Source: Acidimicrobiales bacterium
Lineage (GTDB): Bacteria > Actinomycetota > Acidimicrobiia > Acidimicrobiales > MedAcidi-G1
Length of the DNA: 64,000 nt
NCBI GenBank assembly: GCA_014237715.1
Contig: JAAZZG010000009.1
Span: 1-64,000, forward strand
Direction of reading: 5' to 3'
The position numbers were made by a program, and so were the translations under genes. Of this stretch, positions 1-64,000 are shown piece by piece; position 1 is the first letter of the stretch, and each line of letters opens with the position of its first letter. The notes below the pieces were generated by a model, which was not told the DNA's origin, did not search any database, and saw nothing but the letters and a program-made list of their open reading frames with translations.

Positions 1-1
1 G

Positions 2-532
2 GTCGGTACCGCGGCAATCCAGCTCTGCCGGATGATGGGTGCCGAAGTGATCGTCACCGCGTCGGCGGGAAAGCTGGATCGGTGCATGGACCTCGGGGCC
101 AGCCTTGCCGTGGACTACCGGTCCGAGGACTGGGTCGCCGCGGTGTCCGGGTACACCGGCGGCCGGGGCGTGGACGTGGTGCTCGACGTGGTGGGCGGCG
201 ACTACCTAGATCGCAACGTGAACTGTTTGGCCAACGCCGGCACCATTGTCCAGGTGGGGGTGATGGGCGGCGGGTCGGCCACCTTTGGTCTAGCCAAGCT
301 CCTGTTCAAGCGGGCCACGGTGGTCGGCACCACGTTGCGTGCCCGATCGTTGGCCGAGAAGGTGGCCGTCAGCCGGGCTTTCGAGCAACGGGTCGTACCG
401 GGTTTCGAGGATGGTCGCCTGACCGTGGTGGTGGACCGACGGTTCGCCCTGGACGAGATCGCCACGGCGCACGCCTACATGGAGACCAACGCCAGCGTGG
501 GAAAGATCTTGCTCGGGGTGCGCCCTGCCTGA
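2..532 (+). CDS. Quinone oxidoreductase-like MDR dehydrogenase (C-terminal part)
   Basis: The gene enters from the left edge and about 177 residues are visible. It begins inside the Rossmann domain (VGTAAIQLCRMMGAEVIVTASAGKL) and continues with the RGVDVVLDVVGGDY stretch and the C-terminal catalytic-domain end (GRLTVVVDRRFALDEIATAH, then GKILLGV). These are typical of zinc-independent NAD(P)H:quinone oxidoreductases of the medium-chain dehydrogenase superfamily. The substrate cannot be told from this half. It is convergent with the citrate synthase gene, 31 bases away. Confidence 0.85.
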   Translation, partial: VGTAAIQLCRMMGAEVIVTASAGKLDRCMDLGASLAVDYRSEDWVAAVSGYTGGRGVDVVLDVVGGDYLDRNVNCLANAGTIVQVGVMGGGSATFGLAKLLFKRATVVGTTLRARSLAEKVAVSRAFEQRVVPGFEDGRLTVVVDRRFALDEIATAHAYMETNASVGKILLGVRPA

Positions 533-563
533 GCGAGGGGAACCATCGCCGGGAGAGCTGGCT

Positions 564-1832
<1,269 letters not shown>

Positions 1833-2006
1833 GGTCCGGTCCCTTCTGGGCGCTTCTGAACTACCCGCCCGAATCCTCGTACTGTTTCCAAGGTACCGGG
1901 AGGGGAGGGGTCTGGTCGTGGGCGATCAGCCCGAAGAAGCCGAGAAGTTCTGCCTAATGCGCGTACCTGTCACTGTTTCCGGACGCCCCAGCAACCACAT
2001 CGCCGG

Positions 2007-3410
2007 TTAGAGGGGCGTGTTGTCGTGGCGGCGTCGGGGAAGCCGCTCCCGCTTGCCCGAGAGGACGTCGAGGGCGGCAGCCAGTTCGGCACGGGTGTCC
2101 GCCGGTTCGATGACACGGTCCACTGAGCCTCGTTCGGCCGCGATGTACGGGTTCAGAAGTCGATCCTCGTAGGCCGCTACCAGGTCGGACCGCTCGTCCT
2201 CGGTGGCCTTGCGGTGGAGGATCTCCACGGCGCCCTTGGCGCCCATGACGGCGATCTCGGCCGATGGCCAGGCCAGCATTAGGTCGTTACCCATGTAACG
2301 GGAGTCCATGACGATGTAGGCGCCGCCGTAGGACTTTCGGAGCGTCACGCACACCCGGGGCACGGTGGCCCGGGCGTAGGCGAACGCCATTTGGGCGCCG
2401 TAGCGGATCATGCCCCGCCACTCCAGGTCCTTGCCGGGGTAGAAGCCCGATGTGTCGACGAAGGTCACCAACGGCAGGTTGAACGCGTCGCAGAAGGCCA
2501 CGAACCGGCCGCCTTTCTGGGACGCCGGAATATCCAGGGTGCCGGCCATCGACTGGGGCTGGTTGGCCACCAGCCCAACGGGACGGCCGCCAATGGTGGC
2601 GAACGCCGTCACCAGGTTGGTGGCCCAACCGGACCGCGGCTCGAGAATGTGGCCGTCGTCGACCACGGTGGCCAGCACGTCGCGGATGTCGTAACTACCG
2701 GTGGGCGTGTCCGGGATGAGTTCACCGGCTTCCGGCGTGGATCGATCGGTCGGGTCGGAGCAGGGCCAGCCGGAGGGGGCGACGTCGGCGTGGTCGGGCA
2801 GGTAGCCCAGCAACTCGGCGATCAGGTCGTCAGCCTCGGCTCGGTCGGTCACCGTGAAATGGGCCACGCCCGACGTGCCGGCGTGCATGGAGGAACCACC
2901 GAGGCCCTCGTTGGAGAGGTCCTCGCCGGTGAATTGTCGGACCATGGCCGGGCCGCTCACGAACGCGTAGGAGTCGTCGACCATGACGACAAGGTCGGCT
3001 AGGCCCAGCAGCAGGGCCGGACCGGACACCGTCGGCCCGGTCACGCAGAAGATTGTGGGCACAATCCCGGAGTTGGCCACGAATTCCCGGGCCGCTGTGC
3101 CCCAACCGTGGACCGCCCCCACGCCTTCCTCGATGGCCGCGCCGCTGGAGGCCACGAAGCAGACCAGCGGAATCCGCTTGTCTCGTGCCGTTCGAGCCGC
3201 GATGGCCAGGTTCTCGCCGTCGGCCGGTCGCAGGGCGCCCCGGTTCTCGCCGGCGATCTCCACGGCCAGCACCCGCCGACCGCCCAGATCCCGGACCCCG
3301 AACGCCACCGAACCGCCGGTGCGGCTCCGCAGCGCCAGGCCACCGGGCCCCGCGGGATGCGATGACTCTGAGTGTCCGCCGTCGGTTGACGTCGCAGCGG
3401 TGTTGCTCAT
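2007..3410 (-). CDS. Acyl-CoA carboxylase carboxyltransferase (PccB/AccD-type)
   Basis: The 467-residue protein carries two crotonase-like carboxyltransferase halves. The second has the hallmarks of acetyl/propionyl-CoA carboxylase beta subunits: DTSGFYPGKDLEWRGMIRYGAQ, KSYGGAYIVMDSRYMGNDL and AWPSAEIAVMGAKGAVEI. It would transfer the carboxyl group from biotin to an acyl-CoA in the cytoplasm. It is slightly shorter than typical AccD/PccB (about 520), and the N-terminal half is diverged. No biotin carboxylase or carrier gene lies nearby. Its ATG overlaps the stop of the LysR gene by 4 bases, so the pair is probably translationally coupled. Confidence 0.85.
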   Translation of the reverse strand: MSNTAATSTDGGHSESSHPAGPGGLALRSRTGGSVAFGVRDLGGRRVLAVEIAGENRGALRPADGENLAIAARTARDKRIPLVCFVASSGAAIEEGVGAVHGWGTAAREFVANSGIVPTIFCVTGPTVSGPALLLGLADLVVMVDDSYAFVSGPAMVRQFTGEDLSNEGLGGSSMHAGTSGVAHFTVTDRAEADDLIAELLGYLPDHADVAPSGWPCSDPTDRSTPEAGELIPDTPTGSYDIRDVLATVVDDGHILEPRSGWATNLVTAFATIGGRPVGLVANQPQSMAGTLDIPASQKGGRFVAFCDAFNLPLVTFVDTSGFYPGKDLEWRGMIRYGAQMAFAYARATVPRVCVTLRKSYGGAYIVMDSRYMGNDLMLAWPSAEIAVMGAKGAVEILHRKATEDERSDLVAAYEDRLLNPYIAAERGSVDRVIEPADTRAELAAALDVLSGKRERLPRRRHDNTPL

Positions 3411-4324
3411 GGCTCCAGCGTGACATGGATTCCGGGCTGGTGGGGGGCGATCTCGCGGATCACGTCACGCAGGACATCCCGGGTGGCTAGCACCGGCATA
3501 GACGGCGTGGTGCGTCGGTTGCGCACCAGCCCCACGGACCGACGGGCCAGTCCCTCGACGTGCACCAGTGACCAGTCGCCCTCCGGGTAGCCCGACACGG
3601 CGCTGGCTGGGAGGAGGGCTGGTGCATAGCCCTGGTAGGCCAGCGAGGCCAGCAGTCGGAGCCCGTCGACCTCGGCCGCCGCCTGGAGACACAGGCCCAC
3701 GGCTTCGAGTTCCCGGTCGATGGCATCACGAAAGGTGGTGCCCTGTGGGGTGAGCATGACCCGGTGCTCGGCCAGCGTGGCCAGGTCGATGGTGCCCGCT
3801 CCGGCCAAGGGGTGGTCGCCGGGGGCCACAACGATTCGCTCCTCGTCAAACAACGGCTCGGTCTCCAGGCCGGCCTCCACGACCGGGGTGTTGACCACGG
3901 CCATGTCCAGATCGCCATTGAGTACACGAGGGGCAAGGGACGTGGTCGTGGCGTCCACCAGTACTGGTCGCAGCGCCGGGTGGCGGTCGGAGAGTTCGCC
4001 CAGCAGGGGAGTGGCCATCCATCGGCCGGTGGTGCCGATGCAACCGATGCGAACCTCGCCTGCAACCTCGTGGCGCATCGAAATGATGTCGTCCTGAATG
4101 GCCTGCAGTTCGGTTCTTATCCGTCGGGCCCGCTCGACGACCGCCAGGCCTTCGGCGGTGGGCTGCATGGAGTGCCGGTCGATCAGGACGGTGCCCAGTT
4201 CCTTCTCGAGTTTGGCCACGTGGGTCGAGACGTTGGACTGGACGGTGTGGAGGGCGCGAGCGGCCGCCGAGAAGCTCCGGTGCTCTACGACGGCCAGCAG
4301 GTGGCCGAGTTGGCGAAGGTCCAT
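3407..4324 (-). CDS. LysR-family transcriptional regulator
   Basis: The 305-residue protein starts MDLRQLGHLLAVVEHRSF and has the LysR N-terminal winged helix (residues 1-60, AARALHTVQSNVSTHVAKLEKELG), followed by a periplasmic-binding-like effector domain (about 90-290). An in-frame extension upstream of this ATG lacks any family similarity and is not used. The stop overlaps the start of the carboxyltransferase (ATGA), so it probably controls its own operon including that enzyme. LysR genes are more often divergent from their targets, which makes this arrangement unusual. The ligand is unknown. Confidence 0.9.
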   Translation of the reverse strand: MDLRQLGHLLAVVEHRSFSAAARALHTVQSNVSTHVAKLEKELGTVLIDRHSMQPTAEGLAVVERARRIRTELQAIQDDIISMRHEVAGEVRIGCIGTTGRWMATPLLGELSDRHPALRPVLVDATTTSLAPRVLNGDLDMAVVNTPVVEAGLETEPLFDEERIVVAPGDHPLAGAGTIDLATLAEHRVMLTPQGTTFRDAIDRELEAVGLCLQAAAEVDGLRLLASLAYQGYAPALLPASAVSGYPEGDWSLVHVEGLARRSVGLVRNRRTTPSMPVLATRDVLRDVIREIAPHQPGIHVTLEP

Positions 4325-4420
4325 CGCTAACGAGGATGCCACGGTGGAGATGCATCCGCGCCACTGATGAGTGATTTGACTCATGAGGAAAGACCTAATG
4401 GGGAACGGGTCCAACTGATT

Positions 4421-4447
4421 CCGGTGGCCCCGGTGGCCCCGGTGGCC
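4421..4447. repeat. Three exact tandem copies of a 9-bp unit
   Basis: CCGGTGGCC occurs three times in a row without mismatch. It lies in the 197-base divergent region between the LysR gene and the membrane-protein gene. It could be replication slippage or a spaced binding site; nothing else supports a function. Confidence 0.8.
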
Positions 4448-4521
4448 GTGCCGGGCGTCGTAGGGTCGGACCGGATCCCTAGCCCTTCGTCGTCGACCGG
4501 TTCCCCGACTCGTTTCCACTG

Positions 4522-6009
4522 ATGCCGACCGTCCTCTCACTCCACCTCGGTGCCACGGCAGTGCACGCCGCGGTCTCTGTCGACGGCCGGATCGATGTAC
4601 TGGCCCTCGCAGATGATCGGGCATCGGTCCAGGCTCCCGACCCCACCGACGGGCGGGGCCTGGTAGCGCTGCTGGTCGATGCCTACGCCCGGTGCGTTCG
4701 CATCGCCGATGCCGTGCCCGACGAACTGGTGCTGGTGCGGGCAGACGGCGCCGGTGCCGTTGATCCGGTCTTGACCGAGGCGGCTCGACGGGCCCGGGTT
4801 CCCGAGCCGACCGTGCTCGACGAGATGCGAGCCGTCGCGGCGTTGGCCGCCTATGGGCCACGGGGTGTGAGTAGCGACCTGGCGCCCGTGCTTGGTGGGG
4901 TCTTCTGGAAGCGCAGCGGTGATGCCCCGACCGGGCCCAAGCCGATCGTGACCCGCGCTGACCTCGGGGGCGATTCCAGGCCGGACCGGCCCCCCGCGGC
5001 GCCGTCGGTGGTGGCCGTCGGCCCGCGCACGGTTTTCGAGGAAGAAGGCGGATCGGCCGGGCGTCGTCGTGGGGTCTCGCTCCCGTTGGTCTCGGCCGTC
5101 GTTGTGGTGGCTCTTGGGGTGCTCGGAGTGTTTCTCGTTCTGCAGTCAGACGAGCAGCCCATCGCCCCGCCGCCCGCGACGGCGACCACCACGGTCCCTG
5201 CTTCGGCTACTCCACAGTCGACCGTCACGCCCACAACCGTGCCGTCGGAAACGGTTCCTCCGACCGTTACGTCCACCGTCGAACCGTTGGCGACGGTTCC
5301 CCCGACCACCCTCGGGGACGCCTCCGATGAAACCGATGGAGACACATCCGCCTCGGCGACGACCATGCCGGGTGAGACGGACGTGGATCCTGACTCCGAC
5401 GGTCGCTCGGATACCGATCAGGGAGCCGAAGTCGAACCTGACGGCGAGACCGGCAGTTCCGAATCGCCGACGACGACCGAGGCCCCCCGTCTTGGCACGG
5501 TGACGTTGTCCGGCGTCGGACTGACGGTGGACGCCACGACCGATGACGAAGTGCTGGTCGGCTTCGGAGACGACGCCGGGACGGCGCTCACCCTGGTGTC
5601 GGGCGCACTGGGTGAAGCGATCGGGGACAGCGGCTGGGGTGCCGACGGAACTTGCGCCGCGGCCGAAGTCCGTCGGCTGGGTTGGGGCGGCCTCCAGATT
5701 GTCCTGGCTCGCGGTTCGGTCGACGACCCGGGGCGGTTAGTCCAGTGGTACCTCGACGGTCCCGACTCAACCCAGACGTCGTGGTGGACTCTGGAGCGCA
5801 TCGGTATCGGTTCCACGGTGGCCGACCTGCGGGCCGCCCACGGAGCCGGCATGTCCCTCGAGCAACCATCTGAGCGTGATCCGGCTGGCTGGTTCGACAC
5901 CGAACCCGACCTGGGCGACGGGGTTCTCGGTGCGGTGGGCAACACCACCGACTCGGGACGGGTGCTGCTGATGTGGGCGGGAGACGGCTGCCAGCGCCGG
6001 TTCTCCTGA
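4522..6009 (+). CDS. Single-pass membrane protein with ASKHA-like N-terminus and Thr/Pro-rich extracellular linker
   Basis: This 495-residue protein is not assigned to a named family. The N-terminus (LSLHLGATAVHAAVSVDGRIDVLAL, then DELVLVRADG) resembles the first strands of the actin/Hsp70-like fold, but phosphate-binding motifs are not clearly complete. Residues about 188-211 form one transmembrane helix preceded by RRR, so the N-terminus is cytoplasmic. Residues about 212-320 are a Thr/Pro/Asp/Glu-rich low-complexity spacer. A globular C-terminal domain (about 330-495) contains two Cys (near 377 and 490) that could pair outside the cell. It is monocistronic and convergent with the next gene by one base. 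Confidence 0.7.
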   Translation: MPTVLSLHLGATAVHAAVSVDGRIDVLALADDRASVQAPDPTDGRGLVALLVDAYARCVRIADAVPDELVLVRADGAGAVDPVLTEAARRARVPEPTVLDEMRAVAALAAYGPRGVSSDLAPVLGGVFWKRSGDAPTGPKPIVTRADLGGDSRPDRPPAAPSVVAVGPRTVFEEEGGSAGRRRGVSLPLVSAVVVVALGVLGVFLVLQSDEQPIAPPPATATTTVPASATPQSTVTPTTVPSETVPPTVTSTVEPLATVPPTTLGDASDETDGDTSASATTMPGETDVDPDSDGRSDTDQGAEVEPDGETGSSESPTTTEAPRLGTVTLSGVGLTVDATTDDEVLVGFGDDAGTALTLVSGALGEAIGDSGWGADGTCAAAEVRRLGWGGLQIVLARGSVDDPGRLVQWYLDGPDSTQTSWWTLERIGIGSTVADLRAAHGAGMSLEQPSERDPAGWFDTEPDLGDGVLGAVGNTTDSGRVLLMWAGDGCQRRFS

Positions 6010-6010
6010 C

Positions 6011-6934
6011 TCAGCGGGCTGCCGTGACCTCGTCGAGGGCGGCGGTCAAAGCAGGGATGAACAGGTCGGGTCGTAACACGCAGGCCGCGTGGTCGGTGGC
6101 CATCTCGTAGACGAAGGGTGCCGGGAGAGCGTCGACCAACTCGCGCTGGCGAACCGTCGGCACGATGTCATCGTCGTTGCAGACCAGAACTGCGTGGGGC
6201 ACGTCAACCTCGCAGAGCCAGTCGGTGGCGTCGAACCCGCCGAGATCGTGTCCGACGGCCAAAACCCGGGACAACACGCCGGACCGGGTCTCGCTCCATG
6301 CCCAGTCATCAAATGAGGCGTCGTCAGTCGCTGCGCGACCGGCATGACGGTCGCCGAACCAGCGGACGGCCCGCCACGCCAGTGCACTACAGCCCACGGA
6401 CTCCAACAGGCGCGCCGGACCGATGCCCCGGTCCATCAGGGTGAAGTCCTTTCGCTGCCGGCCGCCGACGCCGAATCTCGCCGCGGTGGCGCCCAGCACC
6501 AGGCCGGCCACCAGGTCGGGGTGGCGTCGCCACGTGGCCTGGGCAACGGCTCCGCCCATCGAATAGCCGACGACTATCGCCCGCTCGATCCCCAACGCAC
6601 CAGCGATGGCGGCCGTGTCGTCGGCCAGGTCGTCGATCAGTGCGGTGGTACCGGTGCGAAGTCCCCGGGCTCCGTGGGCCCGGTGGTCCCACGTCACGAT
6701 CCGGATCTGCCCGTCCCGCCATCGGGCAAGAGGCTCGTAGGTGCGACACCAGTTGAGGTCGGTGCTGGTCGTCCAGCCGTGCAGCAACAGGATGGTTGGT
6801 CCGTCGGCAGAACCATTGCCGGAGCCGTGGAGGGGTCCCGAGTCACGTACCTCGATGGGGCCGAGTTCGGGAAGTTCGATACGACGCCACGGTGGAGCGG
6901 CGACCGCCGGATCACCAGCGAATGCGCTGGTCAT
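6011..6934 (-). CDS. Alpha/beta-fold hydrolase
   Basis: The 307-residue protein has a complete alpha/beta hydrolase layout: LLLHGWTT oxyanion loop near residue 50, nucleophile elbow GYSMGG with Ser near 124, Asp in NDDDIVP near 255 and His in ATDHAACV near 281. No secretion signal is evident. The specific ester or epoxide substrate cannot be predicted. Its start overlaps the greA stop by 4 bases (ATGA), placing it second in a greA operon. Confidence 0.88.
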   Translation of the reverse strand: MTSAFAGDPAVAAPPWRRIELPELGPIEVRDSGPLHGSGNGSADGPTILLLHGWTTSTDLNWCRTYEPLARWRDGQIRIVTWDHRAHGARGLRTGTTALIDDLADDTAAIAGALGIERAIVVGYSMGGAVAQATWRRHPDLVAGLVLGATAARFGVGGRQRKDFTLMDRGIGPARLLESVGCSALAWRAVRWFGDRHAGRAATDDASFDDWAWSETRSGVLSRVLAVGHDLGGFDATDWLCEVDVPHAVLVCNDDDIVPTVRQRELVDALPAPFVYEMATDHAACVLRPDLFIPALTAALDEVTAAR

Positions 6935-7404
6935 CGCTCGATGGCGACGACCCTGACGGCCAACATGCCGCTTGGAGCCTCGAACGAGACGGTGTCGCCT
7001 ACCGCTGAGCCCAGCAGGGAAGCACCCAGCGGAGACCTCGGTGAGACAACGAGCACGTCTTCGCGCTGCTCCTCGATCGATCCGACGAGCATTCGCTCGG
7101 GCTCGTCGTCACCCTCGTAGACGACGGCCACGATGGTGCCCGGGGCCACCACGTCGACGCTGCCAGTCGAAAGTTCGACGATCTCGGCCTTCTGGAGGAT
7201 GCTCTCGAGATGGAGAATCCGGCCCTCCATCTTTCCCTGCTCTTCCTTGGCGGCGTGGTAGTCGCCGTTCTCGGAGAGGTCGCCGAGCTCGCGGGCCGTT
7301 TCGATCTTGCGGGCGATGTCGATCCGCCCGCGTGTGGTGAGGTCCTCGAACTCGGCGGCGAGCCGGTCGTGGGTCTCCTGGGAGAGCTGGTGCGCATCGG
7401 CCAT
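6931..7404 (-). CDS. greA: Transcription elongation factor GreA
   Basis: The 157-residue protein has the GreA coiled-coil N-terminal domain with the acidic tip ARELGDLSENGDYHAAKEEQ (residues about 37-56) and the FKBP-like C-terminal domain (GTIVAVV, VSPRSPLGASLLG, GDTVSFEAPSG). It stimulates transcript cleavage in backtracked RNA polymerase. A TACCCT box lies 6 bases before the ATG, so the mRNA is probably leaderless. The downstream hydrolase is translationally coupled. Confidence 0.96.
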   Translation of the reverse strand: MADAHQLSQETHDRLAAEFEDLTTRGRIDIARKIETARELGDLSENGDYHAAKEEQGKMEGRILHLESILQKAEIVELSTGSVDVVAPGTIVAVVYEGDDEPERMLVGSIEEQREDVLVVSPRSPLGASLLGSAVGDTVSFEAPSGMLAVRVVAIER

Positions 7405-7410
7405 CCCATG

Positions 7411-7416
7411 AGGGTA
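7411..7416 (-). promoter_or_regulatory. -10 box of greA (leaderless)
   Basis: On the minus strand TACCCT is followed by six bases and the greA ATG, so transcription would begin at or just before the start codon. Confidence 0.5.
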
Positions 7417-7476
7417 GCCACGGGGGCGCGAACACTAGTGGCGATCTCCATGGCGGCTTCCTCCGGCGATACCCGT

Positions 7477-7507
7477 TTGACCTGCCGCGACACCGGAGCG
7501 GTACACT
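7477..7507 (+). promoter_or_regulatory. Promoter of the leuB-ilvE-cimA leader
   Basis: TTGACC (7477-7482) and TACACT (7502-7507) are separated by 19 bases. The -10 box ends seven bases before the GTG of the leader peptide, so the leader transcript itself would be leaderless. The spacer is longer than the 17-base optimum. Confidence 0.6.
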
Positions 7508-7514
7508 TGCGAGC

Positions 7515-7550
7515 GTGAACGATCGACCCCGGGTAATCATCATTCGTTAG
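7515..7550 (+). CDS. Leader peptide MNDRPRVIIIR of the branched-chain amino acid operon
   Basis: An 11-codon open frame with GTG start and TAG stop encodes a peptide whose core is Val-Ile-Ile-Ile. It sits directly after a promoter and before a stem-loop, an intrinsic terminator and the leuB-ilvE-cimA genes. Ribosome stalling at scarce charged Ile or Val tRNA would couple amino acid supply to read-through, as in the known ilv/leu attenuators. The short length, its position and the regulatory codons are seen in the sequence; the stalling mechanism is inferred from the family of attenuators. Confidence 0.8.
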   Translation: MNDRPRVIIIR

Positions 7551-7572
7551 CGCACACCGCTCTGGTGTGCGC
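7550..7572 (+). promoter_or_regulatory. Leader stem-loop overlapping the leader stop codon
   Basis: GCGCACACC and GGTGTGCGC form a perfect 9-bp stem with a 5-base loop. The stem begins on the last base of the TAG stop, so a ribosome at the stop or stalled on the Ile codons would change its folding. Its 3' arm (GGTG, 7564-7567) could alternatively pair with CACC (7583-7586) of the terminator, a possible but short anti-terminator. Confidence 0.7.
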
Positions 7573-7577
7573 CCTGA

Positions 7578-7603
7578 CCGTCCACCTCGGTGGGCGGTTT
7601 TTT
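7578..7603 (+). terminator. Intrinsic terminator (attenuator) before leuB
   Basis: CCGTCCACC (7578-7586) pairs with GGTGGGCGG (7589-7597), with one G-U pair and the innermost pair opened to give a 4-base loop. Six T residues (7598-7603) follow. It lies 54 bases before leuB and downstream of the leader peptide, the position of a transcription attenuator. Confidence 0.82.
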
Positions 7604-7657
7604 AGTTCCCCACCCGCTTCCCGATACATCCCAAGAATTCCGTAGGAGTTGGAGACC

Positions 7658-8638
7658 ATGGCGCACCGCATCGGCATCATCGGTGGCGACGGCATCGGCC
7701 CCGAGGTCATTGCCGAGGGCCTGAAGGTGATCGAGGCCGCCGGCGTGGCCCTCGACACCGTCGACTACGACCTCGGTGGTGCCCGCTACGGCCGTGACGG
7801 CACCGTGCTTCCCGACGAGATTCTCGACGAATGGCGTCAGCTCGACGCCCTGTACCTCGGAGCGGTGGGCACTCCCGAGGTGCCCCCGGGCGTCATCGAG
7901 CGGGGCCTTCTGCTCAAGATGCGGTTCTCCCTCGACCTGTACGTCAACCTCCGACCGTTCGTGCTCCCAGCCAAGGGGATCGACTGCTGCGTGGTGCGTG
8001 AGAACACCGAGGGGACCTACGCCGGCGAAGGGGGCTTCCTTCGTCAGGGCACGCCATACGAGATCGCCACCCAGGGCTCGGTCAACACCCGACACGGCGT
8101 CGAGCGGGCGGTCCGCTTCGCCTTCGACCTGGCCATGACCCGGCGCCGACACCTCACGCTGGTCCACAAGACCAACGTCCTCACGTTCTCCGGCGACCTG
8201 TGGGAGCGAACCTTCAACGAGGTGGCCGAGGACTACCCCGGTGTCGAGACGGCCTACAACCACGTCGACGCGGCCTGCATCTACTTCGTACAGTCGCCCC
8301 AGCAGTACGACGTGATCGTCACTGACAACCTGTTCGGCGACATTCTCACGGACCTCGGCGGTGCCGTCTCTGGCGGCATCGGGCTGGCCTCGTCGGCCAA
8401 TCTGAATCCCGATCGCACTTCCCCGTCAATGTTCGAACCGGTCCACGGCTCGGCCCCTGACATCGCCGGAAAGGGCATTGCCAACCCGAAGGCGGCCATC
8501 CTGTCGGGCGCCATGATGCTGGATTTTCTCGGCGAGTCCGACGCGGCGGCCCGTGTCGAGGCGGCGTGCGCCGATCCGTCCACCGACGTCGAGGGCACTG
8601 TGGCCATCGGCGACGCCATCGCCGGACTGCTGGCTTGA
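7658..8638 (+). CDS. leuB: 3-isopropylmalate dehydrogenase
   Basis: The 326-residue protein starts [17 protein letters not shown] and has the beta-decarboxylating dehydrogenase signatures [20 protein letters not shown], and the NAD-site and metal region [19 protein letters not shown] and [19 protein letters not shown]. It oxidises 3-isopropylmalate in leucine synthesis and, in citramalate-route organisms, the equivalent methylmalate in isoleucine synthesis. AGGAG lies about nine bases before this ATG; an in-frame TTG nine bases upstream is less likely. It is the first structural gene after the attenuator. Confidence 0.95.
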
Positions 8639-8691
8639 ACTAGCTGGCCTGACCGCCACCACCACTTACCGAACCGAGAAGGGGAACCGAC

Positions 8692-9612
8692 ATGCCGATC
8701 GAGAAGTCGTCCAAGATCTGGATGAACGGTGAGCTCGTCGACTGGGACGATGCCACGGTCCACGTGCTCACCCACACACTGCACTACGGCAACGGCGTGT
8801 TCGAGGGCATCCGGGCGTATGAGACCGACCGGGGTCCAGCGGTGTTCCGCCTCCGCGAGCACATCGAGCGTCTTTTCCGGTCCGCCAAGATCCTCTTCCT
8901 GGAGATCCCGTACACCGTCGACGAACTGGTCGAGGCCACGCTGGAGACCGTCCGGGTCAATGGCCATCAGTCGTGCTACATCCGACCGCTCGTGTACCTC
9001 GGGTATGGCGAGATGGGCCTCAATCCGCTGCCGTGCACCGTCGACGTCTCGATCGCCACCTGGCCATGGGGCACTTACCTGGGCGACGACGGTCTGGCCA
9101 ACGGCGTGGACATGATGATCTCGTCGTGGCAGCGCCACGACCCGAACGCCATGCCGCCGGCAGCCAAGGGCGTTGGCCACTACATCAACTCCCAGATGGC
9201 CAAGATCCAGGCGGTCAAGGCCGGCTACGACGAGGCCATCCTGCTATCTCCGCAGGGCTACGTGTCCGAATGCACCGGTGAGAACCTATTCGTCGTCCGC
9301 GACGGGGAAATCGTGACGCCCCCGTCAAGCGCCGGGGCACTCGAGGGCATCACCCAGAGCGCGGTGCGTCGTATCGCCGAAGATCTAGGGATCCCGTACA
9401 CCACGGGGAACATCCTGCGCAGCGACCTCTACACCGCGGATGAGGCGTTCCTGTCGGGTACGGCTGCCGAGGTGGTGCCGATCCGTTCGGTCGACGATCG
9501 GGTCATTGGAGCGCCGGGTCCGGTGACCAGTCGCATTCAGGAGATTTTCTTCCAGGCAGTCCGCGGGGAGCGTCCCGAATACTCGGAATGGAACGAGCAT
9601 GTCGACGCCTGA
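8692..9612 (+). CDS. ilvE: Branched-chain amino acid aminotransferase
   Basis: This is a 306-residue class IV PLP aminotransferase. Features include MNGELVDWDDATVHVLTHTLHYGNGVFEGIRAY at the N-terminus (seen in pieces), the PLP lysine in INSQMAKIQAVKAGYDEA near residue 170, SECTGENLF and ITQSAVRRIAEDLGI. It carries out the last step of Ile, Leu and Val synthesis. It is preceded by an AGAAGGGGAA ribosome-binding region and overlaps cimA by 14 bases, so the two are coupled. Confidence 0.95.
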   Translation: MPIEKSSKIWMNGELVDWDDATVHVLTHTLHYGNGVFEGIRAYETDRGPAVFRLREHIERLFRSAKILFLEIPYTVDELVEATLETVRVNGHQSCYIRPLVYLGYGEMGLNPLPCTVDVSIATWPWGTYLGDDGLANGVDMMISSWQRHDPNAMPPAAKGVGHYINSQMAKIQAVKAGYDEAILLSPQGYVSECTGENLFVVRDGEIVTPPSSAGALEGITQSAVRRIAEDLGIPYTTGNILRSDLYTADEAFLSGTAAEVVPIRSVDDRVIGAPGPVTSRIQEIFFQAVRGERPEYSEWNEHVDA

Positions 9613-11218
9613 CGTACCCACGCTGCCGAAAGCAGTCGAGATATATGACACCACGCTGCGCGACGGCGCTCAGCTCGAGGGCATCTCGCTGACCGTCGAC
9701 GACAAGCTTCGCATTGCCGAGCAGTTAGACCGGCTAGGCGTGCACTACATCGAGGGCGGCTGGCCGGGCGCCAACCCCAAGGACGTCGAGTTCTTCGAGC
9801 GCGCCCGCATCGAACTGGACCTGCAGCGTTCGACGCTGGTGGCCTTCGGTTCGACGCGCCGGGTCGGGGGCGAGGCCGACGGTGACACCACGTTGACCAA
9901 CCTGCTCGAAGCCGGTACCGAGGTGGTGTGCATTGTCGGCAAGGCATCGGCGTACCACGTGACTGAGGCCCTGCGAACCGACCTGGACGAGGGCGTGGCC
10001 ATGGTCGCTGACTCGGTCCGCCACCTGAAGTCCCACGGTCGGACGGTGTTCTTCGATGCCGAGCACTTCTTCGACGGCTACGCCGACGACCCGGAGTTCT
10101 CAATGCGGGTCCTGCTTGGAGCCGCCGAGGCCGGTGCCGACTGCCTCGTGCTATGTGACACCAACGGCGGGTCGTTGCCCGGACGGATCGAGTCCATGGT
10201 CCGCGACGTGGTGGCCGCCGTCGACTGCGCGGTCGGCGTGCACCTCCACAACGACACCGGGTGTGGCGTGGCCAACGCCCTGGCTGGTGTGGCGGGTGGC
10301 GCCACCCACGTCCAGGGCACCATCAACGGCTATGGCGAACGGGTCGGCAACTGCGACCTGGTTCCGATCATCGCCAACCTGACACTCAAGATGGGCGTCG
10401 AGACCGTCACCGCCGACCGACTCGCCGAACTCACCCCGGTGGCCCACCACGTGGCTGAACTGGTGAACTTCGCTGCCGACCCCCAGCAGCCCTACGTGGG
10501 CGCCACGGCGTTCGCCCACAAGGCGGGCCTCCACACCAGCGCCATTGCCCGGCGTCGCGACGCCTACGAGCATGTGGATCCCGAGCTGGTCGGCAACGGC
10601 ACCCGGTTCCTCGTCTCGGAGATGTCTGGACGGTCGACCATTGAACTGAAGGCGACCCAGCTGGGTATCGAACTCGACGGTGACACCCTGGGCGAGATCG
10701 TCGAGACCCTCAAGGAGCTGGAGTACGCCGGCTACCACTTCGAGGCCGCCGATGCCTCCCTCGAATTGCTCATGCGAGCCGCAGCCGGTTGGTCTCACGA
10801 CTTCTTCGAGTTGGAGTCGTTCTCGGTCGACGTCGGACACCGGTCGGGGAGTGGAAGCCGGGCATGGAACGAGGTGGCTGTCGAGGTCGAGACCGAGGCC
10901 ACCGTCAAGGTCCATGTCGATGGCGAACGCATGGTGGCCACCGGAGAGGGCAACGGTCCGGTCAACGCCCTAGATGCCGCACTCCGATCGGCGCTAGCCG
11001 ATCGCCATCCACAGTTGGACCGCCTGCACCTGACCGATTTCAAGGTCCGGGTACTGGAGACCCGTGAGGGCACCGCTGCAGTCACCCGTGTGCTCATCGA
11101 CACCACCAACGGTGAACGCACCTGGACGACCATCGGGGTGTCGGAGAACATCATCGAGGCGTCCTGGCAGGCCCTTGTCGACTCGTTGGTCTACGGTCTG
11201 TTTCACACGTCAGCCTGA
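9599..11218 (+). CDS. cimA: (R)-citramalate synthase
   Basis: The 539-residue protein belongs to the isopropylmalate/homocitrate synthase superfamily. It shows DTTLRDGAQLEGISLTVDDK, EGGWPGANPKD, VHLHNDTGCGVAN and INGYGERVGNCDL, features of the CimA branch, which condenses pyruvate with acetyl-CoA. A TIM barrel (about 1-290) is followed by a LeuA-type allosteric C-terminal domain (about 400-530). This gives a threonine-independent route to isoleucine, matching the Ile-rich leader peptide. The enzyme could accept other oxo-acids, but GGWPGANPKD strongly favours citramalate synthase. Confidence 0.9.
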   Translation: MSTPDVPTLPKAVEIYDTTLRDGAQLEGISLTVDDKLRIAEQLDRLGVHYIEGGWPGANPKDVEFFERARIELDLQRSTLVAFGSTRRVGGEADGDTTLTNLLEAGTEVVCIVGKASAYHVTEALRTDLDEGVAMVADSVRHLKSHGRTVFFDAEHFFDGYADDPEFSMRVLLGAAEAGADCLVLCDTNGGSLPGRIESMVRDVVAAVDCAVGVHLHNDTGCGVANALAGVAGGATHVQGTINGYGERVGNCDLVPIIANLTLKMGVETVTADRLAELTPVAHHVAELVNFAADPQQPYVGATAFAHKAGLHTSAIARRRDAYEHVDPELVGNGTRFLVSEMSGRSTIELKATQLGIELDGDTLGEIVETLKELEYAGYHFEAADASLELLMRAAAGWSHDFFELESFSVDVGHRSGSGSRAWNEVAVEVETEATVKVHVDGERMVATGEGNGPVNALDAALRSALADRHPQLDRLHLTDFKVRVLETREGTAAVTRVLIDTTNGERTWTTIGVSENIIEASWQALVDSLVYGLFHTSA

Positions 11219-11244
11219 GACCGGACCGGGCTGAGGCTGACGTA

Positions 11245-11904
11245 GTGACATCGCGTTCGAGGGTCCTGCTTGCCGAATGCCTGGGAACCACGCTGCTTCT
11301 CATCGGGGTGGTCGGCTCAGGGATCATGGCCGCCCGCCTCAGCCCGGACGACGTGGGCCTCCAGTTGTTCCAGAACGCGGTGGCCACAGCAGCGGTGCTG
11401 GTGGCCATCATCGCCATCTTCGGCACCATCTCGGCTGACTTCAATCCTGCGGTAACCATCGGTGCCTGGCTGCTGGGCCACCGGGCGGGGCGGGACGTCG
11501 CCCCGCTGATCGTGGTGCAGGTCATCGGTGCGGTTGCCGGCACGGTGCTAGCCAACCTCATGTTCGACCTTGATGCCGCCACGTGGTCGACCACGTCACG
11601 TTCGGGTGGCCATCTATGGCTGTCCGAGGTGGTGGCCACCGTGGGCCTGTTACTGGTGGTGTTCGCCCTCGTCCGGGCGGGCCGCACCGCTCACCTGCCG
11701 TACGTGGTTGGTGCCTACATCGGCGGGGCCTACTTCTTCACCTCGTCGACCAGTTTCGCAAACCCGGCGGTCACCGTGGGACGCACCCTGAGCGATACGT
11801 TCGCCGGGATCGAACCGTCGTGTGCGCCGATGTTCGTGGTGATGCAGCTGGTCGGGGTGGGCGTAGCCGTCGTTCTCCTGCGGGCGCTCTTCCCGACCGA
11901 CTGA
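11245..11904 (+). CDS. Aquaporin / MIP-family channel
   Basis: This 219-residue membrane protein has about six transmembrane helices and two NPA boxes, FNPAVTIGAW near residue 67 and FANPAVTVGRTLSD near residue 173. The first half begins LAECLGTTLLL, as in major intrinsic proteins. The GRTLSDTFAGI ending after NPA2 resembles channels found next to arsenic genes in other bacteria, but no arsenic genes adjoin it here, so substrate (water, glycerol or arsenite) is open. It follows cimA by 26 bases and may be the last gene of that transcript. Confidence 0.9.
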   Translation: MTSRSRVLLAECLGTTLLLIGVVGSGIMAARLSPDDVGLQLFQNAVATAAVLVAIIAIFGTISADFNPAVTIGAWLLGHRAGRDVAPLIVVQVIGAVAGTVLANLMFDLDAATWSTTSRSGGHLWLSEVVATVGLLLVVFALVRAGRTAHLPYVVGAYIGGAYFFTSSTSFANPAVTVGRTLSDTFAGIEPSCAPMFVVMQLVGVGVAVVLLRALFPTD

Positions 11905-11924
11905 GCGTCAGGTGCCTACTCTTT

Positions 11925-13100
11925 TCAGCTACGGGGCACTTCGATCCACGGAACGTCCTTGTCGACGCGGACGTCACCGGGGAGTCCGAGGACCCGCTCC
12001 CCCAGGATGTTTCGCATGACCTCGGTGGTGCCACCCTCGATGGAGTTGGCTCGCACCCGGAGGAAGTACTCGACCAGCGAGTCGTAGTCCAGCGCCGGAC
12101 GGGTCTGGTCCTGTTCGTAGCCGGCGTCGAACAGGGTGCCGGCCATTCCGGAGAGGCCCAGGGCGAAGGCGAAGGCGTCCTTGTTGAACTCGGCGGACAA
12201 GACCTTGCCGATCGACCCCTCGGGGCCCGGCGTACCGGTCTCCCGGGACTGCTCGGCCCGCATGTTGTTGAGCCGCAGCGCCTCGCTTCGCACCCAGAGG
12301 CGCATCAGGTCGTCCCGGCGTGCAGGATCGTCGTGCCCATGGTCCCGCCAGGCCTCCATTACCCAGTCGATGGTGCCCTTATCCGACGAACGGGTCTCGC
12401 CGCCGATGGCCACCCGCTCGTTCATGAGCGTGGTCAGGGTGACCCGCCACCCGTCGCCCACGTCACCCAACCGGTCGGCCTCGGCCACCCGGGCGTCGGT
12501 CAGGTAGATCTCGTTGAACTCGGCCTGGCCCGTTAACTGGCGGAGCGGTCGAATCTCCACACCGGACTGGTTCAGGTCGATGGCGAAGTAGGTGAGTCCC
12601 CGATGTTTGGGCGCGTCGGGATCGGTGCGGGTGACCAGGAGGCCCCACCGAGCCAGATGGGCGTTACTGGTCCACACCTTCTGGCCGTTGACCACCCATT
12701 CGTCGCCGTCGGCCACCGCCCGGGTCGACAGGCCGGCCACGTCGGATCCGGCGCCTGGCTCAGAGAACAACTGGCACCAGATCTCCTCACCGGTGAACAA
12801 CGGCCGCAGCCAGCGTCCGTGCTGCTCGGGAGTTCCACAGGTCACGATCGTCGGCGCGGCCATGCCATAACCGATGTCGTACCGGGGTTGCGGTCCATCA
12901 GCGGCCACCACGGACTCATGGACGAGTCCCTGCAGATTTCGATCGGCATCGAGGCCGCCACTGCCCACCGGGAAGTGAACCCAAGCTAGGCCTAGGTCGT
13001 ACTGGGCACCCAGAAACCCCAGGCGGTCGCTGGGATCGGCCTCTAGCAACTGGTCGATGCGGGAGCGGATCTCGGTCTCGGTGGCGGGCATGGCAGGCAT
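11925..13100 (-). CDS. Acyl-CoA dehydrogenase
   Basis: The 391-residue FAD enzyme has the family motifs WCQLFSEPGAGSDVAGLSTRA (flavin/substrate site, seen in overlapping pieces), VVNGQKVWTSNAHLARWGLL and, near the C-terminus, GGTTEVMRNILGERVLGLP. It would introduce a 2,3-double bond into an acyl-CoA. A standard length suggests an intact enzyme. TAGGAT lies six bases before the ATG. It is divergent from the EamA transporter and convergent with the aquaporin. Confidence 0.93.
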   Translation of the reverse strand: MPAMPATETEIRSRIDQLLEADPSDRLGFLGAQYDLGLAWVHFPVGSGGLDADRNLQGLVHESVVAADGPQPRYDIGYGMAAPTIVTCGTPEQHGRWLRPLFTGEEIWCQLFSEPGAGSDVAGLSTRAVADGDEWVVNGQKVWTSNAHLARWGLLVTRTDPDAPKHRGLTYFAIDLNQSGVEIRPLRQLTGQAEFNEIYLTDARVAEADRLGDVGDGWRVTLTTLMNERVAIGGETRSSDKGTIDWVMEAWRDHGHDDPARRDDLMRLWVRSEALRLNNMRAEQSRETGTPGPEGSIGKVLSAEFNKDAFAFALGLSGMAGTLFDAGYEQDQTRPALDYDSLVEYFLRVRANSIEGGTTEVMRNILGERVLGLPGDVRVDKDVPWIEVPRS

Positions 13101-13106
13101 GGCGGG

Positions 13107-13112
13107 ATCCTA
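13107..13112 (-). promoter_or_regulatory. -10 box of the acyl-CoA dehydrogenase gene
   Basis: TAGGAT on the minus strand is followed by CCCGCC and the ATG, consistent with a leaderless mRNA. Confidence 0.5.
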
Positions 13113-13166
13113 GGAACCGTCTGGGCCGGAAGCGGAATCGGAACCGTCCGCAATACGGGCCGCCGG

Positions 13167-13172
13167 TAGCGT
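13167..13172 (+). promoter_or_regulatory. -10 box of the EamA transporter gene
   Basis: TAGCGT lies six bases before the ATG at 13179, and is arranged back to back with the dehydrogenase promoter. Confidence 0.5.
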
Positions 13173-13178
13173 GCGGCG

Positions 13179-14111
13179 ATGATCAGGCGGGAGCAGACCG
13201 ACGGAGCGGCGGCGGCCGAGGGCGCCCAACTGGGGACCATCGACTGGCTCCTCCTGTTGACAGCGGCCGGTGTCTGGGGTTCGTCGTTCCTCTTCATGGA
13301 TGTAGCCCTGCGGGTCGAGCATCCAGGCCTGGTGGCCTGGTTGCGGCCTGCGCTGGGCCTCTGCTTTCTGGCGGTCGTCCCCGGCGCGTGGCGGCCAGTG
13401 GATCGGAGCGACCTCCCGACGATCGGCCTCCTGGGGTTGCTGTGGATGGCCATCCCGCTCACGATGTTTCCGCTGGCTCAGACATGGATCGATTCCTCGA
13501 TCGCCGGGATGATGAACAGCGGCATGCCGATCATGACATTGATGGCCGGCGCGGCGTTCTTCGGGGTCCGAACCCACCGACTCCAGGTGGCCGGGGTGAT
13601 GGCCGGCATGGTCGGCATCCTCATGGTCGGACTCCCCACGGCGATCGGGGGCGGGAGTGGTGGTTCCGGTACCGGAGTACTGGGCGTGCTCCTCGTAGTG
13701 GTGGCCATCTCCTGCTACGGAATCGCCGCCAACATCGCTGGGCCCCTGCAGCGCCGATACGGATCGCCGGCCGTGCTGGTCAGGGTGTTGATGGTCGCCA
13801 CCGTGGCCACCCTGCCGTGGGGCATTGTCGGGCTTGCCGACTCGGATTTCGCCTGGTCGGCCGCCGGATCCAACCTGGCCGTCGGGATCGGCGGGACCGG
13901 GGTGGCCTATGTGGCCGCGGCCACACTGATCGGCCGGGTGGGACCCGTCCGCATGTCGTCGGTGACCTATCTGGTACCCATCGTGGCCGCCGTCCTCGGG
14001 GTCGTGGTCCTCGATGAGGTCTTGGGCATCTGGGAGGTAGCCGGGCTGGCCACCCTCATGGTCGGGGCGTGGATGACGACGCGCACCGGCACACCCGCTG
14101 CCACGGACTGA
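13179..14111 (+). CDS. EamA/DMT-family transporter
   Basis: The 310-residue protein has ten hydrophobic segments arranged as two EamA repeats (about 20-150 and 165-300). It starts with TIDWLLLLTAAGVWGSSFLFMDVAL, the usual WG(S/A)SF beginning of drug/metabolite transporters, and has the VPIVAAVLGVVVLDE(V) motif in the second repeat. Likely an inner-membrane metabolite exporter; the substrate is not predictable. Gene is monocistronic with a leaderless-type promoter. Confidence 0.88.
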   Translation: MIRREQTDGAAAAEGAQLGTIDWLLLLTAAGVWGSSFLFMDVALRVEHPGLVAWLRPALGLCFLAVVPGAWRPVDRSDLPTIGLLGLLWMAIPLTMFPLAQTWIDSSIAGMMNSGMPIMTLMAGAAFFGVRTHRLQVAGVMAGMVGILMVGLPTAIGGGSGGSGTGVLGVLLVVVAISCYGIAANIAGPLQRRYGSPAVLVRVLMVATVATLPWGIVGLADSDFAWSAAGSNLAVGIGGTGVAYVAAATLIGRVGPVRMSSVTYLVPIVAAVLGVVVLDEVLGIWEVAGLATLMVGAWMTTRTGTPAATD

Positions 14112-14126
14112 CCGCCCGCAGGCTGT

Positions 14127-15239
14127 TCAGATTCGGGTGTCGGCTCGACGGCGGCTGGTGCCGGGGCCGCTGTAGTAGAGGCCGTAGCCCGGCTCGTTGG
14201 GATAGTCCAGGTCGGGTGGATCAGCGGTCGCCGAGCGCCACCAGTCCAGAAGCCGATCCTCGCGGGCGTAGTCGAACGGATCCTCTAGGACGGCCTCCTG
14301 GGCACCGCCGGACTCCAACGGATTGTCGGCCAGCCAACGAGCGGAGATCCCGACGGCTTCCCGGGCCGAGACGAGGTCCCGGTAGCCCAACACATCACGG
14401 GTGGCCGACAGGTCCAGAATCCGGTGTCCCGGCTCGACCTGCATCATCAGGGGTCGGGCAGGCAGGGCGAGGTCGGTGGGCATCCCGACGACCTCCATGT
14501 CATGGCCCAGTTCGGCACAGATGAGGGCGATTCGTTGGGCGGTGGTGAGTGACTCCTCGTCACCCACGTTGAAGCACCGTCCGCCGGCCGCCGGCGTATC
14601 CACCGCGCACAGCACCACGTGTGCGGCGTTCTCGCTGTAGGCGCGGGTCTCGGCCATGAGCCCGGCGTCCGGGACGATGATGGCTGACCGTCCATCCAGG
14701 ACCCGTCGCACGATGCACCAGTCCAGCGGAGCGATTTGGCGTGGGCCGTACACGAACGGGTAGCGGAGGTGGATGGCGTCCGGCTGGTGCTCGAACAGTC
14801 GGTCCTCGGTACGGGCCACCCGGTAACTCTTGCCGTCGTCGTCCTCGCCGGAGAGGGGTGCGTCCTCGCCGGTAGGTACGGGCAGGCCAATCGGATCGAA
14901 ACGGGTGGGGTCGAAGTAGCCCCGGTAAGCCGGGGTGCCTCCCACCGAGACGAACCGGCCGCATTGACCGGCCAGGACCTCGGCGATGACTCGGAGGCGT
15001 CCGTAGCAGGCCACCACCACGTCAAATGTCCGGTTGCCCAGGGCGGCCACCACGCCGTCGGTGGAGAACGGGTCGCCGTGGATGTGTTCGACGTGGGACA
15101 CCAAGTCGAGTTCGTGGCGTCCGGTGTGGAAGACGGTGACGTGGTGGTCACGGGCCTCGAGGCCCTGGACGATGGCCGGTCCCGTCGGTCCGGTGCCACC
15201 GATGACGAGCGCGGTGGATCGATCGGTCGACGTGGGCAT
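14127..15239 (-). CDS. NAD-dependent epimerase/dehydratase-like protein (atypical)
   Basis: The 370-residue extended-SDR protein has the nucleotide motif IGGTGPTGPAIVQG (residues about 12-25), HIHGDPFS, RYPFVYGPRQ and FNVGDEESLT. The region that should hold the YxxxK catalytic pair reads SYRVARTEDRLF, so the lysine is replaced by arginine. It may be a non-canonical reductase or a binding protein rather than a classical epimerase. TAGTAT lies eight bases before the ATG, in a compact divergent promoter shared with the VIT1-type gene. Confidence 0.82.
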   Translation of the reverse strand: MPTSTDRSTALVIGGTGPTGPAIVQGLEARDHHVTVFHTGRHELDLVSHVEHIHGDPFSTDGVVAALGNRTFDVVVACYGRLRVIAEVLAGQCGRFVSVGGTPAYRGYFDPTRFDPIGLPVPTGEDAPLSGEDDDGKSYRVARTEDRLFEHQPDAIHLRYPFVYGPRQIAPLDWCIVRRVLDGRSAIIVPDAGLMAETRAYSENAAHVVLCAVDTPAAGGRCFNVGDEESLTTAQRIALICAELGHDMEVVGMPTDLALPARPLMMQVEPGHRILDLSATRDVLGYRDLVSAREAVGISARWLADNPLESGGAQEAVLEDPFDYAREDRLLDWWRSATADPPDLDYPNEPGYGLYYSGPGTSRRRADTRI

Positions 15240-15247
15240 GGGCGTGG

Positions 15248-15253
15248 ATACTA
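15248..15253 (-). promoter_or_regulatory. -10 box of the epimerase-like gene
   Basis: TAGTAT on the minus strand, eight bases before the ATG. Together with 15277-15282 it makes a 50-base divergent, leaderless promoter pair. Confidence 0.5.
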
Positions 15254-15276
15254 CGAGACGTTCCGGCGGCGGGAAC

Positions 15277-15282
15277 TACGGT
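15277..15282 (+). promoter_or_regulatory. -10 box of the VIT1/CCC1 gene
   Basis: TACGGT lies seven bases before the GTG at 15290 and supports that start. Confidence 0.45.
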
Positions 15283-15289
15283 CGGTCTT

Positions 15290-16018
15290 GTGAGCGGAGA
15301 ACATGGATTCCTGACGTCGCGTGGCCGGGTCCACCGGCATCGTGATGTCCAGGGTGGGGCGGCGAGGGCCGCGGTGTTCGGCGTGAGTGACGGCCTGGTG
15401 TCCAATGTGGCCCTGATCTTGGGTATCGCCGGAGCCAGCACCGATGCGGCGTTCGTACGGGTGGCCGGCGTGTCGGGCCTGCTGGCCGGAGCGGTCTCGA
15501 TGGCAGCTGGCGAGTACGTATCGCTCAGGGCACAGGCCGAACTGGTGGAACGTGAGCTGGAGATCGAACGGATCTCCATTGCCGAGAATCCGGAGGCCGA
15601 GACGGCCGAGCTGGCCGCCATCTACATCGAGAGGGGGCTGAATCCCGAGCAGGCCCGGCTGGTGGCCACTGAACTCATGTCCGATCCGGAGGTGGCCCTC
15701 GACGTCCACGCTCGCGAGGAACTGGGCGTGGACCCGAACCAGTTGGGAAATCCTCTGACGGCCGCTGCGGCCAGTTTCTGGTCGTTCTCCATCGGAGCGT
15801 TCGTTCCGTTGGTGCCGTGGCTCGTCGGATCTGGCACCGGGGCGGTCTGGGCGTCGGCCGGTCTGGGCGTGGGTGCCTCCGCGGCGGTTGGCGGGTTGCT
15901 GGCCCGGCTGACCGAGCGGTCTGTCGTGCGAACGGTAGTTCGCCAACTGGTAGTGGCCTCCGGGGCCTGCCTGGCCACTTACCTCATCGGAGGGTTGCTC
16001 GGAGCGTCGGTGGCCTGA
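15290..16018 (+). CDS. VIT1/CCC1-family metal transporter
   Basis: The 242-residue membrane protein has the family start AAVFGVSDGLVSNVALILGIAGA and the following GLLAGAVSMAAGEYVSLRAQAELVERELE. A charged cytoplasmic segment (about 85-150) carries acidic residues that bind metal in VIT1 relatives, and three more helices follow. The family moves Fe2+ or Mn2+ out of the cytosol. Start GTG is supported by a TACGGT box. It is convergent with the SGNH hydrolase gene. Confidence 0.9.
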   Translation: MSGEHGFLTSRGRVHRHRDVQGGAARAAVFGVSDGLVSNVALILGIAGASTDAAFVRVAGVSGLLAGAVSMAAGEYVSLRAQAELVERELEIERISIAENPEAETAELAAIYIERGLNPEQARLVATELMSDPEVALDVHAREELGVDPNQLGNPLTAAAASFWSFSIGAFVPLVPWLVGSGTGAVWASAGLGVGASAAVGGLLARLTERSVVRTVVRQLVVASGACLATYLIGGLLGASVA

Positions 16019-16028
16019 GCCTCGTCCG

Positions 16029-16080
16029 TCTCCCCCCCCAGCCCGATCGTCTCATTGTCGGGCAGGAAGGGAGGGGGGCC
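16029..16080. terminator. Bidirectional hairpin between convergent genes
   Basis: GCCCGA (16041-16046) and TCGGGC (16058-16063) form an inner stem. A C-tract at 16032-16039 and a G-tract at 16073-16078 can extend it. It fills the 68-base gap between the VIT1 and SGNH stop codons. There is no clear T-run, so the terminator role is inferred from structure and position. Confidence 0.5.
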
Positions 16081-16086
16081 TCCGCG

Positions 16087-16785
16087 TTAGGGACGGTCCA
16101 GCAGGGGGCGAAGAGCCTCGACAAGGAAGAGGTGCCCGTTTCCGTTGGGATGGATGCCGTCGTCGTGCAGCGCGGGGTCCAGTTGGCCGTCTTGCCCGGC
16201 GAACCGTTCCGTGTGGTCGACGAACTCGACGTCACGTTCGACGGCTACCCGGGAAAGCGCGGCGTTCAGCGGAGCGACCAGCGGCTGGTAGCGGTCGGTC
16301 CTGGGGAGCACCGACTGGACGATGATCCGGGCGTTGGGAGCCGCTGCGGCCGTCCGGTCCAACAGGTGGGCCACGTTTCGGACTGTCTGGGCGTGGGGTA
16401 CGCCGATGTACAGGTCGTTGGTTCCGATCATGAACACCACGGTGGCTGGTGGGCCGTCGAGGGACTCGTCAAGCCGTTCCAACAGGTCGTCAGTGGTGTC
16501 CCATCCGATGCCCCGGTTGCGGGCCCCGAGGTCGGAGAAGGCGACCTCCCAGTCCCCATCGAACGTGATGCTGTCGCCGAGGAACACCGTCTCGCCGGCC
16601 CGGATCGGGTTGGCACGATGGACTGATCGGACCCGACCGCGGAGGTTGGCGGCTCGGGCCCGGCTCACCCGGTGCGAGCCGAGGTGGGCGTCAAAGGCAA
16701 GCCACGCCGCGACGACGGCGCCAATGGTCAGGATCCGACGGGCCAGTCGACCGTCGTGAGATGGTGATGCCGGTTGTTCCGTCAT
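16087..16785 (-). CDS. SGNH/GDSL-type hydrolase, membrane-anchored
   Basis: The 232-residue protein starts MTEQPASPSHDGRL and has a hydrophobic segment at about residues 16-32. Then come the SGNH blocks: FLGDSITFDGDW with Ser near 70, MIGTNDLY near 122 and DGIHPNGNGH near 211 with the Asp/His pair. It is probably an extracytoplasmic esterase or deacetylase. The start overlaps the upstream crotonase stop by 4 bases (ATGA). A longer in-frame reading to 17232 only runs antisense-like over the crotonase gene and is not used. Confidence 0.85.
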   Translation of the reverse strand: MTEQPASPSHDGRLARRILTIGAVVAAWLAFDAHLGSHRVSRARAANLRGRVRSVHRANPIRAGETVFLGDSITFDGDWEVAFSDLGARNRGIGWDTTDDLLERLDESLDGPPATVVFMIGTNDLYIGVPHAQTVRNVAHLLDRTAAAAPNARIIVQSVLPRTDRYQPLVAPLNAALSRVAVERDVEFVDHTERFAGQDGQLDPALHDDGIHPNGNGHLFLVEALRPLLDRP

Positions 16786-17555
16786 CGGTTCCCAAACTGA
16801 GGTCGGCGGGACTGTTCGAACGCGGTGATCCCCTCGACCAGATCGGCGCTGTGGAAGCAGGCTTCGGTCAGGACGGCGGCATCGGGTCGACCGGCCAACG
16901 CGGCCCGGGCGGCCCGGAGGGTCATCGGAGCCAGTGCGGCAATGGTGGTACAGCGTTCGGCTACCACCTCGTCCAGCCGGTCGGCGGTCACCACCTCGTG
17001 GATCAGGCCGATCCGTCGGGCCTCGTAGGCATCCAGACGGCGGGCGGTAAGCAGGAGTTCGGCAGCTGACGATCGGCCCACCGTCGCCAGCAGGCGTTCG
17101 ACTGAGTCCAGCGAGTATCCGATGCCCAGGAAGCCGGGCGGCACGGAGAACAGGGCGTCGTCGGCTGCGTAACGGAGGTCGGCTGCCAGAGCCAGTCCGA
17201 CGCCGCCACCCATGCACGCCCCCCGAATGCATGCCACGACGGGGACCCGGCAGGCGGCCAGCGCGTCGGTGGCCCGGTGCTCGACCTCGTCGTACCCGAG
17301 GTGGGCGTCACCCAGCCGGTGATCCCGAAATTCGGCAATATTCGAGCCGGCGCAGAACGCCTCGCGGCCCTCGCCGCGTAGGAGCAGTACCCGGATGTCC
17401 GGGCTGCCATCTACCTCGGCCACCAGGTCGGGGATGGTGGCGTACATGGCCCGACCCATGGCGTTGCGTCTGGTCGGGTCGTCCAGTACCAGCGTGGCCA
17501 CCTTCCCGCCGGAGTCCTCGTCTACCTCGAGGCGGACCGTTCCCGTCGAGGTCAC
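16782..17555 (-). CDS. Enoyl-CoA hydratase/isomerase family protein
   Basis: The 257-residue crotonase-fold protein has the oxyanion segments AFCAGSNIAEF (near residue 65) and IRGACMGGGVGLALAADLRYA (near 105-125), followed by GIGYSLDSVERLLATVGRS. It may act as hydratase or isomerase in acyl-CoA breakdown. The GTG start overlaps the CDF transporter stop by 4 bases and the stop overlaps the SGNH start, so three genes form one coupled unit. Confidence 0.88.
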   Translation of the reverse strand: MTSTGTVRLEVDEDSGGKVATLVLDDPTRRNAMGRAMYATIPDLVAEVDGSPDIRVLLLRGEGREAFCAGSNIAEFRDHRLGDAHLGYDEVEHRATDALAACRVPVVACIRGACMGGGVGLALAADLRYAADDALFSVPPGFLGIGYSLDSVERLLATVGRSSAAELLLTARRLDAYEARRIGLIHEVVTADRLDEVVAERCTTIAALAPMTLRAARAALAGRPDAAVLTEACFHSADLVEGITAFEQSRRPQFGNR

Positions 17556-18487
17556 GACGGGTTCCCGGATCCGGTGGGCTGGTCAGGGAGCGCAGCCTCC
17601 ACGTAGATGGGATGGGCGGTCGGTACGGCGTCGCGCACCAGACGTTCCACATCGTCGACGGTCGCCGCCACCCCGGCGCTGTCCAACGTCGGATCGAAGC
17701 TCACCTGGGCACCGACCAGGATCTCGTCGGGCCCCAGATGCTGGGTGCGGAGGTGGATCAGGGCCACCACACCTGGCGCGGCCCCGATAGCGGCCGTGAT
17801 GGCAGACCGGTCGTCGTCATCGGCCGATTCGCCGATGAGCAGGCTCTGCATCTCGCGGGCCAGCACCACGGCGATGACGGCCAGCAGCAGGCCGATGGCG
17901 ATGGTGCCCACCCCGTCCCAGCGGGGTTCACCGGTGATGCTCGAGAGGCCGACGGCCGCCAGGGCGATGACCAGGCCGAGGAGGGCGCCGACGTCTTCGA
18001 GCAGCACGACGGGCAGCTCGGGGTTCCTAGACCGGACCACGAAGGCCCACCAGGTTCGGCCACGCCTCAGCGGGGAGGCCTCGACCACCGCGGTTCGCAG
18101 CGACCAGGTCTCGAGCACGATGCCGGCCATCAGGATGGCCACTGCCAATGCGGGGGCGTCCATTTCGTGGGGGTGGCGGACCTTATCGATCCCTTCGTGG
18201 ATGGCGAAGGCCGCACCTACGGCGAACAGGACCAGGGCGACCACGAACGACCAGAAGTAGCGCTCGCGGCCGTGGCCGAACGGATGGGTCTCGGTGGGGG
18301 CCCGACGTGACCGGCGACCGCCGAGCAGCAACAGGGCCTGGTTGGACATGTCGGCCACCGAATGGATGGCCTCGGCCAACATGGCCGATGACCGGGTCAG
18401 GGCGAAGCCGATGAACTTGGCCACCGCGATTCCGGCGTTGGCCACCAGCGCGGCGAGCACGGCTCGGGTCCCTCCAGATGCCGACAT
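17552..18487 (-). CDS. Cation diffusion facilitator family transporter
   Basis: The 311-residue protein has about six transmembrane helices with the CDF metal motif AEAIHSVADMSNQ in helix 2 and LLEDVGALLGLVIAL in helix 5, and HPFGHGRERYFW after helix 2. The cytoplasmic C-terminal domain (about 225-305) is the usual ferredoxin-like dimer region. Helix 5 has Glu-Asp rather than His-Asp, a pattern of a CDF branch whose metal is not firmly known. It is first in the unit with crotonase and SGNH hydrolase genes. Confidence 0.9.
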   Translation of the reverse strand: MSASGGTRAVLAALVANAGIAVAKFIGFALTRSSAMLAEAIHSVADMSNQALLLLGGRRSRRAPTETHPFGHGRERYFWSFVVALVLFAVGAAFAIHEGIDKVRHPHEMDAPALAVAILMAGIVLETWSLRTAVVEASPLRRGRTWWAFVVRSRNPELPVVLLEDVGALLGLVIALAAVGLSSITGEPRWDGVGTIAIGLLLAVIAVVLAREMQSLLIGESADDDDRSAITAAIGAAPGVVALIHLRTQHLGPDEILVGAQVSFDPTLDSAGVAATVDDVERLVRDAVPTAHPIYVEAALPDQPTGSGNPS

Positions 18488-18562
18488 CGGACCTCCTGTT
18501 CCTCGTCCTCTTAGCGCCGTTCCGTCGGCGGGCCCGGATCGGCCTACCGAAGGGACTGAGCG

Positions 18563-18568
18563 TAGTGT
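18563..18568 (+). promoter_or_regulatory. -10 box of the MaoC gene
   Basis: TAGTGT lies eight bases before the ATG at 18577, supporting that start over an in-frame upstream one. Confidence 0.4.
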
Positions 18569-18576
18569 CGACCCCC

Positions 18577-19032
18577 ATGACCACCGTCTTTGCCAGCCCC
18601 GATGACCTCGCCCCGGCAGTGGGGACCCATCTGGGTCACAGTGACTGGGTGGAGATCGACCAGTCCCGCATCGACCAGTTCGCCGAGTCGACGGGGGACA
18701 ACCAGTGGATCCACGTCGACCCCGAACGGGCGGCCGCTGGGCCGTTCGGGGCCACCATCGCCCATGGGTACCTAACGCTGGCCATAACCAATCAGTTCCT
18801 GCCCGAGATCGTGCGGGTCGAGGGAATCTCCATGGGGATCAACTACGGCGTCGATCGGGTGCGCTTCCCGTCGCCGGTGGTGGTCGGCTCATGGGTTCGA
18901 GGAGGAGCCAAGCTGCTACAGGTCGAGGAGGTATCCGGCGGGGTACAGACCGTGATCCGGATCACCGTCGAGATCGAGGGATCGGACCGGCCGGCCTGCG
19001 TGGTCGACAGCGTGAGTCGCTTCCTTCGCTGA
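18577..19032 (+). CDS. MaoC-like (R)-specific enoyl-CoA hydratase
   Basis: This 151-residue single hotdog-domain protein carries the hydratase-2 motif: DQFAESTGDNQWIHVDPERA followed by GPFGATIAHGYLTL, where Asp and His are the catalytic pair. It would hydrate trans-2-enoyl-CoAs to (R)-3-hydroxyacyl-CoAs. The start MTTVFASPDD fits the family length; an upstream in-frame ATG at 18478 would add a basic, unrelated stretch that overlaps the CDF gene's start. It reads toward map. Confidence 0.92.
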   Translation: MTTVFASPDDLAPAVGTHLGHSDWVEIDQSRIDQFAESTGDNQWIHVDPERAAAGPFGATIAHGYLTLAITNQFLPEIVRVEGISMGINYGVDRVRFPSPVVVGSWVRGGAKLLQVEEVSGGVQTVIRITVEIEGSDRPACVVDSVSRFLR

Positions 19033-19074
19033 CCGTTCCGAAACGGGCACGGCGAGCGCTGGGAGCGCCACCGG

Positions 19075-19080
19075 TAGCAT
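19075..19080 (+). promoter_or_regulatory. -10 box of map
   Basis: TAGCAT lies seven bases before the GTG at 19088 and argues that the N-terminally extended form of the protein is the real one. Confidence 0.5.
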
Positions 19081-19087
19081 TCGGCCC

Positions 19088-20038
19088 GTGGTCAAACGCA
19101 AGCGCCGTCAGGCACCCCTCGCACCGCGGTCCGAGCCGCCCGTCCGTCCCGGCCTGTTGAGCCCTATGCGGTCCGTCCCGGCTTCCATCGGTCGTCCGCC
19201 GTACGCCGAGACCGGAGATCCGGGACCGTCGTCATCGTCCAACGTTCGAACCCCGGACGAGGTCGAACGCATGCGGCGGGCCGGCAGTGCGGCGGCCGAG
19301 ATTCTCTTGGAGGTCGGCCCCCATGTGGTTCCAGGGGTCACCACCGACCGGCTTGACGAGGTTGTCCATCAGGCCACCATCGACCGCGGCGGCTATCCCA
19401 GCCCGCTGAACTACCGGGGCTACCCCAAGTCGGTGTGCACCTCGGTCAACGAGGTGATCTGCCATGGCATCCCCGACAGCCGACCGCTGGCCGATGGCGA
19501 CATCATCAACGTGGACGTCACGATCTTCCTAGACGGGGTGCACGGCGACACCTCCATCACGCTCGCCGTGGGCGAGGTGTCAGATGCTGACCGTCGCCTG
19601 ATCGCTGAGACCCGGGTGGCCATGGATGAGGGGATCGCCGCAGCGGGGCCTGGCCAGCCGGTGCACGCCATCGGCCGGGCCATCGAACGTCACGCCCGCC
19701 GCCACGGTCTCGGAGTGGTCCGTGAGTTCATCGGACACGGAATCGGAACCGAGTTCCACAGTGGACTGCAGATTCCGCATTATCACGACGGTCGGGCCAC
19801 GACGGTCCTCGTGCCAGGCATGACCTTCACCATCGAGCCGATGCTCACCCTGGGTGATCCGGCATGCGGTATGTGGGACGACGACTGGACGGCGGTGACC
19901 CTCGACGGACGGCGCACCGCGCAGTTCGAGCACACGTTGCTGGTGACCGACGACGGGATCGAGTTGCTGACGGTGACCGCCGAGGGCACGGTCCCCGCCG
20001 ATGTCTTCGCCGTCGAGACGTCGATCGCGTCCGCCTGA
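19088..20038 (+). CDS. map: Methionine aminopeptidase, type I with N-terminal extension
   Basis: The 316-residue protein removes the initiator methionine from nascent chains. Metal ligands are in place: two Asp in NVDVTIFLDGVHGDTSI, His in EFIGHGIGTEFH, Glu in TIEPM and Glu in FEHTLLV. About 50 residues precede the catalytic domain. They start KRKRRQAP and are proline-rich, like the extended actinobacterial MapB whose extension contacts the ribosome. GTG is chosen because a -10 box is seven bases away. Confidence 0.95.
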   Translation: MVKRKRRQAPLAPRSEPPVRPGLLSPMRSVPASIGRPPYAETGDPGPSSSSNVRTPDEVERMRRAGSAAAEILLEVGPHVVPGVTTDRLDEVVHQATIDRGGYPSPLNYRGYPKSVCTSVNEVICHGIPDSRPLADGDIINVDVTIFLDGVHGDTSITLAVGEVSDADRRLIAETRVAMDEGIAAAGPGQPVHAIGRAIERHARRHGLGVVREFIGHGIGTEFHSGLQIPHYHDGRATTVLVPGMTFTIEPMLTLGDPACGMWDDDWTAVTLDGRRTAQFEHTLLVTDDGIELLTVTAEGTVPADVFAVETSIASA

Positions 20039-20056
20039 ACTAGGACGGAAGGGAGC

Positions 20057-21730
20057 TCAGTCCCGCCAGATCGCAGTGTCCTTCTTGGCCAATGCCACCC
20101 AGGTCCTGCCGGGAGCTAGGCGGATCACCTCGCCGTCGGCGGTGAAGGTGGCCGGCATCGACGCATCGGGCCGGTGCCACTGACCTCGAATCACGTGTCC
20201 GTCGGTGAAGATCCAGGCATCCCCTGTACCGATGGAGATGGCCTCCGGTGACCGGAGGTCGGCCAGGGACCGTCCGTAGCGGATGAACTGGACGACCACG
20301 TTGGCCGGTGCCACCCGGACGCCGTCTGCGTCGTTGTGGGCCCGGTCACCGTGGGTACGCGCCCAGCCGGATCCGTTCCATGCGTAGTCGACCTCGGTGA
20401 GGCCGAAGTCGACCGACACGCCGGCGGCCTTCTCAGCCGACCGGTGGAGCTCCTGGCCGGGATAGCGGTACACGAAGGGCGCCGGTGGGACATCGGTCCG
20501 GTCGGTGTGGTGGGCCCACAGACGGTCGGTGTCGGTGTACAGGTTGTGGGGTGCCCGGCGCTTCCGGTCACGCCAGTAGTCCTGGTCGTGGGCGTCGTAG
20601 CCGGCGTCGACCAGCGGCGAGGCCCGCAACTGGTCGCGAGTGCCGCGGTTGGCGCCCGAATAGGCGAACAGCGGCCGGTCGAAGCCTTCCAGCAGCGGCG
20701 GGTCCGACGTCCGTGCCGAACGAACCGGGCCGACGACGTTCGCCGAGGTGGACTGGAACACGGCTACCAGTCGGGTGACGCCACCCTCCACGATCTCCTC
20801 ATAGACCACGTCGGCCTGGTTGAGGCCGGCCTGGGGATGGGCCCGGGTGACGTTGTCGATCTTGACGGCCAGTGCCGGACGGCCGGCGTCGGCTCCCTGG
20901 ATGCCGGTCCACCGACGGGTCACGGCCATGCGCTCGAAGGCCAGGATCTCGGCCTCCAGCCCCGTGATGGTGGCTTCTGCCTCGGCGATGACCGTGCGGG
21001 TCACCGCAATCTCGGCCTGGATGGCCGGCTGCGAGCCGATCAGCTGGTCCCGGGCCTCCCGGGCACCGTCCTGGCGGTCTGCGGCCTCGGCGACCAGGGA
21101 ACGGAGAGTGACTACCTCCCTGGCCGTCAACCGCATAGCGGCATCGACGAGGTCAATGCGTCGCTGGGCTTCGCGGATCACCGAGTCGTAGAGCATCCGG
21201 TGGCGGACACCCTCCAGCGCAGTGGACGTGAGCTGGGCCGACTGGGTGAGGACGTCATTCATCCGCTCGTCGTTAATGACGTAGGCGTCCACGGCCATGG
21301 TTCGGTGCAGCGAGGACGGAGCCTCTCGGGAGGCCAGGACCTTCACGAACCGATCGGCGGTCAGCTCGATGCGAATGGAGAGCAGGCGGAGTTCCCGGTC
21401 GTCGTCGCCGATGAGTCCGTCGGTATCGGCCACCTCTTCGTCGAGGGTGGACAGGCGGCTTTCCAGTTCGGCGATGTGGCTTCGACGACCGGCAATGGTG
21501 GATTGCTGATCATCGATGCCGTCGCGGAGCGCGGCGATCTCGACGTCGTAGGGACCGGCCACAGCCACCAGAGTGCCCGCAGCCCCGAGCACCACGATGG
21601 CACCGACCAGGATCGTCGCGAGAGCGGACCGGCGACGACGAATTCGGGGCACGGCGCAGATCGTAGGGCTCGCTGTCGTTTGGGTCGGGGCACCCCCGGA
21701 GGGTCGGTCTGTCCTTGAGGGGCCCTTCAA
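20057..21730 (-). CDS. DUF3048-domain protein with transmembrane anchor and coiled coil
   Basis: The 557-residue protein has three parts. Residues about 37-60 form a transmembrane helix behind RIRRRR. Residues about 62-265 form a long heptad-rich coiled coil (SHIAELESRLSTLDEEVAD and similar). Residues about 285-557 match DUF3048 (YerB-like): PALAVKIDNVTRAHPQAGLNQADVVYEE, RSARTSDPPLL, GANRGTR, RRAPHNLY. DUF3048 proteins are normally lipoproteins without such a coil, so this fusion is unusual. Function is unknown, probably at the cell envelope. It starts one base after the mutM stop. Confidence 0.85.
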   Translation of the reverse strand: MKGPSRTDRPSGGAPTQTTASPTICAVPRIRRRRSALATILVGAIVVLGAAGTLVAVAGPYDVEIAALRDGIDDQQSTIAGRRSHIAELESRLSTLDEEVADTDGLIGDDDRELRLLSIRIELTADRFVKVLASREAPSSLHRTMAVDAYVINDERMNDVLTQSAQLTSTALEGVRHRMLYDSVIREAQRRIDLVDAAMRLTAREVVTLRSLVAEAADRQDGAREARDQLIGSQPAIQAEIAVTRTVIAEAEATITGLEAEILAFERMAVTRRWTGIQGADAGRPALAVKIDNVTRAHPQAGLNQADVVYEEIVEGGVTRLVAVFQSTSANVVGPVRSARTSDPPLLEGFDRPLFAYSGANRGTRDQLRASPLVDAGYDAHDQDYWRDRKRRAPHNLYTDTDRLWAHHTDRTDVPPAPFVYRYPGQELHRSAEKAAGVSVDFGLTEVDYAWNGSGWARTHGDRAHNDADGVRVAPANVVVQFIRYGRSLADLRSPEAISIGTGDAWIFTDGHVIRGQWHRPDASMPATFTADGEVIRLAPGRTWVALAKKDTAIWRD

Positions 21731-21731
21731 T

Positions 21732-22583
21732 TCAGTGGGCTTGGCAAGCGGGACACCACGTGGCGGTGCGTTGGTCCAGCTCCCGCGAGGTCAACGGTGT
21801 GGCGCAGCGCCGACAGGGCTGGCCCGAGCGCCCGTAGCAGTCGAGGCGGAACTGGTTGCGGCCCGTGGAACGGTCGGGGGTGCGGTAGTCGCGCAAGGTG
21901 GTACCGCCATGGTCCAGAGCCTCGGCCAGCACGTCACGGATATGGCCTAGGAGGAGGTCGGCCCGGCCGGGGCCTACCCGCCGGACCGCGGGGTGGATCT
22001 CAGCCCGCCACAGGGCCTCGTCGGCGTAGATGTTGCCTACGCCGGCGATCGGGCGTTGAGATAACAGCTGGGTCTTGATCCGTTGGCGGCTGGCGGACAA
22101 TGACTGGTGGAAGCGGATGCCGTCCAGCAACGGGTCGAACGGCTCGGGTCCGAGGTGGTGCAGGGTCGGCAACGACTGGTGGTCGCCGGCCCGGACGACG
22201 GCGATGCGGCCGAAGCGTCGGATGTCCCGGAACCACAGGGTCCGGCCGTCGGCTAGGTGCCACGAGGCGCGTTCGTAGGGGTCCTGGGGCGGGGCGTCGT
22301 CGACGTGGAGTGCGCCGGTCATGCCCAGGTGCACGATGAGCTCGCGGTCGGCGTGTACCTGTCTCGGGTTCGGGCCCGGGTCGGATTGTTCGGCTGCGGC
22401 GTCGGCCAGCCCGAACAGGAGGTACTTGCCGCGACGGTTGATCCCGGTGATGGCCGAGCCGATGGCCTCGGGGGCCGAGGCGAACTTGGGGGAGCGGTGG
22501 GCCCGGGCATCGGTCACCACGGCGCCACGGACCAACGGTTCGAGTTGGGCTCGAACCGTCTCGACCTCTGGGAGTTCGGGCAT
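21732..22583 (-). CDS. mutM: Formamidopyrimidine-DNA glycosylase
   Basis: The 283-residue protein begins MPELPEVETV, giving the catalytic Pro2 and Glu3 after Met removal. It has INRRGKYLL with the conserved Lys, RFGRIAV, and GVGNIYADEALW (helix-two-turn-helix). The C-terminal zinc finger has four Cys (CYGRSGQPCRRC ... CPAC). It excises 8-oxoguanine and nicks the abasic site. An in-frame reading to 23687 upstream is antisense to parA and is rejected. TACCTT lies six bases before the ATG. Confidence 0.96.
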   Translation of the reverse strand: MPELPEVETVRAQLEPLVRGAVVTDARAHRSPKFASAPEAIGSAITGINRRGKYLLFGLADAAAEQSDPGPNPRQVHADRELIVHLGMTGALHVDDAPPQDPYERASWHLADGRTLWFRDIRRFGRIAVVRAGDHQSLPTLHHLGPEPFDPLLDGIRFHQSLSASRQRIKTQLLSQRPIAGVGNIYADEALWRAEIHPAVRRVGPGRADLLLGHIRDVLAEALDHGGTTLRDYRTPDRSTGRNQFRLDCYGRSGQPCRRCATPLTSRELDQRTATWCPACQAH

Positions 22584-22589
22584 GACCCG

Positions 22590-22595
22590 AAGGTA
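22590..22595 (-). promoter_or_regulatory. -10 box of mutM
   Basis: TACCTT on the minus strand, six bases before the mutM ATG; leaderless arrangement. Confidence 0.5.
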
Positions 22596-22676
22596 TCGCC
22601 GACCATCGCAGCGGTGGGCGGGTAGTGGGCAGCCCGGTGAAGCCTGAGACACCCCGGTCCAGAAGGTTGGGTGGAT

Positions 22677-22682
22677 TAGGTT
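22677..22682 (+). promoter_or_regulatory. -10 box of the parA-like gene
   Basis: TAGGTT lies six bases before the ATG at 22689; it faces away from the mutM promoter. Confidence 0.5.
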
Positions 22683-22688
22683 GCGTGC

Positions 22689-23579
22689 ATGTTCACAGTG
22701 GCTGTGGTGAACCAGAAGGGTGGCGTGGGCAAGACCACGGTCGTCCTCGGGCTGGCCTCGGCGGCATCGGCTCGGGGGATCGACACGTTGGTCGTCGACC
22801 TCGACCCACAGGGCAACGCCACCACCGGTCTGGGCGTCTTCGAGCCCGGTCCGGGGGTCGACGCGGTGTTGGCCGACGAGCGGCCTGGCGGCCTCGCTGG
22901 CGTGATCGAGCCAGGAGGCTGGCCTGCCGAGGTGGGGCCGGTGCCTAGCCTCGCCGCATCCTCGCCTGAGCTCTCGGTTCGCGAGCCCCTGTTGGCTACG
23001 GACCCGCTGGGTGCCCAGGACCGGCTGGCCATGGCCCTTCGACCGGCTCTGCGGGCCGCCCCCGACGCGGGTTCGACGGTGGTGCCCGATGGTCGACTGG
23101 TGTTGATCGACTGCCCGCCGTCCTTGGGTCTGTTGACGGTCAATGCTCTGTTCGCCGCCGATGCGGTGCTGGTGGTGACCGAGCCCGGAGCGTGGGCCGT
23201 CGACGGTGTGGGGCGCATGCTCCAGACCATTGATCGCATCCGGATGCGTCGACCCGACGGACGACCCGCGATCGCCGGTATCGCCGTGAACCGGTTGGGA
23301 CGGACCCGTGACGGGCGTTACTGGAACGAACAGCTTCAGGAGGCCTACCCGGAACAGTGCCTGCCGCCGGTGCACCTCCGTGCCGCGCTGTCCGAAGCCG
23401 CGGCGCAGTCGATGCCCATCCATGCATTGCGTCGCCCTGGCGCCACCGAGGCGGCCACCGAGTTCGACGAACTGCTGGCTCGGGTGGCACCGCTGTCCGA
23501 CCTGGCGGAAATGGGGGCGGGCGACCCCGGAGCGGTCGACGCCTCGGAGGCGCCCCCGTTTATGGAGCGTTCCGCCTGA
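22689..23579 (+). CDS. ParA/Soj-family ATPase (orphan)
   Basis: The 296-residue protein has the deviant Walker A box NQKGGVGKTTVVLGLA at residues 8-22, DLDPQGNATTGLG and the Walker B strand VLIDCPPSLGLLT. These mark it as a ParA-type cargo-positioning ATPase. No parB or centromere-like iteron lies next to it. Instead, its stop overlaps the start of a small membrane protein (TGATG), which is the likely partner. It may place a membrane or nucleoid cargo rather than segregate the chromosome. Confidence 0.9.
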   Translation: MFTVAVVNQKGGVGKTTVVLGLASAASARGIDTLVVDLDPQGNATTGLGVFEPGPGVDAVLADERPGGLAGVIEPGGWPAEVGPVPSLAASSPELSVREPLLATDPLGAQDRLAMALRPALRAAPDAGSTVVPDGRLVLIDCPPSLGLLTVNALFAADAVLVVTEPGAWAVDGVGRMLQTIDRIRMRRPDGRPAIAGIAVNRLGRTRDGRYWNEQLQEAYPEQCLPPVHLRAALSEAAAQSMPIHALRRPGATEAATEFDELLARVAPLSDLAEMGAGDPGAVDASEAPPFMERSA

Positions 23580-23938
23580 TGGCGGGCTACGACCCGCAGG
23601 CCCGACGGTCGCGCCCGACGCCGCCGGTCGACAGCCCGGTGGACGGCCTGTTGGACATGCTGCCGGACGAAGCCGAGATAGAGGCATCGGTCGACGGAAC
23701 GGGCGAGGCTCCCGTCGTGGATCTCCTCGTGGAGTCGAACTCCGGTGCAGTCGAGGAGCGTATGGCCGGGGAGACGGTCGATCGGGGGACCGACGAGGGA
23801 CTACTCCCGTTCGAGACCCCTCCAGTCGAGATGACCGACGAGCGGGCCGACCTGTTGCACCGGATCTGGGTACTGGCAGCTGTGGCCGCTCTGGTTCTGG
23901 TGCTGGTGGCGGTACGCCGCCGCCGTCGGAACGCCTGA
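23579..23938 (+). CDS. Small acidic protein with C-terminal membrane anchor
   Basis: The 119-residue protein is rich in Asp/Glu up to residue 90, then has one hydrophobic helix (about residues 94-113) and ends RRRRRNA. That is a tail anchor with the acidic part in the cytoplasm. The first residues MAGYDPQARRSR are basic and could contact the ParA, as short N-terminal basic peptides do in ParA partners. No family is recognised. Its ATG overlaps the parA stop, so the two are translationally coupled. Confidence 0.75.
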   Translation: MAGYDPQARRSRPTPPVDSPVDGLLDMLPDEAEIEASVDGTGEAPVVDLLVESNSGAVEERMAGETVDRGTDEGLLPFETPPVEMTDERADLLHRIWVLAAVAALVLVLVAVRRRRRNA

Positions 23939-23940
23939 CC

Positions 23941-23996
23941 GTCTAGAGACCTACTTTTAGGTAACGGTCTCTCAGAGACCCGCCATCTAGAGACCC
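23941..23996. repeat. Cluster of AGAGACC repeats in a convergent gap
   Basis: AGAGACC occurs at 23945, 23974 and 23989 and inverted at 23966, so that 23966-23980 is a perfect 7-1-7 inverted repeat. ACCTA-CTTT-TAGGT adds a further small hairpin (23950-23963). The element separates the ParA partner gene from the nuclease gene and may act as a bidirectional terminator. Confidence 0.6.
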
Positions 23997-24814
23997 AGCA
24001 ACGTGCGGGCCGGGGCATCGGCGCGCATGCGGCCCCGGGATACCCGGACCTGAACCTCGGCGGTGCCTTCTTCGCAGTCGGCCACGTAGGCGCACCAGCC
24101 GCAGAGAGGTCCGACCCGCGCTTCGAACTGATCGGATGAGCAGGCCTTCCCGACACCGTCCCACGTTTCGACGAAGCGACCAACCGCTGCCTCGAGGCCG
24201 TCCTCGGTCACCGGAGTCTCCACGATGCTGTTGCCGAGGAAGTAGAGGCGTCCGCGGCTGGGACGTTCGCCCCGGTGGTCCTCCACGGCGGCGGCGTAGA
24301 GCAGGACCTGGTCAAGCTTCTCGGGGACGTCACCCGGGCGGGGGGCCTTGCCTGTCTTGTAGTCGGTCACCACTAGCCCGTCGGCCGCGTTGTCGAGGCG
24401 GTCGATGATCCCGAAGAACGGCACGCCGCCGACGGTGGCCGACACCTTGGCTTCAGTGGCCTCCACCTCGACCTGGGCCGGGTCCTCGAACTCCCAGAGA
24501 TTCTCGATGGCCGTCCAACCCCTCCACCGGAACTGCCGTTGCGCGTCATCATCGAGGGCCAGAGCGATGAAATTCCCGTCGTCCCGAGTCTCGGGCCAGG
24601 CCGTGGCGGCCAACTCCCGTGCACGATCAGTGGTCCGACCTCCGGCCGGTTCGGCGCAGAGGAGCTCCAGTACCCGGTGGACGAAGGTGCCCAACAGGGC
24701 GGCCTCGCCCGGCGGGTCGGACCGCTTCTCGACGTAGCGGAACCGCCATCGTCGCTGGCACTGGTTGAAGAGGCCGGCCGACGAGACCGAAAAGGAGCGG
24801 GGAGGGGTGGGCAT
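23987..24814 (-). CDS. PD-(D/E)XK nuclease, single-domain RecB/Cas4-like with Fe-S cysteines
   Basis: The 275-residue protein starts FSVSSAGLFNQCQRRWRFRYV, like the C-terminal nuclease domains of RecB/AddB. It has GIIDRLD (motif II Asp) and VVTDYKTGK (motif III D-x-K). One N-terminal Cys plus CGWCAYVADC near the C-terminus give the four-Cys pattern that holds a 4Fe-4S cluster in AddB and Cas4 proteins. No helicase domain is fused and no CRISPR array is nearby, so a DNA repair role is most likely. It sits 13 bases after parE in the same direction. Confidence 0.88.
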   Translation of the reverse strand: MPTPPRSFSVSSAGLFNQCQRRWRFRYVEKRSDPPGEAALLGTFVHRVLELLCAEPAGGRTTDRARELAATAWPETRDDGNFIALALDDDAQRQFRWRGWTAIENLWEFEDPAQVEVEATEAKVSATVGGVPFFGIIDRLDNAADGLVVTDYKTGKAPRPGDVPEKLDQVLLYAAAVEDHRGERPSRGRLYFLGNSIVETPVTEDGLEAAVGRFVETWDGVGKACSSDQFEARVGPLCGWCAYVADCEEGTAEVQVRVSRGRMRADAPARTLLGL

Positions 24815-24827
24815 GGGTCGGGGGTTC

Positions 24828-26897
24828 CTAGACGTCGAGTGCGGCGGGATCCAGCAGGGCGCTGTTGGCAATGAGATAGTCACGGCGTTGTGTGACATCA
24901 GCGCCCATGAGAATCTCGAAAAGGTTCGCGGCGTCGGCCGCCGCCTTGCCGTCCTCCATGGTGAGTCGCTTGAGGACCCGGGTTTCCGGATCGAGCGCAC
25001 ACTCGGCTAGCTCTTCGACGTTCATCTCGCCCAGACCCTTGAAGCGGTTCCACCGGAGGTTCTCGACCTTGCGTCCACCCTGGGCCAGCGATGCCGTGAT
25101 CTCATCGCGCTCCTCATCGGTGAACGCCCGGTGGACGGTGTCACCGACCCGGAGTGAGTACAGCGGTGGCTGGGCGGCGAAGACCCGACCTTCGGTGAGG
25201 AGAGGACACATGTACTTGTGGATGAGGGTGAGGAGTAGGCAGCGGATGTGGCTGCCGTCCACGTCGGCGTCGCAGAGGATGACGATGCGCCCGTAACGCG
25301 CCGCGTCGATATCAAAGTCGTTACCCGATCCCGCCCCGATGGCTGTGAAGAGGGCCTGGGCCTCAGCGTTGTCGAGGACTTGCTTGAGAGTGGCCTTCCC
25401 GGCGTTCACCACTTTTCCCCGCAGGGGAAGAATGGCCGTGTTCGCCGAGTTCCGACCTGCCTTGGCTGGCCCGGCGGCCGAGTCGCCCTCCACGATGATG
25501 AGTTCGGAGTCCGGACCGTGAGTCCGGCAGTCGGCCAACTTGTCGGGCATACCGGTCGAACCCATGCTGGCTGCCTTGCGGCGGGTCTCCAGCATCTGCT
25601 TGGACGTCACCCGGTTGATCACCGCGTTGGTCAACTTGTCGCGCACCGCGTTGATGTGGGTCTTGGGCCCGCCACCGCCAAACCAGTCGGTGAGGCCGCC
25701 CTTGACCACTTCGTAGACGATTTTCTCAACGGCCGGGGTGCCCAACTCCTGCTTGGTCTGGCCCCGGAACTGTGGCTCGGGGAACACCACTTTGAGCGCC
25801 GCAACCAGACCCTCCTGGACGTCGTCCTTGGTGGCCCGGTGCTTGTTCTCCCTAGCCAGCTTGGCCAGCTTTCGGGTGTCCTTGAGGAGGACATCGTTGA
25901 CGGCGCGGGTGAGTGCCCGATCGAAGCCCGCCGAGTGCGTGCCACCGTGGCTGGTTGGGATGGTGTTCACGAACGACTCGACCCGGGGGTCGTAGCCCTT
26001 GACCCACCGGAGGGCGACCTCGACGGTGCATTCCCGATCGACGTCGCTCATCTTCCCGTTGACCGGCACCCGTTCGGTGAACTCCGAGATGCCCGACAGG
26101 GTGATGATCTCGCAGGCGTTGTCGCCGACCGACAGGTGGTCAACGAGATCTGCCAGGCCGCCCCGGGACACGAACTCGAACGGCTCGGCGCCGCCTGGTC
26201 GTTTGTCGACTAGGACGACCTTCACGCCCGGCACGAGGAAGCACGACTGCACGATCCGCTCACGGATCTCCTCGGCATCGACGTGGGCGCCCTCGTCGAA
26301 GATCTCCCGGTCGGGCCAGAAGCGGATGCGGGTACCGGTTTTGTTCTTGGAGAGCCGCTTGACCCGGACCAGATCGTGGCCGACCTTGAAGGCCGAGCCA
26401 GAGAAGTGGCCGGCCACCCGTTCCTTGAACGAGAGTTCGTGGGTGTGGCCGTCACGGTCGACCTGAGCCACCAGCTTGGTGGACAGGGCGTTGACCACCG
26501 AGGCGCCTACACCGTGGAGGCCACCCGATGCGCCGTAGGCGCCACCACCGAACTTGCCTCCGGCATGCAGCTCGGTCAGGACGACCTCCAGCGCTGAGAT
26601 CTTCCGCTTCGCGTGGCGGTCAATAGGGATACCCCGGCCGTCGTCGGCCACCTCGACGGAGTGGTCGCGGTGCAGGGTGATCTCGATCTTGCGGGCGAAT
26701 CCGGCGGCAGCCTCGTCGACCGCATTGTCGACCAGTTCCCAGACCAGGTGCATGAGCCCCGGTCCGCCGGTGCCGCCGATGTACATGCCGGGCCGTTTCC
26801 GCACGGCATCCAGCCCCTCGAGGGTCTGGATGGCATCGGCGTCGTAGCCCGATCCATTCGGCCTGCTCGTGGATTGTGCGGCGCCCACCGTCACCAC
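24828..26897 (-). CDS. parE: Type IIA topoisomerase ATPase subunit (ParE/GyrB)
   Basis: The 689-residue protein has the GHKL ATPase N-terminus (ELVDNAVDEAAAGF, DDGRGIPI, GGLHGVGASVVNALS), the transducer domain, and the TOPRIM domain with IVEGDSAAG and DADVDGSHIRCLLL. In the gyrase family the box is usually EGDSAGG, so EGDSAAGPAK is a small deviation. It acts with the neighbouring subunit to relax or decatenate DNA. Gene order parC then parE with a 7-base overlap, and the absence of nearby dnaA or recF, favours topoisomerase IV over gyrase. A gyrB assignment cannot be excluded. Confidence 0.9.
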   Translation of the reverse strand: MVTVGAAQSTSRPNGSGYDADAIQTLEGLDAVRKRPGMYIGGTGGPGLMHLVWELVDNAVDEAAAGFARKIEITLHRDHSVEVADDGRGIPIDRHAKRKISALEVVLTELHAGGKFGGGAYGASGGLHGVGASVVNALSTKLVAQVDRDGHTHELSFKERVAGHFSGSAFKVGHDLVRVKRLSKNKTGTRIRFWPDREIFDEGAHVDAEEIRERIVQSCFLVPGVKVVLVDKRPGGAEPFEFVSRGGLADLVDHLSVGDNACEIITLSGISEFTERVPVNGKMSDVDRECTVEVALRWVKGYDPRVESFVNTIPTSHGGTHSAGFDRALTRAVNDVLLKDTRKLAKLARENKHRATKDDVQEGLVAALKVVFPEPQFRGQTKQELGTPAVEKIVYEVVKGGLTDWFGGGGPKTHINAVRDKLTNAVINRVTSKQMLETRRKAASMGSTGMPDKLADCRTHGPDSELIIVEGDSAAGPAKAGRNSANTAILPLRGKVVNAGKATLKQVLDNAEAQALFTAIGAGSGNDFDIDAARYGRIVILCDADVDGSHIRCLLLTLIHKYMCPLLTEGRVFAAQPPLYSLRVGDTVHRAFTDEERDEITASLAQGGRKVENLRWNRFKGLGEMNVEELAECALDPETRVLKRLTMEDGKAAADAANLFEILMGADVTQRRDYLIANSALLDPAALDV

Positions 26898-29308
26898 CTC
26901 GCCGGCCCGATGGCCAGGATCTGTCGTTCCGACTCAGCGCTCACCAGATCGCGCTTCGTGGCCTCCAACATGAGCGGTACTGGTGCGGGGTCGGGCTTCT
27001 TCGCGTCGTCGTCGCTGGCCATGATGGCCAGCAGGCCGATGGCGGGCCCCACGTGGGCCACGCTGAGTGAGGCGCCGTCGGCCAGGCGGGAGACCCGGAC
27101 ACCGATACCGCCACGACCCTTGGCCTCCAGTTCGGACAGCGGCGTGGCCTTCACCGAGGAGTCGTCGGTGACAGTCACCAGAGCGTCGTCACCGAGGACG
27201 GCGGCCGCGGCGACCACGGTGGCCCCGTCGCGGAGCTTCATCCCGGCGACGCCGCTCGCACCCCGCCCCTGGACGCTGATGCCGTCGACTGCGGTTCGTA
27301 GCACCTGGCCGTCGGAAGCCACGAAGACCACGTCGACGCCGTCGGGAGCGGTGAACGCAGCGGCCACTCGGTCGCCGGCCTTGAGCTTCATGATCGTCCT
27401 ACCGCCCCGGGTTTCACGGACCTCGGCCATGGTCAGGCGCTTGGCTGCGCCTTGGGCAGAGACCACCACGAGGTGTTCGTCACCGTCGGCTACCACGGTG
27501 TGGATGACCTCGCCTCGGTTTGTGCCGAAGGCCTGGGCGGCGCCGGCTCCCCGGGCCCGGCCCTCACCGTCGGCTAGTTCGGCGGGCAGGACCTGCAGGG
27601 CCCGACCCTCGGACGTGACCGCTGTGACCGTGGACGTGGTTCGGGTCAGCAGCTGGGCGACTAGCACGTCGTGGCGGCCCGGCGTGGCTCGCTTGGCCCC
27701 CTCCGCCGGCAGCCGTCCGATCTGCCCGGAGGTGGAGAGCGTGACCACGCAGGGCTCGTCGGCCACGTCGTCGGCCACCTCGATGGAATCGAATACCGGG
27801 AGGTCATCGGGGTTCACGATCTCAGTACTGCGATCCCGACCGAACTGCTTGACGGCCTCACCCAGCTCGTTGAGGACCAGCGTGCGCTGGCGAGTTTCGG
27901 ACTCGAGGAGCTTGGTGTGCCCGGCAATGGCCGCCTCGAGCTCGGCCCGTTCGTCCTCGAGGCGACGGACCTCCAGGGCGGTGAGCCGTTTGAGCGGCAT
28001 GTCCAGGATGTGATCGGTCTGGACGCGGCTGAGTGAGAAACGTTCCATGAGGGCGTCGCGGGCTGTCGCCGTGTCCTCCGAACCACGGATGATGGTCACC
28101 ACCTCGTCGATGGCTTGGAGGGCCACCAGCAGGCCGGCCACGATGTGAAGCCGCTCCTCGGCACGGTCCCGACGGTAGGCCGTCCGGCGGACGACGACCT
28201 CGAGTCGGTGGTCGATGTAGTGGCGGCACAGGTCGTACAGGCCGACGGTGCGAGGTTCGCCGTCGACCAGCACCACGTTGTTGATGCCGAAGGACTCCTC
28301 CATGGGAGTCAGGCGGTACAGCTCGCCGAGCACCGCCTGGGGGTTGTGCCCCGGCTTGACCGTGACCTGGAGTCGGAGTCCGGTGTGGCGGTCCGAGAGG
28401 TTCTTGAAATCGGCGATCCCTGTCACCTTCCCGGCTTCGTTCAACTCCTTGAGCTTGCTGATCACCCGCTCGGGGCCCACCATGTAGGGCAACTCGGTGA
28501 CCACGATGGCCTGGCGGCCCTTCCCGACGTCCTCGACGTGAGCCCGGGCGCGGATCCGGATCGAACCCCGGCCGGAGGCGTAGGCGTCGCGGATGCCGTC
28601 GTCGACCACGATGCCGCCACTGGGGAAGTCCGGACCGGGGAGGACGGCCAGCAACTCGTCGACCGTCGGCTTGGGCCGTCGCTGCTTCATGACGAGGGTC
28701 ACCGCGGCATGGACCTCGGCCAGGTTGTGGGTGGGCATGTTGGTGGCCATTCCCACGGCGATGCCTGTAGTGCCGTTCAACAGCAGGTTGGGGAGCAGCG
28801 CGGGGAGGTGGGTGGGCTCGGTGGACTCGCCGTCGTAGGTCGGTCGGAAGCCCACCGTGTCCTCGTCGAGCTCGCGGACCATGGCCATGGCGGCCTCGCT
28901 GAGCCGGCACTCGGTGTAGCGGGGTGCGGCCGGTGGGTCGTCCAGCGAACCGAAGTTGCCCTGCGGGTCGATCAGGGTCATGCCCCGGGAGAATGACTGG
29001 CCCATGCGGACCAGGGCGTCGTAGATCGCCGAGTCGCCGTGTGGGTGGTATCGACCCATGGTGTCGCCAACTACCCGAGCGCTCTTGCGGTGCGGGGTAT
29101 CGGGCCGGATGCCCATGCGGAGCATGGAGTAGAGGATCCGCCGCTGGACCGGCTTGAGCCCGTCACGGATGTCGGGGATAGCCCGCGACGTGATGACCGA
29201 CAACGAGTAGGCGAGGAAGGACTCCTTCATCTCCTGCGCGACGGAGACATCGACGACCTCGCGGGCGTAGTCCATCTCGTCGGGGATGAGCTTCTGCTGC
29301 TTGCCCAT
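26891..29308 (-). CDS. parC: Type IIA topoisomerase DNA-cleaving subunit (ParC/GyrA)
   Basis: The 805-residue protein has the breakage-reunion domain with the active-site Tyr in APRYTECR near residue 130. The quinolone-determining segment HPHGDSAIYDALVRM keeps the Ser and Asp of sensitive enzymes. The C-terminal domain (about 500-790) shows six beta-pinwheel blades. The canonical GyrA box QRRGGKG is absent; the nearest is AKGRGGIGV. That fits a ParC-type wheel that cannot wrap DNA like gyrase. It lies upstream of parE in one operon. Confidence 0.9.
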   Translation of the reverse strand: MGKQQKLIPDEMDYAREVVDVSVAQEMKESFLAYSLSVITSRAIPDIRDGLKPVQRRILYSMLRMGIRPDTPHRKSARVVGDTMGRYHPHGDSAIYDALVRMGQSFSRGMTLIDPQGNFGSLDDPPAAPRYTECRLSEAAMAMVRELDEDTVGFRPTYDGESTEPTHLPALLPNLLLNGTTGIAVGMATNMPTHNLAEVHAAVTLVMKQRRPKPTVDELLAVLPGPDFPSGGIVVDDGIRDAYASGRGSIRIRARAHVEDVGKGRQAIVVTELPYMVGPERVISKLKELNEAGKVTGIADFKNLSDRHTGLRLQVTVKPGHNPQAVLGELYRLTPMEESFGINNVVLVDGEPRTVGLYDLCRHYIDHRLEVVVRRTAYRRDRAEERLHIVAGLLVALQAIDEVVTIIRGSEDTATARDALMERFSLSRVQTDHILDMPLKRLTALEVRRLEDERAELEAAIAGHTKLLESETRQRTLVLNELGEAVKQFGRDRSTEIVNPDDLPVFDSIEVADDVADEPCVVTLSTSGQIGRLPAEGAKRATPGRHDVLVAQLLTRTTSTVTAVTSEGRALQVLPAELADGEGRARGAGAAQAFGTNRGEVIHTVVADGDEHLVVVSAQGAAKRLTMAEVRETRGGRTIMKLKAGDRVAAAFTAPDGVDVVFVASDGQVLRTAVDGISVQGRGASGVAGMKLRDGATVVAAAAVLGDDALVTVTDDSSVKATPLSELEAKGRGGIGVRVSRLADGASLSVAHVGPAIGLLAIMASDDDAKKPDPAPVPLMLEATKRDLVSAESERQILAIGPARW

Positions 29309-29442
29309 GGGTGCGGTCGGTGGTCCTGGTCTGTTCGGTCGACGGGGAGTCTGTCGCAGGGGTGTGACAGCGGTCGGTGGCCCGCTGGCGACCGTACAGG
29401 CGCGGGCCCGGCGGGCCGCGGCAGAAGGAGGCTGAGGTCAGT

Positions 29443-29757
29443 TCAGCTGCGGAAGCGGCAGCGGGTGACGCCGGTGACGAGCTCGTCGAGGGCGTCCAAG
29501 AGGGCAGACCCGCCGACCGAGCGGAGCCGGGCGGCCTCACCGGCCGTCCACGGGTGGTCGATGTGATCTGGTGTCAGGCCGGCCTGACACCAGGTTTCGC
29601 CAACCATCCGGAGGGCATGGTCCACCCCGGGGTCGCCGCAGGCCACGAGCAGCGCGCCGGTTTCGTCGGCGTTGAGGCCGGGCGGTGAATCGACCCGGGC
29701 GGAGAACGTTCCCAGACGAAAGCGGAGGGCTTCCGTGGCGATGCGAGCGTGGTTCAT
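29443..29757 (-). CDS. Hypothetical protein of 104 residues
   Basis: The open frame starts at an ATG giving MNHARIATEALRFRLG and ends CRFRS. The frame remains open a further 324 bases upstream, but that part is antisense to ferrochelatase and is not used. There is no signal peptide or membrane segment. Two Cys are near residues 39 and 57. No family is recognised. Codons for residues about 55-63 contain a perfect 26-bp DNA palindrome. It lies between ferrochelatase and parC in the same direction. Confidence 0.5.
   Translation of the reverse strand: MNHARIATEALRFRLGTFSARVDSPPGLNADETGALLVACGDPGVDHALRMVGETWCQAGLTPDHIDHPWTAGEAARLRSVGGSALLDALDELVTGVTRCRFRS
29568..29593. repeat. Perfect 26-bp palindrome
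   Basis: CTGGTGTCAGGCC followed immediately by its exact reverse complement GGCCTGACACCAG, with no spacer. Length and perfection exceed what is expected by chance, and it falls inside the 104-residue open frame. It could be a dimeric-protein binding site or a cruciform-prone element. Confidence 0.9.
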
Positions 29758-29824
29758 CACCTCTGAAAATACCCGTTCCGGGAGGGCTGGTCGGGGATGT
29801 CTCCGGTCGAGGAGCGGGGCAGGG

Positions 29825-30817
29825 TCAGTGGGGGAGCGGCGGACAGCAGTCGGCTCGGCAGGTCCGGGCCGACGCCGGGTCGTGTCCCAGAAACAGGTCG
29901 ACGACCATGTCCACGAAGCGCTGGTCGTCATCAATCGCGGCGGCCCGCTGGAAGGCCACGCCGGCCCGTTCAGCTCGGCCGGCGGCCTCCACCTCGAGGT
30001 CCCAGACGATCTCGAAGTTCTCCACTGGGAAACCGATGGGCGAGACCACAACGGCATCCACGCCGGCCGCTGCCAGGGCATCGATCCGGTCGCCCACGTC
30101 GGGTTCCAGCCACGAGGTCTGGGGCGGGCCGCTTCGGGACTGCCACACCAGTTCGCGGTTGTGGCGACCGGCTGGATCCACTCGCTGGGCGACCAGCCGG
30201 GCCACCTCTTGGAGTTGGGCTACATAGTCACAGTTGGCGGCCATGGTGCTCGGAATGCTGTGGGCTGAAAAGAGCAGGTGTGCCCGATCGCGACGGTCGG
30301 CAGGCAGTCGGTCGAGCGCCTCGACGAGTCGATCCGCTGCCGGCCCGATCAGACCCGGGTGGTCGTGGTGGCCACCGATGCGGTCGACAACCGGGGCGCC
30401 GGCCCCCACGGCGGTCCGGGCCCTTTCGATGTCCTCGGTGTACTGGCGGCACGTGCTGTAGGAGGCGTAGGGCGACGCCACCCAGGCCACCGCTCGGCGC
30501 ACGCCGGCGTTGCGCATCTCGGCGATCGTGTCGACCAGCAGGGGATCGGCGTTGCGGTTCCCCCAGAAGACCGGCGTGTTGACGCCACGGTCGACCAGTT
30601 GCTCCGCCACCGTCGCCTGCAGGGTTCGCAACCTTGCGTTTAGCGGTGAACGGCCACCGACGGAGCGGTAGCGGTCGGCAACCTGGGCCAGTCGTTCCGG
30701 GGGAATGGGTCGTCCAGCTGTGACCCGGGCCAGGAACGGAGCCACGTCGTCGATCGACTCCGGCCCCCCGAAGGCCACGAGCAGCAGTGCGTCGTACCCG
30801 CCGGAATCGTCGATCAT
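29825..30817 (-). CDS. hemH: Ferrochelatase (coproporphyrin III type)
   Basis: The 330-residue protein begins MIDDSGGYDALLLVAFGGPE, the standard opening of actinobacterial ferrochelatases. It has the metal-site His in FSAHSIPSTMA near residue 190 and Glu in PIGFPVENFEIVWDLE near residue 265. It inserts iron into coproporphyrin III in the Gram-positive heme route. The C-terminus ends in a Cys cluster (RTCRADCCPP). A 2Fe-2S site in some actinobacterial enzymes is a possible parallel, not shown here. An in-frame upstream extension is basic and rejected. Confidence 0.93.
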   Translation of the reverse strand: MIDDSGGYDALLLVAFGGPESIDDVAPFLARVTAGRPIPPERLAQVADRYRSVGGRSPLNARLRTLQATVAEQLVDRGVNTPVFWGNRNADPLLVDTIAEMRNAGVRRAVAWVASPYASYSTCRQYTEDIERARTAVGAGAPVVDRIGGHHDHPGLIGPAADRLVEALDRLPADRRDRAHLLFSAHSIPSTMAANCDYVAQLQEVARLVAQRVDPAGRHNRELVWQSRSGPPQTSWLEPDVGDRIDALAAAGVDAVVVSPIGFPVENFEIVWDLEVEAAGRAERAGVAFQRAAAIDDDQRFVDMVVDLFLGHDPASARTCRADCCPPLPH

Positions 30818-30848
30818 CGGGTCACCCCTTCGGTTCTGGTTCGAGGCC

Positions 30849-31577
30849 TCAACCCTCGACCACGAAGTGCGACAGGTCCTCGGCCAACCCGGAGCGGACG
30901 GCCTCCGCAATCGCACCGCGCGTGGTAGTGCGGGTTCGCTTCATCGCACCGCGGCCGACCCCGCCGGCGACCCGGGCGTGGGCCACAGCAGTGTCGACGA
31001 GATCCTCGGCATTGACTACCTCATCCAGGAAGCCCACGTCGATTGCTGTCTCGGGGTCGTACATCTGACCCAGAGTCGCCCTTGCCAGGTGGCGCTTGGA
31101 CAGGCGGTCCCTCATCAACTCGGTGGCGAAGAAGGGCAGCGGCATGCCGATGGTCAATTCAGGCATGCCGATCTTGAACTCGCCGGCCGTACCGACCCGG
31201 AGGTCCGACGACATCAGGATGATGGCGCCCGCCGCGATGGCATGTCCGGTGCAGGCCACGACGACCGGTCGGGGGAACTGGTAGATCCGGAGGAACACAT
31301 CGACGCCGGCGGCCAGCATCTCCTTAGGTCCGGTGCCGCCGGCCTTCATGACCGATAGGTCGAAGCCGGCCGAGAACCGGCCAGGGCGACCGACGATGAC
31401 CACAGCGTCGGCACCGGAGGCATCCACCTCGTCCAGCGCATCCAGAAGGGCGCTCAGAAGGTCGTGGCCCAGTGCGTTGGCCTTGCCGTCGTCCATGGTG
31501 ATGACCGCTATGCCTGCGTCGGTCGGGCCGTCCATGTACTGGATGGTCATCGGAGTCGGGGTCGTCTCGTCGCTCAT
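30849..31577 (-). CDS. Enoyl-CoA hydratase/isomerase family protein
   Basis: The 242-residue crotonase-fold protein starts MSDETTPTPM. It has GRFSAGFDLSVMKAGG and ACTGHAIAAGAIILMSSDLRVG as its oxyanion-hole segments. The usual catalytic Glu positions are not both evident, so it may be an isomerase or thioesterase-type member. TAGGTT lies seven bases before this ATG, which supports it over one 39 bases upstream. It is divergent from nfu. Confidence 0.88.
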   Translation of the reverse strand: MSDETTPTPMTIQYMDGPTDAGIAVITMDDGKANALGHDLLSALLDALDEVDASGADAVVIVGRPGRFSAGFDLSVMKAGGTGPKEMLAAGVDVFLRIYQFPRPVVVACTGHAIAAGAIILMSSDLRVGTAGEFKIGMPELTIGMPLPFFATELMRDRLSKRHLARATLGQMYDPETAIDVGFLDEVVNAEDLVDTAVAHARVAGGVGRGAMKRTRTTTRGAIAEAVRSGLAEDLSHFVVEG

Positions 31578-31584
31578 GCCGGCG

Positions 31585-31590
31585 AACCTA
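31585..31590 (-). promoter_or_regulatory. -10 box of the crotonase gene
   Basis: TAGGTT on the minus strand, seven bases before the ATG at 31577. Confidence 0.5.
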
Positions 31591-31657
31591 CCGGTGGAGG
31601 CTGACGGTCGTCCCAACCGGCCCGCCAGATGACAGCCCGCCAGAGAAGAGCCACCGG

Positions 31658-31663
31658 TATCCT
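31658..31663 (+). promoter_or_regulatory. -10 box of the nfu gene
   Basis: TATCCT lies six bases before the ATG at 31670; leaderless arrangement. Confidence 0.55.
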
Positions 31664-31669
31664 TACCCC

Positions 31670-32329
31670 ATGAGCGACATTCTCACCACGGAACGGGTCA
31701 TGGAGGTCAGCGACGGTGCGCTGAGCAAGGTACTGGAGGTCCGCGACTCGCAGGACGACGGTGAGGACCCCACCACGCTGTCCCTCCTGATCGACGTGAC
31801 CGGCGTGTCAGGCGTGGACTACGTCTATGACCTGGCCTTCGTACCAATCATCGAGTTGCCCGACGACTGCCACCGCTGGACGGTGAGTGCAGACGCTGAT
31901 GGAAAGACCGGCGCGACCCTTGACATGGCGGTGGGTGATGAGAGTCGTTCCAAGTTGGCCGGCGCCACCCTCGACCTGCCTAGTAACCCGGTGCAGGGCG
32001 GGCTGGTGATCCGTAACCCCAACCGACCCAACCCTCTGGGGGACGTGGGTGAGCTGGAGTTGACCGGTGAGGTGCCCGAGCGCATCGAGCAACTCCTCGA
32101 GAAGACGGTCAATCCGATGCTGGCTTCCCACGGTGGTTTCGCCACCCTCATCGGGGTCGACACCCACACGGCGTACGTGACAATGGGGGGCGGCTGCCAG
32201 GGTTGTTCGATGAGCCAGGCCACCCTCACCGAGGGGATCCAGCGGGCCATCGTCGAGGCCGTGCCGGAGATCACCGAGGTGGTGGACGCCACCGATCACT
32301 CGGCGGGCGACAACCCCTTCTATTCCTGA
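31670..32329 (+). CDS. nfuA: NfuA-type iron-sulfur carrier
   Basis: The 219-residue protein has an N-terminal A-type-like (HesB-fold) domain lacking its cysteines, and a C-terminal NifU domain with GGCQGCSM, the CxxC pair near residues 177-180. NfuA dimers hold a 4Fe-4S cluster between these cysteines and pass it to target enzymes. MoaA and the Fe-S nuclease in this window are plausible clients. The N-terminal half is less typical than in Enterobacteria. Confidence 0.9.
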   Translation: MSDILTTERVMEVSDGALSKVLEVRDSQDDGEDPTTLSLLIDVTGVSGVDYVYDLAFVPIIELPDDCHRWTVSADADGKTGATLDMAVGDESRSKLAGATLDLPSNPVQGGLVIRNPNRPNPLGDVGELELTGEVPERIEQLLEKTVNPMLASHGGFATLIGVDTHTAYVTMGGGCQGCSMSQATLTEGIQRAIVEAVPEITEVVDATDHSAGDNPFYS

Positions 32330-32383
32330 ATCACTGCACCGGACCGGCGTCTGAACGGCCGGTCCTGAGGGGTTCCGCCGGGC

Positions 32384-34225
32384 TCAGCCGAGGCGGAAAC
32401 GGACGGAAGCGGCCACGCCGGGACCGTCGAGTCCGAACGACGCCAGCAGCGCGTCGGCCGGCCCGTGGGCGTGGTGGGCCACCGGTACGCCAAGTACCGA
32501 GACACGCGGCATCGGCGCTTCGGCCCGTGGCGGCCGCGCCGCCAGGGCGTCCAGCACCCCGGTGCCGAATCCACCCTCACGGAATCCGTCCTCGATGGTG
32601 ACCACGAGCCGGTGTTCGGCGGCGTTGTCCAGCATTGTGTCGTCGAGTGGGCGGATACACCGCGGGTCCCACACGGTGGCTTCGATGCCGTCGGCTGCCA
32701 GCTCGTCGGCCGCGGCCAGGGCGGCGGCCAGCATCTTCCCGGCACCCAGCAGGCACACCTGACCGTCCCCGGCACGAACCCGGCGGGCGGCCAGACCCCG
32801 TCCCACCTCGTCCCAGCCCACGTGGGGGGCCGGCGTCTTGGACCAGCGGATGGCCACCGGGCCGTCGGTGCTGGCCATCGTGTCTTCGAACATTTGCTGC
32901 AGCTCTTGATAGGAGGACGGGGCCAGCACCGTCATCCCCGGCACTCGGGACAACAAGACCATGTCCAGCACCCCGTGGTGCGAGGGGCCGTCGTCGCCGG
33001 TGATGCCCGCCCGGTCCAGACAGAACACGACCGGGAGGCCGTGGAGGCCGACGTCCAGGTTGGTCTGATCGAAGGCCCGGCTCAGGAACGTGGCGTACAG
33101 GGCGATCACCGGGCGAAGGCCGCCCATGGCCATGCCGGCTGCCGCGGTCACCGCGTGCTGTTCTGCGATGCCCACGTCGAAGCAGCGGTCGGGGAAACGG
33201 TCTCGGAAAGGAAGGAGGCCCGTCGAATCGGGCATCGCCGCGGTGATGGCTACCACCTCCGGGTGGGACTCGGCGGCCTTGAGGAGCGATTCGGTGAACG
33301 CTTCGGTGTAGCTGCCGGGCTTCACGCCACCCGTGTCGTGCATGTGTTTGATCGGATCCTGTTCGGCTGGGGCGTGGCCCCGACCCTTCTGGGTCAGCAC
33401 GTGGACCACGACCGGTCCGTCGAACTCGGCCGCGTTGGTCAGGGCGTCCTCGACCTCGGCGATGTCGTGGCCGTCGAACGGGCCCAGGTAGTGGACGCCG
33501 AGCGCCTCGAAGAACGCCGTCGGCTCGAACATGTCGCGCAGCGCGGCCTTGGTGGCGCTGATGCCCCGCTCGACCAGTTCGCCCACCCACGGCAGGCGTT
33601 CGGCCAGGTCCTCGAGGTGGCGCTGTCGGCGCATGTAGGTCGGGTTGGAACGGATTCGGATGAGGCTCTCCGACAGGCGACCGACCGTGGGGGCGTAGGA
33701 CCGCCCGTTGTCGTTGAGCACAACGGTTACCGGCAGGCCGCTGTGGCCGAGGTTATTGAGACCTTCGAAGGCCATGCCGCCGGTCATCGAGCCATCACCG
33801 ATCACCGCCACGACCCGTCGGCGGTCGCTGGTGGTGGCCCGTGCCGTGGCCAGGCCGTGGGCGTACGACAGCACAGTCGACGCGTGGGAGTTCTCGATCC
33901 AGTCGTGGGCCGATTCATCTCGGGACGCATAGCCCGACATCTGCCCGGCCTGACGTAATCCGTCGAACTCGGCGACCCGTCCGGTCAGGAGTTTGTGGAC
34001 GTAGGTCTGGTGGCCGGTGTCGAAGAGGATGGCGTCCCTTGGGCTATCGAAAACCCGGTGGAGAGCCAGGGTGAGCTCCACGGCGCCCAGGTTGGAACCA
34101 AGGTGGCCGCCGGTGCGGTCCACGGTGTCGATGATGCGTTGGCGCAATTCCGTGGCCAGCGCGGCGAGTTCCTCGGGGCCGAGGTCGCGGAGGTCGGCGG
34201 GGGACCGAAGGGCATCGAGGCGCAC
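32384..34225 (-). CDS. dxs: 1-deoxy-D-xylulose-5-phosphate synthase
   Basis: The 613-residue thiamine-diphosphate enzyme makes DXP from pyruvate and glyceraldehyde-3-phosphate, the first step of the MEP isoprenoid route. It shows GGHLGSNLGAVELTLALH, VIGDGSMTGGMAFEGLNN (ThDP/Mg site), DGHD, and DRAGITGDDGPSHHGVLD. The GTG at 34225 (MRLDALRSPADL) is chosen because the family starts there and TAGCGT lies eight bases upstream. A longer in-frame start at 34348 would overlap the PAP2 gene. Confidence 0.95.
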   Translation of the reverse strand: MRLDALRSPADLRDLGPEELAALATELRQRIIDTVDRTGGHLGSNLGAVELTLALHRVFDSPRDAILFDTGHQTYVHKLLTGRVAEFDGLRQAGQMSGYASRDESAHDWIENSHASTVLSYAHGLATARATTSDRRRVVAVIGDGSMTGGMAFEGLNNLGHSGLPVTVVLNDNGRSYAPTVGRLSESLIRIRSNPTYMRRQRHLEDLAERLPWVGELVERGISATKAALRDMFEPTAFFEALGVHYLGPFDGHDIAEVEDALTNAAEFDGPVVVHVLTQKGRGHAPAEQDPIKHMHDTGGVKPGSYTEAFTESLLKAAESHPEVVAITAAMPDSTGLLPFRDRFPDRCFDVGIAEQHAVTAAAGMAMGGLRPVIALYATFLSRAFDQTNLDVGLHGLPVVFCLDRAGITGDDGPSHHGVLDMVLLSRVPGMTVLAPSSYQELQQMFEDTMASTDGPVAIRWSKTPAPHVGWDEVGRGLAARRVRAGDGQVCLLGAGKMLAAALAAADELAADGIEATVWDPRCIRPLDDTMLDNAAEHRLVVTIEDGFREGGFGTGVLDALAARPPRAEAPMPRVSVLGVPVAHHAHGPADALLASFGLDGPGVAASVRFRLG

Positions 34226-34233
34226 GACGGAAA

Positions 34234-34239
34234 ACGCTA
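34234..34239 (-). promoter_or_regulatory. -10 box of dxs
   Basis: TAGCGT on the minus strand, eight bases before the GTG at 34225, at the end of the upstream PAP2 gene. Confidence 0.45.
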
Positions 34240-34274
34240 TCGCGGTCCAGCCGGACCGGTTCAGCCGGACCGGT

Positions 34275-35138
34275 TCAGTTGGCGTGCGACCGGCGGTGGA
34301 GTCGGACCCAGACCCGGACCAGCACGCCGGCCAGCAGCGAGCCGGCACCCAGGGCTACCAGCCCGCCCGCGGCGTCCAACCAGAAGTGGTTGCCGGTGAC
34401 GATCACAGCGAACAGTGTGGCCACCGGGTAGGCGGCGGCCAGCACCTTGACCGCGCGGGTCCGGACCGTTGGCCAGATGACCAGTGCACACCACGTGGCC
34501 CAGGTGAAGTGGAGGCTGGGCATCGCCGCGTACTGGTTGCTGACGCGTTGCATGGTTCCCGAGTCGAACGACCAGAGCCCGCCGACGTCGGTCACCGTGT
34601 CGACGTAGGGATACATGCCGGCCAGACAGGCCCCAAACGCCCCACAGTCCGAAAGCAGCCGTGGCGGCATGAGCGGAAACAGGGCGAAACCGATCAGGGC
34701 CAGCCCCGTCGCACACAGGAAGGTCGAGCGGTGCCGCGCGTACAGGTGGGGGAAGCACCGGTACACCCAGACCAGGGCGGACACCGTCACCGCGAAGTGA
34801 AACGTCCCGTAGAAGAGGTTCCAGAACTGGATGAACCACCGGTGGTCGAGGAAGGCCTGTTGGATCCCCAGCTCTCGGTAGAGGCCCATCGATCGTTCCA
34901 GGTCGATAATCCGTTCGGCGTTGGCCAGCGCGTCGGCCACCGACACGGACTCGGATCCGAAGAGGTTCCGGATGGTGGAGTAGACGGCGTAGAAGCCGAG
35001 GACGAGGAGGATCTCAACCCACCAGTGGAGTCCGCTGCCCGGCCCGGCTGCACGCCGGGGAAACCGGACCGGACCCGCGCCGGGAACCGTTTCGTCAGGC
35101 TGTGGTGCGGGCTCGGCCCCCGCGGGAACGACCTGCAC
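34275..35138 (-). CDS. PAP2-superfamily membrane phosphatase/transferase
   Basis: The 287-residue protein has about six transmembrane helices. PAP2 motifs are visible as AAMPSLHFTWATW near residue 213 and GNHFWLDAAGG near residue 252, with the His and HxxxD residues. The arrangement (long first loop, then WFIQFWNLFYGTFHF) resembles the Aur1/inositol-phosphotransferase-like branch. It probably acts on a phospholipid or prenyl phosphate outside the membrane. It is preceded by the thioesterase gene 3 bases away. Confidence 0.85.
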   Translation of the reverse strand: MQVVPAGAEPAPQPDETVPGAGPVRFPRRAAGPGSGLHWWVEILLVLGFYAVYSTIRNLFGSESVSVADALANAERIIDLERSMGLYRELGIQQAFLDHRWFIQFWNLFYGTFHFAVTVSALVWVYRCFPHLYARHRSTFLCATGLALIGFALFPLMPPRLLSDCGAFGACLAGMYPYVDTVTDVGGLWSFDSGTMQRVSNQYAAMPSLHFTWATWCALVIWPTVRTRAVKVLAAAYPVATLFAVIVTGNHFWLDAAGGLVALGAGSLLAGVLVRVWVRLHRRSHAN

Positions 35139-35141
35139 GGT

Positions 35142-35531
35142 TCAGGCGGGGTCTCCGTCGACCCTGTCGAGGAACCGGTGGGTCTCGACGACCACGCGGA
35201 TGATGCTGGCTGTGGCCACCACGGCGTCGCCCACTTTGGCCGTCGCCCCGAAGGTGAGACGCCGACCTTCGACGCCCTCGAGGACCGCCTCGGCGGTGAC
35301 GCCGACGCCAGGTGCGGTGGGGGCCGTATGGTCGACGTGGATGCGCATGCCCACGCTGGTCTCGCCATCGGCCAGCGAGCCGTCGAGTGCCTCGACCGAG
35401 GCCTCCTCCATGAGAGCCACCAGTCGTGGGGTGCCGAGGACCGGCACCTCGCCGGAACGGAGGGCGATCGCCGTGTCGGCATCGGTAACGGTGTGGGAGG
35501 CGCGACCGCGCAACCCTGGCATCGGGGGCAC
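35142..35531 (-). CDS. Thioesterase of the FlK-like hotdog family
   Basis: The 129-residue protein matches the fluoroacetyl-CoA-thioesterase-like family. Its triad-like residues are Thr in LGTPRLVALMEEAS, Glu in the same segment and His in IHVDHTAPT. It would hydrolyse a small acyl-CoA. The GTG at 35531 is supported by TAGGGT six bases upstream; an ATG three codons later is the alternative. It is followed by the PAP2 gene after a 3-base gap. Confidence 0.85.
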   Translation of the reverse strand: MPPMPGLRGRASHTVTDADTAIALRSGEVPVLGTPRLVALMEEASVEALDGSLADGETSVGMRIHVDHTAPTAPGVGVTAEAVLEGVEGRRLTFGATAKVGDAVVATASIIRVVVETHRFLDRVDGDPA

Positions 35532-35537
35532 AGCGGT

Positions 35538-35543
35538 ACCCTA
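35538..35543 (-). promoter_or_regulatory. -10 box of the thioesterase gene
   Basis: TAGGGT on the minus strand, six bases before the GTG start at 35531. Confidence 0.45.
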
Positions 35544-35602
35544 CGCATCCGCCCGGACCCGACCGGGACACCGGCCCGGACCGAGCGCACAGGATCAGGA
35601 GC

Positions 35603-37057
35603 ATGATGATGGCTGACGGCAACGGTTCTTTCGGCATAGCGGATACCGGGAGTTTGGAAACGGGCCTTCTGGATGCGGGCCTGCTGGCCGACACGCTCTC
35701 GGTCGCCATGGCAACCGGTGGCGAGTTTGCCGAGGTGTTCGTGGAGGATCGGCGGTCCACCTCGGCGGTGCTCGACGACGGTCGGATCGAGGAGTTGTCC
35801 AGCGGGCGGGATCGCGGCGCTGGGATCCGTGTCGTGGTGGGGGAGACCACTGGGTTCGCCCATACGGCCGACCTGTCGCAGGCCGGCCTGCGAAACGCGG
35901 CGGAGGCAGCATCGGCTGCGGCCCGTTCGGGTGGCGGTGGTGTGCGCGAGGTGACCCTTGATGGCCCCTCGGGCCCCTCCTCGGCGGTGATCGGGGTGCT
36001 ACCCGCCGATGTACCCAAGGCCCGCAAGGTGGCGCTCCTCGAACGAGCCGATGCTGCGGCCCGGTCGGCCGATGGTGCCATAAGCCAGGTCTCGGCCCGC
36101 TACGGGGACTCGCAGCGGCGAATCCAGGTGGCCAACAGTGAGGGACTGTTGACCGGTGACCGCCAGATCCGCACCTTCTTTTCTGTCTCGTGCGTGGCGT
36201 CAGGCGACACCGGCTTGCAGACCGGCCGCGAATCAGTCGGCCACACCGTGGGGTTTGAACTCTTCGATCGGGTGGACGTTGATGATCTGGCTCGTCGGGC
36301 CGCCGGCCGGGCGATCACCAAGCTCGGATCGGTGCCGGCACCCAGCGGCGAGATGCCGGTTGTGGTCGGCCCGGGCGGCGGCGGGGTGCTTTTCCATGAG
36401 GCGTGCGGCCACGGCCTGGAGGCCGACCTGGTGGCCAAATCGGCGTCGGTCTTCGCTGGTCGGCGCGGCGAGATGGTGGCTACGCCGACGGTCAGTCTGA
36501 TCGACGACGGCACGATGGCCGGGGAGTGGGGCTGCTTTGCCATCGACGACGAGGGTCGCCCGGCGCAGCGCAACGTGCTGATCGAGGACGGGGTGCTCAC
36601 CGACTACATGTGGGACCGCCTCCGGGCCCGCAAAGAGGGACGCGAGGGCTCGGGCAACGGTCGTCGCCAGAGCTACCGACACCTGCCCATGGTGCGGATG
36701 ACCAACACCTATCTAGAGGGCGGTCTCGACGACCCCGAGGAGATCGTGGCCGGAACCGACCATGGCGTGTACGTGGCCCAGTTGGGTGGCGGACAGGTCA
36801 ACACGGCCACTGGGGACTTCGTGTTCGGTATGACCGAGGCTTACCTGATCGAGGATGGTCGCCTCACCGCGCCGATCCGTGAGGGAAATCTGATCGGCAA
36901 CGGCCCGGAGGCCTTGTTGGCCATCGACGCCATTGCCGGTGACTTCGCCATGGGGTCACCGGGGACGTGCGGAAAGGACGGTCAGGGTGTCCCGGTGGGT
37001 GACGGTACGCCGACGCTGCGGGTGTCTCGGCTCACCGTCGGCGGAACGGCGGCCTGA
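35603..37057 (+). CDS. tldD: TldD-type metalloprotease
   Basis: The 484-residue protein carries the TldD zinc motif in LFHEACGHGLEADLVAK (HExxxH) near residue 265 and the C-terminal CGKDGQGVPVG segment. With TldE it forms a heterodimeric protease that cuts unfolded peptides and modified peptides such as microcin precursors. AGGAG precedes the first ATG; any of three consecutive Met codons could be used. The tldE gene follows with its GTG one base after the stop. Confidence 0.94.
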   Translation: MMMADGNGSFGIADTGSLETGLLDAGLLADTLSVAMATGGEFAEVFVEDRRSTSAVLDDGRIEELSSGRDRGAGIRVVVGETTGFAHTADLSQAGLRNAAEAASAAARSGGGGVREVTLDGPSGPSSAVIGVLPADVPKARKVALLERADAAARSADGAISQVSARYGDSQRRIQVANSEGLLTGDRQIRTFFSVSCVASGDTGLQTGRESVGHTVGFELFDRVDVDDLARRAAGRAITKLGSVPAPSGEMPVVVGPGGGGVLFHEACGHGLEADLVAKSASVFAGRRGEMVATPTVSLIDDGTMAGEWGCFAIDDEGRPAQRNVLIEDGVLTDYMWDRLRARKEGREGSGNGRRQSYRHLPMVRMTNTYLEGGLDDPEEIVAGTDHGVYVAQLGGGQVNTATGDFVFGMTEAYLIEDGRLTAPIREGNLIGNGPEALLAIDAIAGDFAMGSPGTCGKDGQGVPVGDGTPTLRVSRLTVGGTAA

Positions 37058-37058
37058 C

Positions 37059-38420
37059 GTGACGGGCACACGAGACGACGAGGCGGGTCTGTTGGCCATT
37101 GCCGAACGGGTGGTAGCCATGGCCGCCCCTGGCGAGGCCATCGAGGCCGTCGTGGTCCATGAACGTGAAACTGAGGTTCGGGCCTACGAGGGGGAGATCG
37201 AGTCGCTGACCTCGGCCGAGTCCCGGGGCATCGGCGTACGGGTGGTGCGCGACGGACGCCAGGGCTTCGCCTACGCGGGCACGTTGGATGCCGATGCCCT
37301 GATCGAGGTGCTGGGCGAGGCCCGAGACAACGTGGAGTTCGCCACCCCAGACGAGCACTGTGCGGTGGCCGAGCCTGATGGTGTGCCGGTCGCCGACCTC
37401 GACCTGTACCGGTCGGCGTTGGTCGCCCACCCGACGGAGGCCAAGGTGGCCATGGCCCTCGAGCTGGAGCGTCTCACCCGGTCGGCTGATCCCCGCATCA
37501 GTGGTGTGGAGTCAGCTGAGTACGGTGACTCGACGTCGGCCAGTGCGGTGGCCACCACGACCGGCATCCGGGCCACCAGCCGGGAAACCGGCTGTTTCCT
37601 TTCGGCCTATGCGCTGGCCGAGCAAGATGGCGAGACCCAGACCGGCTTTGGCTTCTCGCTGGGACGCGAACCGGGCGACCTGGATGTCGCTACCGCAGCG
37701 GCCCAGGCCGCCGAACGTTCGACCCGCATGTTGGGGTCCGTCAAGCCTGCATCAGGGCGGATCGCCGTGGTGCTCGACCCGTGGGTGAGCGCCCAGTTTC
37801 TGGGGATCGTGGCCGGCACCCTCAACGGCGAGTCGGTCCAGAAGGGGCGGTCCCTGTTTGCCGACCGCTTGGGGGACGAGGTGGCCTCGCCGCTGCTGAC
37901 CCTGGTCGACGATCCCACCGACCCGGCGGCCACCTCGGCTACGGCGACCGACGGAGAAGGCCTGGCCACGCGCCGAAACGTGCTGGTTTCCGGTGGTCGT
38001 CTCGAACGATTCGTGCACAACAGCGAGACGGCCCGTCGGGCCGGTACCGCGTCCACCGGTTCGGCGGTCCGGGGCTACTCGTCCACGCCGGGCGTCGGGG
38101 TCCGGGCCGTGTCCATTCGGGGCGGGGACCGGACGCCGGCCGAGTTGGTGGCCGGGATCGATGACGGCGTGTTAGTCCAGGGCGTCAGCGGGCTGCACTC
38201 GGGGGTCAACCCGGTCAGCGGCGACTTCTCGACGGGCGCCGAGGGCCTGCGGATCCGGGGTGGCGAACTGGCCGAACCGATCCGCGAGTTCACCATTGCC
38301 TCGACCATCCAGAAGATGCTTACCGACCTGGTGGCCATCGGTGACGACGTTCAGTGGCTGCCCATGCGGGCGGCCGGCGTCACGCTGGTTTTCGGCGAGC
38401 TGACAGTCTCAGGGGTGTAG
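37059..38420 (+). CDS. tldE: TldE/PmbA-type protease subunit
   Basis: The 453-residue protein is the partner of TldD. It shares the fold (VRAYEGEIESLTSAESRGIGVRVV in parts) but lacks the HExxxH motif, as TldE proteins do. C-terminal VQGVSGLHSGVNPVSGDFSTGAEGL (seen in pieces) is the family signature. GTG at 37059, one base after the tldD stop, is chosen; an in-frame upstream start would overlap tldD heavily. No RiPP precursor is evident next to the pair. Confidence 0.93.
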   Translation: MTGTRDDEAGLLAIAERVVAMAAPGEAIEAVVVHERETEVRAYEGEIESLTSAESRGIGVRVVRDGRQGFAYAGTLDADALIEVLGEARDNVEFATPDEHCAVAEPDGVPVADLDLYRSALVAHPTEAKVAMALELERLTRSADPRISGVESAEYGDSTSASAVATTTGIRATSRETGCFLSAYALAEQDGETQTGFGFSLGREPGDLDVATAAAQAAERSTRMLGSVKPASGRIAVVLDPWVSAQFLGIVAGTLNGESVQKGRSLFADRLGDEVASPLLTLVDDPTDPAATSATATDGEGLATRRNVLVSGGRLERFVHNSETARRAGTASTGSAVRGYSSTPGVGVRAVSIRGGDRTPAELVAGIDDGVLVQGVSGLHSGVNPVSGDFSTGAEGLRIRGGELAEPIREFTIASTIQKMLTDLVAIGDDVQWLPMRAAGVTLVFGELTVSGV

Positions 38421-38437
38421 GGCCCAGCCCGCAGACC

Positions 38438-39283
38438 ATGCCGATCCTGCACGCCATCCTGTTGGGCCTCGTGCAGGGTCTGACCGAGTTCCTGCCCGTC
38501 TCGTCCAGCGGCCACCTGGAGCTCGTGCCATGGCTCTTTGGTTGGGAGCACTTCGGCGGCGATGGTCGTCTGGAGGATGCCTTCGAGGTTGCCCTCCACG
38601 TGGGCACCCTGGTCGGAGCAGTGTTTTACCTGCGGGCTGACGTGGTCCGGTACCTGCGGGCCGCTCTGGCCTGGATCCGGTCCGGTGCCGGCACCGTTCC
38701 CGTCGGGGATGCCCGGACGGCCTGCCTGCTGGCTGTGACCGCGGTGCCTACGGGGATCCTTGGTGTGCTGGTGGCGTTCATGATCGAAGACCTCGGGGAC
38801 CGGATGTGGTTGGTGGCCACCTGCCTGATCGTGTTCGGACTCGTGTTGTGGGCCGCTGACCGCCGTGGGGCGACCGCCGGTGAAGCGACGAGCCGGGGCA
38901 TGGCCGATCTCTCCTTCGGCAACGCCATCGTTCTGGGCGTGGCTCAGGGCCTAGCTTTCCAACCTGGAGTGTCGCGTTCGGGGGTGACCTTGAGCGTTGC
39001 CCGGTCGCTGCGGTTGGAACGCACCGAGGCCGCCCGACTGGTCTTCCTGATGAGCCTGCCGGTCATAGCCGGGGCGGGCCTACTGTCGGCCGTTGACGTG
39101 ACGGTGCCCGCCGGTTGGTGGCCCCCGTTCCTCGCCGGGATGGCGGCCGCCGCGGTAAGTGGCTGGTTCGCCGTCCATGGCCTGCTGCGCTTACTGGCCC
39201 GGATCGGACTCGGAGGGTTCGCGGCCTATCGCGTGGTAGTGGGCCTCGGGGTCCTGGCCCTGTTGGCTACCGGCGTCCGCTAG
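38438..39283 (+). CDS. uppP: Undecaprenyl-diphosphatase
   Basis: The 281-residue integral membrane protein recycles undecaprenyl diphosphate for cell-wall synthesis. It has both BacA/UppP motifs, LVQGLTEFLPVSSSGHLEL near residue 12-30 and FQPGVSRSGVTLSVARSL near residue 170, with about eight helices. The start MPILHAILLGLVQG lies 18 bases after tldE, so it is likely cotranscribed. A further in-frame start upstream overlaps tldE. Confidence 0.95.
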   Translation: MPILHAILLGLVQGLTEFLPVSSSGHLELVPWLFGWEHFGGDGRLEDAFEVALHVGTLVGAVFYLRADVVRYLRAALAWIRSGAGTVPVGDARTACLLAVTAVPTGILGVLVAFMIEDLGDRMWLVATCLIVFGLVLWAADRRGATAGEATSRGMADLSFGNAIVLGVAQGLAFQPGVSRSGVTLSVARSLRLERTEAARLVFLMSLPVIAGAGLLSAVDVTVPAGWWPPFLAGMAAAAVSGWFAVHGLLRLLARIGLGGFAAYRVVVGLGVLALLATGVR

Positions 39284-39644
39284 CAGGCTGGCGACGGTTC
39301 GGAGACCAGCGCAGGCATCAACGCCGGTATCAGATCACCCCAGTGGAGGGTGCCGGCGACCTAGGGCATCCGGTCGGCGGGTGCGACAACGGTCAGGGTG
39401 TGCTCGTCGAGTTCCAGCAGCCGGCCGACTCGACCATTCGTCGTACCGTGGGCACACCCGGCGATCTTCCTGATGCTGCGCCGGGGGTTGGGTCGACGGC
39501 CCACAGGTCGACCAGGCCACGCGGTGGTGGGCGGGCCATGCTCGAGGTCGGGCGGTGGGACAGGACACGGTCCCCTCCCGGGGGGCTAGGTACGCCAGAG
39601 AGGGAAAGTGGAGGGAGGGGTCGGGCCCGAAAGGGCGTTCCTGG
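39284..39644. other. Convergent 361-base gap without a confident gene
   Basis: No intact gene is seen between uppP and fmdB. On the minus strand, two adjoining stretches look faintly coding (high GC3). One contains GLVDLWAVDPTPGA, and another frame contains GRVGRLLELDEHTLTVVAPADRMP and then a TAG. The second frame continues ...TLHWGDLIPALMPALV. This could be a decayed gene end with a frameshift and a stop, or chance in GC-rich DNA. A small GCCC-GAAA-GGGC hairpin (39625-39636) follows fmdB. Confidence 0.4.
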
Positions 39645-40067
39645 TCAGGTAGCGCCGGAGGTTTTGCTACCTGAGGAGCTGCTCGACGATGCCTTTTTCG
39701 CTGAGGGAGTCGAGGCGGCATCGCTGGTCGAACTGCCCGAGGAGGTGTCCTTCGTGCCGGACGAGTCGCCACCGGACGACGATGCGTCCGAGGAGGTTCC
39801 GTTCGAGGACCCCGAACCCTCCGATCCAGAATCTGACGAGCTGCTGGTCGACGAGGCCTTCTCCGAGGAACGTCCCTCGGCCGAGGACCCGTGGTCGTTC
39901 TTGTAGAAGCCGTCGCCCTTGAATGAGATGCCCACTCCGCTGAACACCTTGTTTACCGGACCGTGGCACTCGACATCGATGCAAGTGGTCAGAGCGTCGT
40001 CGGTGAACGACTGGCGTAGTTCGAACTCGCCCTCGCAGGTCTGGCAGCGGTACTGGTAGGTCGGCAT
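39645..40067 (-). CDS. FmdB-family zinc-ribbon protein with Ser-rich tail
   Basis: The 140-residue protein starts MPTYQYRCQTCEGEFELRQS, the FmdB/CxxC_CxxC regulatory-protein opening, with a second Cys pair in TTCIDVECHG. Residues about 60-140 are a low-complexity tail of Ser, Gly, Thr, Asp and Lys. FmdB family proteins are about 60-110 residues; tails of varying composition occur. The role is unknown. An early link to formamidase/amidase regulation gave the name. Confidence 0.85.
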   Translation of the reverse strand: MPTYQYRCQTCEGEFELRQSFTDDALTTCIDVECHGPVNKVFSGVGISFKGDGFYKNDHGSSAEGRSSEKASSTSSSSDSGSEGSGSSNGTSSDASSSGGDSSGTKDTSSGSSTSDAASTPSAKKASSSSSSGSKTSGAT

Positions 40068-40175
40068 GGCGGAGAGGCCTCGGCTCGTCGGGTCGTGGCA
40101 GTAGGAGGGGATGTCAGCAGGTGGTCGACTGGAGAACGGTGCAGCCTACCGGTGCCCGTCGGGCACACTGGCGGG

Positions 40176-40772
40176 GTGGACATTCCTGCTGGGCTCGGAG
40201 CCTGGGCCCTTGTGGTGGTGGCGTACCTGCTGGGCACGGTGCCGTCGGCCCAACTGGTGGCCGGTCGGCGTGGCGTGGACCCGACGACCGAGGGGTCCGG
40301 TAATCCCGGTGCCACCAACGTCTATCGCACGGCCGGTCGGCGGGCTGGGGTGGCCGTTTTCGTGGCTGATGCCGGCAAGGGCGCGATCGCCGCAGGGCTG
40401 GGCTTGGCCTTATGTGGGCGGCCGCTCAGCTTGGCCTGCTGGGCGGCGGCCACGCTTGGACATGTCCTCCCGGTGACCCGCCGATTCCGCGGTGGGAAGG
40501 GCGTGGCCACCGGTGGCGGGGGTGCCGTCGTGCTGTTCCCGGTTGTCGGTTTGGTGATCGTGGCGCTGTTCGCCCTGGTGGCCCGACTCTCGGGCAAGTC
40601 ATCGCTGGGTTCGGTCACCATCTGCATCGCTCTACCCGTCGGCGTCGCCGCGACCGGCCAGGGTTGGCCAGACTTTCTGGTGGCGACCGGCATCTGTTTG
40701 GTGGTGCTAGTCCGACACCGGACCAATATCCGTCGCCTCATGTCAGGCGAGGAGCAGGGTTGGGGGCGATGA
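40176..40772 (+). CDS. plsY: Glycerol-3-phosphate acyltransferase PlsY
   Basis: The 198-residue membrane protein makes lysophosphatidate from acyl-phosphate and glycerol-3-phosphate. It has GTVPSAQLVAG, GSGNPGATNVYRTAGR and FRGGKGVATGGG, the three PlsY cytoplasmic motifs. The GTG at 40176 (MDIPAGLGAWALVVV) gives the normal length; the in-frame upstream part is not hydrophobic. Its stop overlaps the moeA ATG by 4 bases, so lipid and molybdopterin genes share a transcript. Confidence 0.93.
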   Translation: MDIPAGLGAWALVVVAYLLGTVPSAQLVAGRRGVDPTTEGSGNPGATNVYRTAGRRAGVAVFVADAGKGAIAAGLGLALCGRPLSLACWAAATLGHVLPVTRRFRGGKGVATGGGGAVVLFPVVGLVIVALFALVARLSGKSSLGSVTICIALPVGVAATGQGWPDFLVATGICLVVLVRHRTNIRRLMSGEEQGWGR

Positions 40773-41977
40773 TCTCCCTGGCCGAGGCCCGTGAACACGT
40801 CCTTGGTCGCTGCGAGGGGCCGGAGCCCGTCGAGGTGGCGTTGTCCGACGCTCGGGGCCTGGTACTGGCCGAGCCCGTCGACTCGCCCGAACATGTTCCC
40901 CCGTTCGCCAACACGGCCATGGACGGCTTCGCCGTGCGGGCGGCCGACACCGTGGGGGCGCCGGTGGTCCTCGATGTGGTGGGCACGGTGGCCGCGGGCG
41001 TGGATCCAGTGGTCGCAGGCATTGAGGTCGGATCGGGCACCGCAGCGCGGATCATGACCGGGGCGCCAATGCCGCCGGGCGCCGATGCCGTGGTGATGGT
41101 CGAACGCACCGAGATGGCGGCGGACGGGGCGACCGTCTCGGTGGCCATCGAAGTGCCGGTGGGTAATCACGTACGGTCTCCCGGCGAGGACCTGGTGGCC
41201 GGCGACCGGGTGTTTGAGGCCGGAGTGGTCCTGAGTCCTGGACACCTCGGGGTGCTGGCCAGCATCGGTGCCCTCGCGGTGGTTGTTCACCGTCAACTGC
41301 GGGTCGGGGTGTTGTCCACGGGAGACGAGTTGCGAGACGGGCCCGGGGCACTGGCTCCCGGCCAGATCCGGGACGCAAATCGACCGTCTCTCCTTGGTCT
41401 GCTCGATGAACTGGGCGCCGATGCGGTCGATCTGGGTCGGGTGGTCGATGACGAGACAGCCATCGAGGCGGCATTGCTCGACGGGGCTTCCCGGTGCGAT
41501 GCCGTGCTGACCTCGGGCGGCGTGTCGATGGGCGACTTCGACTACGTCAAGGTCGTCCTGGACCGGATTGGTGACATGCGCTGGATGCAGGTCGCCATCA
41601 AGCCGGCCAAGCCCTTGGCCTTCGGTCGGATCGATGGAGTGCCGGTGTTCGGGCTTCCCGGCAATCCGGTGTCGTCCATGGTTTCCTTCGAGTTGTTCGC
41701 CCGTCCGGCTCTACGGGCCATGTCCGGCCATGCTGAGATCGACCGGACCTGCATTCGGGCGGACGTCGTCGGGGGCCTGCCTCGTCATGCCGACGGCAAG
41801 GTCCACTTCGCCCGGGTGGGCGTCGAGGTGGTCGACGGTCGGTTCCGGGTCCGGTCGGCGGGCGGTCAGGGTTCCCACCAACTGACGGCCATGGCGGCTG
41901 CAGGCGGCCTGGCCGTGTTGCCCGACGGTGACGGGATACCCGACGGCGGCGAGGTCGACGTCTTGTTGCTGGGTTGA
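40769..41977 (+). CDS. moeA: Molybdopterin molybdenumtransferase
   Basis: The 402-residue protein inserts molybdate into adenylated molybdopterin. Domains follow the MoeA order: N-terminal DSPEHVPPFANTAMDGFAVRA, TGAPMPPGADAVVMVE, central MPT-binding fold with LRVGVLSTGDEL, GQIRDANRPSL, LTSGGVSMGDFDYVK and FGLPGNPVSSMVSFE, then the beta-barrel C-terminus. The ATG overlaps the plsY stop. It forms a cofactor cluster with moaA and moaC. Confidence 0.95.
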   Translation: MISLAEAREHVLGRCEGPEPVEVALSDARGLVLAEPVDSPEHVPPFANTAMDGFAVRAADTVGAPVVLDVVGTVAAGVDPVVAGIEVGSGTAARIMTGAPMPPGADAVVMVERTEMAADGATVSVAIEVPVGNHVRSPGEDLVAGDRVFEAGVVLSPGHLGVLASIGALAVVVHRQLRVGVLSTGDELRDGPGALAPGQIRDANRPSLLGLLDELGADAVDLGRVVDDETAIEAALLDGASRCDAVLTSGGVSMGDFDYVKVVLDRIGDMRWMQVAIKPAKPLAFGRIDGVPVFGLPGNPVSSMVSFELFARPALRAMSGHAEIDRTCIRADVVGGLPRHADGKVHFARVGVEVVDGRFRVRSAGGQGSHQLTAMAAAGGLAVLPDGDGIPDGGEVDVLLLG

Positions 41978-42025
41978 GGGTTGTCGAACCGGTGTCCGAC
42001 GGATGCATCGTGCGACGGCGAGCCG

Positions 42026-42031
42026 TACGCT
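42026..42031 (+). promoter_or_regulatory. -10 box of moaA
   Basis: TACGCT lies six bases before the GTG at 42038; it supports that start over the TTG at 41981. Confidence 0.45.
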
Positions 42032-42037
42032 GGCCCA

Positions 42038-43021
42038 GTGGTCCTTCCCCTGATCGATGGCTTCGGCCGGGTGCACCGAGACCTCCGAATCTCGGTGACC
42101 GACCGGTGCAACTTCCGGTGCAGCTACTGCATGCCCGCCGAAGGTCTCCAGTGGCTGCCCCGAGCTGAACTGCTTACCTTCGAGGAGATTGAGCGGGTGG
42201 CCCGGCTGCTGGTCGAACGCCATGGGATCGACAGCATCCGTCTCACCGGTGGAGAGCCGACGGTGCGGGCCGATCTGCGCCGCCTGGTGGGGATGCTGTC
42301 CGCCCTCGGGGTGGACTTGGCCCTGACCACCAACGGTGCCACCCTGAAGCAGGCTGCGTCCGGACTGGCCGATGCTGGACTGAAGCGAATCAACGTCTCG
42401 TTGGATTCGCTGCAGGCCGAACGGTTCGCCGAGTTGACCCTGCGCGACGAACTCGGTCGGGTGCTCGACGGGATCGACGCGGCGTTGGCCGCCGGTCTGG
42501 ACCCGGTGAAAGTCAATGTGGTGGTGATGCGCGGCGTCAACGACGACGAGCTGGTTGACTTTGCCCGTTTCGGTCGGGACCGGGGTGTCATGGTCCGGTT
42601 CATCGAGTTCATGCCGTTGGACGCTGACGAGGCCTGGACCCACGAGTCGGTGGTGGGCATCGACGAGATCGTGGCCCGGGTGGGAGAGGTGTTTCCGCTG
42701 GAGCCGATAGACCGGACCTCGGCCCCGGCCAGCCGGTTCCGCTACCTCGACGGTGGCGGTGAGATCGGAGTGGTGGCCAGCGTCACCCGGAGTTTCTGCG
42801 ATTCGTGCGACCGGATCCGCCTCACAGCGGATGGCCAGTTCCGCAATTGCCTGTTCGCCGTGGACGAGTTCGACGTCCGGTCGCTGCTGCGGTCGGAGGC
42901 CACCGACGACGAGGTGGGTGCCTTGCTGGAGCGTGCAGTGGCCGCCAAGTGGGCCGGTCACGGGATCGGGCGGGTGGAGTTCATCCGCCCGGCCCGTTCC
43001 ATGTCCCAGATCGGCGGCTGA
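42038..43021 (+). CDS. moaA: GTP 3',8-cyclase (molybdenum cofactor synthesis)
   Basis: The 327-residue radical-SAM enzyme starts the molybdopterin pathway from GTP. It has the cluster motif [13 protein letters not shown] near residues 20-32, [12 protein letters not shown], a C-terminal second cluster site [18 protein letters not shown], and a final Gly-Gly pair (SQIGG), which is essential in MoaA. GTG at 42038 is preferred because a TACGCT box sits six bases upstream. A TTG start at 41981 would give 346 residues. Confidence 0.94.
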
Positions 43022-43025
43022 TCCG

Positions 43026-43526
43026 GTGCCTGAACCGGCGGAGACAGACGGCTTCACCCATCTGGACGACGAGGGTCGGGCCCGCATGGTCGACGTGGGA
43101 GGCAAGGACGTGACCCGGCGACGAGCCGTGGCCCGGGCCAGGATCACCATGCAGGCCGAGACCGCCGAGGCCCTGAGGTTCGGCAGGGTGCCCAAGGGCG
43201 ATGTGCTTGCCGTGGCCCGGGTGGCGGGGATTCAGGCCGCCAAGCGAACGTCGGAACTCATCCCACTGTGCCATCCGTTGATGTTGAGTTCGGTGGTCGT
43301 GGACCTGGCGGTCGGCCATGCTTGGGTGGACGTCGAAGCGACGACTGAGACCGTGGACCGGACCGGCGTCGAGATGGAGGCGTTGACCGCCTGTTCGGTG
43401 GCAGCCCTGACCATCTACGACATGTGTAAGGCCGTGGACCGCTCGATGAGCGTGGAATCGCTCGGCCTGCACGAGAAATCGGGTGGCCGCTCCGGCGACT
43501 GGCGACGGGCCGACCACCCTGCGTGA
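43026..43526 (+). CDS. moaC: Cyclic pyranopterin monophosphate synthase
   Basis: The 166-residue protein follows MoaA in molybdopterin synthesis. It begins [23 protein letters not shown] and contains [41 protein letters not shown] and [11 protein letters not shown], all MoaC signatures with the active-site Lys/His residues. GTG start is 2 bases after the moaA stop. MoaE/MoaD and MobA are not in the window. Confidence 0.95.
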
Positions 43527-43552
43527 CTCCGCCGGGGATCTTCTCGCGCCCT

Positions 43553-43572
43553 GCGCGCGAATATTCGCGCGC
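43553..43572. repeat. Perfect 20-bp palindrome
   Basis: GCGCGCGAATATTCGCGCGC is its own reverse complement, with an AT core. It lies 27 bases after moaC. It could end the moaC transcript or be an operator for the next gene; there is no T-run. Confidence 0.85.
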
Positions 43573-43624
43573 TGAGCGCGTAGACATCCACCATTTAGCA
43601 GGGAAGCCCTACTACGTTCCCTCG

Positions 43625-43633
43625 TTATCCACA
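43625..43633 (+). other. Consensus DnaA box
   Basis: TTATCCACA matches the classical DnaA box exactly. It is a lone copy about 45 bases before the small membrane-protein gene. A single box is not an origin, but could titrate DnaA or tie the gene to the cell cycle. Confidence 0.5.
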
Positions 43634-43678
43634 GGGGTACGAGCGGACCGGAGGGTGGATCCAAATGAGGCATCGTCA

Positions 43679-44212
43679 ATGCTGATCCTGCTGGGACTCG
43701 GGATCCTCTGGGCTGCGGTCCTGTTGCCACCCGTCATCCGCAATCGTGACGTCCTGACCCGCCCGCTGGCCGCCGTGGCCTCGGTCGGTCGATCAGCCAG
43801 CCGGGTAACTGTCGGATCAGCCGCCCGATCAGCGGGTCGGCCGAGGGTCGGCGCTTCGCTGTCCGGCGTCAGGTCGCGCCGTCTGCGGGCATTCCGTTCG
43901 GCCGCCACTTCGGTTCCCGATGACGTCGGTTCGGCCCGCCGTCGCCGCCGCGACCTACTCCTGACCCTTGGAGGCGTCGCCATCTTCACGTTCCTAGGTG
44001 GCGTGGCCGTAGGCGGAGCGGTCTGGATGGTCCACTTCCTCGTCGACCTGCTGTTCGTCGGCTACGCCATGCTGGTCACCCAACGCCACCAGTTGGAAGC
44101 CGAGCGACGCGAGACGGTCATCCCCTTCCGGATGGACGGCCCGCTCATGGGTGGGCTGACCGGTACGTCGGCCATGCGCGACGAGGCCGTGCTGAGCCGC
44201 CGGGCCAACTGA
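43679..44212 (+). CDS. Membrane protein with three hydrophobic segments
   Basis: The 177-residue protein starts MLILLGLGILWAAVLLPPVIR, a transmembrane helix. A strongly basic loop follows (about 25-95, many Arg and Ser), then two hydrophobic helices in LLLTLGGVAIFTFLGG and VWMVHFLVDLLFVGYAML. The C-terminal tail is polar. It is not matched to a function. Similar small proteins occur in actinobacteria near tRNA genes, though that is only a recollection. It lies between moaC and tRNA-Ala. Confidence 0.7.
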   Translation: MLILLGLGILWAAVLLPPVIRNRDVLTRPLAAVASVGRSASRVTVGSAARSAGRPRVGASLSGVRSRRLRAFRSAATSVPDDVGSARRRRRDLLLTLGGVAIFTFLGGVAVGGAVWMVHFLVDLLFVGYAMLVTQRHQLEAERRETVIPFRMDGPLMGGLTGTSAMRDEAVLSRRAN

Positions 44213-44237
44213 TCCCGATACCATCGCCCCCGGTCGC

Positions 44238-44311
44238 GGGGGTGTAGCTCAGTTGGCTAGAGCGCTACGTTCGCAACGTAGAGGTCGTGAGTTCGATTCT
44301 CATCACCTCCA
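44238..44311 (+). tRNA. tRNA-Ala (CGC)
   Basis: A complete cloverleaf of 74 bases is visible. The acceptor stem is GGGGGTG/CACCTCC with one G-T pair, the D arm GCTC-AGTTGGCTA-GAGC, the anticodon arm CTACG-TTCGCAA-CGTAG and the T arm GTGAG-TTCGATT-CTCAT, with discriminator A. Anticodon CGC reads GCG (Ala). CCA is not encoded (the next bases are CCG), so it must be added by tRNA nucleotidyltransferase. Confidence 0.96.
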
Positions 44312-44361
44312 CCGCACCAAGCTTGTTGGTTGGCCAATCGGTTGCCCGTTGAGTGGCCTGA

Positions 44362-45603
44362 TCAGGAACCGGATTCCTCGGCGTGATCGGCTTCGACAGC
44401 TGCCACCAGGCGATCTGGCAGGTCGGGGAGTTCGGAACGGACTCTTGACCAACTGGGGATAAATGCCGTTTCCAACGGATCGTCCAGGAACTCCTGGCCG
44501 GCCCGAACGACGGACCGGGCGAACACCTCAATGGCTGATTCCTCAGCGTGGCGGTCGTAGGCCATGGCATTGAACGCCGCGTCGGCCTCGTACCGGTCAA
44601 TGAGGTCTAGGGCAGTGCGGTCATAGGCCGCCTCTAGTGAGCGGAAACCCTCGGCGCTTAATACCACGCCACCAATGGCCAGCTTCCGGTAGATGGCCCG
44701 GGCGATGTCGACACTCATCCGGTGCAGTCCGTCGGTGGGGTCGTCGGCCGAGAGCTCCCGGTGCTTGTGGTCGTAGCCATCGGCCACGTCTACCTGGCAG
44801 ACCCGGGTGGTGGGGAAGTGCCGGTACACCTCGGCCAGGACTCCGATCTCGAACCCCCAGTCTGAAGGCACCCTCAGGGTCTCGGCTACGTCGGTGGACA
44901 TGGCGCACTCGCCGGCCAGCGGGTACCGGAAGCTGTCCAGGTAGTTGAGGTAGCCCCGGTCGCCGAACGTCACGGCCAGTGCCCGGACCAGCGGGGTCAC
45001 GAAGAGGCGGGTGACCCGCCCGAAGAGTCGATCGGGCCCCACGTCGTCCCCCGAGGCCCGGTGGTAATAGCCCTTGGCGAACCCAAACCGGTTCGAAGGG
45101 TGAGCCACCGGATAGAGCAGGCGGGCCGGCAACGACCGGTCGTAGTCGCGGATGTCGGCGTCGTGGAGGGCCACGATGCCGCTCCGACCTGAAGCCAGGA
45201 AGTGGCCGAGGCAGAACCAGACGTTGCGCCCCTTGCCGGGCTGGCCGGTGGACAGGCCATGGGCCTCCAACTCATCCCGTAGGGCCGTGAGGCGAGGCCC
45301 GTCGTGCCAGAGGATGCGGTGGTGCTGGGGGAGCCGGGAGAAGATTTGACGAGCCCGGGCGAAGTCGTTCCGGTCAGCCCGGTCTAGGCCGACCACCACC
45401 TCGTCAAGGTAGGGAACGGCGGCCAACTGGTCGACGATGCATTGCAGCGCTGCACCGTCGAGGTCGGCCACTAGACAGGGGATGACCAGCGACATGGGCC
45501 GGTCGGCGCTCCACGACTTGAGTTCCTGCTCGAGATCCTCGGTCGGTCGACGCCCGAGATTATGAAGCGTGGCGATCACGCCGTTCTGGAAGAAGTCGGC
45601 CAC
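44362..45603 (-). CDS. gpgS: Glucosyl-3-phosphoglycerate synthase-like glycosyltransferase
   Basis: The 413-residue protein starts ADFFQNGVIATLHNLGRR, a signature of GT81-type glucosyl-3-phosphoglycerate synthases. It has VIPCLVADLDG, the nucleotide-sugar motif ALHDADIRDYDRSL, and YPLAGECAMSTDVAE plus SDWGFEIGVLAE. It would make the precursor of glucosylglycerate, a compatible solute and polysaccharide primer. No phosphatase gene (gpgP) is adjacent. The start is GTG and there is no promoter signal strong enough to list. Confidence 0.85.
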   Translation of the reverse strand: MADFFQNGVIATLHNLGRRPTEDLEQELKSWSADRPMSLVIPCLVADLDGAALQCIVDQLAAVPYLDEVVVGLDRADRNDFARARQIFSRLPQHHRILWHDGPRLTALRDELEAHGLSTGQPGKGRNVWFCLGHFLASGRSGIVALHDADIRDYDRSLPARLLYPVAHPSNRFGFAKGYYHRASGDDVGPDRLFGRVTRLFVTPLVRALAVTFGDRGYLNYLDSFRYPLAGECAMSTDVAETLRVPSDWGFEIGVLAEVYRHFPTTRVCQVDVADGYDHKHRELSADDPTDGLHRMSVDIARAIYRKLAIGGVVLSAEGFRSLEAAYDRTALDLIDRYEADAAFNAMAYDRHAEESAIEVFARSVVRAGQEFLDDPLETAFIPSWSRVRSELPDLPDRLVAAVEADHAEESGS

Positions 45604-45725
45604 CTCCCGAGGCTAGGGGCTCCCGGCAGCCAGTTTCCGTTCCGGCGTGGGCTCCCGTTCCGGCGGGGTGTCGACCATCATCAGATCATCACCGGTCCGA
45701 TACCTGCGGATCACGGGTTAGTCGT

Positions 45726-45731
45726 TAGTTT
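45726..45731 (+). promoter_or_regulatory. -10 box of the lipoprotein/MacAB-like operon
   Basis: TAGTTT lies seven bases before the ATG at 45739 and would start a leaderless five-gene transcript. No convincing -35 is seen. Confidence 0.5.
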
Positions 45732-45738
45732 TTCCCCT

Positions 45739-46623
45739 ATGCACCCCTTCGTCCGGTGGCGTGACGCGCCCGTTCTGATGACCGCCGTCACCGCATCGGC
45801 CTTGCTGGCGGTCGCCTGTTCGGCCACCAGTGGAAGCACCTCGGATGGAGTTCGGACTGTCGTGGTTCTGACCGCCGACCAGGCCACCGAGATCGTCGTT
45901 CCCGCCGGATTCGCGTCGGCGACGACGAGCATTCCCAATCCCGACCCCTCAGAACCACCGGTCCCCGACGCCGAAACCTCTTCGGCGGACACCTTCCCAT
46001 CGGACACGGGGTCCGCATCCTCCGATTCGTCGACATCGGAGACCTCGACGACGGCGGTTGACGAAGACGAGGCCGACGGGTATTCGGATGGGGAATCGGA
46101 CCAGCAGGCGGCGAGTACCACGGTCGCGGAGGTGGCTGTCACGACCACAGTGGTCGAAGTGGTGAAGGAGACGGTTCCTCTGGCCGAAGAAGAGCGGGTG
46201 CATCCTGGGGTGCGGCTGATGAGCGCCCTGGACGAGTTCAACGCCTGCCTGGCCGAGGAAGGACACGAGTGGATCGGATTCCCCGATGCAGCGGCGGGTC
46301 CCGAGGCACCGGCGAATCAGCCCGCCTACCTTCAAGCGCTGCAGCTCTGCAACAGCCGGACTGGGATCTCTGACGCCTACCAGAGCTACGAGACCTCCCG
46401 CTCAGACCTCTCTCCTGAGGAGATCCGGCAGGAGAATCAGAACTTCATCGACCTAGTGGACTGCCTCCGAGGTCTGGGTTGGTTGGTCGGTGACCTCCGA
46501 CCCGACGAGGACGGCCTCCTGAACCCGGGCGACGAGTTCGTGGGTCCCGACGGCGGGATCGTGAGCGATGACATTCGAGACTGCGCCAGCGAGATTGCGC
46601 TGGCTGCTGAAACCGAGGAGTGA
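45739..46623 (+). CDS. Secreted lipoprotein-like protein with a four-Cys C-terminal domain (paralog A)
   Basis: The 294-residue protein has a signal sequence with a lipobox-like LLAVAC near residue 27. Residues about 45-150 are a Thr/Ser/Asp/Glu-rich spacer. A C-terminal domain (about 150-290) has four Cys, in FNACLAEEG, LQLCNSR, LVDCLRGLGW and IRDCASE. Those four Cys line up with paralog B, which follows 4 bases later, so two disulfides are expected. It is the first gene of the exporter operon; it could be a substrate-binding or accessory lipoprotein. No named family is recognised. Confidence 0.75.
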   Translation: MHPFVRWRDAPVLMTAVTASALLAVACSATSGSTSDGVRTVVVLTADQATEIVVPAGFASATTSIPNPDPSEPPVPDAETSSADTFPSDTGSASSDSSTSETSTTAVDEDEADGYSDGESDQQAASTTVAEVAVTTTVVEVVKETVPLAEEERVHPGVRLMSALDEFNACLAEEGHEWIGFPDAAAGPEAPANQPAYLQALQLCNSRTGISDAYQSYETSRSDLSPEEIRQENQNFIDLVDCLRGLGWLVGDLRPDEDGLLNPGDEFVGPDGGIVSDDIRDCASEIALAAETEE

Positions 46624-46627
46624 CCAG

Positions 46628-47377
46628 ATGATTCGAGCAGCAGTAGTGGCAGTAGTGGCCTTGATCGCCGCCGGCTGTGGTGGAGGCGGCAGCGAGGCGG
46701 CACGCACGGTGACCCTGCTGGCCGAGGACGCACCGTCGGTGATCGTGGTCTCGACCACCGTGGCGCCCTCCACGACCGTGGCACCCACCACGGCGGCACC
46801 CACGACCGTAGAGATCATCGAGGAGGCCACGTCCACATCCGCAGAGGCCACGGCGTCCGAGACCAGCCTCGAGGTCGAGCCCGAACCGGAGGCGACCACG
46901 ACGACGACTGAGGTGGTCAAGGAGACCATCCCGTTGGCCGAGCAGGATGTTCCCGCCGGGATCAAGATGATGGACTCCCTCGAGGAGTTCAACAGTTGCC
47001 TAGAGGAAGAGGGGACGACATTCATCGGTCGCCCCGATGCCGATCTGGGTCCCGAGGACCCGGTCAACCAGCCGGAGTACATCGAAGCGCTGACCCTGTG
47101 TGCAGCGAGGTCAGGCATCGTGACCGCCATGCAGGAGTTCCAGACGTCGAGGATCGGACGGTCCCCGGATCAGATCCGTGCGGCCAACGAGCAGTTCATC
47201 TACCTGGTGGGCTGCCTGCGAGGAAAGGGCTGGACGGTTAGCGACCCGATGCCCGATGCTGAGGGTTCGCTTGGTCCCAGTGAGGACTTCCAAGGTCCCG
47301 ACGGCGATCTCGACCTCGGCGACATCCGCGGCTGTATCAGTGAGCAAAATCTGGCAGACGGAGGAGATGACCAGTGA
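46628..47377 (+). CDS. Secreted lipoprotein with a four-Cys C-terminal domain (paralog B)
   Basis: The 249-residue protein has a clear lipobox, ALIAAGC near residue 17, then a Thr/Pro/Glu-rich spacer and a domain related to paralog A: FNSCLEEEG, LTLCAARSG, LVGCLRGKGW and IRGCISEQ. Both paralogs also share VVKETIPLAE or VVKETVPLAE before this domain. FxxCLxxxG-type domains occur in other actinobacterial lipoproteins near MacB-like genes, an observation from memory. Its stop overlaps the adaptor GTG (GTGA). Confidence 0.8.
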   Translation: MIRAAVVAVVALIAAGCGGGGSEAARTVTLLAEDAPSVIVVSTTVAPSTTVAPTTAAPTTVEIIEEATSTSAEATASETSLEVEPEPEATTTTTEVVKETIPLAEQDVPAGIKMMDSLEEFNSCLEEEGTTFIGRPDADLGPEDPVNQPEYIEALTLCAARSGIVTAMQEFQTSRIGRSPDQIRAANEQFIYLVGCLRGKGWTVSDPMPDAEGSLGPSEDFQGPDGDLDLGDIRGCISEQNLADGGDDQ

Positions 47378-50229
47378 GGAAGCGCTTGAAGAGCCTGTTT
47401 TCCCTGGCCGTAGCGACGGCCTGTGTGGTGGCCATCGTGATGTGGCAGCCGTGGGCTGACGATGCGACGGTGGTGGATCTTGGGGTCGATCGGGCCATCG
47501 CCGAGTCGGTGTCGGTCCGGACGTTGACTGACGAGATCACTATCCGGGGCGAGCTGCGTCGCGACGAACTCCAGGTGGTGACCGCCGCGGTGGACGGCAA
47601 GGTTGGACACGTGTCCGTGGAAGACGGGGACACCGTCAAGGCCGGTGATGCCCTGCTGACCATCGACGGCCGCGAGGTCGTCGCCGTGCTGGGCGATTTC
47701 GCGTTCTACCGCCAGTTGGACGTGGGATCCGAAGGTCCAGACGTCCGACAGTTGGAGGACGTCCTGTCGTCTGCCGGCTACCAGGTGGGAGACGTGGACT
47801 CCCTCTATACCGAAGAGACCCGATCCGGTCTTGCCGCGTGGCAGGCCGATCACGGTTACATCGGTGCGGCCCCCGAGGCCGACGAGGTCGTGACCGTCTC
47901 CCTGCAGGGCAATCCTGCGGGATATGTGGTCGGTCCGGTCAACGCCGTTTCAGTTCGCATCGGACCGGCGGTCGCCACCGCCGGTGAACTGCGCGAGAGC
48001 CAGTCGGCAGCAGTGATGAGCACCGTGGCAGCCGTTGTAGATGCGGCGGCCGTGGCCGACACGCCGGTTCCCACTTTGAGCCTGACCTCCGCGGCCGTGG
48101 TCGTCCAAGAGGGGCGACCCGTGGTGGTGACCATCTCCGCCGACGTGGCGCCGGTGGCCGACCTGGAGATACCGATCACCATCTCCGGCGACGTCATGGT
48201 CGGCGACGACTACGTGGATCCGGACGACACAATTGTGCTGCCGGCCGGCAGCTTGTCGGTGGTAGTCGAGATTGAGACGCTTCTGGATGACGACCGCGAG
48301 CCTTACGAGGACCTGAAGGTGGCGATCGGGGGCGCGTTCGATTCGCTGGTCAGCGTCGCCTCCCAGACGCTCGTCGTGTTCGACCTTCAGGCCCAGATCG
48401 GCGACACGGAGTCGCGAAGGTCGGAACTGGTGGACGAGATCGCCGAGGCGGTGGCCGATGGTTGGTCTCTCGGTGAGTACGACAACCGTGTCGAGATAGT
48501 TGACCTCGAGAAGCGGAGACTCGAACTGCTGGACGAGATCGCCGAAGCCGAGGCGGACGTGGCGACGGAACAGACCGAGGTAGACGCGCTCGAGACGCTC
48601 TCCAGACTGAAGACCGACGTCGAACAGGAGTTGATGGACAAGGGCATCATCACTATGGCCAAGGCCATCGAATCCGACTACACCCCGGCAGTTGCTGAGG
48701 AGTTGATGGCCCTTGACACTGCGCTTGAGAATGCTGACGACGACCTCGAGGCCGAAGACATCACTGTGTCGGCCTGGAGAAAGGCCTTCAACGCTTACTA
48801 CGACGCGCTGGAGGCCGCTGGGGAGGAGTCGGCTGAGCTCGAGGCGGCACGTGACGTCCTCGAGGCCGAGACCGATGCCCTCACCCTCCTCCGGGAGGAG
48901 CAGGATCGGTTGGGCTACCGGATGGAGGATGCCGAGGGCCGGCTCGCCGACGTCCTCGCTGCCGAGGATGACTCGTTGGCCCTTCTTCGCGATGAGCAGC
49001 AGAGGTTGACCTACCTGCTCGAATCCCTTCACGAGGACCTCCGGGTGGCTCAGGCGGCCCGCTACGTGGTGGGCGATGCCGATGAGGTCACGGTCAGCAT
49101 CGACGATCCCGACGTGCCCGACGTGCCGATCCTGGTCCTGCGGGCCGACGGTGAGACGATCGGCGAGGGCGGCTCGGCCACCTTCACCATCGAGACGAGT
49201 GTCGAGCTTGTGGAAGACCTCGACGTGTTCTACGTAGTGGAGGGTTCGGCCACCGCCGATGCCGATTTCAACGCACCGGACGGCGACATCACGATGAAGA
49301 TGGGCCAAGAGCGGATCACGCTGTCCATCCCGGTCCGTAGCGATGACGACGTAGAGGGCGACGAGACCCTGACCGTGCGGCTGAGTGTCGACCCGTCGGC
49401 GAAGTACCGCCTAAGCGACCGTGACCGGGCCACCATCCTGATCGAGTCCTCCGACCTGCCCGAGCTGACGTTGGCCGGTGGTGGTGGCGTGGCTGAGGGC
49501 GACACAGCGGTAGTGACCATCGTGGCCGACCAGCCGCCGGACACCGACACGAGCGTCAACTACCAGGTCTCGGGTAGCGCCCAGGCGGGACAGGACTACG
49601 TAGTGGTCACCGGTACCGCCCTACTGAGGGCTGGAGAACGTTCGGTCACCGTGGAGATCCGAACCATTAACGACGACGTGGTGTTCATGCCCGGAGACAT
49701 GGTGGTGGCTGACTGGCCGGTCCGGGTGGGCACGGTGTCTGTCGTGGAGGGTGACTACGTGCAGCGCGGCACCCCATTGTTCGACCTCACCGAGCCGGTG
49801 TTCACCATCACCCTGTTCGCCTCGCCGACCGACCGCGCCAAGCTGGCCGAGGGTCAGTCGGTGACGGTCAACCTCGACGCCGGCGACCAGGAGTCACCGG
49901 GAACCATTGTGGAACTGGACGACAACGCCACGGTGAGTGGAAGCAGTGAGACCTACGAGGGCGTTGTGGAGGCCGTCGAGGACCTCGTCGGCGTGGACGG
50001 CGCCGTGGTGACCATCGATGTGGTCGTCGAGGAGTCCCTGAATGCAGTGGTTGTTCCCATTGCCGCCGTGCTGTCGGACGGCGGCCAGCAGACAGTCCGG
50101 GTGGTGACTCCCGCTGGGGTCATCGAACGTCGGCCCATCGAGACCGGGATGTTGGATGGCGCCTACGTCGAGGTGGTGAGCGGCGTGGTGGCCGGAGAGT
50201 ACGTCATCCTGGAGATCGACCGCTCGTGA
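47374..50229 (+). CDS. Large HlyD/MacA-like adaptor with peptidoglycan-binding and Calx-beta-like domains
   Basis: The 951-residue protein has a membrane helix at residues 8-26, then a biotinyl-lipoyl half (VDGKVGHVSVEDGDTVKAGD, about 73-92). A peptidoglycan-binding-like domain follows (GSEGPDVRQLEDVLSSAGY, about 118-160), then a first Calx-beta-like module (about 230-335) and a long coiled coil (about 340-565). Two more Calx-beta-like modules (about 575-770, each with acidic turns such as DDDVEGDETLTV) precede the second lipoyl half, beta-barrel and membrane-proximal end (about 770-951). A GGAGG site precedes the GTG. The Calx-beta inserts make it far larger than usual MacA adaptors. Confidence 0.85.
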   Translation: MRKRLKSLFSLAVATACVVAIVMWQPWADDATVVDLGVDRAIAESVSVRTLTDEITIRGELRRDELQVVTAAVDGKVGHVSVEDGDTVKAGDALLTIDGREVVAVLGDFAFYRQLDVGSEGPDVRQLEDVLSSAGYQVGDVDSLYTEETRSGLAAWQADHGYIGAAPEADEVVTVSLQGNPAGYVVGPVNAVSVRIGPAVATAGELRESQSAAVMSTVAAVVDAAAVADTPVPTLSLTSAAVVVQEGRPVVVTISADVAPVADLEIPITISGDVMVGDDYVDPDDTIVLPAGSLSVVVEIETLLDDDREPYEDLKVAIGGAFDSLVSVASQTLVVFDLQAQIGDTESRRSELVDEIAEAVADGWSLGEYDNRVEIVDLEKRRLELLDEIAEAEADVATEQTEVDALETLSRLKTDVEQELMDKGIITMAKAIESDYTPAVAEELMALDTALENADDDLEAEDITVSAWRKAFNAYYDALEAAGEESAELEAARDVLEAETDALTLLREEQDRLGYRMEDAEGRLADVLAAEDDSLALLRDEQQRLTYLLESLHEDLRVAQAARYVVGDADEVTVSIDDPDVPDVPILVLRADGETIGEGGSATFTIETSVELVEDLDVFYVVEGSATADADFNAPDGDITMKMGQERITLSIPVRSDDDVEGDETLTVRLSVDPSAKYRLSDRDRATILIESSDLPELTLAGGGGVAEGDTAVVTIVADQPPDTDTSVNYQVSGSAQAGQDYVVVTGTALLRAGERSVTVEIRTINDDVVFMPGDMVVADWPVRVGTVSVVEGDYVQRGTPLFDLTEPVFTITLFASPTDRAKLAEGQSVTVNLDAGDQESPGTIVELDDNATVSGSSETYEGVVEAVEDLVGVDGAVVTIDVVVEESLNAVVVPIAAVLSDGGQQTVRVVTPAGVIERRPIETGMLDGAYVEVVSGVVAGEYVILEIDRS

Positions 50230-50990
50230 CGGTCGCGTCACCACAGCGGGAGATACCCGTCGGCGAGGTCGTGTTGGCCCTTGAAGGGGTCTCGCGCGTG
50301 TACGGCACCGAGGTGCAGGTGCGGGCGCTCGACGACGTGTCGCTGGACATCCGGGCCGGCGAGTTCCTGTCCATCATCGGGCCGTCGGGATCCGGCAAGT
50401 CGACGATGCTCGGTCTCCTAGGGGTGCTGGACCTGCCGACTGATGGGGCCATCCGAGTACGAGGAACTGACGTGACCCGTCTGGCCGACGCTGAGCGGTC
50501 CCGACTTCGGGGTGAGGCCATCGGCTTCGTGTTCCAGCAGTTCCATCTGATTCCACATCTGACGGCGCTGGGAAACGTCGAGACGGCGCTGCTCTACCGG
50601 GGATTGACCCCTCGTGAGCGGCGGTCGCGGGCTATGTCGGCCCTTGAACAGGTCGGCCTTGGTGAGCGCCACGACCACCGCCCAGTGCAGATGTCGGGCG
50701 GCGAGCAGCAGCGGGTGGCCATTGCCCGGGCCATCTCGACGGATCCCGGGGTTGTGCTGGCCGATGAGCCGACCGGGGCACTCGACAGTCGCAATGCCGA
50801 GAACGTGATGCAGATCTTTGCGGACCTGCAGTCGCCCGAACGAGCCATCTGCATTGTCACCCATGACATGGACGTGGCGGATGCGACTCGGCGCAGGATC
50901 TCCATGTTGGATGGGAAGATCGTGGCCGACGAGATGCTCGGTGGCCCATCTGGTGGCCTAGCTGAGACAGGGGCGGGGGCCGGATCTTGA
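50226..50990 (+). CDS. ABC transporter ATPase, MacB/LolD type
   Basis: The 254-residue ATPase has Walker A GPSGSGKST near residue 50, Q-loop in FVFQQFHLIPHLTALGN, signature MSGGEQQRVAIARAI and Walker B VVLADEPTGALDS. It powers the partner permease. The GTG overlaps the adaptor stop by 4 bases, and the stop overlaps the permease TTG, so adaptor, ATPase and permease are made together. Confidence 0.95.
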   Translation: MTVASPQREIPVGEVVLALEGVSRVYGTEVQVRALDDVSLDIRAGEFLSIIGPSGSGKSTMLGLLGVLDLPTDGAIRVRGTDVTRLADAERSRLRGEAIGFVFQQFHLIPHLTALGNVETALLYRGLTPRERRSRAMSALEQVGLGERHDHRPVQMSGGEQQRVAIARAISTDPGVVLADEPTGALDSRNAENVMQIFADLQSPERAICIVTHDMDVADATRRRISMLDGKIVADEMLGGPSGGLAETGAGAGS

Positions 50991-52174
50991 GGCGCTTCCG
51001 GGAACTGGTCGGCGTGGCCACCGCCGGGTTGACGGCCCGCAAGATCCGGACGTTACTCATCATGCTCGGCCCGATCCTGGGCGTGTCGGCCATCGTTGCC
51101 GCCATCGGCATCAACGAGAGTTCCAAGGGTCACCTCAAGGCCAAGCTCCAGGAGCTGGGTACCGACCTGATCGTGGTGAATGCCGCGGCAGGGTTCGGAT
51201 TCGGCCAGGATCCGGTCATCGAGGCTGCCGCCGTGGCCCGTGTCGGACGACTGCCCGACGTGGTGGCGGTGACCGGCACCCGTCAGCTGTCTGACATCGT
51301 GACCGTGCCGTTTTCTGGAGCGGAGGACTACTACCGGGCCTTCCCCGTCCCGGTGATAGCCACGGGCCCCGAGCTGCCCGACACTCTGGAGGTGCCGATG
51401 ATCTCGGGACGGTTCCTGAACGCCTTCGACAAGGAGTCCAGCGCCCGGGTGGCCGTCATCGGGCGGGATCTGGCCGACGAGTACGGCTATCTGGCGGGGG
51501 AGTCGCGCACCATTGAGCTGAACGGCTTGGAGTACGGCGTGGTCGGGGTTCTGGACTGGGTCCTATTGGAACCGTCGATGGATTCGGCGGTGTTCGTGAC
51601 GTTCGCGGCGGCGGTCGCCGACTGGGATCTGGACGATCCCGATCCGAGTCGTCTGTACGTCCGGGCTCCCACCAACACCGCGATGGTGGCCAAGGAGATC
51701 CCCATCGTGGTCAGCCTCGGCGGGCCGGACGGGGCCAATGCCTCGGTGCCCACGGATCTGCTGGACGCTCAGTCGCAGGTTGACGAGAGCCTCAACAACC
51801 TGACCAAGATGATGGGTGGGCTGGCCCTCATCGTGGGTGGTGTGGGCATCGCCAATGTGATGTCCATCTCGGTGATCCAGCGATCTTCGGAGATCGGGAT
51901 CCGGCGGGCCCTGGGACACAGTCGGGGGACCATCGCCGTCCAGTTTTTGTTCGAGGCCCTCGTAGTGGGGGTGTTCGGGGGAATCCTCGGGGCGCTGGTA
52001 GGTGCCGGTGTGGTCTGGGGTGTGGCGGCCCAAAGGGGCTACACCATGGTGCTGAGCGTGGCCGGACTCGCCGGGTGGGCACTGGTCTCGGTCGGCGTTG
52101 CCGTGGTGGCGGGCCTCTATCCGTCGTCCAAGGCAGCCCGTCTGGAGCCGTTGGAGACCCTCCGTCTCGGCTGA
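50987..52174 (+). CDS. FtsX-like permease, MacB type
   Basis: The 395-residue protein has an N-terminal transmembrane helix (about 17-37), a large extracytoplasmic domain (about 45-265) and three C-terminal helices. IGIRRALGHSRGTIAVQFLFEALVVG (in pieces) and PSSKAARLEPLETLRLG are FtsX/MacB signatures. TTG start, overlapping the ATPase stop (TTGA). MacB-type permeases drive mechanotransmission to an adaptor rather than carry cargo across the membrane. Confidence 0.92.
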   Translation: MRRFRELVGVATAGLTARKIRTLLIMLGPILGVSAIVAAIGINESSKGHLKAKLQELGTDLIVVNAAAGFGFGQDPVIEAAAVARVGRLPDVVAVTGTRQLSDIVTVPFSGAEDYYRAFPVPVIATGPELPDTLEVPMISGRFLNAFDKESSARVAVIGRDLADEYGYLAGESRTIELNGLEYGVVGVLDWVLLEPSMDSAVFVTFAAAVADWDLDDPDPSRLYVRAPTNTAMVAKEIPIVVSLGGPDGANASVPTDLLDAQSQVDESLNNLTKMMGGLALIVGGVGIANVMSISVIQRSSEIGIRRALGHSRGTIAVQFLFEALVVGVFGGILGALVGAGVVWGVAAQRGYTMVLSVAGLAGWALVSVGVAVVAGLYPSSKAARLEPLETLRLG

Positions 52175-52194
52175 TGACGCCTGGTTGCGGGCCC

Positions 52195-52200
52195 TAGCAT
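52195..52200 (+). promoter_or_regulatory. -10 box of rsgA
   Basis: TAGCAT lies eight bases before the ATG at 52209 and separates rsgA from the exporter operon. Confidence 0.45.
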
Positions 52201-52208
52201 CGGTCCCG

Positions 52209-53213
52209 ATGGATCCTGACCTTCTGCACGCCTTCGGCTGGACCGGGAAAGCGCGCCCCGACGACGGCCGTCTGGGTCGGATCGTGCGGGTCGATCGGGG
52301 CGAGTGCGACGTGGTGACTGACGAGGGTCGTCTCCGGGTGCTTTCTGATTCACAACGTTCCCAGGACCTGCTGGCGCCGGCCACCGGCGACTGGGTGGTG
52401 GTAGTCGACGATCCCGAGTTGGGTCCGCTGATCTCGCGTGTGCTGGAACGGTCCAACACGGTGTCGCGCCGTGACCCGTCCGAGGCGGTCATCGAGCAGG
52501 TCCTGGTGGCCAACGTGGACCTGGTACTCATCGTGCATGGACTGGACCGGCCCCTTCCGCCGGGTCGTCTCGAGCGTTTCCTCGTCGTGGGCTGGGATAG
52601 CGGAGCCGAGGTGGTCGTGGTCCTGACCAAGGCAGATCGGGAACCCGAGGCCGCCATCGAGGTCGCGGCCACCGTCCGGGCACTGGCTCCCGATGTCGAG
52701 GTTCTGGTCGTCGGCATGGGGCGTGACTGTCCAGGGCATGAACAGGTCGCCTCGCTGATGGCACCCGGGCGGACCGTGGCTCTGTTGGGGGAGTCGGGAG
52801 CCGGAAAGTCGACACTGGTCAACGCCCTGGTGGGCGACGAGGTGCTGGCTACTGCGGCGGTGCGAGCCGGCGACTCTAAGGGTCGCCACACCACAGTGAG
52901 CCGGGAGCTGGTTCTGCGTCCTGGCGGGGGCTTGATGGTCGATACGCCGGGAATCCGGGCCGTGGGGATCTGGGATGCCGAGGAGTCTCTCTCCCGGGTG
53001 TTCGGTGACCTCGAGGAGCGGTCCGCCGACTGTCGGTTCGCCGATTGTGCCCATGACACCGAGCCGGACTGCGCTGTCCGGGCCGAGGTCGAGGCCGGCC
53101 GGGTGGATCACCGACGGGTTGACCGTTTCCGGTCGTTGCGTGCCGAATTGGTCGAGCAGCGTGAACGTGAGGTGGATCGGGAACGGCGATCCGGTCGGGG
53201 GCGCCGCCGCTAG
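52209..53213 (+). CDS. rsgA: Ribosome small subunit-dependent GTPase A
   Basis: The 334-residue circularly permuted GTPase has an OB fold (about 20-85), G4 VLTKADRE, then G1 LLGESGAGKSTLVNAL, G2-region SKGRHTTVSREL and G3 VDTPGIRAVG, and the zinc site CRFADCAHDTEPDC. It promotes late maturation of the 30S subunit. The start at 52209 is supported by a -10 box eight bases upstream; an in-frame open stretch continues back into the permease gene. Confidence 0.95.
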   Translation: MDPDLLHAFGWTGKARPDDGRLGRIVRVDRGECDVVTDEGRLRVLSDSQRSQDLLAPATGDWVVVVDDPELGPLISRVLERSNTVSRRDPSEAVIEQVLVANVDLVLIVHGLDRPLPPGRLERFLVVGWDSGAEVVVVLTKADREPEAAIEVAATVRALAPDVEVLVVGMGRDCPGHEQVASLMAPGRTVALLGESGAGKSTLVNALVGDEVLATAAVRAGDSKGRHTTVSRELVLRPGGGLMVDTPGIRAVGIWDAEESLSRVFGDLEERSADCRFADCAHDTEPDCAVRAEVEAGRVDHRRVDRFRSLRAELVEQREREVDRERRSGRGRRR

Positions 53214-53217
53214 GAGT

Positions 53218-54735
53218 TCAGTCGCCCGTCTGGCTTCGCGCCTCATGGGCGGCCAGGGTTCGGCGGTCCAGCTTGTCGCCTGCGTTCAGTGGGAGCCGAT
53301 CCACGATGCGGACGGCTCCGGGCAGCTTGTAGCCCGACAGGTCGTCGTGTCCGTGGGCTATCAGGTCATGCAGGGTCGGCGGATGGTCCGGATCGGCCGG
53401 AACTATGACGGCAACGCCGATCTCGCCCATGGTTGAGTCAGGCCGGGGCACCACGGCCACCTGGGCAACCGCCGGATGGGTGCCCAGCACCGCCTCGACC
53501 TCGAGCGGGTAGACGTTGTAGCCGCCACGGATGTACATCTCCTTGACCCGTCCGGCCAGCCGGAAGCAACCGGCGTCGTCCACGTGGGCCAGGTCGCCGG
53601 TGCGGAGCCAGCCGTCGACCAGAGCTTCGGTGCTCCCCCCTGGGTCGTTCCAGTAGCCGGACATGGCACTCGGCGTCTGTAGCCATAGTTCGCCTACCTC
53701 GCCGTCGGTGAGGGTCTGACTGTCGCCGTCGCGGACCTCGGCGGCAACCCCTGGGCGGGGTCGCCCCACCGTGTAGAGCGCCTCGTCGTCGTCGGCGTCC
53801 AACGCCGTACCCAGACCGGTGCCACCGGATTCGGTGGACGAGTAACGGATCGAATAGGCCGCGCCGAATCGTTCACGGGCCTCAATGACCAGCGCTGGCG
53901 GCGACGGTCCTGCACCAACCACGATGGACCGCACGCACGACAGGTCCCGATCGTCGAATCCCGGCTCCTGCATGAGGAGCGAGATCTGGGCGGCGACCCC
54001 GTTCACGGCCGGGAGTCGGTACCGCTCCACCAGGTCCAGGAGGCCGCTGGCTGTCCAGCGGTCCATGACGTGGATGGTGGCGCCCGAGGCCAGCTGCCAC
54101 CCGAGTTTGGTCATCACACCGACGTGAGCGAACGCCGTGCCGCTGACCATGTGGCCGCCCGATCCCCATGCGCCACCGGTATCCAGAGCATGGATGGCTA
54201 CCAGTTGCCGGTCGGTGAACCAGGCGCCGCGGGGATCGCCGGTGGTACCGGACGTGAAGCAAATGCAGGTCGGCCGGTCAGGGTCCGCTGGGACGGCCGG
54301 GACGACCCCCCCATGGCCCCGGAGGCCGGCCAGCAGCTGGGTTGGATCCGTACTGTTGTCGACCAGCTCGACGCGACAATCTTCGGGAATCCCATCGGAG
54401 AGGGCATCGTTGGCCAGGATCAGGTCAGGATCGACGGCCTCGACGATGAGAGCTCGTTCTCGAGCCCGGAGACGGGGATTGGCACCCGCGGTGGCCGCTC
54501 CGACCTTGGCGGCTGCTAGGTATCCCACCGCGTACTCGAGGCCGGAAGGCAGGGAGAGCAGGAGGACGCTGCCGGGCCCTAGTCCTCGGCCGGCCAGCCC
54601 GGCGGCCACCTCGTCGCTGGCCCGGTCGAGTTCCCGGTAGGACAATTCGGTGCCGTCGGCCAGCTGGAACGCTGCCCGATTGCCGAACCGGCGGGCAGCC
54701 TCGGCCACCGTTTCAGCTAGCAGGGGCCTGTTCAT
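53218..54735 (-). CDS. AMP-dependent acyl-CoA synthetase/ligase
   Basis: The 505-residue ANL enzyme has CICFTSGTTGDPRGAWFT (AMP-binding loop), YSSTESGGTG, GWLRTGDLAHVDDAGCFRLAGR and VKEMYIRGGYNVYPLEVE, and the catalytic Lys in PLNAGDKLDRR near the C-terminus. It would activate a carboxylic acid to an acyl-CoA. The substrate is not predictable. It is last on the minus strand after the ArsC-family gene, with a 50-base gap. Confidence 0.93.
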   Translation of the reverse strand: MNRPLLAETVAEAARRFGNRAAFQLADGTELSYRELDRASDEVAAGLAGRGLGPGSVLLLSLPSGLEYAVGYLAAAKVGAATAGANPRLRARERALIVEAVDPDLILANDALSDGIPEDCRVELVDNSTDPTQLLAGLRGHGGVVPAVPADPDRPTCICFTSGTTGDPRGAWFTDRQLVAIHALDTGGAWGSGGHMVSGTAFAHVGVMTKLGWQLASGATIHVMDRWTASGLLDLVERYRLPAVNGVAAQISLLMQEPGFDDRDLSCVRSIVVGAGPSPPALVIEARERFGAAYSIRYSSTESGGTGLGTALDADDDEALYTVGRPRPGVAAEVRDGDSQTLTDGEVGELWLQTPSAMSGYWNDPGGSTEALVDGWLRTGDLAHVDDAGCFRLAGRVKEMYIRGGYNVYPLEVEAVLGTHPAVAQVAVVPRPDSTMGEIGVAVIVPADPDHPPTLHDLIAHGHDDLSGYKLPGAVRIVDRLPLNAGDKLDRRTLAAHEARSQTGD

Positions 54736-54785
54736 CTAGTTCCCGTCCTGCGAGCGCTCATCAGGTCACCGGTCGATCGGAGATC

Positions 54786-55157
54786 TCAGGCGTCGAGGAG
54801 TTCGAGGATGCGATCGGCCGGTCGGGCGACTACCGCCCGGTTGCCGAGGATTCCAATGGGTCGCTGCATGAGTTCGGGATGTGCGGAGATCAGGTCGACC
54901 ACGACGGTCGGATCATCCAGCGACGTCGGGTCGACGTTCAACGCATCGAACCCGTCTCCCCGGCGGATCATCTCCGCGGGGCCCAGAGTGACCATGTCCA
55001 GGATTCGCACCAGCAGGTCGTGATCCAGCGGCTCGTCCATGTATTCGATGACGTCGAACTCGACGCCGCGCTCCTCGAGAATTCCGAGGGCGCCCCGGGA
55101 CTTCCCTCAGACCGGGTTGTGGACGAGTAGGAGCCGACGGGGATCGATGGAAGCCAT
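54786..55157 (-). CDS. ArsC-family reductase with predicted selenocysteine at the catalytic position (A)
   Basis: Reading from ATG 55157, the frame gives MASIDPRRLLLVHNPV, then TGA (55107-55109), then GKSRGALGILEERG, and stays open to the stop at 54786. The family motif is HNPxCxKSR, so TGA replaces exactly the nucleophilic Cys (residue 17 of 123). The three arginines used by arsenate reductases are matched by MIRRGDGF, LMQRPIGIL and VARPADRIL. A stem-loop suited as SECIS follows 22 nt after the TGA. TACCGT lies seven bases before the ATG. Standard calling would show only 55040-54786. Possible roles are arsenate reduction or Spx/YfgD-like redox work; the neighbours show no arsenic operon. Confidence 0.82.
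55068..55093 (-). promoter_or_regulatory. SECIS-like stem-loop of ArsC-family gene A
   Basis: On the minus strand GCGC-CCTCG pairs with CGAGG-A-GCGC: nine base pairs with one bulged A. The 7-base apical loop starts with G (55084-55078). The loop begins 22 nt after the TGA, inside the 16-37 nt spacing and G-in-first-two-loop-positions rule commonly used for bacterial SECIS elements. Confidence 0.7.
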
Positions 55158-55164
55158 GCGCCGG

Positions 55165-55170
55165 ACGGTA
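55165..55170 (-). promoter_or_regulatory. -10 box of ArsC-family gene A
   Basis: TACCGT on the minus strand, seven bases before the ATG at 55157. It supports the start that precedes the TGA codon. Confidence 0.5.
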
Positions 55171-55190
55171 CCGCGCGCTTCGCCCGCCCC

Positions 55191-55196
55191 TAGAAT
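55191..55196 (+). promoter_or_regulatory. -10 box before ybaK and its short upstream frame
   Basis: TAGAAT lies six bases before a GTG at 55203, back to back with the promoter of ArsC-family gene A. Confidence 0.45.
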
Positions 55197-55202
55197 CGTC
55201 GC

Positions 55203-55286
55203 GTGGCCTACCCCTCATGTGGGCTGCACGCAACCCGGGCGGACCGAGCATCGGCCGCCCCTTCGATCCGGGAGTTCGACCCATGA
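55203..55286 (+). CDS. Possible 27-codon upstream frame coupled to ybaK
   Basis: A GTG six bases after a TAGAAT box opens a 27-codon frame, ending in a TGA that overlaps the ybaK ATG (ATGA). It is either a translated leader that feeds ribosomes to ybaK or only the untranslated leader. The peptide (MAYPSCGLHATRADRASAAP...) shows no family. Confidence 0.3.
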   Translation: MAYPSCGLHATRADRASAAPSIREFDP

Positions 55287-55756
55287 GCCGACGCAGCGAC
55301 GCCATTGAGCGCTTCACCGTCGAAGCCGAGGCCTCGGGGCTCGAGATCGAGGTACAGCAGTATCCCGGTGGAACCCGGACGGCGGCCGATGCGGCTGACG
55401 CCGTGGGTTGCCACGTGGATCAGATCGTGAAGTCGTTGGTGTTCATGGCCGACGTCCGGCCGGTACTCGTGTTGTGCTCGGGCGGCCGCCGGGTCGATGA
55501 GGAACGCCTGGCGTCCTATCTGGGTACCGAGATCAGGATCGCCGGGGCCAGCGAGGTCCGGGCGGCCACCGGGTTCGCCATTGGTGGGACGCCGCCGCTG
55601 GGGCACACCGTTCCGTTGCGGACCGTGGTCGACCCTCATCTCATGGACTTCGACGAGGTGTGGGCGGCGGCCGGCACCCCCGATTCGGTGTTTCCCGTGA
55701 AGCCCAAGGACCTGGTCAAGGCCACCTCGGGTGCGGTGGTCGGCGTCACCCGCTGA
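55283..55756 (+). CDS. ybaK: YbaK/EbsC-family aminoacyl-tRNA deacylase
   Basis: The 157-residue protein has the trans-editing domain: AADAADAVGCHVDQIVKSLVFMAD with the conserved Lys in QIVKSLVF, VLVLCSGGRRVDEERLASYLG and ATGFAIGGTPPLGH with the GxxPxGH motif. It would hydrolyse mischarged aminoacyl-tRNAs such as Cys-tRNA(Pro). ATG at 55283 fits family length; a longer start at 55217 is possible. It is divergent from ArsC-family gene A. Confidence 0.92.
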   Translation: MSRRSDAIERFTVEAEASGLEIEVQQYPGGTRTAADAADAVGCHVDQIVKSLVFMADVRPVLVLCSGGRRVDEERLASYLGTEIRIAGASEVRAATGFAIGGTPPLGHTVPLRTVVDPHLMDFDEVWAAAGTPDSVFPVKPKDLVKATSGAVVGVTR

Positions 55757-55765
55757 CCGGCAGTC

Positions 55766-56227
55766 TCAGGCTTGGTCGTCCAGTGGGATGGCGGTGGTGG
55801 ACTTGAGTTCCTCCATGACGAAGATCGAACGGAAGCCCGAGAAGCCGACACGCTGGGTCATCCGCTTGTAGAAATCGTCGTAGGCGGCGATGTCGCGGAC
55901 GAGTACCCGAAGCATGTAGTCCACTTCACCACTGGTTCGCCAGGCGTTCACGATCTCGGGAAACTCGGCGATGCCCAGGGTGAACTGCTCCAGCCAATCG
56001 GCGGAGTGGTCGGTGGTGCGGATCTCCACGAGGGCGGTGAGGCCGCGTCCGACCGCCGCGGGATCGACGAGGGCCACCCGTCCACGAAGGATGCCCTGGT
56101 CCTGAAGGCGTTGGACCCGTCGCCAACACGATGTGGCCGAGAGGCCGACCCGTTCGCCGAGTTCGTTGGTGGAGAGGGATCCATCCTCTTGGAGGAGACG
56201 CAGTAGATCCCGGTCGATGGCATCCAT
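55766..56227 (-). CDS. Lrp/AsnC-family regulator
   Basis: The 153-residue protein starts MDAIDRDLLRLLQEDGSLSTNELGERVGLSATSCWRRVQRL, the AsnC helix-turn-helix (residues 1-60, quoted in parts), followed by a RAM ligand domain (about 68-145, VNAWRTSGEVDYMLRVLV). It is a leucine-responsive or amino-acid-responsive global or local regulator. Its -10 box lies inside a TGCAA-N5-TTGCA repeat, suggesting autoregulation. It is convergent with ybaK. Confidence 0.93.
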   Translation of the reverse strand: MDAIDRDLLRLLQEDGSLSTNELGERVGLSATSCWRRVQRLQDQGILRGRVALVDPAAVGRGLTALVEIRTTDHSADWLEQFTLGIAEFPEIVNAWRTSGEVDYMLRVLVRDIAAYDDFYKRMTQRVGFSGFRSIFVMEELKSTTAIPLDDQA

Positions 56228-56229
56228 GG

Positions 56230-56244
56230 TGCAAGCATATTGCA
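56230..56244. promoter_or_regulatory. Candidate Lrp operator over the lrp -10 box
   Basis: TGCAA-GCATA-TTGCA is a perfect inverted repeat three bases upstream of the lrp start. The minus-strand -10 box TATGCT (56234-56239) lies inside it, six bases before the ATG, so bound protein would block its own promoter. The surrounding 110 bases are unusually AT-rich. Confidence 0.55.
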
Positions 56245-56339
56245 GTTTGTAGGTTATATACGGATAAGAGATGCACGATTATGCTGATATGGCGCAATAA
56301 CGCACGGATTTCTCGGGGATTCTCCAATAAGTTCATGCC

Positions 56340-56633
56340 ATGGTCGCCCACTACGACGTCAGCTCCCATGACGCCAGCCCCCGGCATCCATCCACGCTGT
56401 TCACGGCGCACCCGGCATCGGTCGGCGAGACGTGGTCGCAGCACGCTCGGTTCGCATTTTCGCTTGCCGGGAGATTGGTTGTTGCTGCCATGGCTGCAGC
56501 GGTGCACGCCCTGTTTCCCTTCCTCTGTCAGACGACGGCCAGTCGGACCATCGACTCACTCCACGCCCTGATCCACGACCCTCGGGGCGTCGAGCCGGTG
56601 GCAGCCACCATCACGGAGCCTCTGGCTGAGTAA
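56340..56633 (+). CDS. DUF6356-family small membrane protein
   Basis: The 97-residue protein has LFTAHPASVGETWSQHARFAF, one hydrophobic helix (LVVAAMAAAVHALFPFL) and TASRTIDSLHAL. This pattern of HPxSVGETxxxH, xHALFPF and TxSRT matches DUF6356, best known from proteobacteria. Function unknown. Its presence in an actinobacterial-type genome may reflect transfer, but codon use looks ordinary. It begins downstream of the AT-rich lrp control region and ends 10 bases before the asparaginase gene. Confidence 0.8.
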   Translation: MVAHYDVSSHDASPRHPSTLFTAHPASVGETWSQHARFAFSLAGRLVVAAMAAAVHALFPFLCQTTASRTIDSLHALIHDPRGVEPVAATITEPLAE

Positions 56634-56643
56634 TCCTGTTCCC

Positions 56644-57615
56644 ATGAGCCCGGCGTCGTACCTCCCTCCGCTGGTCGTCGAGGTCACTCGGGGTGATCGG
56701 CTTGAGAGTCGACACGAGGTCGACGTGGCCATCGTCGATGCAGACGGCCGACTGGTCCGTGCCTACGGCGATGCCCATCGTGACGTGATGCCCCGTTCAG
56801 CATGCAAGCCCGTCCAGGCGTTGCCGCTGGTGACCACCGGGGCCGCCGACGCCTTCAGTCTGGGCAGTGTCGAGTTGGCCCTGGCGTGCGCCAGTCACGA
56901 CGGTGAGCCGGGCCATGTCTCCGCTGTCCGGGCCTGGCTCGGTCGACTCGGTCTGGACGCCGGTGCCCTGGCGTGTGGAAGCCACCTTCCGATGCACGCG
57001 GGCTCGGCCGCCGACATGGTGGCGGCCGGTGACATACCGGATCAGACGCACAATAACTGTTCTGGCAAGCACGTCGGCTTCCTGACCGTGCTCCGCCACC
57101 TCGATCTGCCACTGGACGGATATCTGGATCCCTCCCATCCGCTGCAGGCCGATCACGTGACTCCGGCTCTGGCTGAGGCTTGCGGGGTCGATCTGGCCAG
57201 CCAGGTTCCCGGCATCGACGGATGTGGGATCCCGGTCTGGTCCGTGCCCCTTGATGGCCTTGCCGGCGCCTGGGCCGGCCTCGGTTCGGCAGCGGCCGGC
57301 GCACCGGCCACCCGTCTGTTGGACGCCATGCGCGCCGAACCGTTCCATGTGGCTGGTAGCGACCGGACCTGTACTCGGATCATCCGGGCGGCGTCGGGTT
57401 CCGCCGTGGTCAAGACCGGCGCAGAGGGCGTGTTCTGCGCTGCCCTGCCCGCCAGTGGGCTGGGCCTGGGGTTGAAGGTTCGGGACGGGGCGAGGCGGGC
57501 CGCCGATGCGGCAGTCCTCCACCTGCTGACAGATCTGGGATGCCTCCCGGACGATGGCCCCGAACTGCTCCACAACCGGGCCGGCACGATCGTGGGCCAA
57601 GTTCGCGTGGCGTAG
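56644..57615 (+). CDS. L-asparaginase II family protein
   Basis: The 323-residue protein belongs to the Rhizobium-type asparaginase family, unrelated to the common AnsA/B fold. Its motifs include MPRSACKPVQALPLV near residue 50, CASHDGEPGHV, QTHNNCSGKHVGFL near 137 and GIDGCGIPVW. The Ser-Lys pairs and Cys are the catalytic set. It would release ammonia from asparagine. It lies behind DUF6356 in the same direction and near an Lrp regulator. Confidence 0.92.
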   Translation: MSPASYLPPLVVEVTRGDRLESRHEVDVAIVDADGRLVRAYGDAHRDVMPRSACKPVQALPLVTTGAADAFSLGSVELALACASHDGEPGHVSAVRAWLGRLGLDAGALACGSHLPMHAGSAADMVAAGDIPDQTHNNCSGKHVGFLTVLRHLDLPLDGYLDPSHPLQADHVTPALAEACGVDLASQVPGIDGCGIPVWSVPLDGLAGAWAGLGSAAAGAPATRLLDAMRAEPFHVAGSDRTCTRIIRAASGSAVVKTGAEGVFCAALPASGLGLGLKVRDGARRAADAAVLHLLTDLGCLPDDGPELLHNRAGTIVGQVRVA

Positions 57616-57671
57616 TTGCCCGTGCCGGATTACCCCTGGCTGGACCAGCGTATGGCTGGTCTGAAGGCTCT

Positions 57672-57699
57672 GTTCCCTAGGGTGGGTTCCCTAGGGTGG
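57672..57699. repeat. Two exact tandem copies of a 14-bp unit
   Basis: GTTCCCTAGGGTGG is directly repeated without mismatch. Each copy holds the palindrome CCCTAGGG. It lies just before the SDR gene and may be a paired operator or a slippage product. Confidence 0.75.
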
Positions 57700-57736
57700 C
57701 GGACTGAAGACGACGGAGATCTGAAGGATCGCTTCG

Positions 57737-58654
57737 ATGGAGAGCACTTCAATGGGCAGTTGTGACGGACGGGTGGTGATCGTGACCGGAGCCGGTCGTG
57801 GTCTCGGACGGGCCCATGCCCTGGCCTTTGCGGCCGAGGGTGCCCACGTGGTGGTCAACGACCTCGGGGTGGGACGCGAGGGACAGGACCCCGATGCGGC
57901 CGTGAGCCCGGCCCACGAAGTGGTGGCCGCCATCGAGGCCATGGGTGGCCAGGCCATCGTCGACGGAGCGGACGTGGCCGACTGGGATCAGGCCGAGTCC
58001 ATGGTGGCCCGGGCCGTCGATACGTGGGGACGCCTCGACACGTTGGTCTGCAATGCCGGGTTCCTTCAGGATCGCATGCTGGCCAACATGGGTGAGGACG
58101 AGTGGGACTCGGTGACCCGGGTCCACCTGAAGGGGCACTTCGCCCCGGCCCGTCATGCCATAGCCCACTGGCGCGAGCGGTCCAAAGGCGGCGAGGAGGT
58201 GGCCGGTCGGGTGGTCATGACGTCGTCCGGCGCGGGCTTGATGGGCAGCATCGGGCAGGGCAACTATGCGGCGGCCAAGGCCGGGATCGCCTTGCTGGTC
58301 GTCCAGGCGGCGGCCGAGTGGGGCCGTTACGGGGTGTTGGTCAACGGGGTGGCCCCCGATGCGCGGACCCGCATGACCGAGGGCGTGTTCTACGGCGATG
58401 CACCCGACAATGCATGGGACGAGAAGGACCCGGCCAACGTGTCACCCCTGATGGTCTGGCTGGGGAGCGGGGCGTGTGACGTGACCGGCCGGGTCTTCGA
58501 GGCCACCGGTGGCCAGTTGAACGTGTGCGATGGATGGCAGCACGGCCCCGTGGTCTCAGTGGGGGAGCGTCGGTTCACCGTTGACGAGGTGGGCGAGGCT
58601 GTACGCCGGTCGATCGCCGAGGGCCCCGAGCCGGCGCCCGTCTTTGGAAGCTGA
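57737..58654 (+). CDS. Short-chain dehydrogenase (3-hydroxyacyl-CoA type)
   Basis: The 305-residue SDR has TGAGRGLGRAHALAFAAEGA (cofactor loop), NDLGVGREG, CNAGFLQDRML and the catalytic Ser with Tyr-Lys in MTSSGAGLMG and GNYAAAKAG. The long insert and DLGVG match the dehydrogenase unit of peroxisomal multifunctional proteins, so (R)-3-hydroxyacyl-CoA is a likely substrate. It lies alone. Confidence 0.9.
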   Translation: MESTSMGSCDGRVVIVTGAGRGLGRAHALAFAAEGAHVVVNDLGVGREGQDPDAAVSPAHEVVAAIEAMGGQAIVDGADVADWDQAESMVARAVDTWGRLDTLVCNAGFLQDRMLANMGEDEWDSVTRVHLKGHFAPARHAIAHWRERSKGGEEVAGRVVMTSSGAGLMGSIGQGNYAAAKAGIALLVVQAAAEWGRYGVLVNGVAPDARTRMTEGVFYGDAPDNAWDEKDPANVSPLMVWLGSGACDVTGRVFEATGGQLNVCDGWQHGPVVSVGERRFTVDEVGEAVRRSIAEGPEPAPVFGS

Positions 58655-58696
58655 TTGCCGGCACCTGAGGGTCCCAACGGTGGTTGACCGGGTGGG

Positions 58697-59152
58697 TCAG
58701 GACGCCTGTTCGGCGTCGGCTCCCCGGGTGAGGGCCTCGTCGAGGAGTTGGTGTGCGGAGTCGCGGTCGACGCCCAACTGGCGGACCTCGAAGGCGAAGC
58801 GGTCGGCGGCCGCGGCCAGGCGTTCGCGGCGCTGTTGGAGAGGCTCGGAGTGGGGCGGCTCGTCAACCACGAAGGTGCCTCGTCGCCCGCGACCCTCGAG
58901 TGCCCCGGAAGCCTCCAGTTCGCGGTAGGCCCGGGCCACCGTGCCTGGGGCCAGGGCGAGCGCATCGGCCATGTCGCGGACGGTGGGGAGGCGGGAGCCC
59001 GCCACGAGGTGGCCGACGGCCACCATCACCGAGAGCTGGGCCCTCAACTGTTCGTAGAGGGGGACGGAGACGTTGGCATCCAGGCGGATGACGAGGCGGC
59101 GGCGTCGACCGGTGGGGTCGATCGAGTCGGCGATGGTCGGGCCTGTCTGCAT
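58697..59152 (-). CDS. GntR-family regulator, YtrA type
   Basis: The 151-residue protein has a winged helix (about residues 25-95) with LYEQLRAQLSVMVAVGHLVAG, SRLPTVRDMADALALAPGTVARAYRELEASG (parts) and RRGTFV. Only a short helical tail (about 55 residues) follows, which is characteristic of the YtrA subfamily. Such regulators usually control ABC transporter genes, none of which is adjacent. Its -10 box sits within a palindromic site, suggesting autoregulation. Confidence 0.92.
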   Translation of the reverse strand: MQTGPTIADSIDPTGRRRRLVIRLDANVSVPLYEQLRAQLSVMVAVGHLVAGSRLPTVRDMADALALAPGTVARAYRELEASGALEGRGRRGTFVVDEPPHSEPLQQRRERLAAAADRFAFEVRQLGVDRDSAHQLLDEALTRGADAEQAS

Positions 59153-59156
59153 ATAC

Positions 59157-59181
59157 GTTTACTGTATCAGTACAAATAAAC
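59157..59181. promoter_or_regulatory. Nested inverted repeat over the gntR promoter
   Basis: TACTG-TAT-CAGTA (59160-59172) lies within outer arms GTTTA (59157) and TAAAC (59177-59181). The minus-strand -10 box TACAGT (59161-59166), eight bases before the gntR ATG, is inside it. It is a good candidate operator for the regulator itself and possibly for glnB on the other side. Confidence 0.5.
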
Positions 59182-59193
59182 AGAACTAGTTAA

Positions 59194-59637
<444 letters not shown>

Positions 59638-59653
59638 TTCCTGCAGGCAGGCA

Positions 59654-59678
59654 CCTCCCGGTCATCTCGTCCGGGAGG
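59654..59678 (+). terminator. Hairpin after glnB
   Basis: CCTCCCGG and CCGGGAGG form an eight-bp stem with a 9-base loop, 16 bases after the glnB stop. No T-run follows, so it may be a weak or factor-dependent terminator. Confidence 0.5.
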
Positions 59679-59687
59679 GGTGACGAC

Positions 59688-59693
59688 TACCGT
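59688..59693 (+). promoter_or_regulatory. -10 box of the following crotonase gene
   Basis: TACCGT is eight bases before the ATG at 59702 (five before an in-frame GTG). Confidence 0.35.
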
Positions 59694-59701
59694 CGACGGT
59701 G

Positions 59702-60562
59702 ATGAGCGACGACCCGACCCCCCAGCAGTCTGATATTGAGCAGCCTGACGTCGAGGAACAGGTCCGGTTCGAGATTCGGAACCAGGTGGCGTGGATCACC
59801 ATCGACAACCCGACCAAGGGCAACGCCATCTCGCCGGACATGCGGGACCGCATGGCTTCGCTGGTCAACGGTTGCAACGGCCGGTTCGAGGCCCGTGCCA
59901 TCGTGATCACTGCTGTAGGCCGGAAACTCTTCTGCCCGGGGGCCGACATCAGCGTCGGTCGTGAGTTCGCTCCGCGACCCGACGATGCTCCACCGCTCGC
60001 CGTCGGCGAGTCCCGACGCATGATGCTCGAGGGCCAGCTCAAGTTGATGCCGGCCATACTGGACAGTGAACTCCCGGTGATCGCCGCGGTGAACGGCACG
60101 GCGGCCGGCGTGGGGGCCCACCTGGCGTTGTGCTGTGACCTGGTGATCATGGCCGACAACGCCAAGCTCATCGAGGTATTCGCTCGTCGAGGCCTGGTGC
60201 CCGACGGGCTCGGTGCCTGGATCCTGCCCCGCCTGGTGGGACTACAGAAGGCTAAGGAACTCATGTTCTTCGCCGAGGACATCAGCGCCGAAGAGGCTCT
60301 CCGCATCGGGCTCTGCAACCGAGTGGTTCCCGGCGACGATCTCATCGAGGCCGCCACCGAATGGGCGGAACGGCTGGCCAGCGGCCCGACCCGAAGCTTC
60401 ATGCTCACTAAGTGGCTGGTGAACCGTTCGTTGGACGTCGACCGGCGCACGCTGGAGGACAACGAGGCGTGGGCTGTGGAACTCAACAACGGCACCTTGG
60501 ACTCCGGCGAGGGCCTGGCCAGCTTTCGCGAGCGCCGCGACCCGGTGTGGCGGGGTTTCTAG
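59702..60562 (+). CDS. Enoyl-CoA hydratase/isomerase family protein
   Basis: The 286-residue protein has the crotonase blocks KLFCPGADISVGREF near residue 80 and VIAAVNGTAAGVGAHLALCCDLVIMAD near residue 125-150 (parts), then IEVFARRGLVPDGLGAW. The tail WLVNRSLDVDRRTLEDNE fits 2-(1,2-epoxy)acyl or general enoyl-CoA hydratases. The N-terminus has about 22 extra polar residues. The substrate is not known. Confidence 0.9.
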   Translation: MSDDPTPQQSDIEQPDVEEQVRFEIRNQVAWITIDNPTKGNAISPDMRDRMASLVNGCNGRFEARAIVITAVGRKLFCPGADISVGREFAPRPDDAPPLAVGESRRMMLEGQLKLMPAILDSELPVIAAVNGTAAGVGAHLALCCDLVIMADNAKLIEVFARRGLVPDGLGAWILPRLVGLQKAKELMFFAEDISAEEALRIGLCNRVVPGDDLIEAATEWAERLASGPTRSFMLTKWLVNRSLDVDRRTLEDNEAWAVELNNGTLDSGEGLASFRERRDPVWRGF

Positions 60563-60632
60563 GACCCGTGCGTCCAGGGCCGGTGCTTCTAATGTCAGCC
60601 GTGATCACGGCGTACAGACGAGGGCTGGACTG

Positions 60633-60938
60633 ATGATCATCCGGGTTGATGCAGCGGGTGAGATCCGGGTCGACGAGTACGACGTGTTCACCGACTTCCA
60701 CGTCGAGGACAGCGCCGGGTTTTCCACCGGTGACCTGGCAGCCACCATGGGCGAGGGCACCCGGGCCGACGGCGAACACCTCTGGATCGCCGAGACGGCC
60801 GTCCGTCACTGGCTGTCTGGCCGCATCGACGAAACCTGGGACGAGGGCTTCTCGGGGATGTTCGACTTCGCCCGTTCCAAGGGCTGGACCAACGACGCAG
60901 GCACCCATCTACGGACCCACGTCGAGCACCCCGACTGA
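60633..60938 (+). CDS. Hypothetical protein of 101 residues
   Basis: The soluble, acidic protein starts MIIRVDAAGEIRVDEYDVF, contains DLAATMGEGTRADGEHLWIAETAVRHWL (in parts) and ends THVEHPD. It has no signal peptide or membrane segment, and no Cys. No family is recognised. It lies 77 bases before ArsC-family gene B, in the same direction, so the two may be cotranscribed. Confidence 0.65.
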   Translation: MIIRVDAAGEIRVDEYDVFTDFHVEDSAGFSTGDLAATMGEGTRADGEHLWIAETAVRHWLSGRIDETWDEGFSGMFDFARSKGWTNDAGTHLRTHVEHPD

Positions 60939-61015
60939 TTCGCTTCCGATCGACTCGTTCCAGACTGAGAACCCGGCCCATCGAGTTTCGGGCCCCGAAC
61001 ATGACAGGAGTTTTC

Positions 61016-61402
61016 GTGGCAGACCTCACCGTCCTGCACAACCCCCATTGACACGCATCCAAGAACGCCTTGGCGGTCGCCGAGGAGTTGGGAGTCGACG
61101 CCCACGTCGTGCTCTACATGAAGGAACCACCGGACGAGGCGTTGCTGCGACGCATCGCCGCCGGGCTGGCCGACCCCGTGGAGGACCTGGTCCGTAAGGA
61201 CTCGCAGTTCAAGAAGCTGGAGTTGGTCGAGGAAGATTACGTGGGCGACGTCGACGCGGTGGTTGAACTACTGGCCCGCCGCAAAGCTCTCCTGCAGCGA
61301 CCCATACTGGTGCGGGGCGATCTGGCAGGCGATGGACCGCTGGTGGCCACCGTGGGACGGCCCAAGGACCGGCTCTACGAGTTCATCGGTGGCGGAAGCT
61401 GA
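61016..61402 (+). CDS. ArsC-family reductase with predicted selenocysteine at the catalytic position (B)
   Basis: From GTG 61016, with AGGAG five bases before it, the frame reads MADLTVLHNPH, then TGA (61049-61051), then HASKNALAVAEELG, to the stop at 61402. In the family this is HNPxCxxSKNAL, so TGA stands in for the nucleophilic Cys (residue 12 of 128). Arg residues in DLVRKDSQFKK, LLQRPILV and VGRPKDRLYEF match the three functional arginines of ArsC. A SECIS-like stem-loop starts its apical loop 23 nt after the TGA. The gene overlaps rraA by 14 bases. A caller starting at ATG 61070 would give a truncated protein with no active site. Confidence 0.84.
61064..61089 (+). promoter_or_regulatory. 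SECIS-like stem-loop of ArsC-family gene B
   Basis: CCTTGGC (61068-61074) pairs with GCCGAGG (61079-61085) around the loop GGTC, with three more base pairs (AAC/GTT) beyond one G.A mismatch. The loop starts GG and lies 23 nt after the TGA. GGUC also begins the apical loop of the E. coli fdhF SECIS (GGUCU). Confidence 0.72.
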
Positions 61403-61892
61403 GCCTGAATTGAAATCCACCGCCGACCTTTGCGACGACCACGGCGATGCGGTTCAGGTGCTGACCGGCGGCTTCGGGTCCTACGGAGGCGTGGACGCCT
61501 TTCGTGGACCGGTGTCGACCCTGGCCGTGTTCGAGGACAACACGTTGGTCCGTGACGCGTTGACCGAGCGGGGTGACGGTCGCGTCCTGGTGGTGGCCGG
61601 TGGCGGCTCGGAGCAGTGCGCGCTGGTCGGCGGCAACCTCGGTGTTCTGGCTGTCGAAAACGGTTGGTCGGGCATCGTGGTGGACGGCTGCGTCCGCGAC
61701 GTCGCCGAACTCCGAGCATCGGCCGTTGGTATCCGGGCCAGGGGCACATGCCCCCGCCGGAGCGTCAAGAGTGGTGCGGGCGATCGTGACGTACCGGTCA
61801 CCGTGGCAGGGGTGGACCTAGTGCCCGGCATGTGGTTGTGGGCCGACGACGACGGCATCGTCGTGGCCAAGACCGATCTGGGGCGGACCTAG
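61389..61892 (+). CDS. rraA: RraA-family protein
   Basis: The 167-residue protein has TADLCDDHGDAVQVL, VLVVAGGGSEQCALVGGNLGVLAVENGWSGIVVDGCVRDVAEL (in parts, with the Arg-Asp metal/substrate pair) and ADDDGIVVAK. The family includes the RNase E regulator RraA and HMG/oxaloacetate aldolases; since RNase E partners vary, either role is possible. It uses GTG at 61389, overlapping ArsC-family gene B by 14 bases, which ties the two translationally. Confidence 0.9.
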   Translation: MAEAEPELKSTADLCDDHGDAVQVLTGGFGSYGGVDAFRGPVSTLAVFEDNTLVRDALTERGDGRVLVVAGGGSEQCALVGGNLGVLAVENGWSGIVVDGCVRDVAELRASAVGIRARGTCPRRSVKSGAGDRDVPVTVAGVDLVPGMWLWADDDGIVVAKTDLGRT

Positions 61893-62050
61893 CGTAAGTA
61901 GGGACGACGCTTTCCAGCCAGCGCCCCGGCGCGTCCTCCACGTAGTTTGCCGAGCCATGTGCTCGTCGAAGCGGCACATCTTGAGGTCCACGTCCGAAGG
62001 GGCCGAAAGGAGCGACCCTCCGGACGGAGCGGGAACACCCGATTGCGTGT

Positions 62051-62069
62051 CCGGCGGGCTTCTCGCCGG
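62051..62069. other. Small inverted repeat in the intergenic region
   Basis: CCGGCG-GGCTTCT-CGCCGG lies between rraA and the alcohol dehydrogenase gene. It could end the rraA transcript, but there is no T-run. Confidence 0.3.
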
Positions 62070-62083
62070 GACGATCCGACCGG

Positions 62084-62089
62084 TACCGT
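62084..62089 (+). promoter_or_regulatory. -10 box of the alcohol dehydrogenase gene
   Basis: TACCGT would start transcription near 62096, leaving a leader of about 38 bases. CGGAGAA in that leader is a ribosome-binding site for the ATG at 62134. Confidence 0.4.
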
Positions 62090-62133
62090 CGGCTACATGG
62101 GCACCACCCGTTGCCCAGAACGGAGAATCCCCG

Positions 62134-63216
62134 ATGCTCGCAGCGATCCTGACCGAGACGCCCACCGAGGAGTTGGTCATCGCCGACGACGTGACCCTCC
62201 GGGACATCGCCCCCGGCGACGTCCAGGTGAAGATTGCCCACAGCGGCGTCTGCCACTCAGACCTGTCGGCCATGAACGGCACCATCCCGCTTGCCCCACC
62301 GGCCGTGCTGGGCCACGAAGGTGCCGGCGTGGTGACCGCAGTGGGTGACGGCGTCGACCACGTGGCGCCCGGCGACCACGTGATCATCGCCTTCTCGCCG
62401 CCGTGCGGGACCTGCCCGTACTGCACCGGTCGCGGGCAGCCCAACCTCTGCCTGAACGGCATGACCTCGATGTTCCTAAACCAGCAGTTCCGCCGGGGCG
62501 ACGAGGTCGTCGGTTCGATGACGGGCTGCGGGACGTTCGCCGAGGAGACCATCGTCCCGGGCATTGCGGCCGTCAAGATCGACAACGATATTCCGTTGGA
62601 CGTGGCTGCCCTGGTGGGCTGCGGCGTCACCACCGGTGTGGGTGCGGCACTCAACACTGCCAAGGTCACACCGGGTTCGTCGGTGCTGGTCATCGGCGCC
62701 GGCGGGGTCGGGGTGGCCGCCATCCAGGGGGCTCGCATCGCCGGGGCTGCGGTGATCGTGGCCGTCGACCTGCATGAGGGCAAGCTCGACCGCGCCAAGG
62801 CGTTCGGAGCCACCCATGGAGTCACCCCTGACGACCTGCCGGCCGCTCTGGCCGAGGTCACCGGTGGCGAGGGCTTCGACTTCACGCTGGAGTGCATCGG
62901 CATGCCGACCACCATGCGTCAGGCCTTCGACATGACCCGTCGGGGAGGCACGGCTTGCATCGTCGGCGTAGGCCGGGCCGAGGAGACGTTCGCCCTTTCG
63001 GCCTTCGAGATGTTCTTCAGCGAGAAGACCTTGGTGGGGTCGATGTACGGCGGTGCCGACGTGCGGACCGACTTCAACCGGTTCCTGCGGCTCTACAAGG
63101 CGGGTCGACTCGACCTCGAGGGGATGATTACCCGTCGCATCCGGATCGACGAGGTGAACGACGCCATGTCCTGCATGGGAGATGCCGACGTGATCCGACA
63201 GGTCATCGACTTCTGA
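62134..63216 (+). CDS. Zinc-dependent alcohol dehydrogenase, MDR family
   Basis: The 360-residue protein has catalytic-zinc residues in SGVCHSDLSAMNG (Cys, near 38) and GHEGAGVV (His-Glu, near 62), and the structural zinc lobe CGTCPYCTGRGQPNLC near 90-105. The Rossmann motif is VIGAGGVGVAAIQGA. It resembles class III-like or mycothiol-/NDMA-type alcohol dehydrogenases. It acts on a small alcohol or aldehyde in the cytosol. An in-frame extension to 61957 is not preferred. Confidence 0.92.
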   Translation: MLAAILTETPTEELVIADDVTLRDIAPGDVQVKIAHSGVCHSDLSAMNGTIPLAPPAVLGHEGAGVVTAVGDGVDHVAPGDHVIIAFSPPCGTCPYCTGRGQPNLCLNGMTSMFLNQQFRRGDEVVGSMTGCGTFAEETIVPGIAAVKIDNDIPLDVAALVGCGVTTGVGAALNTAKVTPGSSVLVIGAGGVGVAAIQGARIAGAAVIVAVDLHEGKLDRAKAFGATHGVTPDDLPAALAEVTGGEGFDFTLECIGMPTTMRQAFDMTRRGGTACIVGVGRAEETFALSAFEMFFSEKTLVGSMYGGADVRTDFNRFLRLYKAGRLDLEGMITRRIRIDEVNDAMSCMGDADVIRQVIDF

Positions 63217-63262
63217 TCAGGCTCGTTCCCAGAGTGGTGGCTGACACGCCGGACATGACGTG

Positions 63263-64000
63263 GTGAAGGTCGGATCGGTGGACCCCACACCCCTACGGGC
63301 CGACCTGGTCATTGAATACCCGTTCACACGGACCACCGGACCGGTGGTGGGCGCCTTCATGACCGGCCTGCGTGACGGTCGGATCGTGGGCTCACGGCGC
63401 GCCGACGGACGGGTCTTCGTGCCGCCCGCCGAGGTCGATCCTGAGACTGGTGACGCCATCGTCGACATGGTCGAGGTGTCATCGGCCGGTGTGGTCGAGA
63501 CGTGGACGTGGGTGGATCCGCCCCGGCCCGGCTCGCCGTGGGAGGCGCCTCACGGGCTGGCCCTCATCCGAATGGACGGGGCCGATACGCCGATGCTCCA
63601 CGGGGTGCTCGTGGACTCGGTGGCTGACATGGCCACCGGCATGCGGGTCGAGGCCGTCTGGCGCGACGAACGGGTCGGTCACATCACCGACCTTGTGGGG
63701 TTCGCGCCCGAGGGAACCGACGCCATTGTCGAGTTGGCTGCCGGGGAAGCCGCGTCGGCGGTGAGTACCGAAGTGGCCGGGGAACCCGTCCGATCCATAA
63801 GGACGCCCATCCGTCTCGAATACGACTTCATCCCCAGCGCGGCGGCTCAGGAGTACCTCCGCGCCTATGCCGACAAGCGAATCTTGGGCAACCGCTCGCC
63901 GGTCGATGGGGCGGTATTCGTCCCGCCCCGGGGCGTAGACCCCCGTCACGGTGTGGAGGCCACCGAGATGGTCGATCTGGCCGACACCGGTCACGTAGGC
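63263..64000 (+). CDS. DUF35/OB-fold acyl-CoA-associated protein, tandem (right end missing)
   Basis: The frame runs off the right edge after about 246 residues. Two repeats are seen: VGSRRADGRVFVPPAEVDP with ETWTWVDPP (first), and LGNRSPVDGAVFVPPRGVDP (second). Both match the DUF35 OB-fold module, which partners thiolase-type enzymes in lipid or steroid breakdown. The usual rubredoxin-like Cys pairs are missing in the first copy. GTG at 63263 is chosen, though GTG 63260 is equally possible. Confidence 0.75.
   Translation, partial: MKVGSVDPTPLRADLVIEYPFTRTTGPVVGAFMTGLRDGRIVGSRRADGRVFVPPAEVDPETGDAIVDMVEVSSAGVVETWTWVDPPRPGSPWEAPHGLALIRMDGADTPMLHGVLVDSVADMATGMRVEAVWRDERVGHITDLVGFAPEGTDAIVELAAGEAASAVSTEVAGEPVRSIRTPIRLEYDFIPSAAAQEYLRAYADKRILGNRSPVDGAVFVPPRGVDPRHGVEATEMVDLADTGHVG

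Follow-up and report, generated by a model that had tools for sequence, protein, structure and literature searches.

Does the TGA at positions 61049-61051 end a broken ArsC-family gene, or does it encode the catalytic residue of a selenoprotein, and what would such a protein do? The window, a stretch of 64,000 nucleotides from an Acidimicrobiales bacterium, holds a reading frame running from GTG 61016 to TGA 61400-61402, in which TGA 61049-61051 is the sole internal stop. The predicted protein starts VADLTVLHNPHUHASKNALAVAEELG, with U at the in-frame TGA. The following features were assigned:

61016-61402, + strand: gene A, putative ArsC-family selenoprotein gene, 128 aa with U at residue 12 (PF03960 and TIGR00014 scores, PDB relatives).
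61049-61051, + strand: in-frame TGA, predicted selenocysteine (Sec) codon, in register with Cys12 of E. coli ArsC (homolog alignment).
61006-61010, + strand: ribosome-binding site AGGAG (sequence; similar purine-rich sites in 12 relatives inspected).

The initial annotation had described an ArsC-family gene with TGA at the nucleophilic Cys position, a GTG start at 61016 behind a good AGGAG site, and retained arginines in VRKDSQ, QRPILV and GRPKDR. All of this held: the three motifs are found in the gene A protein, and among the matches listed Arg60 is present in 150/150 homologs and Arg95 and Arg115 in 149/150 each.

Translation table 11 has TGA as a stop, and in the mechanically made list of ORFs the gene begins at 61070. 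On that reading the locus would be a decayed or frame-broken arsC, or a sequencing error, with translation starting from the downstream TTG 61070. However, a close ortholog of gene A was found in 43 of the 48 genomes of the GTDB family, and every one carries TGA at the site, always at start + 11 codons. The stretch 5' of the TGA could have proved non-conserved; instead, H8, N9 and P10 are kept in 43/43 family orthologs, and differences from gene A upstream of the TGA fall mostly at third codon positions (94, 17 and 182 at positions 1, 2 and 3). Chance or decay is excluded because the TGA is conserved in these orthologs. Decay and sequencing error, which had been judged very unlikely from the outset, and a downstream start were therefore rejected on the family conservation of both the TGA and the part upstream of it. 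A true stop is also at odds with the TGA/Cys interchange across the class and with a covarying hairpin, inside which TTG 61070 falls (both described below), and we give this explanation almost no credence.

A class search of 395 genomes gave matches in 140, and the codon at the site was counted over the family loci and the class matches listed, after removal of duplicates (L009, L010, L019) and of loci in which the site is uncovered (L090, L259, L289, L301). Among the matches listed, 194 homologs cover the site: 121 have TGA, 72 have Cys and one has another codon. The first set, again among the matches listed, comprised 116 TGA and 34 Cys homologs (150 in all), and a second set of 47 listed loci comprised 5 TGA, 38 Cys, 1 GGT and 3 without the site covered. 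The in-frame UGA is aligned with Cys of homologs, as is characteristic of bacterial selenoproteins, and the Sec/Cys interchange anticipated by the initial annotation is found across the class. One locus, L281 (G254:C1, ~1671838-1672146), has GGT at the site and lacks HNP, alone among the 194 homologs listed; it is perhaps a frameshift or a misalignment.

The frame is open beyond 61049-61051, which would also be seen if the TGA specified a different amino acid, Trp or Cys, owing to an altered code throughout the genome or to simple readthrough. Against this, the non-TGA homologs among the matches listed have Cys at the site in 72 of 73 cases, and the window genome contains a dedicated Sec system. 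A general code change was rejected since 30/43 family orthologs of gene A end in TGA, more than in any other stop codon. We consider such a reading of the TGA extremely improbable.

The Sec system was identified in the same genome as gene A (2.33 Mb, 92.6% complete), as the initial annotation's reading would require. It includes tRNA-Sec (67.5 bits; called by ARAGORN as SeC, anticodon tca), selA (395.6 bits) adjoining selB (282.5 bits), each above its cut-off, and selD (352 bits; G000:C11, 80011-80934), so that selA, selB, selC (tRNA-Sec) and selD are all present, the machinery expected of a bacterial selenoprotein. The selD of this genome is itself a Sec protein, with a single in-frame TGA within SHGAGUGCK (L049:1225-2532).

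Downstream of the gene A TGA, a hairpin was predicted that resembles a bacterial SECIS element:

61068-61085, + strand: predicted bacterial SECIS upper hairpin, 23 nt after the TGA (folding, covariation, bSECIS constraints).

The stem pairs 61068-61074 with 61079-61085 (7 bp) around the apical loop GGUC (61075-61078). A 4-nt loop starting with G, 7 bp and 23 nt lie within the bSECIS limits in the available text of PMC13188914, as does the energy of -14.1 kcal/mol (nt 16-42). The 52 nt from the TGA fold at -18.8 kcal/mol, but this plain fold is not striking alone, because z is -1.55 against plain shuffles and 13/200 are as good. When nt 16-42, a stretch picked after the first folds had been inspected, were compared with synonymous-codon shuffles that keep the protein, p was 0.001. 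The same 7-bp stem and GGUC loop (type 1) are shared by 63 of the 81 distinct A-Sec sequences, and each of the seven pairs is standard in 62 or 63 of these 63. Significance against synonymous shuffles (p<=0.05) was reached in 46/61 type-1 genes and 1/18 A-Cys genes; the other 15/61 type-1 hairpins were not significant by this measure.

Pair 22/35 shows compensatory change, being U-A in most type-1 sequences and G-C in 11. Those 11 encode Val/Thr (10) or Val/Ala (1), while most others encode Leu/Glu. When the type-1 structure was imposed on all 81 sequences, paired cells, double-change cells and the covariation score (0.221) exceeded all 500 shuffles and all slides. On the same 81, the number of pairs changed on both sides (3) was unremarkable, since 353/500 shuffles reached it; nor did further pair types stand out (reached by 14/500). 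The A-Cys genes lose key type-1 pairs (22/35 standard in 1/18, 26/31 in 4/18) and retain others (20/37 in 18/18, 23/34 in 16/18); the latter persist because their codons are conserved.

The remaining 18 of the 81 A-Sec rows (e.g. L069, L082, L100), from other families of the class, have a second type of SECIS (type 2). Its stem lies nearer the codon, pairing nt 15-20 with nt 26-31 around a CGUGC or CGUGA loop. The six pairs are standard in 18/18 and invariant save one G-U, without compensatory change. On nt 16-42, which cuts the type-2 stem, 0/18 reached p<=0.05 against synonymous shuffles; on nt 13-33, a stretch chosen afterwards, 11/18 did, compared with 2/18 A-Cys and 0/16 B-Cys genes. With the type-2 structure imposed on the full set of 81, 48% of cells were paired, and one slid version did better (63%). 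In a limited literature search, we found no report of two SECIS types or of paired substitutions in the UxxS ArsC family.

The evolutionary evidence for Sec at the catalytic site of gene A is unusually clear. The Sec/Cys interchange, the SECIS and the machinery are each backed by sequence evidence, as is the fold described below, and on these grounds we hold it nearly certain that TGA 61049-61051 is a selenocysteine codon.

The initial annotation had further pointed to a second, divergent paralog 6 kb away with the same substitution. This gene was located on the minus strand, reading HNPVUGKSRGAL from 55157 to 54786:

54786-55157, - strand: paralog B, putative second ArsC-family selenoprotein gene, HNPVUGKS (PF03960 36.1 bits; TIGR00014 81.1 bits).
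55107-55109, - strand: in-frame TGA of paralog B, predicted Sec codon (homolog alignment).
55068-55093, - strand: hairpin in paralog B resembling a SECIS (synonymous shuffles, p=0.004; weak consensus fold).

The two proteins are 37% identical, as calculated from a set of 63 of 106 thinned sequences, and paralog B is likewise interpreted as a Sec protein. Both paralogs occur as Sec forms in 19/48 family genomes (G047 included) and in G356 outside the family. The SECIS of paralog B is less uniform than that of gene A, because the RNAalifold consensus is merely -0.64 kcal/mol, the named stem is 84% paired and p<=0.05 against synonymous shuffles was reached in 14/26 Sec genes (0/16 Cys genes).

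Sec and Cys forms occur in each paralog group (A and B). At least 5 Sec/Cys changes were required on a quick tree of 150 rows, from which the 47 loci of the second set are absent, and 3 on a careful tree of 70 rows, consisting of 62 group-A rows (near-identical rows and L164 removed) with 8 B rows as outgroup. In the 70-row tree, the type-1 SECIS genes form one clade (82/90), which was recovered without the SECIS-bearing columns too (80/92). The type-2 genes sit elsewhere, in a part of the tree also holding Cys rows. The AU test did not reject a single Sec clade for paralog A (p 0.097 on the full alignment, 0.069 once the SECIS columns were removed), and for this reason independent gains of Sec in paralog A stay a suggestion.

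The distribution of Sec ArsC was compared with that of the machinery. tRNA-Sec (>=62 bits) was found in 42/48 family genomes and Sec ArsC in 44/48. Of the latter, 40/44 have tRNA-Sec; among the four without it, selB scored above its cut-off in three, and in the fourth, G011 (85% complete), neither was found. Outside the family, tRNA-Sec is present in 50/56 Sec-ArsC genomes, the remaining 6 all having selB above cut-off, and in 30/71 Cys-only genomes (Fisher 3.5e-8, uncorrected for kinship), a comparison that is uneven because selB was searched in Sec genomes without tRNA-Sec and, among Cys-only genomes, in G066 alone. For the comparison outside the family, tRNA-Sec status was taken from a set of 245 tRNA-Sec-positive genomes. 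In G066, which is 99% complete, there was no tRNA-Sec match and no selB above cut-off. Its Cys-ArsC (L076) is the supported sister (98/92) of a Sec gene (L073) from G424, a member of the same genus. Most simply, G066 has reverted to Cys and lost the Sec machinery, probably recently.

We then consider what the protein might do. Both proteins score above the PF03960 cut-off of 24 (gene A 38.7 bits, paralog B 36.1 bits) and have a U-x-x-S active site, UHAS in A and UGKS in B. The best NCBIfam match for both was TIGR00014, although at 65.3 (A) and 81.1 bits (B) they fall below its equivalog cut-off of 106.05; the Spx model TIGR01617 (cut-off 75.05 bits) gave 39.6 and 33.3 bits. A PDB sequence search with the gene A protein returned arsenate reductases first, with residue 12 on Cys12 of E. 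coli ArsC. An AlphaFold model (Cys-lettered, 63 rows) had a pLDDT of 92.8, and its fold matches were arsenate reductases at ranks 1-11, then Spx. Among the 150 homologs listed, N9 is as invariant as R60 (150/150), and H8 and the Ser at +3 are each kept in 145/150.

Gene A resembles the glutaredoxin-coupled ArsC of E. coli (PDB 1jzw, 1i9d) in the register HNPx[C/U], in Arg60 and in R95, the Arg94 equivalent, and in a fold match with a TM-score of 0.70-0.77 by query length. R60 and R95 align to E. coli ArsC, and the GRP arginine R115 aligns to 3rdw; Arg60, Arg94 and Arg107 are the residues that we take to have roles in ArsC catalysis, and R60 mutants are among the PDB titles of the fold matches. 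Unlike E. coli ArsC, gene A has Sec predicted in place of Cys12, shares 24-25% identity, scores below the TIGR00014 cut-off and occurs in a genome in which acr3 and ArsB were not found. Spx/YffB ArsC-like proteins belong to the same fold superfamily; the Spx motif is CxxC, whereas gene A has UxxS.

The protein could be a selenoprotein without being an arsenate reductase; it might instead regulate redox processes in the manner of Spx/YffB, or reduce some other substrate. This would fit the scores below the TIGR00014 cut-off and the search for the arsenite exporters acr3 and ArsB, neither of which was found in the 92.6% complete window genome. It would also fit the neighbourhoods of 87 loci outside the family, whose 25 listed gene clusters included nothing recognised, without an HMM scan, as arsenic-related, and the presence of Sec ArsC in 44/48 family genomes, which is unexpected for a resistance gene. 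Against it stand the three ArsC arginines in 149-150 of the 150 homologs listed and the ranking of ArsC structures above Spx by both sequence and fold. We regard a role of this kind as possible, short of probable. An oxyanion-reductase role for gene A is, judged from its sequence, on balance probable, and arsenate is suggested as a substrate by the fold.

Under the Sec reading, gene A would encode an ArsC-family selenoprotein with a thioredoxin fold. Ribosomes would start at GTG 61016 and reach the UGA at 61049, where SelB with Sec-tRNA would be recruited by the hairpin at 61068-61085. Sec would be inserted at residue 12 as the catalytic nucleophile, with the ArsC arginine pocket retained. Together with the three conserved arginines, it would most likely serve as nucleophile in the reduction of an oxyanion (e.g. 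arsenate) coupled to a thiol or redoxin. Apart from residue 12, no position has a widely conserved Cys (at most 27/104 group-A rows in any column), and for this reason a mycothiol- or glutaredoxin-type partner is the presumed electron donor that would recycle the enzyme. An MshC-like protein in the window genome, at 447.2 bits, suggests mycothiol as the donor. Mycothiol is no more than likely there, because the score does not reach the cut-off (485.1) and all 14 control genomes give matches to the model as well. Two adjacent MshC/CysRS-like genes, with 447 and 305 bits to MshC, lie at G000:C27:803-3273 (L252, L253).

Translation would proceed to 61402 and terminate within the start of rraA, whose overlap with gene A had also been noted in the initial annotation and amounts to 14 nt if rraA starts at GTG 61389:

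61389-61892, + strand: rraA-like gene, with a 14-nt overlap at the end of arsC if GTG 61389 is its start (PF03737 138.4 bits).

The overlap may couple gene A with rraA, and translation past the TGA might then help to express rraA, as the initial annotation had proposed. An rraA gene on the same strand, <=60 nt after arsC, was found at 45/152 ArsC-A loci, a count in which some genomes appear twice (two locus ids) and short-flank loci are included. Elsewhere in the window (47374-52174), to judge by the ORF list, an ORF of 951 aa resembles a secretion adaptor and seems to contain Calx-beta-like repeats; the ORFs after it look like a MacB-type ABC ATPase and permease. Among named relatives, the closest genes come from Acidimicrobiales (an order within Acidimicrobiia, Actinomycetota), Acidimicrobiaceae and allied MAGs and single-cell genomes, 'marine actinobacterium' MedAcidi-G1 and G2B among them; the window organism is presumably marine as well.

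Gene A is of a known kind, as publications on UxxS ArsC selenoproteins go back to 2005. The portions of the literature available to us describe a UXXS Sec arsenate reductase from the Sargasso Sea with 14 sequences, 0 of them in genomes sequenced then (PMC1088965), and a GOS 'ArsC 1' (pfam03960, UxxS, 77 sequences; PMC2398784); UxxS ArsC selenoproteins are also listed in the reviews PMC9312934 and PMC13188914, and the evolution of Sec from Cys is established (PMC1794560). By those descriptions, gene A is like the Sargasso and GOS proteins in its Pfam family or COG, its UxxS motif, the alignment of Sec with Cys and a predicted SECIS directly downstream. It differs in that they are metagenome sequences, whereas gene A lies in a genome with the machinery and is one of two paralogs, in a group for which a tree of Sec and Cys forms and two types of SECIS are described here. 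An arsenate reductase-like selenoprotein in the available part of PMC13188914 (NF041106) likewise has Sec in an ArsC-like protein, with UxxC in place of the UxxS of gene A, and NF041106 was absent among the NCBIfam matches of genes A and B. A limited literature search found no title or abstract combining selenocysteine with Acidimicrobi.

For genome annotation, the finding means that a mechanical gene call starts gene A at 61070 and loses its active site, and the same is expected in other genomes of the family. It also raises the question of why one or two Sec-ArsC proteins are kept in a genome in which acr3 and ArsB were not found. We tentatively propose that in Acidimicrobiia ArsC underwent at least three conversions from Cys to Sec (once in B and twice in A, with different SECIS sites), followed by Cys reversion with loss of the machinery; that the stem may dictate Leu/Glu versus Val/Thr; and that the Sec pair may serve housekeeping oxyanion or peroxide chemistry, not arsenic resistance. 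As a natural experiment on how Sec is gained and lost, this family is well suited: it has Sec and Cys orthologs and a probable case of machinery lost upon reversion to Cys, and it also displays two SECIS designs and what looks like coevolution of protein driven by RNA.
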